Origin: Pelotomaculum sp. UBA3103
GTDB lineage: Bacteria; Bacillota; Desulfotomaculia; Desulfotomaculales; Pelotomaculaceae
Direction: 5' to 3'
Assembly (NCBI GenBank): GCA_002365855.1
Contig: DFAP01000001.1
Span: 1,966-35,957, forward strand
DNA length: 33,992 nt
Part shown: positions 1 through 33,992 of the stretch, piece after piece
Position numbering within the stretch: position 1 is the stretch's first letter
Layout of the letters: each line of letters begins with the position of its first letter
The notes under the pieces: model-generated
What the model saw: only the letters and a program-made list of their open reading frames with translations
What the model was told of the DNA's origin: nothing
Database searches by the model: none
Position numbers and translations under genes: made by a program

Positions 1-887
1 CCGTAATATATTTCTTGCTCGAGGTAGTGCAGCGGGTCTAACGGCACGCCGTTTTTCAGGACTTCCATGTGCAGGTGCGGTCCTGTTGAGCGGCCGGTAT
101 TGCCGGCCAGGGCAATAACCGTACTTGAACCCACAGTGCTTCCCTCGGAAACAAGAATCTTGGAACAGTGAGCATACAATGTGCGCACACCGTCGCCGTG
201 GTCAATAATAATCGCCAGGCCGTAGGTGCCTCTAGGACCTGCGAACACAACCCTGCCGGGAGCGGCGGCCTTAATTGGAGCGCCTGTTTCTGCGGCAATA
301 TCGATTCCTTCGTGCGGCTTTCCGTCTCTGATACCAAATGTTGAAGTTACCCTGCCGACCAGAGGCCATGATAATGACCATGCCGACAGGCTCCCGGCAG
401 ACAGCGTTTCGGCAACCAGGCCGCTGCCTGGAATAATTATCTGCTGGCCGGCTATGATTTTATCCATGTCGGACAGCCCGTTTCTGGATGCGATTAACCT
501 GGCATCGGCCCGGTACAGCCTCGCGATGTCAGAAAGTGTTTCGCCGCGTTGCACAAGGTGCAGAGCACCGTCGGCAGGCAGTTTGAGAACCTGTCCGGCC
601 TTAATCTTGTCGCGGTCATGAAGCCCGTTGGCCACAGCCAGCGTTTCGATGGAGAGACCGTTTTTCCAGGCAATATCAGAAAGAGTATCACCAATCCTCA
701 CCTCGTAATGAATCTGAGGAGCGGGCTGAGTTACAGCCGGCGGTGAAACATAGGGCGCACCTTCAATGATTAATTCATCCAGGCGGGCAAGGGCCGGGTT
801 GGCGGCCCAAAGAACGGCCGCGGCGGATATTACCGCAACAGCGGCTTTAACCTTGTTAGCTCTTAAACGAAAGATTTGCGTGCTCAT
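1..887 (-). CDS. LysM/M23 family peptidoglycan endopeptidase (3' end outside window)
   Basis: This is a secreted cell-wall hydrolase that would cut peptidoglycan cross-bridges. Reading from the ATG at 887 gives a signal-type N-terminus (MSTQIFRLRANKVKAAVAV, then an Ala-rich stretch ending near ALA at residue 35). Two LysM repeats follow (YEVRIGDTLSDIAWKNG and LVQRGETLSDIARLYRAD), then an M23 domain. Visible zinc/catalytic motifs are HEGIDIA and GPHLHMEV. The frame is still open at base 1, so the last residues are missing, but the M23 core is essentially complete. The start is set by the strong ribosome site AAGAGGTGA six bases before the ATG. That site lies inside a perfect inverted repeat (see 888-944). 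The gene follows rho by 70 bases on the same strand and resembles the peptidase at 25111-26529. The family is certain; the exact bond cut is not. Confidence 0.9.
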   Translation of the reverse strand, partial: MSTQIFRLRANKVKAAVAVISAAAVLWAANPALARLDELIIEGAPYVSPPAVTQPAPQIHYEVRIGDTLSDIAWKNGLSIETLAVANGLHDRDKIKAGQVLKLPADGALHLVQRGETLSDIARLYRADARLIASRNGLSDMDKIIAGQQIIIPGSGLVAETLSAGSLSAWSLSWPLVGRVTSTFGIRDGKPHEGIDIAAETGAPIKAAAPGRVVFAGPRGTYGLAIIIDHGDGVRTLYAHCSKILVSEGSTVGSSTVIALAGNTGRSTGPHLHMEVLKNGVPLDPLHYLEQEIYY

Positions 888-944
888 AAAATCACCTCTT
901 CCAAAGCAAATCAATTGATAGCTTTACCAGAAGAGGTGATTCTT
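888..944 (-). promoter_or_regulatory. Hairpin that pairs the ribosome binding site of the M23 gene
   Basis: Between rho and the M23 gene the minus-strand RNA carries AATCACCTCTTC (941-930) and its exact complement GAAGAGGTGATT (901-890). The 12-bp perfect stem swallows the whole Shine-Dalgarno of the downstream gene. Inside the 28-base loop AAAGC and GCTTT can add five more pairs. Only a short T run follows the stem, so translational masking of the ribosome site fits better than a simple terminator. This is a reading of complementarity only. Confidence 0.6.
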
Positions 945-957
945 ATACATATTTACT

Positions 958-2268
958 CTAACTTCCTGCGCCGTAAGTTCCCCTTCGTGCAGACTCCGCC
1001 CGACCGGTAGAAGCCTCGGCGCGGCGCAGGTGTTGAAAAGCGTGCAAAAGATCGCGGTTCGTCTTGGTGCGTTTCATCTGATCAACCAGCATCTCCATGG
1101 AATCCCATGAAGTAGCCCCAACGGTGGCTTTGCGAAACTGCCAGATCATCTCCAGCTCTTCCCTGGACAGCAGCAGTTCTTCCTTTCGTGTTCCTGAGCG
1201 CAGGGCATCAATAGCGGGAAAAAGTCTTCTTTCCGCCAGTCGGCGGTCCAGAATCAACTCCATATTGCCGGTTCCCTTGAATTCCTCAAAAATCACATCG
1301 TCCATCCTGCTGCCGGTTTCAACCAGCGCAGTAGCCAGAATGGTCAGGCTGCCGCCCTCCTCCAATTTTCGTGCTGCGCCGAAAAAACGCTTGGGCTTGT
1401 GCAGGGCTGACGGGTCAACACCGCCGGAAAGCGTGCGGCCGCTTGGCGGAACCACCAGGTTATGCGCCCTGGCCAGCCGGGTGATGCTGTCCATCAGAAT
1501 CACCACATCTTGCTTATGTTCAACCATGCGCTTGGCCCTTTCCAAAACCATGTCCGCTACTTTAACGTGGTTTTCAGGAGGCTCATCAAAGGTAGAGCTG
1601 ACAACATCGCCCTTTACGGAGCGCTCAATGTCGGTGACCTCTTCGGGACGTTCATCGATCAGAAGAACCATGAGAAAGATTTCAGGGTGGTTTTTGGTAA
1701 TGCTGTTGGCTATTTCCTTGAGGAGGATAGTCTTGCCTGCTTTAGGAGGAGAGACGATCAAGCCGCGCTGCCCTTTGCCGATAGGCGCAACCAGGTCGAT
1801 AATGCGGGTTGACAACTTTTCTTGTTCTGTTTCCAGGGTTATTCTTTCCTGTGGATAAAGTGGGGTAAGGCCGTCAAAATGGAGCCTGCTGCCCGACTGA
1901 TCCGGATCCAGACCATTAATCTGTTCTACCCGCAACAGTGCAAAATATCTCTCAGTATCTTTGGGTCGCCGCACCTGCCCTCCTACGAGGTCTCCCGTGC
2001 GCATATCAAACCGCCTGATCTGGGAGGAAGATACGTAAATATCATCATTACTCGGCAGGTACTGAAAGGGCCTTAGAAACCCGTAACCATCCGGTAGTAT
2101 TTCCAGCACCCCTTTTGCGAACAAAAAACCGTTTTTCTCGGTTTGGGTCTTTAGTATTTCAAATATTAATTCTTTTTTCCTGAATTTATAGTAGCCGGGT
2201 AATTCCAGCTTTTTGGCGATGGCATAAAGTTCGACAATAGTTTTAGATTCAAGGTCGGAATAATTCAA
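958..2268 (-). CDS. rho: Transcription termination factor Rho
   Basis: Rho is a hexameric RNA-dependent ATPase/translocase that ends transcription at factor-dependent sites. The 436-residue product has the Rho N-terminal helical domain ([18 protein letters not shown]), the cold-shock-like RNA-binding domain ([15 protein letters not shown]), and a RecA-type ATPase core. The core has Walker A near [17 protein letters not shown] and Walker B near [14 protein letters not shown]. The length is normal for Firmicutes. The start is a TTG at 2268 preceded by GGGGGG. The position downstream of fba and transaldolase matches the spo0F-fba-tal-rho order known in Bacillus, where murA also lies in the block. 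Here murA is elsewhere, at 21902. Confidence 0.97.
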
Positions 2269-2328
2269 AGGCAGCCCCCCAAACTTAACTGTATATATTA
2301 ATCATTTTATAACCAGAGGGTGGCAGTT

Positions 2329-2832
2329 TTATGCGCCCCCGCGGCGCCGCCTTTTCTCCAGTAAAAATGTTGACAGATAATAAACTGACAGCCCGATAAT
2401 TACAGCGTTAATTACGCTTCCCAACAGAAATGGATAGCCGTACTGAAGCATCTGATCCAGGTAAGAACTTAATAACGACATACCAGCAGTACCAGTCACT
2501 TCTGGAATAGACTCGGTTCCTAAAAGCACGCTCCCCACCAATACATTCAGCGTAAAGAAAAATGGCACAGCCGGTTTAAAGAAAATCACGGTTGCCACTG
2601 AGGCGATAGGATTACAGCGGGTAAGACGGGCAACCAGATAGGAAATCGGGATACTAATCACCGGTATGGGGAGAAAATCTAAGGCTAAACCCAATGCCAC
2701 CCCCTTTGCTGTTTTCTTAGGTGAGTCAGGTAAGTCCATCACTTTTCTATAAAAGTTTTTAATGGTTTCTATAATGCGCGAGGTAACTCTTTTTTTAAAA
2801 TACAGGATTCCCTCAGCTAACACGATATACAC
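2329..2832 (-). CDS. DUF2062 membrane protein
   Basis: This 167-residue protein has the DUF2062 pattern: a charged N-terminal helix with SPKKTAKGVALGLALDFLPIP, then several hydrophobic segments (about residues 50-70, 80-105, 130-155) and a basic tail EKRRRRGGA. The family is a small integral membrane protein with no settled biochemical role. The likely start is GTG at 2832, very close behind AAGGAG. A GTG nine bases further in is also possible and has more usual spacing. It lies between the transaldolase terminator and rho and may be transcribed with rho. Confidence 0.75.
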   Translation of the reverse strand: MYIVLAEGILYFKKRVTSRIIETIKNFYRKVMDLPDSPKKTAKGVALGLALDFLPIPVISIPISYLVARLTRCNPIASVATVIFFKPAVPFFFTLNVLVGSVLLGTESIPEVTGTAGMSLLSSYLDQMLQYGYPFLLGSVINAVIIGLSVYYLSTFLLEKRRRRGGA

Positions 2833-2888
2833 GATCTCCTTTTTCCCTAACTGGTTCCGCCGATAGTGAGTATGCCACCTTCCCTGGC

Positions 2889-2932
2889 AAAAAAAACCCT
2901 TCCATCAATATATTACCTTATTTATATGGAAG
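2889..2932 (-). terminator. Probable intrinsic terminator after the transaldolase
   Basis: On the minus strand CTTCCAT (2932-2926) pairs with ATGGAAG (2905-2899), and an eight-T run follows at 2896-2889. The loop is AT-rich and about 20 bases. It lies directly downstream of the transaldolase stop and ahead of the DUF2062 gene. Confidence 0.6.
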
Positions 2933-2961
2933 AGGCAAAACTTTATCACTTTAATATTATC

Positions 2962-3609
2962 TTATTTATTTTTAACCTTTTCCCAATCCTCAAGAAATTT
3001 TTTAATACCGGCATCTGTTAGAGGGTGTTTGGTCAGCTGTACCAGCACCTTATAGGGCACGGTGGCTATGTGGGCTCCTGCCTTGGCCGCTGCGGTGACG
3101 TGGACGGGGTGGCGGATGCTGGCCGCAATAACCTGGGTTTGCAGCTGGTGGCGGTCAAATATCTCCATGATATCATAAACCAGCTCGATCCCGTCCTGGC
3201 TGATATCGTCCAGGCGGCCTACAAAGGGGCTGACATAGGTGGCTCCGGCCCGGGCTGCCAGAAGAGCCTGGTTAGCGGAAAATATGAGGGTAACATTTGT
3301 CCGTATGTTTTTTTCAGATAATATTTTGGTGGCTTTCAAGCCTTCCGGCGTCATTGGCACCTTAATCACAATATTAGGATGGATACCTGCAAGCCCCAGT
3401 GATTCAGATACCATGGACAGGGCGTCAAGGCTTACTGCTTCGGCGCTGATAGGGCCATCCACAATGGAGGCAATTTCCCGGATTACCTGGGCAAGATTAC
3501 GTCCTTCCCTGGCGATCAGAGACGGATTTGTGGTCACGCCGCTGACCACTCCAAGGGAATAAGCTTCCCTTATTTCATCTATATTGGCGGAATCAATAAA
3601 AAGTTTCAT
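2962..3609 (-). CDS. tal: Transaldolase / fructose-6-phosphate aldolase family protein
   Basis: This is the short (215 aa) TalC/FSA-type class I aldolase of the non-oxidative pentose phosphate pathway. It moves a dihydroxyacetone unit through a Schiff-base lysine. That residue is Lys83 in [12 protein letters not shown]. Other family marks are [13 protein letters not shown] at the N-terminus, [14 protein letters not shown], and [17 protein letters not shown] near the C-terminus. The ATG at 3609 follows AAGAGGTG by six bases. It sits 70 bases behind fba, the order seen in Bacillus. Transaldolase versus true F6P aldolase activity cannot be decided from sequence. Confidence 0.95.
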
Positions 3610-3679
3610 AACAGCACCTCTTGATCGTCCGCATCCTTAAGGACGAGGACTGTGTGTAATTCAGAGATTAGCAGAAGAG

Positions 3680-4534
3680 CTATACTCTGTTCGCGCTGCC
3701 AAAAATCCTGATTTTCTCCCTGATTAGTTCAACCGCCGCCTCCCTGGCAGGCGCAAGCATCTTGCGGGGATCGATCTCTTTGGAATTGGCTTCGAGCACT
3801 TTGCGCGCTGCTTCAGTAAAGGCCTCTCTTATGTTGGTATCAATATTGACCTTGCGGACTCCCAGGCGGATGGCCTCACTGATGGCTTCGTCGGGCACAC
3901 CTGAAGACCCATGCAGTACGATGGGTATCTTTACAGCTGCTCTAATCTTCTTCAGGCGGTCGAAATCCAACTGGGGAATCCCTTTATACTGTCCGTGAGC
4001 GGTGCCAATAGCCACGGCAAGAGCATCTACCCCGGTCTCGCGAACAAAAATGTCGGCCTCCCCCGGGTCGGTCAGTAAAGCTTCCCGCTCGCTAACGGTA
4101 ATGTCGTCCTCGGTTCCGCCGATCTTGCCAAGTTCAGCTTCCACCGAAACGCCCACCGCCCTGGCCACATCCAGCACACGCCTGGTAAGGGTGATGTTGT
4201 CCGGCAGGGGCAGCTTTGAGCCGTCAATCATGACCGAGGTAAAACCAGCGTGAATACACTGTATAGCCTGTTCGAAACTGGTCCCGTGATCCAAATGAAG
4301 CGCAACGGGTACACGGGAGCGCGCGGCGGCCAATCTGGCCAGAACAACAATGTACTCGAGCCCTGCATACTTAATGGCGCCCTGGCTGGCCTGCATGATA
4401 ACCGGGGCATTTTCAGCCTCGGCAGCCGCAATAATGGCCTGAACAATCTCCATGTTGTTGCAGTTAAACGCGCCTACCGCGTAACCACCGGACTCAGCAA
4501 GTTTTAATATTTCAGCAACTCCAACTAGGGACAC
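3680..4534 (-). CDS. fba: Class II fructose-1,6-bisphosphate aldolase
   Basis: This is a zinc-dependent glycolytic/gluconeogenic aldolase splitting fructose-1,6-bisphosphate into dihydroxyacetone phosphate and glyceraldehyde-3-phosphate. Motifs are GYAVGAFNCNN, the zinc/catalytic LHLDHG (Asp82-His83), VEAELGKIGG, GTAHGQYKG and IVLHGSSG. I place the start at GTG 4534 because GGGAGGA lies four bases upstream. The longer frame from 4546 would begin inside that ribosome site, and MSLVGVAEIL aligns with the usual N-terminus. The resulting 284 aa is the usual size. The neighbours are a zinc-ribbon protein and spo0F upstream and transaldolase downstream. Confidence 0.96.
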   Translation of the reverse strand: MSLVGVAEILKLAESGGYAVGAFNCNNMEIVQAIIAAAEAENAPVIMQASQGAIKYAGLEYIVVLARLAAARSRVPVALHLDHGTSFEQAIQCIHAGFTSVMIDGSKLPLPDNITLTRRVLDVARAVGVSVEAELGKIGGTEDDITVSEREALLTDPGEADIFVRETGVDALAVAIGTAHGQYKGIPQLDFDRLKKIRAAVKIPIVLHGSSGVPDEAISEAIRLGVRKVNIDTNIREAFTEAARKVLEANSKEIDPRKMLAPAREAAVELIREKIRIFGSANRV

Positions 4535-4588
4535 AAATCCTCCCACCTTTTTAACAGATATTCACAGTATGGCCGGAGAAGGCTAAAA

Positions 4589-5272
4589 TTATGTTTTATT
4601 CCTTTTTCTGCGGGCCTTTTTCCCCTTACTTGTATTGGCCAGGCTGTCCAGGCACTTAAATCCGTTTTGAGCCAGCTCGATAGTTTCCACCTGCCGAATT
4701 ACGTTCAGGTCTTCCTCCGTCTCTGCGTAAATGATATTAACACTGTCGCAGTTCTTACACTGTAATTCCAGGCAATCCGGAAAAAGCTCAACTTCTATTT
4801 TTCGATTGCCGCACTGGCAGTAAAGCGCGCCATGGTCGGCAATGTCATGAAGGCAGTTCAGTACCTCGTACATGATCTCCGAATTGTGAAAATAGTCGTC
4901 ACAACCAAACTCGTCTACGAGCGTTTCCAATTCCTGCTCGTAGCTGGTAGCCATTTTGGCAACTTTAGACTCGGGTCCGATGTGGGCAAGCTCCAAGTCC
5001 GTATCCTGGCAGGACAGACAGGTGATCTCCCCGGACCAGAGAGATTTGCCGGTGAACTCCATGAAATGTTTGGAATCACAAATTAGACAGGGGATCTGCA
5101 GCCAGTAAGAGGATAGATTCTTGGTGCTTATGGTCAGCTTGGTCGCGCCGCAGGAGCAGCAAATTTGAACGGTCTTGCCCCTGCAGAAGGAGAACCTGGA
5201 AAAGTCATTAAACTCCATTTTTCCACACTCGGAGCAGCGCATTGCCAAAACAGCGCTTGTAGCAATAGGCAC
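4589..5272 (-). CDS. Multi-CxxC zinc-ribbon protein of unknown function
   Basis: I do not recognise a named family. The protein has five CxxC-type knuckles: CSECG, CCSCG, CLIC, CLSC and, in the second half, CQCG plus CKNC. This suggests two or three zinc ribbons. The tail is strongly basic (SKGKKARRKRNKT), fitting nucleic-acid contact. The start is chosen at GTG 5272, seven bases after AGGGGGGA. The longer TTG start at 5299 has no ribosome site. It lies between spo0F and fba, where Bacillus has no matching gene. A role in regulation of its neighbours is only a guess. Confidence 0.7.
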   Translation of the reverse strand: MPIATSAVLAMRCSECGKMEFNDFSRFSFCRGKTVQICCSCGATKLTISTKNLSSYWLQIPCLICDSKHFMEFTGKSLWSGEITCLSCQDTDLELAHIGPESKVAKMATSYEQELETLVDEFGCDDYFHNSEIMYEVLNCLHDIADHGALYCQCGNRKIEVELFPDCLELQCKNCDSVNIIYAETEEDLNVIRQVETIELAQNGFKCLDSLANTSKGKKARRKRNKT

Positions 5273-5492
5273 TGCAAAATCCCCCCTAAAATGCTGCAAA
5301 TTTTTAAACCGTTAACAAACTTATATACTGCTTCTCCGCCAAGGTTAAAAGTCCTGCTTGACTTAGACGGAAGTCAATACCGCCAAAGCCGGAAAGAGCA
5401 AATCATAAGTTGTTATAAATATCCAGTAGTTATAATATCTAATCGTCTGTTGAAAGCTTTTAATTAAGGCTTGAAAACAATCTTAAGAACCC

Positions 5493-5897
5493 TCAGCCTG
5501 TATCTTTCTCCATTTTGCGCTTGTCATCTATTTCCAGAAGCAGCCCTTTGATCAGATAACGGACTTCAATCAGATCAAATGGTTTATTAATAAAACACCG
5601 TACCCCTTTTTTTCTGGCTTCAGTAATAATGTCCAGTTCACCATAGGCAGTCATCATTATTACCGGCAGATCCGGGATAATCTTAAGAAGTTCTTCAAGT
5701 GTATCAAGCCCGGTCATGCCGGGCATTTTTATGTCCAAAAGGACAATAGAAGGTGGCCTGGCGCTGGCTTTATTGATTGCTTCCATCCCGGTTGAAGCCA
5801 ATTCCACGCGGTAGCCTTCCTCATTAAAAGCTTCATATAAAAAACGGCGAACTCCTGGCTGGTCGTCAACAATCAATATGTAGAAGTCTTCTACCAT
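5493..5897 (-). CDS. spo0F: Spo0F-like single-domain response regulator
   Basis: This is a stand-alone receiver domain expected to relay phosphate in the sporulation phosphorelay. Receiver residues are all present: acidic pair Asp11-Asp12 (ILIVDDQ), phospho-acceptor Asp55 (IVLLDIKMPGM), Thr83 (MMTAYG) and Lys105 (FINKPF). At 134 aa it is about ten residues longer than Bacillus Spo0F, with a charged tail. The ATG at 5897 is preferred over an upstream in-frame start at 5954, because a sigma-H promoter lies at 5943-5970 and transcription would begin inside the longer frame. The position next to fba supports the assignment. No output domain is present. Confidence 0.88.
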   Translation of the reverse strand: MVEDFYILIVDDQPGVRRFLYEAFNEEGYRVELASTGMEAINKASARPPSIVLLDIKMPGMTGLDTLEELLKIIPDLPVIMMTAYGELDIITEARKKGVRCFINKPFDLIEVRYLIKGLLLEIDDKRKMEKDTG

Positions 5898-5942
5898 GAT
5901 TACCACCCGCAGGCTTAAAATGAAATAATTACCCTTGGTTAC

Positions 5943-5970
5943 ATTCTCCGCCAATAGTATGATTTCCTTC
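5943..5970 (-). promoter_or_regulatory. Sigma-H-type promoter of the spo0F-like gene
   Basis: On the minus strand GAAGGAAAT (5970-5962) is followed by 12 bases and GGAGAAT (5949-5943). Both boxes match the Bacillus sigma-H consensus RNAGGAWWW and RNNGAAT at every position. The predicted start of transcription lies roughly 35-40 bases before the chosen ATG. Confidence 0.75.
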
Positions 5971-6003
5971 AGGGGGTAATAAGAAATATTAATGATAAAT
6001 TCA

Positions 6004-6771
6004 CTAAAAATAACCGGGGAAATTCATCCCGGTTGATGAGAAAGCCATGATCAAAACCAAAATTGATAAAATAGTCAGGAAGACTAGTATAATCAGGGCC
6101 AAAACGGGGGCTATAACTACTAAAACTGAACGGCCGGTGGAAAGTCCGTGGACCTGATTGATGCCTATAACTAAAATAATAAAGCTCCAGATTCCTGCTG
6201 CCAGTCCTGCCAGCCCTGCCGCCGCGCTTGCGGCAAGGCTTTCCATTCCGTACCAGTATGCCAGTATCTGAACAGGGAACTTCAATATAGACGGGAGAGT
6301 AGCCAGTCCGGCGACCGCGAAAACCCCCCTGGCGCACCCGCGACCTCCCAGCAGGTCAGCAACAAGATGCATTACTGCGCTATAACCAAACCACCTGGCG
6401 TAACCAACAAGGAGACCTAATACAGCGATCAGTATAACTATCCCCCGCCCACCGGGAATAAACCCTCCCGCAACGGTCCCCAGCAGGCTCTGCTCAAAAA
6501 ACCTCAGGATGATGAAGAGCCCCGTTAGTGTTCCGAACAAACTGAGGACCGTGACAATCAATACCGCAAGGCCTAAAGGGGGCTTTTCAGCAACCCTTTT
6601 CATAGTTCTGCGCGGCTCGAAGAGCACTCCGTAAACCAGTTCCAGAAAGCCGGGAAAGGGCTCCCCGGTGCTGCATACTTCACCCGTTTCCTGGTTGTCT
6701 AAAGGTTCAGCCTTCTTGTCATAATCATTTTCCTCACCAGGCGTAATATTATCCCTGCCTTTGTCAGTCAT
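6004..6771 (-). CDS. Yip1-domain membrane protein
   Basis: This 255-residue integral membrane protein has a hydrophilic acidic N-terminus (about 60 residues) followed by FLELVYGVLFEPRRTMKRVAEKPPLG, the usual entry motif of bacterial Yip1-domain proteins. About five transmembrane segments follow, between residues 68 and 245. The family is widespread in Firmicutes and its job is unknown. The ATG at 6771 has GGAGG eight bases before it. It lies between sppA and spo0F on the same strand. Confidence 0.8.
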   Translation of the reverse strand: MTDKGRDNITPGEENDYDKKAEPLDNQETGEVCSTGEPFPGFLELVYGVLFEPRRTMKRVAEKPPLGLAVLIVTVLSLFGTLTGLFIILRFFEQSLLGTVAGGFIPGGRGIVILIAVLGLLVGYARWFGYSAVMHLVADLLGGRGCARGVFAVAGLATLPSILKFPVQILAYWYGMESLAASAAAGLAGLAAGIWSFIILVIGINQVHGLSTGRSVLVVIAPVLALIILVFLTILSILVLIMAFSSTGMNFPGYF

Positions 6772-6879
6772 GCACCGGGGCCTCCGATCGATAAAAAGTA
6801 ACTTCCTTTTAAACTTAACGTTATCTCGATCCTATAAAATACCTGTTTTCAATAGCCGTATGCCGTTTATAACAGCTGG

Positions 6880-7806
6880 TTATCGCAGGTGAAGGCTTTG
6901 TGAAGCTTCCTGCTGGTAAAACAGGGAAGACCATAAAGGCGCCCAAAAAGTATTCGCACCGGCTCCGCCAAATATCTGGCTGAAAAAACTTCTAGGGCCA
7001 AGTTCAACCGTATAGGGTTCACCCGGTATGCCCGCCAGATTTCCTGCTAACAGCACGGCTTCATGGAAGTCGCCAAGCTGGTCAACCAGTCCCAATTCCT
7101 TGGCCTGCCGGCCGGTCAAAACCCTGCCGTCTGCCAGCAACCTGATTTCAGAGACATCCCTGTCCCTTCCTGCTGCCACAGCCTCAAGAAACTGGCTGTA
7201 GACATCATCAATCATAGCCTGAAATATGGCACGCTCATCATTTGTCGCGGGACGGGATGAGGACCCCATATCTTTGTAGGGACCGCTTTTAAACGTTTCC
7301 GTATCGACGCCGATCTTGCCGTACAGCTCCTGCAGGTCATAGAACTCCATAATAACTCCGATGCTGCCGGTCAGCGTGCCCGGGTTTGCAACTATTTTGT
7401 CCGTGCCAGAGGCAATCCAGTATGCAGCGGAGGCAGCGGTATCACCCATGGAAGCAACCACGATTTTACCGGATTTTTTTAACCTGCCCACCTCAGCGCT
7501 GATCTCCTGCGCCGCCGCCGCCGAACCACCAGGGCTGTTCAGGCGGATTACAACTGCTTTGATCGCAGGGTTCCTCGATGCCTCTCTCAGCGTTGCAGCG
7601 ATTTCTTCTGAACTCTGCTGCTGTCCAAGCAGTCCCCCTCCGCTCCGGCCGTTCATAATGGTACCATCTATATATATGATACCTACCTCGCCCTTCCTGG
7701 ATCCAGCACCGGCGGCATTGCCGCCTCCCGGCTTCATTGTAACAGCCAGGACCAGGGATAGCGCGACAACTGCCAGAACTATTCCAGCGATTACTTTTTT
7801 TTTCAT
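6880..7806 (-). CDS. sppA: Signal peptide peptidase SppA (S49 family)
   Basis: SppA is a membrane-anchored serine protease that degrades cleaved signal peptides and membrane-stress substrates. The 308-aa short form has an N-terminal anchor (KKKVIAGIVLAVVALSLVLA). It has the S49 core IRLNSPGGSAAAAQEI, the nucleophile Ser126 in GDTAASAAYWIAS, and the likely general base Lys178 in FKSGPYKDMGS. The Ser-Lys spacing of 52 equals that in the Bacillus enzyme. The ATG at 7806 follows AAGGAGGAG. It lies directly downstream of pyrG and its terminator. I see no strong promoter in the 57 bases between terminator and gene. Confidence 0.94.
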   Translation of the reverse strand: MKKKVIAGIVLAVVALSLVLAVTMKPGGGNAAGAGSRKGEVGIIYIDGTIMNGRSGGGLLGQQQSSEEIAATLREASRNPAIKAVVIRLNSPGGSAAAAQEISAEVGRLKKSGKIVVASMGDTAASAAYWIASGTDKIVANPGTLTGSIGVIMEFYDLQELYGKIGVDTETFKSGPYKDMGSSSRPATNDERAIFQAMIDDVYSQFLEAVAAGRDRDVSEIRLLADGRVLTGRQAKELGLVDQLGDFHEAVLLAGNLAGIPGEPYTVELGPRSFFSQIFGGAGANTFWAPLWSSLFYQQEASQSLHLR

Positions 7807-7862
7807 GCATACTCCTCCTTAAAAAACGGACACCATCAGTTTTTGATTTTTAGTGAGAATAG

Positions 7863-7890
7863 TAAAAAAGCTTTGGTTTTAGCCAAAGCT
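7863..7890 (-). terminator. Intrinsic terminator of pyrG
   Basis: AGCTTTGG (7890-7883) and CCAAAGCT (7876-7869) form an 8-bp stem with a six-base loop on the minus strand. It is followed by a T run at 7868-7863, just after the pyrG stop. Confidence 0.85.
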
Positions 7891-7906
7891 GCTACAGTGC
7901 GGCCAT

Positions 7907-9523
<1,617 letters not shown>

Positions 9524-9571
9524 TTAGCCCCCTGTTAATTATTGGCATTTGACTGTTAAACTGCCTCTCCC

Positions 9572-9600
9572 ATTCTAACTTTTGCCCGTCGAACAGTCAA
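9572..9600 (-). promoter_or_regulatory. Sigma-A promoter of pyrG
   Basis: TTGACT (9600-9595), a 17-base spacer, then TAGAAT (9577-9572) on the minus strand, about 50 bases upstream of the pyrG ATG. Confidence 0.8.
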
Positions 9601-9686
9601 TAAGGCAGGCGAAAAAGTCTTTTTTCGGCGACTGGACACCCTGGTTCAAACGAACATGCTGGGCCATATACCTAAAAGGATTCCTT

Positions 9687-9851
9687 CTAGCGTCCGAGAC
9701 CCAGACGCTCAGCTACAATATAGCCCAGAAAAATCCCCACTATTCCCATTACCCCGGCCAGACCGGGAGGCGCCGGAATGGGTAATTTGAGCCTGGCAAA
9801 AATCAAACCGACTACAAAACCTGTTAAAGTGGTAAGGACAACCTCTCTCAT
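9687..9851 (-). CDS. XapX-domain (DUF1427) mini membrane protein
   Basis: This is a 54-residue protein with two hydrophobic helices. The N-terminal one runs MREVVLTTLTGFVVGLIFA, then RLKLPIPAPPGLAGVMGI, then VGIFLGYIVAERLGLGR. The turn LKLPIPAPPGLAG followed by GIVGIFLGY is the hallmark of XapX/DUF1427 proteins, whose role is unknown. The ATG at 9851 has GAGGA six bases upstream. It stands alone between argS and the pyrG promoter. Confidence 0.85.
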   Translation of the reverse strand: MREVVLTTLTGFVVGLIFARLKLPIPAPPGLAGVMGIVGIFLGYIVAERLGLGR

Positions 9852-9906
9852 ATAAGTTCCTCACATGTTCTTGTATTTACGAAACCAAATTTTTATCGGA
9901 CCAAGA

Positions 9907-11592
9907 CTACATTCTCTCCGGCGTCGTTATGCCGAGCAGTCCCAGGGCATTATTCAGCGTAATCCGGGTGGCATTCACCAGCACTAAGCGGGCGGAGGAA
10001 AGCTCCTGGTCGTCGGTGATTACCCTGTGGCTGTTGTAAAAACTGTGCAGCAGTCCGGCCAGCTCATGAAGATAGCGGGCAATGCGCTGGGGCGCAAGAC
10101 CGTTAGCGGCCGAGGCTACCTCACCTGGAAAGTCCGCCAGCTTTCTGGCCAGGGCCAGCTCGTATTCTTCCTTCAACAGACTCAAATTAACTTCTGTTGG
10201 ATCGGGCATGTCCTCTCCTTGTTCACTGTTCTGCCTTAAAATACTGCAAATTCGGGCATGGGCATACTGGATGTAGTAAACCGGGTTCTCGTTGGTTTCC
10301 GCCCTGGCAAGGTCCAGGTCAAAATCCAGGTGGCTGTCGGGGCTGCGCATAACAAAGTTATAGCGGGCGGCATCCCTGCCCACCTCCTCAACTAACTCCT
10401 CCAGGGTTACAAACTGCCCGGCTCGCTTGGACATGCGAACAATCTCGCCTCCTTTATAAAGACGGACCAACTGCATGATCACCACATCAAGAGTCGATGG
10501 GTCGTAGCCCAGAGCCGCCACAGCTCCCTTCATCCGGGGAACATGACCGTGGTGGTCGGCGCCCCAGACATCGATAACCCATTCAAAACCCCTTTGGTAC
10601 TTATTCCTGTGATAGGCTATGTCCGAAGCGAAATAGGTTGGTATGCCGTTTGAACGGACTACAACCTCGTCTTTTTCGACGCCGAATTCTGTTGCTTTAA
10701 ACCACTGGGCGTCTTCATGTACATAAATGCAGCCCTGTTCCTTCAAGTAGTCCAGCGTGTCATGCACCGCTCCGGATTCGTACAGAGACTGCTCTGAGAA
10801 CCAGACGTCATAGGTAACACCGAACTCTTCAAGTACCCTTTTAATTGCTTCCAGTTTTTCGGAGAGGGCGTACTTTACCAGGGTTGAGCGGCGTTCCCCA
10901 GGATCAGCTTCCAGGTATTTATCCCCCTGCAGGGCCACAAAGCCACGGATTGTCTCAACAACATCCTCGCCGTGGTAGCCTTCCTCCGGAACCTGCACAT
11001 TACGCCCTAAAAGCTGCAGATAACGGGCTTCCAGGGACAGGCCGAAGTTTTCAATCTGGTTGCCCGCATCGTTAACGTAAAACTCACGGCTTACATCATA
11101 GCCTGCAAAATTAAGGATCGATGCTATGCTGTCACCAAGCGCCGCCCCGCGGGCGTTACCCATATGCAGCAGGCCTGTAGGATTCGCGCTTACAAATTCT
11201 ACCTGTACTTTTCTGCCTTTTCCAAGATCAACACGACCGTAATCCGGACCCTGGGAAATAATCCGGGGCAGCGCCTGGATAACCCAGGCCGGGTCAAGGT
11301 AAAAATTAATAAAACCGGGTCCGGCAATCTCCACCCGTTCCACCCAGGTCCCGGTCAGGTTAAGATTTTGGAGTAAAATTTCCGCGGCCTTGCGGGGGGC
11401 AATCCGGGCAGGTTTGGCCAGAAGCATTGCAAGATTGGTGGCAAAATCGCCGTTGTCTTTTTCGCGCGGCACTTCAACAGAGATTTCCGGCGCAACTTCC
11501 ACCCTGATGGCCCCGCTCTGCCGGGACGCTTCCAACGCGGTCGTCAGCGCCTCCGTCAGATCAGCCCGCACCTCCTCAACCAAACCGCTCAT
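9907..11592 (-). CDS. argS: Arginyl-tRNA synthetase
   Basis: This is a class I synthetase charging tRNA-Arg. The 561-aa protein has the N-terminal ArgRS additional domain and the HIGH-type signature (FVSANPTGLLHMGNARGAALGD). It has a KMSKS-like loop VRMSKRAGQFVTLEEL and a C-terminal DALR anticodon-binding domain ending LLGITTPERM. The ATG at 11592 is preceded by GAGGAGG. A consensus-like promoter lies at 11666-11694. No T-box is visible in the roughly 65-base leader. Confidence 0.98.
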   Translation of the reverse strand: MSGLVEEVRADLTEALTTALEASRQSGAIRVEVAPEISVEVPREKDNGDFATNLAMLLAKPARIAPRKAAEILLQNLNLTGTWVERVEIAGPGFINFYLDPAWVIQALPRIISQGPDYGRVDLGKGRKVQVEFVSANPTGLLHMGNARGAALGDSIASILNFAGYDVSREFYVNDAGNQIENFGLSLEARYLQLLGRNVQVPEEGYHGEDVVETIRGFVALQGDKYLEADPGERRSTLVKYALSEKLEAIKRVLEEFGVTYDVWFSEQSLYESGAVHDTLDYLKEQGCIYVHEDAQWFKATEFGVEKDEVVVRSNGIPTYFASDIAYHRNKYQRGFEWVIDVWGADHHGHVPRMKGAVAALGYDPSTLDVVIMQLVRLYKGGEIVRMSKRAGQFVTLEELVEEVGRDAARYNFVMRSPDSHLDFDLDLARAETNENPVYYIQYAHARICSILRQNSEQGEDMPDPTEVNLSLLKEEYELALARKLADFPGEVASAANGLAPQRIARYLHELAGLLHSFYNSHRVITDDQELSSARLVLVNATRITLNNALGLLGITTPERM

Positions 11593-11665
11593 CTATATAA
11601 ACCTCCTCAAATGGTATTGCTTCTCTGGAAAAACCTTGTTTCATATAATTCCCAATACATACTTA

Positions 11666-11694
11666 AGATTAATACTTCCACCGGAGCGTGTCAA
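11666..11694 (-). promoter_or_regulatory. Sigma-A promoter of argS
   Basis: TTGACA (11694-11689), a 17-base spacer and TAATCT (11671-11666) on the minus strand, about 75 bases ahead of the argS ATG. Confidence 0.75.
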
Positions 11695-11699
11695 GTAAC

Positions 11700-11835
11700 C
11701 CAGAAACCGCCGGATTTAAACAGAACGCAAAGCACTGCTTTATTGCGAGTCTCCGGTCCGGTCGCATGCCTCCGGGCTCATGTTCGCCCTTAAGGCATAC
11801 AACCGTACCACTTTGGAGTCAGGGTGTTTCCTCCA
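11700..11835. other. Unassigned intergenic segment, possible dispersed repeat
   Basis: These 136 bases lie between the iorB terminator and the argS promoter and are GC-richer than normal spacer here. They hold a hairpin (minus strand CGCAATAAAGC / GCTTTGCG). They also hold a short minus-strand frame that would end VVRLYALRANMSPEACDR and GDSQ with no start or ribosome site. No gene can be supported. The look is of a repeated intergenic element or gene relic, which cannot be tested inside one window. Confidence 0.3.
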
Positions 11836-11843
11836 GACCTTAA

Positions 11844-11878
11844 AATAAGAAGCAGGGCGCTAAGCCCTGCTTCTTATT
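11844..11878 (-). terminator. Strong terminator at the end of iorAB
   Basis: AATAAGAAGCAGGGC (11844-11858) is perfectly complementary to 11864-11878 around a five-base loop. The 15-bp stem overlaps the iorB stop codon and is followed by TTTT on the minus strand. Confidence 0.85.
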
Positions 11879-12452
11879 TATACTCGTAACCAGCCGCGAA
11901 GGCCGACCTGTTGACTTCCAGAAATTTGGGCGGAACCCGCGCTGACAGGGCCTTCTCCCAAATTTCCCGCTCAATGGGGAGATTGCGGGCCAGCACCCCC
12001 AGCAGTACAATGTTGGCTGCCTTCGGGTTGCCGCATTTAAGCGCGATGTCAAAAGCGTCGACCACGAAAGTGTTTGGCGAGATAGTCCTGACCCGCTCCA
12101 GTATGTCGGGAGGGTACTCTGCCGCGCCAATCAACACGGGGACAGGGGGTATTTCATGGTTGTTTACAATCATTATCCCGCCAGGTTTCAAGAATGGCAG
12201 AAAGCGCAGTCCCTCCAGTTTTTCAAAAGCCAGGACCACATCGGCCCCGCTTTCGGTAACCAGGGGTGAGTAAACCTTTTCCCCCATGCGCACCTGAGTA
12301 ACCACACTGCCGCCCCGCTGGGCCATTCCGTGTATTTCCGAAACCTTGATATCGTAGCCGGCTTCCTGAGCCGCCATAGCCAGAACCCTGCTGGCCAGGA
12401 TGGTGCCCTGTCCGCCGACTCCCACCATTAAAAGGTCTACGGGTTTAAGCAT
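11874..12452 (-). CDS. iorB: Indolepyruvate ferredoxin oxidoreductase, beta subunit
   Basis: IorB is the gamma-type (pyruvate:ferredoxin oxidoreductase-like) subunit that with IorA oxidatively decarboxylates aryl-pyruvates to aryl-acetyl-CoA, passing electrons to ferredoxin. At 192 aa it has the family motifs LLMVGVGGQGTILASRVLA, SEIHGMAQRGGSVVTQVRMG and SPLVTESGADVVLAFEKLE. The ATG at 12452 overlaps the end of iorA by eight bases, so translation is likely coupled. It is the last gene of the paaK-iorA-iorB run and ends in a strong terminator. Confidence 0.95.
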   Translation of the reverse strand: MLKPVDLLMVGVGGQGTILASRVLAMAAQEAGYDIKVSEIHGMAQRGGSVVTQVRMGEKVYSPLVTESGADVVLAFEKLEGLRFLPFLKPGGIMIVNNHEIPPVPVLIGAAEYPPDILERVRTISPNTFVVDAFDIALKCGNPKAANIVLLGVLARNLPIEREIWEKALSARVPPKFLEVNRSAFAAGYEYK

Positions 12453-14214
12453 TAGCGCTTCCCCCCTTCACCAGGGCTCCGTCCCTGCAGACCTGGACGC
12501 ACAGCCCGCATCCGGTGCAGGCATCGGGGTCGACATGGGCCAGCTTCCCTTTCATCGATATAGCCGGACAGCCGAGGCGAAGGCACGCCTTGCAGCCCCT
12601 GCACTTTTCCGTTTGCACGAGGATGACATCATCAGCAGTCGCCCTCTTTAAAAGTATACACGGCCTGCGGCAAATAATAACCGACGGCTCCCGGGCCGCT
12701 ACTTCTTCCTGCAGGGCTTTCGTGATCTCTCCCAGGTCAAGCGGGTCTATCACACGGACCCGCTTTACTCCCAGCGCCCGGACCAGTGCTTCAAAGTCCA
12801 CGGCCTGGGCCTGTTCACCCATCAGCGTGCTGCCGGTGCCTGGATGGTGCTGGTGGCCGGTCATGGCGGTGGTACTGTTGTCCAGGATAACTACTGTGCC
12901 GGCTCCTTTATTGTAAACCATATTTAAAAGTCCGGTGATGCCTGAATGCAGGAAGGTGGAATCACCTATAACAGCAACGGTGCGTCCTCCCAGTTCCGGA
13001 TCGGCTTTCCCGAAGCCGTGCGCGGTTCCGATGCTGGCGCCCATACAGATACAGCTGTCCATAGCTTCCAGGGGTGGCAGGCCGCTCAGAGTATAGCAGC
13101 CGATATCACCAGTGGCGATAAGCTTGAGTTTGCGGAGCGCAAAGAAAAGTCCGCGGTGGGGACAACCCGGGCAGAGCACCGGCGGCCTGCCGGGTATAGC
13201 CGCGGTTACAAGCCCGTCAGCTTTTACGGGCGCCTTTTCCGATGGTGACAGCAAACCGGCCTCTGCGAATTTACCGGCTATAACCTGTACATTAAGCTCA
13301 CCGGTATCTGGAAGCAGATCTTTGCCTGAAACCGTTATTCCCAGGGATCTTACCTGATCCTCTACAAATGGTTCGAGTTCTTCTACAACAATCAACTTTT
13401 GTACTCCGCCCGCGAACTGCCGGATCAACTTCTCGGGAAGAGGGTTGGTCAAGCCCAGCTTGAGCACAGATGCGCCAGGCAGGGACTCCCTGACATACTG
13501 GTAGCTGATCCCGCTGGTGATAATGCCGATAGCCCTGCCGCGCCACTCTATAGCATTTAAGGGACTCTTCTCGGAGTATTCTTTCAGTTTGGCCAGGCGT
13601 TCTTCCAGCAGAGCGCGTCTCATTCTGGCAAAAGCCGGTACCATCAGATATTTTTTAGCGTCTTTTACATATGGGCGAATAGCGATGGACTTTGGTCCGC
13701 CTATTTCAACAAATCCCTGGGAGTGTGAAACCCTGGTGGTTGTCCTGAGCATAACCGGAGTATCGAACTGCTCGCTGATATCCAGGGCAATACCGATCAT
13801 ATCCTTTGCCTCCTGGCTGTCACCGGGCTCCAGTAGTGGGATTTTAGCAAACTTTGCGTAATAGCGGTTGTCCTGCTCATTCTGTGAGCTGTGCATGCCG
13901 GGGTCGTCCGCAGAAACCAGAACAACCCCGCCGTTCACGCCGGTATAGGCAAAAGTCAGCAGGGGATCTGCAGCAACATTAACACCGACGTGTTTCATTG
14001 CGACAAGTGTCCGTGCTCCGGCTATGGAAGCCCCTATGCCCACCTCCATGGCCACCTTTTCATTGGGAGCCCATTCCGCGTAAATGCCCGGGTAGCTTGA
14101 GAAGAGCTCCAGGATTTCGGTGCTGGGAGTGCCCGGGTAAGCCGCAGCAACCGTCACTCCAGACTCAAAGGCGCCCCTGGCAATAGCTGCATTCCCTGAA
14201 AGTAGTTCCTTCAA
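12445..14214 (-). CDS. iorA: Indolepyruvate ferredoxin oxidoreductase, alpha subunit
   Basis: This is the catalytic TPP- and Fe-S-containing subunit. In order: an N-terminal pyrimidine-binding domain (AYPGTPSTEILELF), a middle transketolase-like domain, and the TPP-binding domain (GDIGCYTLSGLPPLE; VIGDSTFLHSGITGLLNMVY; DNSTTAMTGHQ). A C-terminal ferredoxin domain has CRGCKACLRLGCP and CTGCGLCVQVC. The first cluster has the altered Cys spacing typical of IorA. The start is uncertain among GTG 14223, ATG 14220 and TTG 14214. I use TTG because GAGGTG then sits six bases upstream, whereas it abuts the other two. It lies 57 bases after paaK. Confidence 0.95.
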   Translation of the reverse strand: MKELLSGNAAIARGAFESGVTVAAAYPGTPSTEILELFSSYPGIYAEWAPNEKVAMEVGIGASIAGARTLVAMKHVGVNVAADPLLTFAYTGVNGGVVLVSADDPGMHSSQNEQDNRYYAKFAKIPLLEPGDSQEAKDMIGIALDISEQFDTPVMLRTTTRVSHSQGFVEIGGPKSIAIRPYVKDAKKYLMVPAFARMRRALLEERLAKLKEYSEKSPLNAIEWRGRAIGIITSGISYQYVRESLPGASVLKLGLTNPLPEKLIRQFAGGVQKLIVVEELEPFVEDQVRSLGITVSGKDLLPDTGELNVQVIAGKFAEAGLLSPSEKAPVKADGLVTAAIPGRPPVLCPGCPHRGLFFALRKLKLIATGDIGCYTLSGLPPLEAMDSCICMGASIGTAHGFGKADPELGGRTVAVIGDSTFLHSGITGLLNMVYNKGAGTVVILDNSTTAMTGHQHHPGTGSTLMGEQAQAVDFEALVRALGVKRVRVIDPLDLGEITKALQEEVAAREPSVIICRRPCILLKRATADDVILVQTEKCRGCKACLRLGCPAISMKGKLAHVDPDACTGCGLCVQVCRDGALVKGGSANA

Positions 14215-14271
14215 AACCATCACCTCGCAGAGTGAATTTATTACTCTTTAATTGGCACCTGTCAACCTTTT

Positions 14272-15567
14272 TCAAGGCCTGTTGTCGATAACTCTTTTGG
14301 CCTTGCCCATGCTCCTCTCCAGGGATTTGGGCTCCAGAAGGCGGACCTTTGCGGTTAGCGACAGGACACTGCTAAGACGTCGCCTCACCCTGTCTTCCAG
14401 GACTTCGAGGTCGCGGAACTGCCCGGTAAACATCTCCTGGGTGAGTTCCACCTGTACTTCAAGATAATCCAGAAAGCCCTTTTTACCTACAATAATCTGA
14501 TAATGTGGAGATATTCCCTCAATACTTATTAAAACACTTTCAATCTGCGAGGGAAAAACATTAGTTCCCGAAATGATTAGCATATCATCCGTGCGGCCGG
14601 TAACCTTGCGCATTCTCATTGTGGTCCTTCCGCAGGCGCAGGGCCCGGTGTTCAGAACGGAGATATCTCTGGTGCGGTAACGGACCAGTGGTATAGCCTC
14701 CTTGGTCAGGGTAGTGATCACAACTTCACCCTCCTGCCCATAGTCAAGCGGCTCTCCCGTTTCAGGGTCAATGACTTCAAAAAGAAAATGGTCCTCGGCA
14801 ATATGCATACCGTTGTTGTATTCGCACTCTCCTGAAGTTCCCGGTCCCATGACTTCACTCAGGCCGTAATTGTCAGAAGCTTTTATTCCCCAGGCCCGCT
14901 CCAGCTCGGCTCTCATTTTTTCACTCCAGGCCTCCGCCCCAAACAGCCCCAGCCGTAACGGCAGCGTAGCGGTATCAACACCCATCTCAACTGCAACCTC
15001 GGACAGGTGCAGACAGTATGAGGGTGTCCCTACCAGGACCGTCGTCCCGAAATCCTGCATCAGCATAATCTGTTTTTCGGAGTTGCCGGAGGAGGTGGGC
15101 ACGACTGAGGCCCCTACCCTCTCCAGGCCGTAATGCAACCCGAAAGCACCGGTAAAAAGCCCATAGCCGAAAGTCACCTGGGCCACGTCCTCATCGGTTA
15201 CCCCGGCCAGGGTGACCATGCGGGCAATGCATTCCGACCAGGTATCCAGGTCTTTTTTGGTGTAGCCCACCACGATCGGCTTGCCTGTCGTACCTGACGA
15301 GGCATGCAGCCGGACTACCTGTTTTAAGGGTACCGCAAACATGCCGTAGGGATATTGATCCCTTAAGTCGGTCTTGACGGTAAAGGGAAATTTACAGATG
15401 TCCTCCAGCTTTTGGAGGTCAGAAGGCTTGATCCCCCGCGCTTCAAACAAATGCCGGTAAAAAGGAACACGTTCGTAAACACGAGTCACTATTTCTTTCA
15501 GCCGGCTGAGCTGCAGTGAACGCATTTCTTCACGGCCCATGCATTCATAACGGGCATCCCAAATCAT
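14272..15567 (-). CDS. paaK: Phenylacetate-CoA ligase family (aryl-acid CoA ligase)
   Basis: This is an adenylate-forming ligase that activates an aryl acid (phenylacetate, or indoleacetate in the Ior context) with CoA and ATP. The 431 residues are full length. They include the phosphate loop LHASSGTTGKPIVVGYT, the adenylate motif DNYGLSEVMGPG, LVRYRTRDISVL, and the C-terminal hinge domain TGRTDDMLIISGTNVFPSQIE. Pairing of paaK-type ligases with iorAB is common in anaerobes and archaea. It can run either way: energy-yielding aryl-pyruvate oxidation, or salvage of aryl acids to aromatic amino acids. The ATG at 15567 overlaps the stop of a small aromatic-rich frame (TAATG). The ribosome site is weak (AAGGATG). 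Confidence 0.92.
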   Translation of the reverse strand: MIWDARYECMGREEMRSLQLSRLKEIVTRVYERVPFYRHLFEARGIKPSDLQKLEDICKFPFTVKTDLRDQYPYGMFAVPLKQVVRLHASSGTTGKPIVVGYTKKDLDTWSECIARMVTLAGVTDEDVAQVTFGYGLFTGAFGLHYGLERVGASVVPTSSGNSEKQIMLMQDFGTTVLVGTPSYCLHLSEVAVEMGVDTATLPLRLGLFGAEAWSEKMRAELERAWGIKASDNYGLSEVMGPGTSGECEYNNGMHIAEDHFLFEVIDPETGEPLDYGQEGEVVITTLTKEAIPLVRYRTRDISVLNTGPCACGRTTMRMRKVTGRTDDMLIISGTNVFPSQIESVLISIEGISPHYQIIVGKKGFLDYLEVQVELTQEMFTGQFRDLEVLEDRVRRRLSSVLSLTAKVRLLEPKSLERSMGKAKRVIDNRP

Positions 15568-15743
15568 TAATCTAGCACATCCTTGTCCAAAGCTGTTTTA
15601 TAAAACAAAAAGAACCTCGTGGCAAATACTTTCCCAAACAACATGCCATCGTATCCCCTTAGTATTCCGGCCCACAAGTACCAGGTAGCCCACATAAGAT
15701 TAAAGCCGGAGAGGGTGTTGTTAGACGGGAAACTCTTTGCCAC
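15567..15743 (-). CDS. Possible small aromatic-rich ORF overlapping the paaK start
   Basis: A 58-codon frame opens at GTG 15743 and stops in TAATG, sharing one base with the paaK ATG. The product has three Trp, three Tyr and eight Phe, including MWATWYLWAG and a tail FYKTALDKDVLD, so it could be membrane-embedded. There is no convincing ribosome site. Most of the frame lies in a long inverted repeat (15609-15754), which could produce such a frame by accident. I list it because of the stop/start coupling and the cluster of Trp codons ahead of an aromatic-metabolism gene. Confidence 0.25.
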   Translation of the reverse strand: MAKSFPSNNTLSGFNLMWATWYLWAGILRGYDGMLFGKVFATRFFLFYKTALDKDVLD

Positions 15744-15754
15744 ACAGGTTCTTT
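15609..15754. repeat. Long imperfect inverted repeat upstream of paaK
   Basis: The arms 15609-15643 and 15716-15754 pair in four blocks: AAAGAACCT/AGGTTCTTT, GTGGCAAA/TTTGCCAC, TTTCCC/GGGAAA and AACAACA/TGTTGTT, about 30 pairs. A further GC-rich match (CCGGC/GCCGG) lies inside the 72-base interior. On the minus strand the last arm runs into TTTTTGTTTT, which could act as a terminator or attenuator ahead of paaK. A MITE-like insertion is the alternative. Confidence 0.7.
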
Positions 15755-15890
15755 AAATGCTGGTAAACGGCTATCGCTTTCTATTACAATCGTTTTAAAC
15801 CACTTAATCACTCTACCGTTCTCCCGTCCTGCACTTTAGAGCTTTGCCCTTGAGAGACATATCATGTCAATTACATAAAAATATTTAATT
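15755..15890. other. Spacer between aminotransferase and hairpin
   Basis: These 136 bases follow the aminotransferase stop. They contain no gene, no T-box core and no clear promoter. A weak stem (CTCTA with TAGAG) is the only structure I see. Confidence 0.4.
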
Positions 15891-17141
15891 CTATAACACC
15901 TGGCAGTATCCCTCTTTTTTTTGTTCCGCTTTCCCGAAAGGCGCTGTTATAATCTTGCCCCGGCTGACCCTGCGCTTGACAAAACTGTTCATCCTTCTTA
16001 AGGCTTCTGTAATGTCCTCAACAGAAGCGGCATACGCGCAGCGGATATACCCTTCACCCTGTTCACCAAATGCGTTGCCCGGGACCACTGCCACCTTTTC
16101 TTCCTGTAAAAGCTGCTGTGCAAACTCCTCGGAAGAGAGCCCCGTCACACTTATATCAGGAAATGCGTAAAAAGCCCCGCGCGGCTCAAAACACGGCAGT
16201 CCTGCTTCCTTGAAGCCCTGTAGTATCAGCCGGCGCCGGCGGCCATACTGCTCAACCATGTTCTTCATGCCCTGCCTGCCGTTTCTTAGTGCTTCCACTG
16301 CAGCAATCTGGGCGGTGATCGGAGCGCAAAGCGCAGTGTACTGGTGGATCTTTTTCATTACAGCAATAAAATCACTGTTTCCTGCCGCATATCCTACCCG
16401 CCAGCCGGTCATTGCGTATGATTTGGAAAAACCGTTAAGCAGAATGGTACGGTCCCGCATACCGGGAAGTGAAGCTACACAGGTGTGTTCACCGACATAG
16501 GTAAGTTTATCGTAAATTTCATCTGAAATAATAATCAGGTCGTGGGACCTGGCAAGCTCACATATTTCTAAAAGGTTGTGGCGGTCGATAGTGGCGCCTG
16601 TCGGATTATTGGGGTAACATAATATCATTGCTTTTGTTTTAGGGGTTACTGCTTTGTCCACCATCTCAGCGGTTACCTGAAAGCCGTTCTCCACCGATGT
16701 TTTCAGGTAAACCGGGCTGGCGCCGGCAAGAGTCACACACGGGGCGTATGACACATAGGAGGGCGCAGGGATTAAAACCTCATCTCCTGGCTGGAGGAGT
16801 GTCCGCAGGGCCAGGTCAACACCTTCACTTACCCCCACTGTTACCAAAATTTCATTTAATGGATTGTAGGTAACTCGGTAAGTATCCCCCAGATCCCGGG
16901 CAATCTCTTCTCTTAGCTCGAGCAGCCCGTTATTTGAAGTATACATGGTGTACCCTCTCTCCAGCGAATACATGCAGGCCTCGCGGATGTGCCAGGGTGT
17001 TACAAAGTCAGGCTCACCGACTCCAAGGGAAATAACGTTCTTCATCTCACTGGCAAGGTCAAAAAAACGCCGGATTCCCGAAGAAGGTATGCCCAGAACA
17101 AGGGGATTTATATATCTCTGCCAGTCTTTAGAGCCGGTCAC
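15891..17141 (-). CDS. Class I/II PLP-dependent aminotransferase
   Basis: This is a fold-type I aminotransferase of the aspartate/aromatic group. Visible features are SLGVGEPDFVTPWHIREA, YPNNPTGATIDRHNL, IISDEIYDKLTY, the PLP-lysine segment LNGFSKSYAMTGWRVGYAAG, and GYIRCAYAAS near the C-terminus. At 416 aa it carries a 20-residue extension beyond the usual end. It starts at GTG 17141, overlapping the stop of the Lrp-type regulator (GTGA). The two are therefore co-translated under the T-box. With paaK and iorAB downstream, aryl-pyruvate/aromatic amino acid exchange is the likely job. Substrate is not fixed by sequence. Confidence 0.92.
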   Translation of the reverse strand: MTGSKDWQRYINPLVLGIPSSGIRRFFDLASEMKNVISLGVGEPDFVTPWHIREACMYSLERGYTMYTSNNGLLELREEIARDLGDTYRVTYNPLNEILVTVGVSEGVDLALRTLLQPGDEVLIPAPSYVSYAPCVTLAGASPVYLKTSVENGFQVTAEMVDKAVTPKTKAMILCYPNNPTGATIDRHNLLEICELARSHDLIIISDEIYDKLTYVGEHTCVASLPGMRDRTILLNGFSKSYAMTGWRVGYAAGNSDFIAVMKKIHQYTALCAPITAQIAAVEALRNGRQGMKNMVEQYGRRRRLILQGFKEAGLPCFEPRGAFYAFPDISVTGLSSEEFAQQLLQEEKVAVVPGNAFGEQGEGYIRCAYAASVEDITEALRRMNSFVKRRVSRGKIITAPFGKAEQKKEGYCQVL

Positions 17142-17617
17142 GGTGTAATCACCAGCCTTCTGTCTTCTTCCCCGTCCTCAATGATTGTACCCTGAATCTT
17201 GTAGTTCTTCAGAACAAAATGAGTGGAAGTGCTCAGAACATGTTCTATAGTAGCCAGTTTCTGTGAAACAAAATTAGCAACTTCCTTTAAAGTATCCCCC
17301 TCTACCATGACTACAAGGTCGTAGGCGCCTGATACGAGACGTACGGTTGTTACCTCAGGAAAACGGTAAATCCGCTCCGCTACGGCATCAAAACCTACCT
17401 CTCGCTGCGGGCAGATTTTGACTTCGATCACCGCGGATACCTTCTCCTCGCCTGCCTTTTCCCAGTTAATAAAGGTATGGTAGCCCAGTATAATTTTATT
17501 CTTTTCTAGGTCCTTTACTAACCCGGCTACTTCACTCTCTTCTTTGCCGATCATGACTGCTAATTGCTTGAAAGTAAGCCGGGCATCATTTTCGAGGAGC
17601 TCAAGGATCTCCTTCAA
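17138..17617 (-). CDS. Lrp/AsnC-family transcriptional regulator
   Basis: This 159-residue regulator has an N-terminal winged helix-turn-helix (ILELLENDARLTFKQLAVMIG) and a C-terminal RAM/AsnC ligand-binding domain (AVIEVKICPQ to RLVSGAYDLVVMVEG). Such proteins sense amino acids and often control neighbouring amino-acid genes. The start is TTG 17617 with AAGGAGG eight bases upstream. It is the first gene after the T-box and overlaps the aminotransferase by four bases. A role in controlling the locus is inferred from position. Confidence 0.9.
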   Translation of the reverse strand: MKEILELLENDARLTFKQLAVMIGKEESEVAGLVKDLEKNKIILGYHTFINWEKAGEEKVSAVIEVKICPQREVGFDAVAERIYRFPEVTTVRLVSGAYDLVVMVEGDTLKEVANFVSQKLATIEHVLSTSTHFVLKNYKIQGTIIEDGEEDRRLVITP

Positions 17618-17644
17618 TAAAACTTCCTCCTTTCAACTCACACA

Positions 17645-17897
17645 ATAAAAAACTCCACGCCCCTGTAAAGGGACGGGAGTTAATTCTCGCGGTACCACCC
17701 TAATTGACCTATAAGCAACTCCTGCTTTAAGGTCCTCTCAAGCCCGTTAACGGAGGCAAGCCGGCTCAGCCTACTTAATTCAGCCTGCGGCATCCGGGGC
17801 GGCCCAGTCGCTTTCCTCCGCCGGGCTTGCACCATACCCCGGCTCGCTGGTGATTTCAGCGTCATTTGTCCCCTTCATCACCTTGCCAGATAAAATC
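17645..17897 (-). promoter_or_regulatory. T-box leader
   Basis: This is a tRNA-sensing transcription attenuator. Visible parts in order on the minus strand: stem I with the AGCGAGCCGGGG and TGGTGCAAG distal elements, then stem II (AAGTAGG to CCGTTA). The T-box core GGGTGGTACCGCG follows (TGGTACCGCG at 17697-17688), then a terminator AACTCC..TCCC / GGGG..GGAGTT followed by six Ts. The probable specifier is TGG in GCGACTGGGCC, which would mean tRNA-Trp, but the flanking loop departs from the usual AGTA/GAA pair. The UGGU bulge best fits discriminator A (G only by wobble), so the amino acid is uncertain. Uncharged tRNA would switch on the regulator and aminotransferase. Confidence 0.92.
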
Positions 17898-17903
17898 GAA
17901 GCT

Positions 17904-17932
17904 ATTATAGCATGAGCATATGGGGGTGTCAA
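17904..17932 (-). promoter_or_regulatory. Consensus sigma-A promoter of the T-box transcript
   Basis: TTGACA (17932-17927), a 17-base spacer and TATAAT (17909-17904): a perfect match to the consensus in both boxes on the minus strand. Confidence 0.93.
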
Positions 17933-17976
17933 CAGGTAATGTGTGGGCTGCCACGGCGGACGTGGAGTGGGTATCA

Positions 17977-18011
17977 TCCCGGACCAAACCAGCCTGCGCA
18001 GCTTGGTCCGG
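17977..18011. terminator. GC-rich hairpin between ypeB and the T-box promoter
   Basis: CCCGGACCAA (17977-17986) pairs perfectly with TTGGTCCGGG (18002-18011). It follows the ypeB stop by about 20 bases, so a terminator role is likely. It lacks a T run on either strand and would be unusual as an intrinsic terminator. Confidence 0.5.
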
Positions 18012-18033
18012 GCTAGGTTAGACTATTTTGACC

Positions 18034-19401
18034 TTACATGGTTAGAGTGCCGCCGGGGGTTTCTATCAGTTTAAGCACGTTCTCTTCCCGGCCGTTAACA
18101 GCATTTACATAGACCAGGAATGTTTCCTGCCCCAGCTTGCCCTGGAACTCATAAGCAAGCTGTTCCTCACTTACCCCAACAGGTATCAAAACCAGTCTTC
18201 CGCCGGAAATTTCAAGCCGGTTGCTGAGAGCGGCCCTGGCCTGCTGCTGTGATATTTTTGGCGCGGGCAAATCCCGCTCCCGGTGAGACATCAGGTACCC
18301 TGAGGTTTCAGCGCCGATTACTTCCCCGTTATCCAGAGCCACAGAAACCTTGACCAGATCGGGGTATATAATAACCCCGTCCTGCACTGCCGCATAGTTA
18401 AACGTAGCGGTGTTTTCGTGGCGCAGGGAATAGGTCGGCTGCATCTCACCGAAGTCCCGCTCTTCTAAAAACCTGGCTGCGTTTTGCTTTGCCGTTTCCA
18501 GGTCAACTGTCTCACCGCCGACCGGCCTGGAGTTCAACATCCAGATTGTCCTGCCGCCCTTCCTGGCAATGTCCATCATTGTTCGATCTCCATTACCTTC
18601 TCCAACCGGCATCACCTCAACACGATAGGACGGAATGCGGCCATTAGTTGTGACGGCTTCCGTAGCGTGGTATTCAACACCCGGCTTCTTGAAGACAAAG
18701 GCAAGTGCTTTGTTTTGTGCCTCTTCCGGGCTGATCTCTTCCAACCCGCCTAAACCCTTTGGTTCGGCCTGCTCCAGGTGCTCAGAGAACGGGCCGTCAT
18801 AAATCAGGGCTGGATATTGCTGCATTCTTTCATCCAGCAGCTGAAAATCGCTGCGCTCTATATTCTCAGGGGGGTTATGCTGCAGGTTTTTCCTGACCTG
18901 ACGCACCAGTTCACTAAAGTAGTAGTTATTTTGGGCTATCTTATACTGCATGCCCTGCAAATCCCGGTTCAATTCCGTTGACTGCTGGTACAGGTCGTTT
19001 AGCGTATCCCACTGCTTTTCGTTAACAGCCCCTCCCTTACCGATCTGCCTGGCGAGGGAGTCGGCGTAATCACCAACCTGTGTTAAAAATTTAGACGTGC
19101 GGCCCGCCAGCGCATCGTTATACACCGGGAGTTGGCCCAAATTGGCCTGAGCAAAGGCTGCCTGCTGGCGCAGGTCCATCAGGTACGTGAGGTCAAGGCG
19201 CGGGTCGGCGACTACCATGCTTTTTGACAGGAGCACCTCCAGGTTCTGCACCTGGTTGGTCATATCAAAAAAAGCGCGCTGGTATTTGTTATCCAAAAAA
19301 ACCTCGAGACTTCTATTTGCTATGCGCTGGTTGTAGCCCCAGTAACCGACCGCTGCAAATGCCAGCAGGCCGGCGGCTGCCAATATGGTCCACCTTCGCA
19401 A
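18034..19401 (-). CDS. ypeB: Germination protein YpeB
   Basis: YpeB is a spore protein needed for correct placement and stability of the cortex-lytic enzyme SleB. The 455 residues show an N-terminal anchor (WTILAAAGLLAFAAVGYWGY) and a helical region rich in Gln (residues 25-230). The C-terminal half has PepSY-type repeats (EEAQNKALAFV, ISQQQARAALSNRL). The start is TTG 19401 behind GGAGG. sleB lies directly upstream, as in Bacillus, where the pair is made in the forespore. Confidence 0.93.
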   Translation of the reverse strand: MRRWTILAAAGLLAFAAVGYWGYNQRIANRSLEVFLDNKYQRAFFDMTNQVQNLEVLLSKSMVVADPRLDLTYLMDLRQQAAFAQANLGQLPVYNDALAGRTSKFLTQVGDYADSLARQIGKGGAVNEKQWDTLNDLYQQSTELNRDLQGMQYKIAQNNYYFSELVRQVRKNLQHNPPENIERSDFQLLDERMQQYPALIYDGPFSEHLEQAEPKGLGGLEEISPEEAQNKALAFVFKKPGVEYHATEAVTTNGRIPSYRVEVMPVGEGNGDRTMMDIARKGGRTIWMLNSRPVGGETVDLETAKQNAARFLEERDFGEMQPTYSLRHENTATFNYAAVQDGVIIYPDLVKVSVALDNGEVIGAETSGYLMSHRERDLPAPKISQQQARAALSNRLEISGGRLVLIPVGVSEEQLAYEFQGKLGQETFLVYVNAVNGREENVLKLIETPGGTLTM

Positions 19402-19533
19402 TTGAAATCCTCCTCTCTGTTACTGTAAAGTTAGCAATATAAAAACTCTGGACAGACTCTTTGACAAACTGTCAAACACCTGAGCCAAGGGCTTGGTGAA
19501 AACCAGGCACAGCTCCCGCTATGTATGACCGTC

Positions 19534-20205
19534 CTACCTGGCAAAGACGTGGTTACCGATGCGTGTGATAATACCCCTGCTCCATATCCACGGGCTTACC
19601 GGTTTGGACGGGTTCCAGAAAAAGAGCGCTCCCCCCGTAGGGTCATACCCACCCATGGCCATCTGGGCCGCCTCGATCGATTCCTGGGTTAAGGGCCTGT
19701 ATGCCTGGCCGTTGGAGATGGACTCAAAAGCGTGATCCTGGTAGATTACACCACTGATAGTCCGGGGGAATGAAGCGCTCCTGGTCCGGTTCAAAATTAC
19801 CGCTCCCACCGCCACCTTTCCAACCAGCGGCTCATTCGCGGCCTCACCTTCAATAACCCGGGCCAACAGGGTTGCTTCACCCCTGTCCGTGGCTACTCCC
19901 CTGGTAACAGCGGGAGCCCCCTGGGGCGCAGTAAGTCCCATAGCGGCGCGTGTGGCCGGACCAACCACCCCGTCCGGAATAAGGCCGTTGCTGCTTTGAA
20001 ACCTTTGAACAGCGCGGAATGTCTCACCGCCGTACACGCTATCCAGCGAAGCTTTATAGTAACCCCACTGGCTCAACTTTTGCTGAACCTGGTATACATC
20101 GTCTCCTCTGCTTCCCCAGTAAAGAGACCCTCCCTGTGCCGCCGCCTGCCGCCATTGCATGAATCCCCCGGTCACAACCAGGGCAATAAGGCCGGCTACG
20201 AACAA
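19534..20205 (-). CDS. sleB: Spore cortex-lytic enzyme SleB
   Basis: SleB is a lytic transglycosylase that opens spore cortex peptidoglycan at germination. It has an N-terminal signal segment, a peptidoglycan-binding domain (YWGSRGDDVYQVQQKLSQWG to GVVGPATRAAMGL) and a C-terminal hydrolase-2 domain (LLARVIEGEAANEPLVGKVA; GALFFWNPSKP). The conventional start TTG 20205 gives a signal without positive charge. The frame stays open to ATT 20244, which has AGGTGA six bases upstream and adds IIKNNFFRKKAVV, a proper basic n-region. The true start may therefore be an ATT codon. A possible forespore -10 (CATAATA, minus strand at 20299-20293) lies about 50 bases upstream, but its -35 is poor. Confidence 0.93.
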   Translation of the reverse strand: MFVAGLIALVVTGGFMQWRQAAAQGGSLYWGSRGDDVYQVQQKLSQWGYYKASLDSVYGGETFRAVQRFQSSNGLIPDGVVGPATRAAMGLTAPQGAPAVTRGVATDRGEATLLARVIEGEAANEPLVGKVAVGAVILNRTRSASFPRTISGVIYQDHAFESISNGQAYRPLTQESIEAAQMAMGGYDPTGGALFFWNPSKPVSPWIWSRGIITRIGNHVFAR

Positions 20206-20321
20206 GACAACTGCCTTTTTTCTAAAAAAGTTGTTCTTAATAATACGTGCTCACCTCCCACTATTTTTTATATTTTTTCTTAAAATTCCAGATATTATGT
20301 AGACATTACTACCGTAATTTT

Positions 20322-20356
20322 AAAACAAAAAACCCGGAGGATATTTAACCCCCGGG
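20322..20356 (-). terminator. Intrinsic terminator of dsrC
   Basis: CCCGGGGG (20356-20349) and CCTCCGGG (20340-20333) form an 8-bp stem with one G-T pair and an eight-base loop on the minus strand, followed by a T run. Confidence 0.85.
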
Positions 20357-20419
20357 ATCACTGGACAAAAGATGTGGGAATATATTTTATTTGATCAAAA
20401 CCTAAATTTGTCTATTAAT

Positions 20420-20737
20420 CTATACGCAGCCGGTAGGCTTTGGCAGGCCGGCCAATTTGCAGGCGCCCTTACCCGGGCCTGTTGGGAAGAGCTCATAAAT
20501 ATATTTCAGGGTGAATCCGGTTTCTTTGCAGAGATTCCTGATCATCGGGGCAATCTGAAAAAGCTCAAAATATTCCCGCAGGTAATTGATCACTTTCCAG
20601 TGGTCACCGGTGAGTTCGGCAATGCCTTCAGCGGCGGCAAAGGCCCTGGCTAAATCTTCACTCCATTCGTCCGGCTCAATGATAAATCCATCATCATCAA
20701 GCTCAATTTCCTTTCCGTCAATAATGATGCATGGCAT
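20420..20737 (-). CDS. dsrC: DsrC/TusE-family sulfur carrier protein
   Basis: This 105-residue protein ends CKLAGLPKPTGCV. Cys104 is penultimate and Cys93 lies eleven residues before it, the pair that defines true DsrC, the trisulfide carrier of dissimilatory sulfite reductase. TusE proteins keep only the last. Other family motifs are DDDGFIIEPDEWSEDLARAFA, LTGDHWKVINYLREYF and QIAPMIRNLCKETG. The ATG at 20737 follows GGAGGTG. It has its own promoter and terminator and no sulfite reductase genes beside it, so it is a stand-alone unit. It implies sulfite reduction in the organism or its ancestry. Confidence 0.95.
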   Translation of the reverse strand: MPCIIIDGKEIELDDDGFIIEPDEWSEDLARAFAAAEGIAELTGDHWKVINYLREYFELFQIAPMIRNLCKETGFTLKYIYELFPTGPGKGACKLAGLPKPTGCV

Positions 20738-20835
20738 TTAAAAAAGCACCTCCAAAATAACTTCCAAAGTAAAATTGGTCTTATTGTGAGCCATAAAGAC
20801 ACTTTATAAAGCGAATAAGATTCTTTACATGTTAA

Positions 20836-20864
20836 AAGATATCACGGAGCGGATTATTCGTCAA
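20836..20864 (-). promoter_or_regulatory. Sigma-A promoter of dsrC
   Basis: TTGACG (20864-20859), a 17-base spacer and TATCTT (20841-20836) on the minus strand, about 100 bases ahead of dsrC. The leader between contains a small stem (GTCTT/AAGAC). Confidence 0.75.
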
Positions 20865-20950
20865 TGCATGCTATTTTATATTTTTGCCTCGAGAGGGACA
20901 ATTACCTCAGGATAAAGTTACTCCGCCTTCACCCGCTCATAACCGGGCGC

Positions 20951-21238
20951 ACATAAAGAGAGAAGGCTAAAAGCCTTCTCTCAAAAAGCGACCATCCCTA
21001 CAGCAAGCCATTCCCGAAGTTCAACCTGTTCAAACAATGTCTCACAACGAATTTAACAAGATAGGTTACGCTCTATTGAACTTGCAAACATCCAGTTACT
21101 ACCAACCAACCAGAATTATGGAAATCCCCAATACTCAAAAAACACAACCCTTGGACTGGATCCCTACTTGCAATAAACCTGAAACACATTCAGTAGCTTC
21201 CTGCAAATTAACCCTAAGTCTCTGTAAGGATGGTGCTT
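20951..21238 (-). ncRNA. Candidate structured non-coding RNA, family not recognised
   Basis: This gene-free stretch has all parts of an RNA gene on the minus strand: a promoter at 21245-21273, a folded body and a strong terminator. The two ends of the body close on each other: ACCATCCTTACAG (21234-21222) with CTGTAGGGATGGT (21003-20991), 13 pairs including one G-T. Inside are three arms. They are CTGAA/TTCAG (21179-21193), ATCCAGT/ACTGGAT with flanking TTGCAA/TTGCAA (21082-21173), and AAGTTCAA/TTGAACTT (21083-21017). The terminator is GAGAGAAGGC-TTTTA-GCCTTCTCTC (20982-20958) plus TTTATGT. The total is about 288 bases. It lacks tmRNA, SRP and RNase P landmarks. A 6S-like role is possible, but the fold looks branched rather than rod-like. 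Confidence 0.55.
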
Positions 21239-21244
21239 AACTAA

Positions 21245-21273
21245 ATACTAACACAACAGCCCCGAAAAGGCAA
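21245..21273 (-). promoter_or_regulatory. Promoter of the candidate RNA
   Basis: TTGCCT (21273-21268), a 17-base spacer and TAGTAT (21250-21245) on the minus strand. The predicted start falls a few bases before the closing stem of the RNA. Confidence 0.65.
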
Positions 21274-21380
21274 CTGTTTTTTGCTAAACACTTCCCGTTT
21301 CAGAGCTTCATGGCCATTAATATAATAACAATATCGGTTGTTCAAAAAAGGGGAAAGCATTACCTCGAAGTTGATTGACT

Positions 21381-21863
21381 CTACTTGTGATACGGCTCGC
21401 CCCTGGCGATCTTAAACCAGCGAAAAACCTGTTCCAGCAGAATAACCCGCACCAGTTGGTGGGGGAAGGTCATTCTTGAAAAAGAAAGCCTGAAGTCGGA
21501 ACGCTCCAGTACCCTTTGGGAGAGGCCGAGTGACCCGCCAATGGCAAATGTAATGTCGCTTTTACCCTCCAGGGCCAAATTATCCAGCAGCCCGGCCATC
21601 TCTTCCGAAGAGCGCATTACTCCCTTTTGGTCCAATGCAACCAGGCAAGTGCCCGGCTGCAGGCGTTTGAGAAGACGATCCCCTTCTTTTTCCACGACTT
21701 TTTCAAGCATGGCCGGGGTTGATTTATCTGAAAATCCCTCGTCGTTTACTTCAACTACCTTGACTCTGGCATAAGGCGGCAGCCTTTTCAGGTACTCGGC
21801 CGCGCCAGCGGCCCAAAAACCCTCTTTCAGGCGCCCCACAGCCAGGATGGTGATATGAAGCAT
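21381..21863 (-). CDS. rlmH: 23S rRNA (pseudouridine1915-N3)-methyltransferase RlmH
   Basis: RlmH is a SPOUT-fold methyltransferase that methylates pseudouridine 1915 in helix 69 of 23S rRNA with SAM. At 160 aa it has normal length. Motifs are MLHITILAVGRLKE, the SAM-binding FAIGGSLGLSQRVLERSD, LSFSRMTFPHQLVRVILLEQVFRW and the conserved C-terminal GEPYHK. The ATG at 21863 follows GGGGGAT. It lies 38 bases after murA, beyond a terminator hairpin. Confidence 0.97.
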   Translation of the reverse strand: MLHITILAVGRLKEGFWAAGAAEYLKRLPPYARVKVVEVNDEGFSDKSTPAMLEKVVEKEGDRLLKRLQPGTCLVALDQKGVMRSSEEMAGLLDNLALEGKSDITFAIGGSLGLSQRVLERSDFRLSFSRMTFPHQLVRVILLEQVFRWFKIARGEPYHK

Positions 21864-21881
21864 AGCAATCCCCCAAAAGAA

Positions 21882-21903
21882 AAAAGCGTGTTTGCACGCT
21901 TTT
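21882..21903 (-). terminator. Terminator between murA and rlmH
   Basis: AAAAGCGTG and CACGCTTTT (21903-21895 with 21890-21882) form a nine-bp stem with a four-base loop on the minus strand, followed by TTCTTTT. It overlaps the last bases of murA. Confidence 0.75.
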
Positions 21904-23158
21904 ATTTTCTCCAGATCTGAGCACCCAAAGACCTCAGCCTGTCTTCTAAATTATGGTATCCCCTGTCTATAAACCCGGCGTTGCAGATCTCGGTTTCCCC
22001 TTTTGCCATCAGTCCCGCCACGATCAGGGCGGCGCCCGCGCGAAGGTCAGATGCTTTTACCTGAGCGCCTTGAAGGGACTCCACACCTTCAATAACCGCC
22101 ATCCGGCCCTCTACCTTTATTCTGGCGCCCATCCTCATCAGTTCATCCGCAACCATGAAACGGTTTTCAAAGATATTTTCAACCATAACGCTGGTGCCCG
22201 GCACAACCGAAAGCATAGCCATTAACTGCGACTGCATGTCGGTGGGAAATCCGGGATAGGGCATGGTCTTAATGTCAATAGAGCGCAAGGGGTTGGCGGC
22301 GGTGACACGTAAATTGTCTTCCTCCTCAGCAATATCAACATTAGCTTCCCTGAGCTTAGCGATTAGCGGCTGCAGGTGTGCCGGAATAAGATTCTCTATG
22401 GTGACATCGCCCCCGGTGGCTGCTGCCGCCACCATGAAGGTTCCCGCCTCGATCCGGTCAGGTATAACAGGGTAGCGCACACTCCCTCCGAGAGAGGAGA
22501 CCCCATCAATCCTTATAACGTCTGTTCCTGCTCCCCTAACCTTTGCGCCCATGGTATTCAGGAAGCTGGCCAGGTCAACGACCTCCGGCTCTTTGGCCGC
22601 GTTCTCAATGAGTGTTTGTCCATCTGCCAGGCAGGCGGCCATCATGATATTTTCAGTCGCCCCCACACTTGGAAAGTCCAGATAAATTCTGGACCCTTTC
22701 AGTCGCCCCGGCGCTCTCCCGCAGACACAGCCGTGTTCCAGGGTGAGATCCGCACCCAGACCCGTCAGTCCTTTAAAATGAAGATCCATGGGACGAATGC
22801 CGATATTACAGCCTCCCGGCAGCGCCACCCGGGCTCTGCCGAATCTTGCCAGCATGGGGCCCAGAAGGAGATTAGACGCCCTAAGTTTTTTGACCAGGTG
22901 GAATGGCGCCCCCGTGTTGACTTTCACAGGTGGAACTATTTTTAGAATTTCCTGGTTTTCCCAATTGACAGAAAACCCCAGGCTGTTGATGATTTCGATC
23001 ATTACCCGAACATCGCTGATATCAGGTACATTTTCAATAACTGTTTCGTTCTCGGAAAGAATGGAAGCGCACAAAAGAGCCAGGGAGGCATTTTTGGCGC
23101 CGCATATCTTAACTCTGCCACGCAGGGGCTTCCCCCCGGCTATAACGATTTTTCCCAT
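21902..23158 (-). CDS. murA: UDP-N-acetylglucosamine 1-carboxyvinyltransferase
   Basis: MurA performs the first committed step of peptidoglycan synthesis, transferring enolpyruvate from PEP to UDP-GlcNAc. The 418 residues hold the EPSP-synthase fold. It has the substrate residues Lys22-Asn23 (ICGAKNASLA) and the catalytic Cys117 in LPGGCNIGIRPMDLH. Fosfomycin targets this cysteine, so the usual sensitive residue is present. FPSVGATENIMMAA and YPGFPTDMQSQ are also typical. The ATG at 23158 is at MGKIVIAGG. The neighbours rlmH and a gluzincin share the strand. Confidence 0.97.
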   Translation of the reverse strand: MGKIVIAGGKPLRGRVKICGAKNASLALLCASILSENETVIENVPDISDVRVMIEIINSLGFSVNWENQEILKIVPPVKVNTGAPFHLVKKLRASNLLLGPMLARFGRARVALPGGCNIGIRPMDLHFKGLTGLGADLTLEHGCVCGRAPGRLKGSRIYLDFPSVGATENIMMAACLADGQTLIENAAKEPEVVDLASFLNTMGAKVRGAGTDVIRIDGVSSLGGSVRYPVIPDRIEAGTFMVAAAATGGDVTIENLIPAHLQPLIAKLREANVDIAEEEDNLRVTAANPLRSIDIKTMPYPGFPTDMQSQLMAMLSVVPGTSVMVENIFENRFMVADELMRMGARIKVEGRMAVIEGVESLQGAQVKASDLRAGAALIVAGLMAKGETEICNAGFIDRGYHNLEDRLRSLGAQIWRK

Positions 23159-23274
23159 AAATGCCCTCCCGGGAATTCAAACTCCAAGTAATCCGTTGTT
23201 CAACGACACACCAGTTAAAATATTCGTCCCAAAATGCCGAATTCCTGCTGCTTCCAAAAGAATGAATTAATGGA

Positions 23275-24186
23275 TTAAAAAGAATGATTTAAGGCCCATT
23301 CCCAGCAGTTCACTTCAAAACGGGAGGCATCTATCTGCATGACGTCCTGCATAGCTTTATTGAAATCGCTGCCGCGCCCCAGCTCTTTAATTAAATCAAA
23401 TAGCGCCTTTTCACCTGAATGGTGAACGATGTAGCGCACGGCTGCAAAAGATTGCCTGTAGGCCAGGGACTGGTTGGGGAGATCATCAAAGTCTATCGTA
23501 AGATCTTTCATGGAGTACAGAGTTTGTCTCAGCGAACCGTATGAATCGTTAAATTCAAACCCGGTAAGTTTATATTCCTCGTACTGCGCCACCCCTTCGG
23601 TAAACCAGCGGGGATAGTTGCCGCCTGTAAGGTAGTCGACCATCAGGTGGGTAAGCTCGTGGGCCATGGGACCAGAAGAAACAAATACATCCCTGACCCG
23701 GCCCGGCTCGCTTTCTTCAATCCATGCCTCAGGCGCAAGCACCCGGACAGTACCGGCCCAGTAAACGCCCATGGCGCTTTCATTGGCTTCCCAACCAAAA
23801 CTCCTGTTTATTTCCTCCCTGGTGGAATGCAAAATGATCGGGATCCTGGAGCGAGGGGTGAAACCGAAGTCCTCAGTTACAGGGTGATAAAACCGCTCGG
23901 CTGTAGCTAACACCAGGGTCGCGCTGTCCCTGTCCTCCGGCTTAAATTTTACGTAAAAATGCTCCGATGTCAACTTGTCCATGTTCCAGGATCCGATTAC
24001 AGTATGCAGCTTCACAAGTTCCCTGACTGCGCCGTAGCCGTAAAACCTGACCGCCGCCGGGAATTTCCCCATCATTGTTACAGTTAAAATAAAGACTACG
24101 GCAATAATTTTTATGCCCCAGCCTTTTAATATAACGTTACGAGGCCCGGGGGCGCTTCCTGTGGTGTTCTCAACTTCGGTCTCCAT
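23275..24186 (-). CDS. Membrane-anchored gluzincin peptidase (peptidase MA-like)
   Basis: This 303-residue protein has a short cytosolic N-terminus and one transmembrane helix (about residues 23-42). An extracytoplasmic zinc-peptidase domain follows. The motif HELTH at 176-180 with Glu197 in WFTEGVAQYEE is the gluzincin HExxH...E arrangement of the MA family. Length and layout fit the peptidase-MA-like proteins common in Clostridia. Their substrates are unknown. The start is ATG 24186 with a modest G-rich ribosome site. It is separated from the TPR gene upstream by a terminator. Confidence 0.85.
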   Translation of the reverse strand: METEVENTTGSAPGPRNVILKGWGIKIIAVVFILTVTMMGKFPAAVRFYGYGAVRELVKLHTVIGSWNMDKLTSEHFYVKFKPEDRDSATLVLATAERFYHPVTEDFGFTPRSRIPIILHSTREEINRSFGWEANESAMGVYWAGTVRVLAPEAWIEESEPGRVRDVFVSSGPMAHELTHLMVDYLTGGNYPRWFTEGVAQYEEYKLTGFEFNDSYGSLRQTLYSMKDLTIDFDDLPNQSLAYRQSFAAVRYIVHHSGEKALFDLIKELGRGSDFNKAMQDVMQIDASRFEVNCWEWALNHSF

Positions 24187-24265
24187 TTACTAACCCCCTG
24201 ACTAATTGGTTGACCAGTTTCATTATAAAGCCATGGCTGAGCCCTTCCTAGCGGAAATTATATAC

Positions 24266-24316
24266 ATAAAAAAACCCGCACACGGCTTGCCTTTGCACAA
24301 GCTTGATGCGGGTTTT
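24266..24316 (-). terminator. Terminator after the TPR gene
   Basis: AAAACCCGCA (24271-24280) pairs perfectly with TGCGGGTTTT (24307-24316). An inner CTTG/CAAG pairing extends the stem. The minus strand ends in a seven-T run; the plus strand has a shorter one, so it could act both ways. Confidence 0.8.
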
Positions 24317-24366
24317 AATGGTATTCATTTGGGATTGACTGATGTGTCCCTGTTTTATTTTCTAGA

Positions 24367-24957
24367 TCACTGCTCAGAGCCCGTTAACGCCTTCCATTCT
24401 TCAATAACCTGTTTTGCCTTTTCTACCTCAGGCCCTTCCCGGGCAATTTCAATAAACTTCTCCAGCTCTGTAATTCCCGCAGGATAATTTTTTTTACCAG
24501 CGCCAAGGACATATCCGTAAAGGAGGCGGGCATTTTTATTCTCAGGGTCCATTTTAATTTGTTCCTGAAGATGGGTAACAGCCTGATCATACTCGCCGGT
24601 GTAATAATAAACTGTAGCTATGTCAATGCGGGCCTCAGCATTCTTGGGGTCTACGGCCAGGACCTGCTCATAGGTTTCTGCAGCCTGATCCGGGTTGCCA
24701 ACGTATAGGTAAGCCTCAGCAAGTTCCATCAGCACATTTGTATCGCCGGGATTTTCCCTGGCCATGACCTCCAGACCGGAAAGTCTCTCCTGAAGCGTCT
24801 GCTGCGAGAAATTGCCATCTTGTGTTTCACCGCCGCCCATCTGACCCTGAAATAATCCGGCCAGCGGAATAACCAGGCCGATAGCAATCAGGACGGTAAC
24901 AGTAATGAAAACGGCTTTCTGCAGCCGGTTTCTTCTAAATGGTTTTCGAACAGCCAA
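24367..24957 (-). CDS. TPR-repeat membrane-anchored protein
   Basis: This 196-residue protein has a basic N-terminus (VRKPFRRNRLQK), one transmembrane helix (AVFITVTVLIAIGLVIPLA) and about three tetratricopeptide repeats (NVLMELAEAYLYVGNPDQAAETYEQV; ARIDIATVYYYTGEYDQAVTHLQEQI). TPRs bind partner proteins, but no partner can be named. I place the start at TTG 24957, behind GAGGTGA. An ATG at 24993 is in frame but lies within a good promoter (24976-25003), so it cannot be in the transcript. Confidence 0.85.
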   Translation of the reverse strand: MAVRKPFRRNRLQKAVFITVTVLIAIGLVIPLAGLFQGQMGGGETQDGNFSQQTLQERLSGLEVMARENPGDTNVLMELAEAYLYVGNPDQAAETYEQVLAVDPKNAEARIDIATVYYYTGEYDQAVTHLQEQIKMDPENKNARLLYGYVLGAGKKNYPAGITELEKFIEIAREGPEVEKAKQVIEEWKALTGSEQ

Positions 24958-24975
24958 TTTACTCACCTCAAAAGT

Positions 24976-25003
24976 ATTATAGCATTGTTGCATGAGTTTT
25001 CAA
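24976..25003 (-). promoter_or_regulatory. Sigma-A promoter of the TPR gene
   Basis: TTGAAA (25003-24998), a 16-base spacer and TATAAT (24981-24976) on the minus strand. The predicted transcript starts just ahead of the ribosome site of the TTG start at 24957. Confidence 0.8.
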
Positions 25004-25110
25004 GAAGTATTGAAAATGGAAAAACCACCCGGAACTTGTTGCCCGCGCGGCGGCGTCAGGGACCGCTTTAAGGTTTTTACGGCCTCTATATAAGGCCGGA
25101 AGGCAATTTT

Positions 25111-26529
25111 TTAAGGAAGATAATTTACAGGGTTGCGGGGTTCTCCGTTAATCAGCACCTCAAAGTGCAGGTGGGGCCCCGTGGAACGCCCGGTGGAGCC
25201 TACATATCCTATGAGCTGTCCCCTTTCCACTGTTTGGCCGCGTTTTACATTTATTGATGACAGGTGTGCATACTTGGTCACAAGCCCTCCGCCGTGGGAT
25301 ATTTCAATAATATTGCCGTAGCCGCCTGACCAGCCTGCCCCAATAATGGTACCGCCGGCGGAAGCCACTACTTTATACCCGTAACCGGCGCCGATATCAA
25401 TACCTTCATGCATCCTGCCGCTGCGCATCCCGAAATATGATACTATGCCGCCCGCACAGGGCCAGTTCAGCCGACCGTTACCGCCACGGGAAGCCAGCAG
25501 GTTCAGTGAGCCTCTGGCCACTACCTCCGGCGTGGACTCACTTAAGATTTTCTGATCCAGGACTTCCCTCTCGGTTTCAAAACCGTTTTCACGGATGATC
25601 CGGTATGTTACAAGCCTCTTGCCTGGCACACCCCTGCGGATGATCATCTTTTCCCCGTACAAGAGGTTATCATCTGTCCGCACCTCAACATCATACGGCG
25701 TGTCTTCCTCGAGAGTGACCTCGCGGGTTGCCAGGACCGTGATCAACGGGTGCTCTTTACTCAGGTTCAGTACCTGGCCGATGCTTAAACGCTCCGGGTC
25801 CAGGCCGGGATTGGTAAACTCAATCTGGTCCATATCAATTTTGACTGAGCGAGCTATGTCCCATAAAGTATCTCCGTCTTTTACCGTATACTGCTGGATT
25901 TTGCGAGCTCCCAGAAGGACTACATTTTTGGCTGTTTCCAGATCAAGCACACTCTGCAAATCAGCGGGCGCCTCTACCAGCTCTATTCTTTCCTTAAACT
26001 CGAGCTGTTCGCCGGTTTCAGTCGGGAACACCGATTTCAGCCAGGCAAGCAGCTCTTCAGCATCTTTCTTTTGGGCCACACAAACCTTTGTTTCACCGTT
26101 TACCACTATAGCCGTGCTGTTTTGTGTAAAGGTAAGGGCATTATCCAATCTTTCAGCCAAAGAATCGCAATCAAGAATATCTTCCTGTTTTACTTTGATT
26201 CCTCGATAGCTGATTTTTTCCGACACGGCCACGGACCAGCCGGACTGGTCTGACTTCAGCCTGATCAGCCCACTCAAGGCTTCCCTGGCAGTGCCCTCAT
26301 CGGCTGCTATGGCCACGACATTTCCATTTACAGTCACGGCACAAGCGTTCCCGCTAAACGCGGCAAACGCAGACAGAGCCAGAACGTAATACAGCACTAC
26401 CCCCAGAACAATTCTTTTGGCTACGGACAGCCGGGACAGCCATTGCTGAATAATGGCTAAATAGGCAAACACTATAATGAGTCTTTCCGGCCATGAAGGG
26501 CGTCGCGGTCCTTTATCTTTGGACGGCAA
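25111..26529 (-). CDS. LysM-G5-M23 cell-wall endopeptidase
   Basis: This 472-residue wall hydrolase has an N-terminal transmembrane anchor (about 36-57, VAKRIVLGVVLYYVLALSAF) and a low-similarity region. A LysM (YTVKDGDTLWDIARSVKI) follows, then a G5 domain (ITVLATREVTLEEDTPYDVE to VVARG) and a C-terminal M23 domain. M23 ligands are in MHEGIDIG and GPHLHFEV. The start is placed at TTG 26529 with GGAGAGG six bases before. The longer frame from 26574 would start upstream of this site without one of its own. The architecture resembles the spore or vegetative wall peptidases of Clostridia. An 8-base anti-Shine-Dalgarno lies in the leader. Confidence 0.92.
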   Translation of the reverse strand: MPSKDKGPRRPSWPERLIIVFAYLAIIQQWLSRLSVAKRIVLGVVLYYVLALSAFAAFSGNACAVTVNGNVVAIAADEGTAREALSGLIRLKSDQSGWSVAVSEKISYRGIKVKQEDILDCDSLAERLDNALTFTQNSTAIVVNGETKVCVAQKKDAEELLAWLKSVFPTETGEQLEFKERIELVEAPADLQSVLDLETAKNVVLLGARKIQQYTVKDGDTLWDIARSVKIDMDQIEFTNPGLDPERLSIGQVLNLSKEHPLITVLATREVTLEEDTPYDVEVRTDDNLLYGEKMIIRRGVPGKRLVTYRIIRENGFETEREVLDQKILSESTPEVVARGSLNLLASRGGNGRLNWPCAGGIVSYFGMRSGRMHEGIDIGAGYGYKVVASAGGTIIGAGWSGGYGNIIEISHGGGLVTKYAHLSSINVKRGQTVERGQLIGYVGSTGRSTGPHLHFEVLINGEPRNPVNYLP

Positions 26530-26597
26530 ACACGTCCTCTCCTTTCGGCCAAACAGTGAATCACAATTTGGCAAGCCACCTTATGGTTCCTTTAGGA

Positions 26598-26652
26598 GAA
26601 AGGAGGCAAAATGGCAGGGTTGATTATATCATAAGGTCAGTTAACTGGTAAA
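26598..26652 (-). promoter_or_regulatory. Promoter and leader of the LysM-G5-M23 gene
   Basis: A -10 TATAAT (26628-26623) is preceded at 18 bases by TTTACC (26652-26647). In the leader CTCCTTTC (26605-26598) is complementary to GAAAGGAG in the ribosome site at 26546-26539. Confidence 0.55.
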
Positions 26653-26707
26653 CCAGCCTTTTTAGCAGAAAAAAGCTGAAAAACAAATGTAATTTAACTA
26701 CAATGTA

Positions 26708-26724
26708 AATATTCGTCGAATATT
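26708..26724. repeat. 17-bp palindrome
   Basis: AATATTCG-T-CGAATATT is a perfect palindrome with one central base. It lies between scfB and the promoter of the M23 gene, about 60 bases upstream of that -35. It has the size of a dimeric repressor site, but no partner is known. Confidence 0.4.
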
Positions 26725-26803
26725 CTATATGAGTATGAGAGCACCTGACCGGTCCTAAAAAAAATCTTTTATTATCACCGTTTATTTTCTATAGGCCTGT
26801 CAC

Positions 26804-28183
26804 TTAGGTTACCTCGATTTGGTTTAGTTCTACAGCCTTTAAATAAATAGCACATTCCAATCTTTTTCTGGCCAGCTCACAGCCTACCTGATAGGGGATG
26901 AAGATGGAACCGCTCGATCCCTCGGCGCTGGCATGGCAACCTCCGCTGCAGTGAAACTTCGCCCAACATTCAGCGCAGCCTTCCTTGTTATACAAGTGGG
27001 CCATGCGAAAGGTCTCTATCAGGGACGGGTCAACCTGCCCGTCTTTTACGCTGCCCATCAAGTATTCGCTCCTGCCAACGAACTGGTGACAGGGATAGAT
27101 GTCCCCGTTTGGCGCAACGGCCAGGTATTCCCCGCCGGCGCCGCAGCCGGAAAGGCGCTTGGGAAGGCACGGCCCTCCATCAAAATCGATATTAAAATGA
27201 AAAAAGTTTACGGGTTTGCCGGAATTCCTGCGCTTGAGCAGTTCTCTAGTTAGTTCTTCATACTGTGTCAGTAACAGGGGTATGTCCTCTCTACGGATTG
27301 AATATTCGGCATCTTCAAACGCCACAACCGGCTCAATCGAAAGGCTTTTAAACCCAAGTCCAGCCATATGCAGGACATCAGAGCAAAAATCCAGGTTGTG
27401 ACGGGTATAAGTGCCTCGAATGATGGTGTAGGCGGTTCCTGTGCGCTGCTGGCCCTCCCTTAATGTTACAAACTTCTGGATCCTGGGCAGCACCATGTCG
27501 TAAGATCCCGTTCCGGCAGGTACGCGCCGCATGTCGTCATGCACGTCGCGCCGGCCGTCAAGGCTTAACACCACATTTATGTCCTGTTCTATTAGAAAAC
27601 TGCTAATTTCATCATCCAGGAGAACCCCGTTGGTTGTAACGGTAAACTGGAACTCCTTGCCTTTTTCCTGGCCCTGCAGACGGGCGTATGACACAAGCTC
27701 TTTTAAAACTTTGAAGTTTAAAAGGGGCTCGCCTCCAAAAAAATCTATTTCCAGCCGTTTTCTCCCGCCCGAACGATCAATTAACAAGTCGATTGCCCTG
27801 CGACCCGTTGAGCCTTGCATCAACTCATCCGCACCGCCGTAACAACCCTGACCGGCAAAGCAGTAAAGGCAGCGCAGATTGCAGGAATGTGCAAGATGAA
27901 GACAAAGCGCTTTGGTAACGCACTCCCCTGATCTTCTGTACCCATCCGGAAAGGGTTCGGGGCTGTTAAGCAGGCCTTTTTGTTCAAGGTCCCTGATCTC
28001 GCACAGAGCTTCTATGATGTCCTCTGGCTCATATACATCCAGGAACTTATCGACCATTTCCCCCTGATCAACCTGCTGGTAATCATCCAGCAGATCCCAA
28101 ACTAACTTATCCACCACGTGGACTGCCCCGCTGTGCACGTCCAGAACGATCCTGGTCCCGTCAAATTCAAACCTGTGCAGCAA
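26804..28183 (-). CDS. scfB: SCIFF peptide maturase, radical SAM/SPASM enzyme
   Basis: This is a radical SAM enzyme that installs thioether (sactionine-type) cross-links in the SCIFF precursor ScfA. The 459-aa sequence has an N-terminal peptide-recognition segment (residues 1-90). The radical SAM cluster motif is CNLRCLYCFAG. A SPASM domain carries the auxiliary-cluster cysteines (GCGAGGEYLAVAPNGDIYPC; CAECWAKFHCSGGC). The start is TTG 28183 behind AAGGAGG. The precursor gene lies immediately upstream, with a terminator-like hairpin between them that should favour ScfA over ScfB. Confidence 0.95.
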   Translation of the reverse strand: MLHRFEFDGTRIVLDVHSGAVHVVDKLVWDLLDDYQQVDQGEMVDKFLDVYEPEDIIEALCEIRDLEQKGLLNSPEPFPDGYRRSGECVTKALCLHLAHSCNLRCLYCFAGQGCYGGADELMQGSTGRRAIDLLIDRSGGRKRLEIDFFGGEPLLNFKVLKELVSYARLQGQEKGKEFQFTVTTNGVLLDDEISSFLIEQDINVVLSLDGRRDVHDDMRRVPAGTGSYDMVLPRIQKFVTLREGQQRTGTAYTIIRGTYTRHNLDFCSDVLHMAGLGFKSLSIEPVVAFEDAEYSIRREDIPLLLTQYEELTRELLKRRNSGKPVNFFHFNIDFDGGPCLPKRLSGCGAGGEYLAVAPNGDIYPCHQFVGRSEYLMGSVKDGQVDPSLIETFRMAHLYNKEGCAECWAKFHCSGGCHASAEGSSGSIFIPYQVGCELARKRLECAIYLKAVELNQIEVT

Positions 28184-28200
28184 AATTTTGTGTCCTCCTT

Positions 28201-28240
28201 AAAAAAAGACCTCGCCCCCTGAGTGGGACAAGGCTTTTTT
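28201..28240 (-). terminator. Attenuator-type hairpin between scfA and scfB
   Basis: CCTTGTCCC and GGGGGCGAGG pair on the minus strand (28233-28210 region, two G-T pairs). The stem is flanked by an A run and followed by seven Ts. Partial readthrough would explain expression of scfB. Confidence 0.75.
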
Positions 28241-28396
28241 CTACTTAGGTGAGCTTCCTTTAGTGCAGGACTGATTGCCTACAGTGCAGGATGTTTTACA
28301 GGCAGACTGGCAGGAAGCCTGACATTCACCACAACCACGGTCTTTGACAGTATCAGAAAGCCGAATATCATTTAGCGTCTTAATGTGTTTACCCAA
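28241..28396 (-). CDS. scfA: SCIFF (six-cysteine) ribosomal peptide precursor
   Basis: This 51-residue peptide has six cysteines in its C-terminal half: GCGECQASCQSACKTSC, then TVGNQSC. This is the signature of the six-Cys-in-forty-five family found in nearly all Clostridia. The leader part is MGKHIKTLNDIRLSDTVKDR. It starts at TTG 28396 with a G-rich ribosome site, right behind a strong promoter, and scfB follows. The function of the mature peptide is unknown. Confidence 0.95.
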   Translation of the reverse strand: MGKHIKTLNDIRLSDTVKDRGCGECQASCQSACKTSCTVGNQSCTKGSSPK

Positions 28397-28421
28397 GGTT
28401 TACCACCCCTCTTTCAAAAAC

Positions 28422-28450
28422 ATTATAAAGGATTGGTGATACTCGTGCAA
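28422..28450 (-). promoter_or_regulatory. Promoter of scfAB
   Basis: TTGCAC (28450-28445), a 17-base spacer and TATAAT (28427-28422) on the minus strand, 25 bases ahead of the scfA start. Confidence 0.85.
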
Positions 28451-28655
28451 CAGTCCTGAAATGTAAAACGAACGTATATATTGTTTAAGAATTAATTGTG
28501 CCGCCGCATCATGCGAAAAATTGCTCATATTAATGCAAACTCAATTTTCCCATGCGGTGGGAGTTTCTACCTTACCTGGTAGATTGGTCGCTAAATTTCT
28601 ACAATATGTATTGTTTGCCAACAAAAATCGTGTTAAAATACTATCGGGTGATCAT

Positions 28656-28844
28656 ATGAAAATTATTAAATTATTAGATACTGTGAAGTTTTATTTCCAC
28701 TTTATTATTTCCGGTTTTACCAACGGGGGAAGCTGGAAGCTAAACAGAATTACAGAGCTTAACAATGTTGAAACCAGAAAAATATTGATTCGGAATATGT
28801 CGACATATAGGGAACTCCTTGCACAACACAAAAGGGTGTCCTGA
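28656..28844 (+). CDS. Possible small hypothetical protein
   Basis: This is a 62-residue frame starting at ATG 28656 with a modest ribosome site (GGGTGAT). The product is basic with a hydrophobic patch (MKIIKLLDTVKFYFHFIISGF). I do not recognise it. In its favour: it runs against the prevailing strand in otherwise empty DNA, a weak promoter-like pair (TTGTTT, 17 bases, TAAAAT) sits just upstream, and a terminator follows on the same strand at 28961. An in-frame upstream ATG (28521) has no ribosome site. Confidence 0.35.
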   Translation: MKIIKLLDTVKFYFHFIISGFTNGGSWKLNRITELNNVETRKILIRNMSTYRELLAQHKRVS

Positions 28845-28960
28845 TGAGTTCAGCTTTATAAGAACCTCTTCTGGATTCAGCGGATTTATTTAGTTGCCTC
28901 AATATAATTTTTATTAACTTAATAATATTTTTATGTCAGTTTACAAAAAGCATCCTGCCT

Positions 28961-28987
28961 AAGCTACGCGGCGTGGAGCTTTTTTTA
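28961..28987 (+). terminator. Intrinsic terminator, plus strand
   Basis: AAGCTACGC and GTGGAGCTT form a nine-base stem (one A-G mismatch, one G-T) around GGC, followed by a T run. It closes a short plus-strand transcription unit. Confidence 0.65.
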
Positions 28988-29044
28988 TGCTAAAATACGG
29001 CCCAAATAAATAAGCATCTCAAAGATTATATTACTGAGCTGAGG

Positions 29045-29485
29045 GTGCATGAAAATTCGATAATAAATGGTAAACTCCTGATTGAATTAGAGAAGATAAC
29101 CGGCGCCGATATATTGGTTATGGGTTTAATACAGGGAGAGCAGCGCTTACCAGACCCTTATAATCATCTGATTTTACACCCTTGCGACGTCCTCATTATC
29201 AGATCTGACACACGAGATCTGCAGACACTGTTGGATTCAGCAGGTCTTGAGCTCGTCGGGAGCAGAAAAATCCGGGAAGAAGACCTGCCGATCGGACAAA
29301 GCCGGCATTGTAGAAGCCGTGATCATGGCCAATTCTCTCATGGAAGGAAAATCAGCCCTCGGCCTGAAATTGCGTCAGAGCTATGGGGTTACAAGTTCGG
29401 AGATTACTGGAGGATGGGCCTGCCCCTGGGAATTGTTGTCACTGCTGTGGCCATACCCTTGATCCTGCTGGTTTGGCCTTTTTAA
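29045..29485 (+). pseudogene. Degenerate SLC13-type permease with TrkA-C domain
   Basis: The frame carries a TrkA-C/RCK-C-like piece (VHENSIINGKLLIELEKI to HPCDVLIIRSDTRDLQTL). It then loses homology near 29290, while the next frame reads AGIVEAVIMANSLMEGKSALGLKLRQ. After about 29380 the first frame resumes with YKFGDYWRMGLPLGIVVTAV and LILLVWPF, the normal C-terminal end of SLC13-family permeases. All N-terminal membrane helices, and those expected between the last two pieces, are gone. Two compensating frameshifts plus large deletions make it a relic. Confidence 0.7.
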
Positions 29486-29551
29486 TCAATGTTTTTTCTT
29501 ACGCCTAGGATGATGGGAACAAAGATTTAACTGCCGGCAGCTAATATTTTT

Positions 29552-29578
29552 AAACCCCTCCTTTTTTGGGAGGGGTTT
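29552..29578. terminator. Bidirectional terminator hairpin between glnS and the pseudogene
   Basis: AAACCCCTCC (29552-29561) pairs with GGAGGGGTTT (29569-29578). It lies 37 bases beyond the glnS stop and about 65 beyond the end of the permease relic, so it can serve converging transcripts. Confidence 0.7.
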
Positions 29579-29614
29579 GTGTTCGGCAAACTGGCTGTTT
29601 CAGCAAGTAATGGG

Positions 29615-31369
29615 TTATGATTTTCCCGCTTTCTCTGCTTTCATGATCTTGGCCCAGGTATCTCTCAAAGACACGATCCGGTTAAATACAGGCGCCTCAC
29701 TGGTGGAATCAACAGGGTCCACGAAAAAGTAACCATGCCTGAGGAACTGGTAGCGGGTAGCCGGAGCGGCGCCCGCCAGGCTTGGCTCAACCAGGCACGC
29801 GGTCAGCTTCTCAAGAGAATTAGTATTAATGCATGACTTAAAATCTTTTTCCTCGTCCGGGTTTTCTTTTGTGAAAAGGTGGTCGTACAGTCGCACTTCG
29901 GCTTTCACGGCGTGATCCGCTGATACCCAGTGCAGCGTGCCCTTCACTTTGCGCGTGGTGTTAGAACCGCTTCGGGTTTCCGGATCATAAGTGCAGCGAA
30001 CTTCGATCACTTCACCGGTTTTTTCGTCCTTGACCACCCTCTCGCACTTGATGATATAAGCGTGCTTCAGCCTCACCTCACTGCCGGGCGACAGGCGGAA
30101 AAATTTTTTCGGCGGGTCTTCGCGGAAGTCCTCCTGCTCAATATACACTACACGTGAAAAGGGGACTTTGCGCGAGCCCATACCGGGATTCTCCGGGTTG
30201 ATCTCACATTCCAGCTCCTCCACCTTGTTTTCAGGATAATTCTCAATGACTACCCGCAGCGGGCGCAGCACGGCCATAACGCGCGGAGCGCGGTAGTTCT
30301 GGTCTTCGCGAATACTGTGTTCAAGCATAGAGATATCAACGATGCTGTTTGACTTGGCCACACCGATTTGCTCGCAAAAATCCCGAATCGACTCCGGCGT
30401 GTAGCCGCGCCTGCGCAGTCCGGATATAGTGGGCATGCGCGGGTCATCCCACCCGCTGACATAGCCCTGTTCCACCAACTGCCGCAGCTTGCGCTTGCTC
30501 ATTACGGTATGGGTCAGGTTAAGGCGGGCAAATTCAATCTGCTGCGGGTGATAGATTTCCAGGGCATCCAGGACCCAGTCGTACAGCGGACGGTGGTCCT
30601 CAAATTCCAACGTGCAGATGGAATGGGTAATACCTTCGATTGAGTCCGAGATGGGGTGGGCATAGTCGTACATGGGATAGATGCACCAGTTATCGCCCGT
30701 CCTGTGGTGCGTTGACCTGAGAATGCGGTAGATAACGGGGTCGCGCATGTTCAGGTTCGGAGATTTCATGTCGATCTTGGCCCTCAGCACCCGCAAGCCG
30801 TCCTCGAATTCACCGGCCCTCATACGCTGAAAAAGATCCAGGTTCTCTTCGACCGGACGGTTGCGGTACGGGCTCTCCCTGCCTGGCTCGGTCAGAGTGC
30901 CCCGGTATTCTCTGATTTCCTCGGCATTCAGGTCGCAGACATAGGCCTTACCGGTTTTAATTAGCTGTACGGCGCACTCATACATTTCTTCAAAGTAGTC
31001 AGAAGCGTAGTACATCCTGTCGTCCCAGTCGAACCCCAGCCACCTTACATCATTTTTGATCGACTCCACGTATTCTATTTCTTCTTTACTCGGGTTGGTG
31101 TCATCAAACCTGAGGTTGCATAACCCCCCGTTTTTTACAGCGAGCCCAAAATTGAGGCAGATGGACTTGGCATGTCCAATATGCAGGTAGCCGTTCGGCT
31201 CCGGTGGAAAGCGGGTGTGAACCCTGCCGTCGTATTTGTTGGTCTCAAAGTCTTCGTTGATTATATTTTGAATAAAATTGACCGGTAAGTCTGAATGGCC
31301 CGTAGTCATCTCAAATACTCCCTCTTCACTTTTTTTATAATTGTATAGATCAGTGTTCTGCATGTCCAC
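29615..31369 (-). CDS. glnS: Glutaminyl-tRNA synthetase
   Basis: This is a class Ic synthetase charging tRNA-Gln directly. The 584 residues include [17 protein letters not shown] (HIGH) and [18 protein letters not shown]. The GlnRS-type tRNA acceptor binding region and the KMSKS-like [12 protein letters not shown] follow, then the C-terminal anticodon-binding beta barrels ([20 protein letters not shown]). GlnRS rather than GluRS is clear from [10 protein letters not shown] and the barrel domain. The start is GTG 31369 behind AAGGAGG. Many Firmicutes lack GlnRS and use GatCAB, so its presence marks a lineage that acquired it. Confidence 0.96.
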
Positions 31370-31646
31370 GTTCCATTTCCTCCTTGGGACTAAAAAATAC
31401 TCAGAAAAACTCAGGCCATTTTAACAGGTTGTTGTTGGCTTATATTTCCACATTTTGTCCAATAAATAGCTGAACTATGTATAAAATTCTATGGTTTTCC
31501 CCATCTTTTCAGTTAATAAAAAAAGCGCCGGGTGCTTTTACAGGCAGGTTTGTCCTTGAGAATCGCGAAATAAACTTATAAACGCAAACCTGCCATAAAT
31601 TGGCCGGTAACATCCTAATTTTTTGCTTTAAAAGGAGGCCATTCAC

Positions 31647-32006
31647 GTGACAGCTTACGAGGCCGAGACCCTGATTAATTTTAACGAAGGGAACGATTTC
31701 GCAGAGGTCTACACATCTTCCGCACGGGTCCGCAAAATCCTTACCGGTCAGGGGTTTGAGCCGTACCAGGTGGACCGGTTTAAAGGAAGACCCTGTGGTT
31801 GGCATTTCCAGATTTCCAAAACCGCAATACTATTGAAGCCGGAGAAGAAGTCAATTAAGATTGGAGGCTCTCGCAAAAAGCCGTCAATTGCTTCAAGCGC
31901 TAAGATTACCCCAGCGGCAGAAAGCAAACCGGTTAGAGCCAGGCCCAAAGGCAGGGTAACTCCAAAACCATTTTTTGAAACTCAATTATTTGTGGATAAA
32001 GAGTAA
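31647..32006 (+). CDS. Conserved-looking hypothetical protein
   Basis: This is a 119-residue protein starting at GTG 31647 with GGAGG eight bases upstream. The first 65 residues look like a small folded domain (MTAYEAETLINFNEGNDFAE to GRPCGWHFQISKTAILLKP). The rest is a basic, Pro/Ser/Lys-rich tail. I recall similar short proteins in related genomes but cannot name a family. It lies on the plus strand between glnS and a toxin-antitoxin-like pair. No clear promoter is visible. Confidence 0.65.
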   Translation: MTAYEAETLINFNEGNDFAEVYTSSARVRKILTGQGFEPYQVDRFKGRPCGWHFQISKTAILLKPEKKSIKIGGSRKKPSIASSAKITPAAESKPVRARPKGRVTPKPFFETQLFVDKE

Positions 32007-32297
32007 AAAAAGATCTGCAATATTGGGTCAACTGGAGCTGGTTTTTTTGTTGAAGCTGCTAAGTTATTTGTAGTATATAAATTAATAATCCCAATACATG
32101 GCCTGGCAACACCACCCTTGAACTATACCGCCACAGTTCCCTGGCCTGACAAAAAAGGCTATTGCAAGACTATCTGGGATATTAAATAGTCAAGAAGTTT
32201 TGATTATTTTTATATATACAAAAGTTCGCACAAATTGAAAAGGGATTGTCGCATAATTTTAGGGAAATTTCTATACACCGAGTTGTTTGACGCTTGC
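32007..32297. other. Gene-free AT-rich spacer
   Basis: About 290 bases between two converging units. I see no supported gene, RNA or repeat here. The only feature is the terminator at its right edge. Confidence 0.5.
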
Positions 32298-32336
32298 CAA
32301 AAAAAGAAATAGCCAGGAAATAATCCCGGCTTTCTT
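32298..32336 (-). terminator. Terminator of the toxin-antitoxin-like pair
   Basis: On the minus strand AAGAAAGCC-GGGA and TTCCTGGC-TATTTCTT pair with a one- to two-base bulge, followed by five Ts, just after the nucleotidyltransferase stop. Confidence 0.65.
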
Positions 32337-32352
32337 AAAGCTAACTTGTTTT

Positions 32353-33027
32353 CTAGTTAAACAATCGAATAAGATTTGCCTTACACGTTACATCAACTAA
32401 TGCTCGTTCATTCTTTGTTAACTCATTATCATAAATTTCTTTTAGTTTCGCATGATTTTGTTCCGATCCTTTAATAAAAGGTAATAATTCCTCAATAGAC
32501 ATTAAATCCTTTTTCTGTTTCATTTCCTGCCGGCGGTAATTAATCACTAATTTATGTAAAACATATGCTTCCGGTAGTGGCACCCGCAGTTGAAAGGATC
32601 GGATTACTAAAATAGTGGTCCATTGACTCAAAATGTTCAGGTGCCGAAGACCGGTGGCTTTTATTCCAAGACCCTCTACAGTATAGGGTTCCACCTGGCC
32701 GTGACCCATTTCTCGAACTAAGAACTCTACCTCAAGGGGCCCTTCCACCTTTGAAAATTTAATCAGCCCATCTTGGCGCTGCTGGGTTATAAAACCATAA
32801 CGCTCCATTACGTCACACAATGGTACTTTTTTAGCCGGGCGTCTTATGTTTGGGATTAGAAAATCAAGATCGATTGTACGGATGCTTGGCTGGAAGCCTC
32901 TAAAATAATTAGATTCAGCATAAATATACTCAACCCAACTCCCAATTAAAACAAGATCTGCCAAAATACCTTGTGCATCCAGCAGCCCAATAGTCTCCCA
33001 GAAAACTGCTTCCTGTGTTTTGTTCAT
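32353..33027 (-). CDS. Nucleotidyltransferase-like protein (AbiEii-type)
   Basis: This 224-residue protein has polymerase-beta-type nucleotidyltransferase marks: Gly29-Ser30 (LVLIGSWVEYIY), the acid pair Asp53/Asp55 (RTIDLDFLIPN) and a third acid in LEVEFLV near residue 101. Such proteins occur as the toxin half of AbiE-like or related systems, and also as stand-alone tRNA or antibiotic modifiers. Its start overlaps the preceding small gene (ATGA). The pair shares a promoter flanked by operators, which fits a toxin-antitoxin module. The target is not predictable. Confidence 0.7.
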   Translation of the reverse strand: MNKTQEAVFWETIGLLDAQGILADLVLIGSWVEYIYAESNYFRGFQPSIRTIDLDFLIPNIRRPAKKVPLCDVMERYGFITQQRQDGLIKFSKVEGPLEVEFLVREMGHGQVEPYTVEGLGIKATGLRHLNILSQWTTILVIRSFQLRVPLPEAYVLHKLVINYRRQEMKQKKDLMSIEELLPFIKGSEQNHAKLKEIYDNELTKNERALVDVTCKANLIRLFN

Positions 33028-33326
33028 TTGCGTTTAAGCACTTTATCTAAAATCCTACAATCCCTCTTTATTTCTCGTAGATTTTTCACAAGTTTCTTAT
33101 GTTGCTCTAATTTAAACTGTAACTCATTTAATTCTTCTTTGGATAATTTATTTAAATATTTAGATACCATCTTTCCGTTTTCCCGGTAATCCAGATAGGG
33201 ATACAAACGACCTCGAATATTCTTAAGGCGGATATTCCCCTTGGGCAAGGACGCTAATTTCTCTTCATAGGATTGTTCCATCGACTTGAGCCGCTCATAA
33301 TGGTCCTCCAAGACCCCGCGAATCAT
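33024..33326 (-). CDS. Small lysine-rich partner of the nucleotidyltransferase (putative antitoxin/regulator)
   Basis: This 100-residue protein has a central beta-rich motif (GNIRLKNIRGRLYPYLDYRENGK) followed by a highly charged helix (KLSKEELNELQFKLEQHKKLV), probably a coiled coil. Similar small proteins with the IRGRxYPYLxYRE pattern precede nucleotidyltransferase genes, but I cannot name the family with certainty. The ATG at 33326 follows AGGAGGGG. As first gene with overlapping stop it is the likely antitoxin or autorepressor. No helix-turn-helix is visible. Confidence 0.6.
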   Translation of the reverse strand: MIRGVLEDHYERLKSMEQSYEEKLASLPKGNIRLKNIRGRLYPYLDYRENGKMVSKYLNKLSKEELNELQFKLEQHKKLVKNLREIKRDCRILDKVLKRK

Positions 33327-33340
33327 TATAACCCCTCCTA

Positions 33341-33387
33341 TTGTTAACCTGCAACATAGTAATAATTTAACCGATGCAGGTTAACAA
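33341..33387. repeat. Inverted repeat operator 1 over the transcription start
   Basis: TTGTTAACCTGCA (33341-33353) and its exact complement (33375-33387) lie 21 bases apart, just downstream of the -10 box of the pair's promoter. Confidence 0.7.
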
Positions 33388-33388
33388 T

Positions 33389-33417
33389 ATTCTACCCTAC
33401 GACACACTGTTTTGCAA
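33389..33417 (-). promoter_or_regulatory. Promoter of the toxin-antitoxin-like pair
   Basis: TTGCAA (33417-33412), a 17-base spacer and TAGAAT (33394-33389) on the minus strand, lying exactly between the two inverted repeats. Confidence 0.75.
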
Positions 33418-33423
33418 GAATAT

Positions 33424-33471
33424 AAATTAACCTGCAAACGTTTTAATAAATAACTAATTGCAGGTTAATTT
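33424..33471. repeat. Inverted repeat operator 2 upstream of the promoter
   Basis: AAATTAACCTGCAA (33424-33437) and its exact complement (33458-33471) are 20 bases apart. They share the core TTAACCTGCA with operator 1, so four half-sites bracket the promoter. Confidence 0.7.
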
Positions 33472-33511
33472 TTATTAAACGCCCAGATGGGTTGTTTATA
33501 GATATTTGCAA

Positions 33512-33546
33512 GAAAAAAAGCCTGCCAATAATAAGCAGGATTTTTT
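33512..33546 (-). terminator. Terminator of the tRNA cluster
   Basis: CCTGC and GCAGG (33539-33535 with 33525-33521), with a nine-base loop and T runs on both strands. It is short but well placed after tRNA-Gly. Confidence 0.6.
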
Positions 33547-33624
33547 ATCTTTTTACTGTATTTTTACTATACATATCTTTTTTTGTAACACCTAAAATCC
33601 TAAAACGCTTGATATAACTTTAAC

Positions 33625-33699
33625 TGGAGCGGGTGACGAGGATCGAACTCGCAACCCTCAGCTTGGGAAGCTGATGCTCTACCGTTGAGCTACACCCGC
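33625..33699 (-). tRNA. tRNA-Gly (anticodon CCC)
   Basis: A complete 75-base cloverleaf on the minus strand: acceptor GCGGGTG/CACCCGC, D arm GCTC/GAGC, anticodon stem TCAGC/GCTGA with loop TTCCCAA, T arm GCGAG/CTCGT with TTCGATC, discriminator T and encoded CCA. Confidence 0.97.
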
Positions 33700-33710
33700 C
33701 CGGCTCCAAT

Positions 33711-33739
33711 ATTATAACTTTTCTAATCTTAAAAATCAA
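33711..33739 (-). promoter_or_regulatory. Promoter of tRNA-Gly
   Basis: TTGATT (33739-33734), a 17-base spacer and TATAAT (33716-33711) on the minus strand, a dozen bases before the tRNA. A stem CGGGCA/TGCCCG at 33771-33793 may end the upstream tRNA-Glu transcript. Confidence 0.75.
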
Positions 33740-33802
33740 GTTTTGGGCTTTTCCGGATTTTTAATGAAAGCGGGCAACCAAAAGGACTGCCCGGTACAGA
33801 CA

Positions 33803-33878
33803 TGGTGACCCCACCGGGATTCGAACCCGGGTTACCGCCGTGAAAGGGCGGTGTCTTAGGCCGCTTGACCATGGGGCC
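33803..33878 (-). tRNA. tRNA-Glu (anticodon TTC)
   Basis: A complete 76-base cloverleaf on the minus strand: acceptor GGCCCCA/TGGGGTC, anticodon stem CCGCC/GGCGG with loop CTTTCAC, T arm CCGGG/CCCGG with TTCGAAT, and encoded CCA. Confidence 0.97.
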
Positions 33879-33883
33879 AATAA

Positions 33884-33960
33884 CAGAAGTCGGATGTCTG
33901 AAGTCGGAAGTCTGAAATAATCTTTTTCCGACATCTGACATCTGACGACCGACATCTGAA
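33884..33960. repeat. Short tandem/inverted repeats between tRNA genes
   Basis: The spacer is built of repeated words CCGACATCTGA / CATCTGAC and their complements (TCGGATGTCTGA, AGTCGGAAGTCTGA). It could fold back on itself around AATAATC. It looks like a simple intergenic repeat array. Confidence 0.6.
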
Positions 33961-33992
33961 TGGTGAGCCATGCTGGACTCGAACCAGCGACA
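33961..33992 (-). tRNA. 3' end of a tRNA, probably tRNA-Lys (cut by window edge)
   Basis: The minus strand shows a T arm (GCTGG-TTCGAGT-CCAGC), the acceptor 3' strand ATGGCTC, discriminator A and CCA. The anticodon is outside the window. The acceptor would pair with GAGCCAT, as in Firmicute tRNA-Lys. Confidence 0.75.

Follow-up and report, generated by a model that had tools for sequence, protein, structure and literature searches.

The spacer between rlmH and dsrC in Pelotomaculum sp. UBA3103 almost certainly encodes a conserved, genuine, stand-alone structured RNA, the gene architecture, its conservation and two helices (P1 and P2) being established by sequence comparison with relatives. 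The RNA appears to represent a new family, with the novelty lying at the level of the family only, and its working principle may be a familiar one. Our overall reading, which we hold to be probable, is of a new family of stand-alone structured RNAs that probably act in trans and that fold by strand exchange, the 5′ strand of the RNA being able to pair with two different partners. A preliminary description of the 33,992-nucleotide stretch of DNA analyzed here (the window) had recognized a complete stand-alone RNA gene of no assigned family, and this reading is upheld by an in-register promoter, compensatory changes in P1 and P2, the terminator, changing neighbors and the absence of any Rfam match. 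That account mentioned no second partner for the 5′ strand and did not extend to how widely the RNA is distributed.

Architecture of the RNA gene

The putative gene occupies the minus strand of the rlmH-dsrC spacer, running ∼280 bases from its predicted start to a terminator that ends near 20955 (Table 1). The promoter, closing stem, internal arms and terminator all lie on this one strand, as originally proposed, and the predicted start coincides with the outermost base of P1 on its 5′ side, in agreement with the proposal that the stem begins close to the transcript start; the gene is presumably transcribed. In keeping with the description of the spacer as free of protein genes, no conserved protein was seen among open reading frames of at least 50 aa. 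An antisense frame of 67 aa was considered and rejected as a conserved protein, with only weak and scattered matches in relatives (E 0.001 or worse, at differing positions and strands). The minus strand from 20955 to 21240 folds at −100.4 kcal/mol (z = −5.8), and none of 200 shuffled versions folds as low. Across the family, the RNA measures 211–396 bases from its first base to the end of the closing stem (51 members measured), to which the terminator is extra.

Table 1. Features of the RNA locus and its neighbors, in window coordinates
Feature	Position	Strand	Remarks
rlmH, upstream neighbor	21381..21863	−	PF02590
Promoter	21245..21273	−	−35 TTGCCT, 21273–21268; 17-base spacer; extended −10 TGT-TAGTAT, 21253–21245; call based on 53/54 non-redundant relatives
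Predicted transcript start	21238	−	First A of AAGCACC; placed by its 6-base spacing from the −10 hexamer
P1, 5′ strand AAGCACCATCCTTACAG	21222..21238	−	CCATCC invariant in all 51 sequences counted
P2, interrupted hairpin	21154..21220	−	GACT:AGTC, then pairs of the GGTT:GACC type, a stem of the TTGCAA type and an apical hairpin
Conserved motif GGGTTGTGTTTTTTG (family GGRUNGUGUUUU)	21136..21150	−	Second partner of the 5′ strand (P1′)
3′ domain	21004..21135	−	Lineage-specific; U-rich and C-poor across the family
P1, 3′ strand CTGTAGGGATGGTCGCTT	20986..21003	−	Bulged C20990
Intrinsic terminator GAGAGAAGGC-TTTT-AGCCTTCTCTC and T tail	20955..20982	−	11-pair stem, 20982–20958
dsrC, downstream neighbor	20420..20737	−	PF04358

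Taken alone, the promoter in the window is unremarkable, and a consensus scan omits TTGCCT-17-TAGTAT and lists other sites. The call is made solid by the relatives, because 53 of 54 non-redundant sequences share TTG, 17 bases (18 in L007) and TGNTANNNT at a near-fixed distance upstream of the first stem base, compared with a mean of 0.05 of 54 when the same pattern is sought in shuffled upstream sequence. The distance from TGNTANNNT to the stem is exactly 6 bases in 51 relatives, 5 in one and 9 in one, with L013 falling outside the range of 5–9, and the promoter named in the preliminary description is thus backed at the site given there. At the other end of the RNA, 50 of 51 sequences have a hairpin with 6 or more pairs that begins no farther than 45 bases past the closing strand, and the remaining sequence is cut by a contig end. 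The terminator in the window does lie directly behind the closing strand, as had been claimed, although its stem has 11 pairs rather than 10. The sequence of this stem (GAGAAGG...CCUUCUC) is kept in many relatives, Pelosinus included, a degree of conservation beyond what an ordinary terminator needs.

Other features of the window were seen alongside the RNA gene. A promoter-like TTGACG-17-TATCTT with a TG lies at 20864–20836, between the RNA and dsrC, and may drive dsrC. The DsrC protein ends in CKLAGLPKPTGCV and has the pair of C-terminal cysteines expected of DsrC, and genes for tRNA-Gly(CCC) and tRNA-Glu(TTC) are found at 33625–33878.

The closing stem and the P2 hairpin

The closing stem had been placed at 21234–21222 with 21003–20991 (13 pairs), and it is confirmed and found to be longer than claimed, with AAGC:GCTT past the single bulged C20990 extending it to 17 pairs. 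Conservation of P1 was counted for its 12 inner pairs, leaving the outer five uncounted, in 51 of the 54 relatives; L081 and L097 are truncated at a contig end and L004 is a variant missed by the pattern, and insertions of 2 bases in L089 and 1 base in L017 were removed beforehand. Of 612 cells, 600 are paired. At one position, 31 sequences have C-G and the other 20 have U-A, so that all 51 are paired; shuffling gives a mean of 38.9, and none of 2000 shuffles reaches 51. At a second variable position, 46 sequences have U-G, U-A or C-G and five are mismatched, a count equaled or exceeded in 76 of 2000 shuffles, and the innermost pair is intact in 46 of 51 (36 of 2000). The remaining nine positions are nearly constant and hence carry little information. 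Consensus folding of 18 whole elements arrives at P1 unguided, and predicted full-length folds contain P1, with at least 10 of the first 17 bases engaged, in 48 of 51 sequences, the exceptions being L057, L101 and L127.

Relatives thus show compensatory changes in P1, and the same holds for P2, whereas the arms of the 3′ domain do not recur across lineages. The internal arms of the preliminary description are present in the predicted fold, but judged by eye only P2 is found from lineage to lineage and the 3′ arms differ. P2 appears by eye as an interrupted hairpin in the predicted folds of 54 sequences, and its sequence is highly variable. On an alignment of 18 sequences, 91.2% of its cells are paired and 11 cells are changed on both sides, neither value being reached in any of 500 shuffles and the latter comparing with 0–8 in slid versions; the counts of pairs with such two-sided changes and of further pair types are unexceptional, being equaled or exceeded in 216 and 118 of 500 shuffles, respectively. 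On the 54-sequence alignment, 76.4% of cells are paired against 20–46% when slid, a value explained by the alignment placing one large group out of register in P2. Several slid versions there exceed P2 in cells changed on both sides, and this measure does not favor P2 on that alignment. Neither the 54-sequence alignment nor a similar one of 66 sequences yielded a structure on consensus folding.

The 3′ domain has a U content of 36% and a C content of 13%, compared with 28% and 23% in the surrounding loci, and by eye it is less well conserved than the 5′ domain. Two sequence blocks stand out within it. The first, CAAGGAGGATT followed by GTA..CCT, is found in L007, L012, L014 and L018, with variants in L003, L013, L015 and L017; it is specific to a lineage (Pelotomaculum relatives and others) and resembles a ribosome binding site, and no start codon was seen close behind it. 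The other, TGTTTGAAACAAGTTTTTTCA ... TTGTTTGAGATTGTCGTGT, is common to L067, L071, L079, L085 and L099, which are copies from Anaerospora, Sporomusa and a Pelosinus MAG.

Distribution and comparison with known RNAs

A DNA search found the RNA in 18 of 41 close genomes, including that of the window. When the pattern of the 5′ domain was sought in a contig set with one genome per species (84,980 species), 52 stretches were returned; L083, L090 and L093 were dropped as chance matches, and the closing 3′ strand is present in 47 of the other 49, two being cut by a contig end. By record title, the carriers include Pelotomaculum, Pelosinus, Sporomusa, Anaerospora, Propionispora, Lucifera and Dethiobacter. 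The non-redundant relatives used above derive from 68 distinct profile hits, reduced to 66 by removal of an antisense artefact (L056) and of L133, the 5′ domain of which is too short for the motif search, and then to 54 by thinning at 95% identity. Covariance model R2 detects the RNA in 33 of 113 genomes of the window's class, as does model R1, both models covering the 5′ domain only; with R2, the class of Pelosinus fermentans JBW45 (G113) has 49 positive genomes among 200, and the phylum of a Dethiobacter MAG (G116) has 5 among 299. Because the covariance-model searches used strict filters, the negative genomes may include missed members.

The number of copies differs between these groups. 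A single match is present in 31 of the 33 positive genomes of the window's class (G070 has two, and G009 a weak second), and 14 of the 49 positive genomes in the class of P. fermentans JBW45 carry 2–4 matches. Diverged copies, in tandem or otherwise multiple, occur in several Sporomusa genomes and in L103 (4812–5526), where two of them are spaced by 430 bases; as many as four matches were counted in a single genome (G114). The members in L133 (from G050) and G048 have a far shorter 5′ domain, of 68–73 bases, and L133 retains a promoter-like sequence and the closing strand. A phage or plasmid origin is unsupported by searches of plasmids, phages and viral contigs: the plasmids searched gave no match and the phage records only a match of 28 bases at the terminator stem in two Aeromonas phages, although distant members could escape these searches, and five viral pattern hits were judged by eye to be due to chance because they lack the promoter and the closing strand. 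Among 200 genomes of the class of P. fermentans JBW45 (apparently one draw), Spo0A is found in 44 of the 49 that have the RNA and in 12 of the 151 without a match. We do not claim a link to sporulation, because these counts are confounded by kinship and because 80 of 113 genomes of the window's class are without a match.

The order rlmH-RNA-dsrC recurs in several genomes in part of the window's family, which is what speaks for a cis-acting leader or trailer of dsrC or rlmH. In other lineages, however, the neighbors are unrelated. Pelotomaculum relatives have genes for an Fe-hydrogenase and a SpoIIE domain protein to one side of the RNA and for an M48 peptidase to the other; elsewhere it lies beside dnaX together with SRP RNA and a tRNA, in Pelosinus beside feoB and a gene for a polysaccharide deacetylase, and in a Sporomusa beside one for a chemotaxis receptor. 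The contexts vary by lineage, with no consistent downstream gene of the kind expected for a riboswitch or cis leader, and the RNA in the window has its own terminator before dsrC, making the cis-acting role very improbable. We judge it more improbable still that the RNA is a divergent 6S RNA or tmRNA, for which its size and closing stem would be suitable. Like the RNA here, 6S RNA is stand-alone with its ends closed by a stem, and 6S RNA can change fold; the present RNA differs in being predicted to branch rather than to form one rod and in having no RF00013 match. The preliminary description had kept 6S as an option, which is now very unlikely because a canonical, full-length 6S lies elsewhere in the same genome (G000:C45:2997-3174; 95.1 bits, over the gathering cut-off) and 6S is found in 39 of 41 genomes searched, although a second 6S elsewhere is not decisive alone because some genomes carry two or three. 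ARAGORN and RF00023 find no tmRNA here, as had been noted, and the tmRNA of this genome lies at G000:C63:2017-2377.

Comparison with Rfam 15 at the gathering score gave no match in the window, and so none in the region 20940–21280 that contains the RNA; a relaxed scan of 20738–21400 gave three weak matches only (snoR127, mir-335 and MIR5638; best E = 1). In line with the missing landmarks of SRP and RNase P RNAs noted before, the Rfam scan of the window gave no RF01854 match and no RNase P match, and a separate SRP RNA gene lies near the RNA in L070 and L077. Rfam 15 was also run on 18 relative loci, 16 of them with a member (L097 is cut by a contig end; L083 and L090 are chance matches), and the RNA matches no family there. 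OLE and raiA are conserved structured RNAs, found partly in anaerobic Firmicutes, that were without a known function when found, and the RNA described here differs in having no Rfam match to either. With trans-acting base-pairing sRNAs it shares its own promoter, a terminator with a U tail, several diverged copies in some genomes and the presence of an hfq gene, but it is longer and more structured, and a long stem is predicted to sequester its conserved 5′ strand. Hfq is a possible partner, but an uninformative one because its gene is near-universal (107 of 113 genomes of the window's class). A CsrA-binding sponge, suggested by GGA motifs, was rejected for want of an association: CsrA is found in 20 of the 33 genomes of the window's class that have the RNA and in 42 of the 80 without a match, and genus g4 has the RNA in 4 of 4 genomes and CsrA in 0 of 4.

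The RNA was not recognized in the literature searched, including passages of PMC11109978, PMC8632094 and PMC6429828; supplements and most subscription papers lie outside this search, and an earlier mention is possible. One published large structured RNA candidate resembles it in being large, structured and without an assigned function, but in the passages of its source is placed only in Thioalkalivibrio, beside smtA. Some of the motifs of PMC6429828 are also in Negativicutes, according to the passages of that paper, the motif list of which is in its supplement.

A predicted second partner for the 5′ strand

The motif GGRUNGUGUUUU, on the 3′ side of P2, is complementary to the same 5′ strand that is used by P1, and RNAalifold arrives at this second pairing (P1′) unprompted when given the 5′ domain alone of 18 relatives. 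P1′ is paired in 97.2% of cells across 54 sequences, which are related rather than independent, compared with 37–64% when slid by 1–3 columns; a within-column shuffle gives the same 97.2% and hence no support. No compensatory change is visible in P1′ because the 5′ strand is nearly invariant. Within the motif, 31 of the 54 sequences have G at R and 23 have A, either of which can pair with U; at N, opposite C7, the base is A (44 sequences), U (9) or C (1) but in no case G. When folds of the 5′ fragment are predicted, 54 of 54 sequences have 7 or more of their first 11 bases paired with the motif region, and when this region is shuffled P1′ still forms through composition in a mean of 39% of cases. 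The P1′ pairing is thus supported as a predicted helix by two things only, conserved complementarity and folding. For the window RNA, the full fold has an energy of −100.0 kcal/mol and the fold with P1′ forced −85.3 kcal/mol, so that the forced fold is weaker by 14.7 kcal/mol. Given that the fragment folds take P1′ and the full folds take the stronger P1, P1′ could form first and P1 replace it, and on this modeling we lean slightly toward such a strand exchange.

We infer from these comparisons an exchange in the cell, action in trans and a role for the motif, which could be combined as follows. A promoter of the sigma-A type would start the RNA at the base of the closing stem. With the first ∼110 bases made, the 5′ strand AAGCACCAUCC would pair with GGRUNGUGUUUU and close a hairpin around P2 (P1′); once the 3′ end is made, the stronger P1 would capture the 5′ strand and release the motif, and the intrinsic terminator would end the RNA just behind the stem. 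The mature RNA would most likely work in trans, with its U-rich motif open to contact by messenger RNAs or an RNA-binding protein. That it does so as a regulator rather than as a scaffold we consider an even call.

The scaffold reading takes the RNA for an abundant housekeeping molecule that, like 6S, SRP or OLE RNA, holds a protein or large machine, with the 5′ domain as the site of binding and the choice between P1 and P1′ merely an aid to folding. The extended −10 promoter, the start of the closing stem at the predicted +1, the single match in nearly all positive genomes of the window's class (31 of 33) and the better conservation of the 5′ domain (by eye) would all suit it. On the other hand, most genomes in each of the three groups are without a match (80 of 113, 151 of 200 and 294 of 299), so such a function is not universal, and the 2–4 matches in 14 of 49 positive genomes are more usual for regulators; as a specific account we think it rather unlikely. 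Less likely again is a switch by early termination, in which the P1′ hairpin and the U run behind it form an attenuator or pause that gives an RNA of ∼110 bases, a signal bound at P2 picking the short or the long form. In the motif, GUG leads into U in 54 of 54 sequences and into UUUUUU in 42 of them, as would suit such a site, but the run is shorter or broken in the other 12 (for example, GUGUAUUUU), the base of the stem is weak and partly uses the U run itself, no downstream gene depends on a switch, and the sequence of P2 is strongly variable.

Returning to exchange between P1′ and P1 followed by action in trans, the RNA may prove to be an ordinary trans-acting regulator. The family spans at least two classes, and its promoter is unusually constant. 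Named, apparently cultured carriers (Pelosinus fermentans, Sporomusa, Anaerospora hongkongensis and Propionispora) put deletion and transcript experiments within reach, and the two-partner 5′ strand offers a sharp, testable model of folding during transcription. More tentatively, and as an idea that we rate below an even chance, the 5′ strand may be near-invariant because it serves two partners in turn, the motif as an early helper and then the final closing stem, so that the exchange would be a functional switch timing the availability of GGRUNGUGUUUU in trans in a family of RNAs from anaerobic, largely spore-forming Firmicutes.
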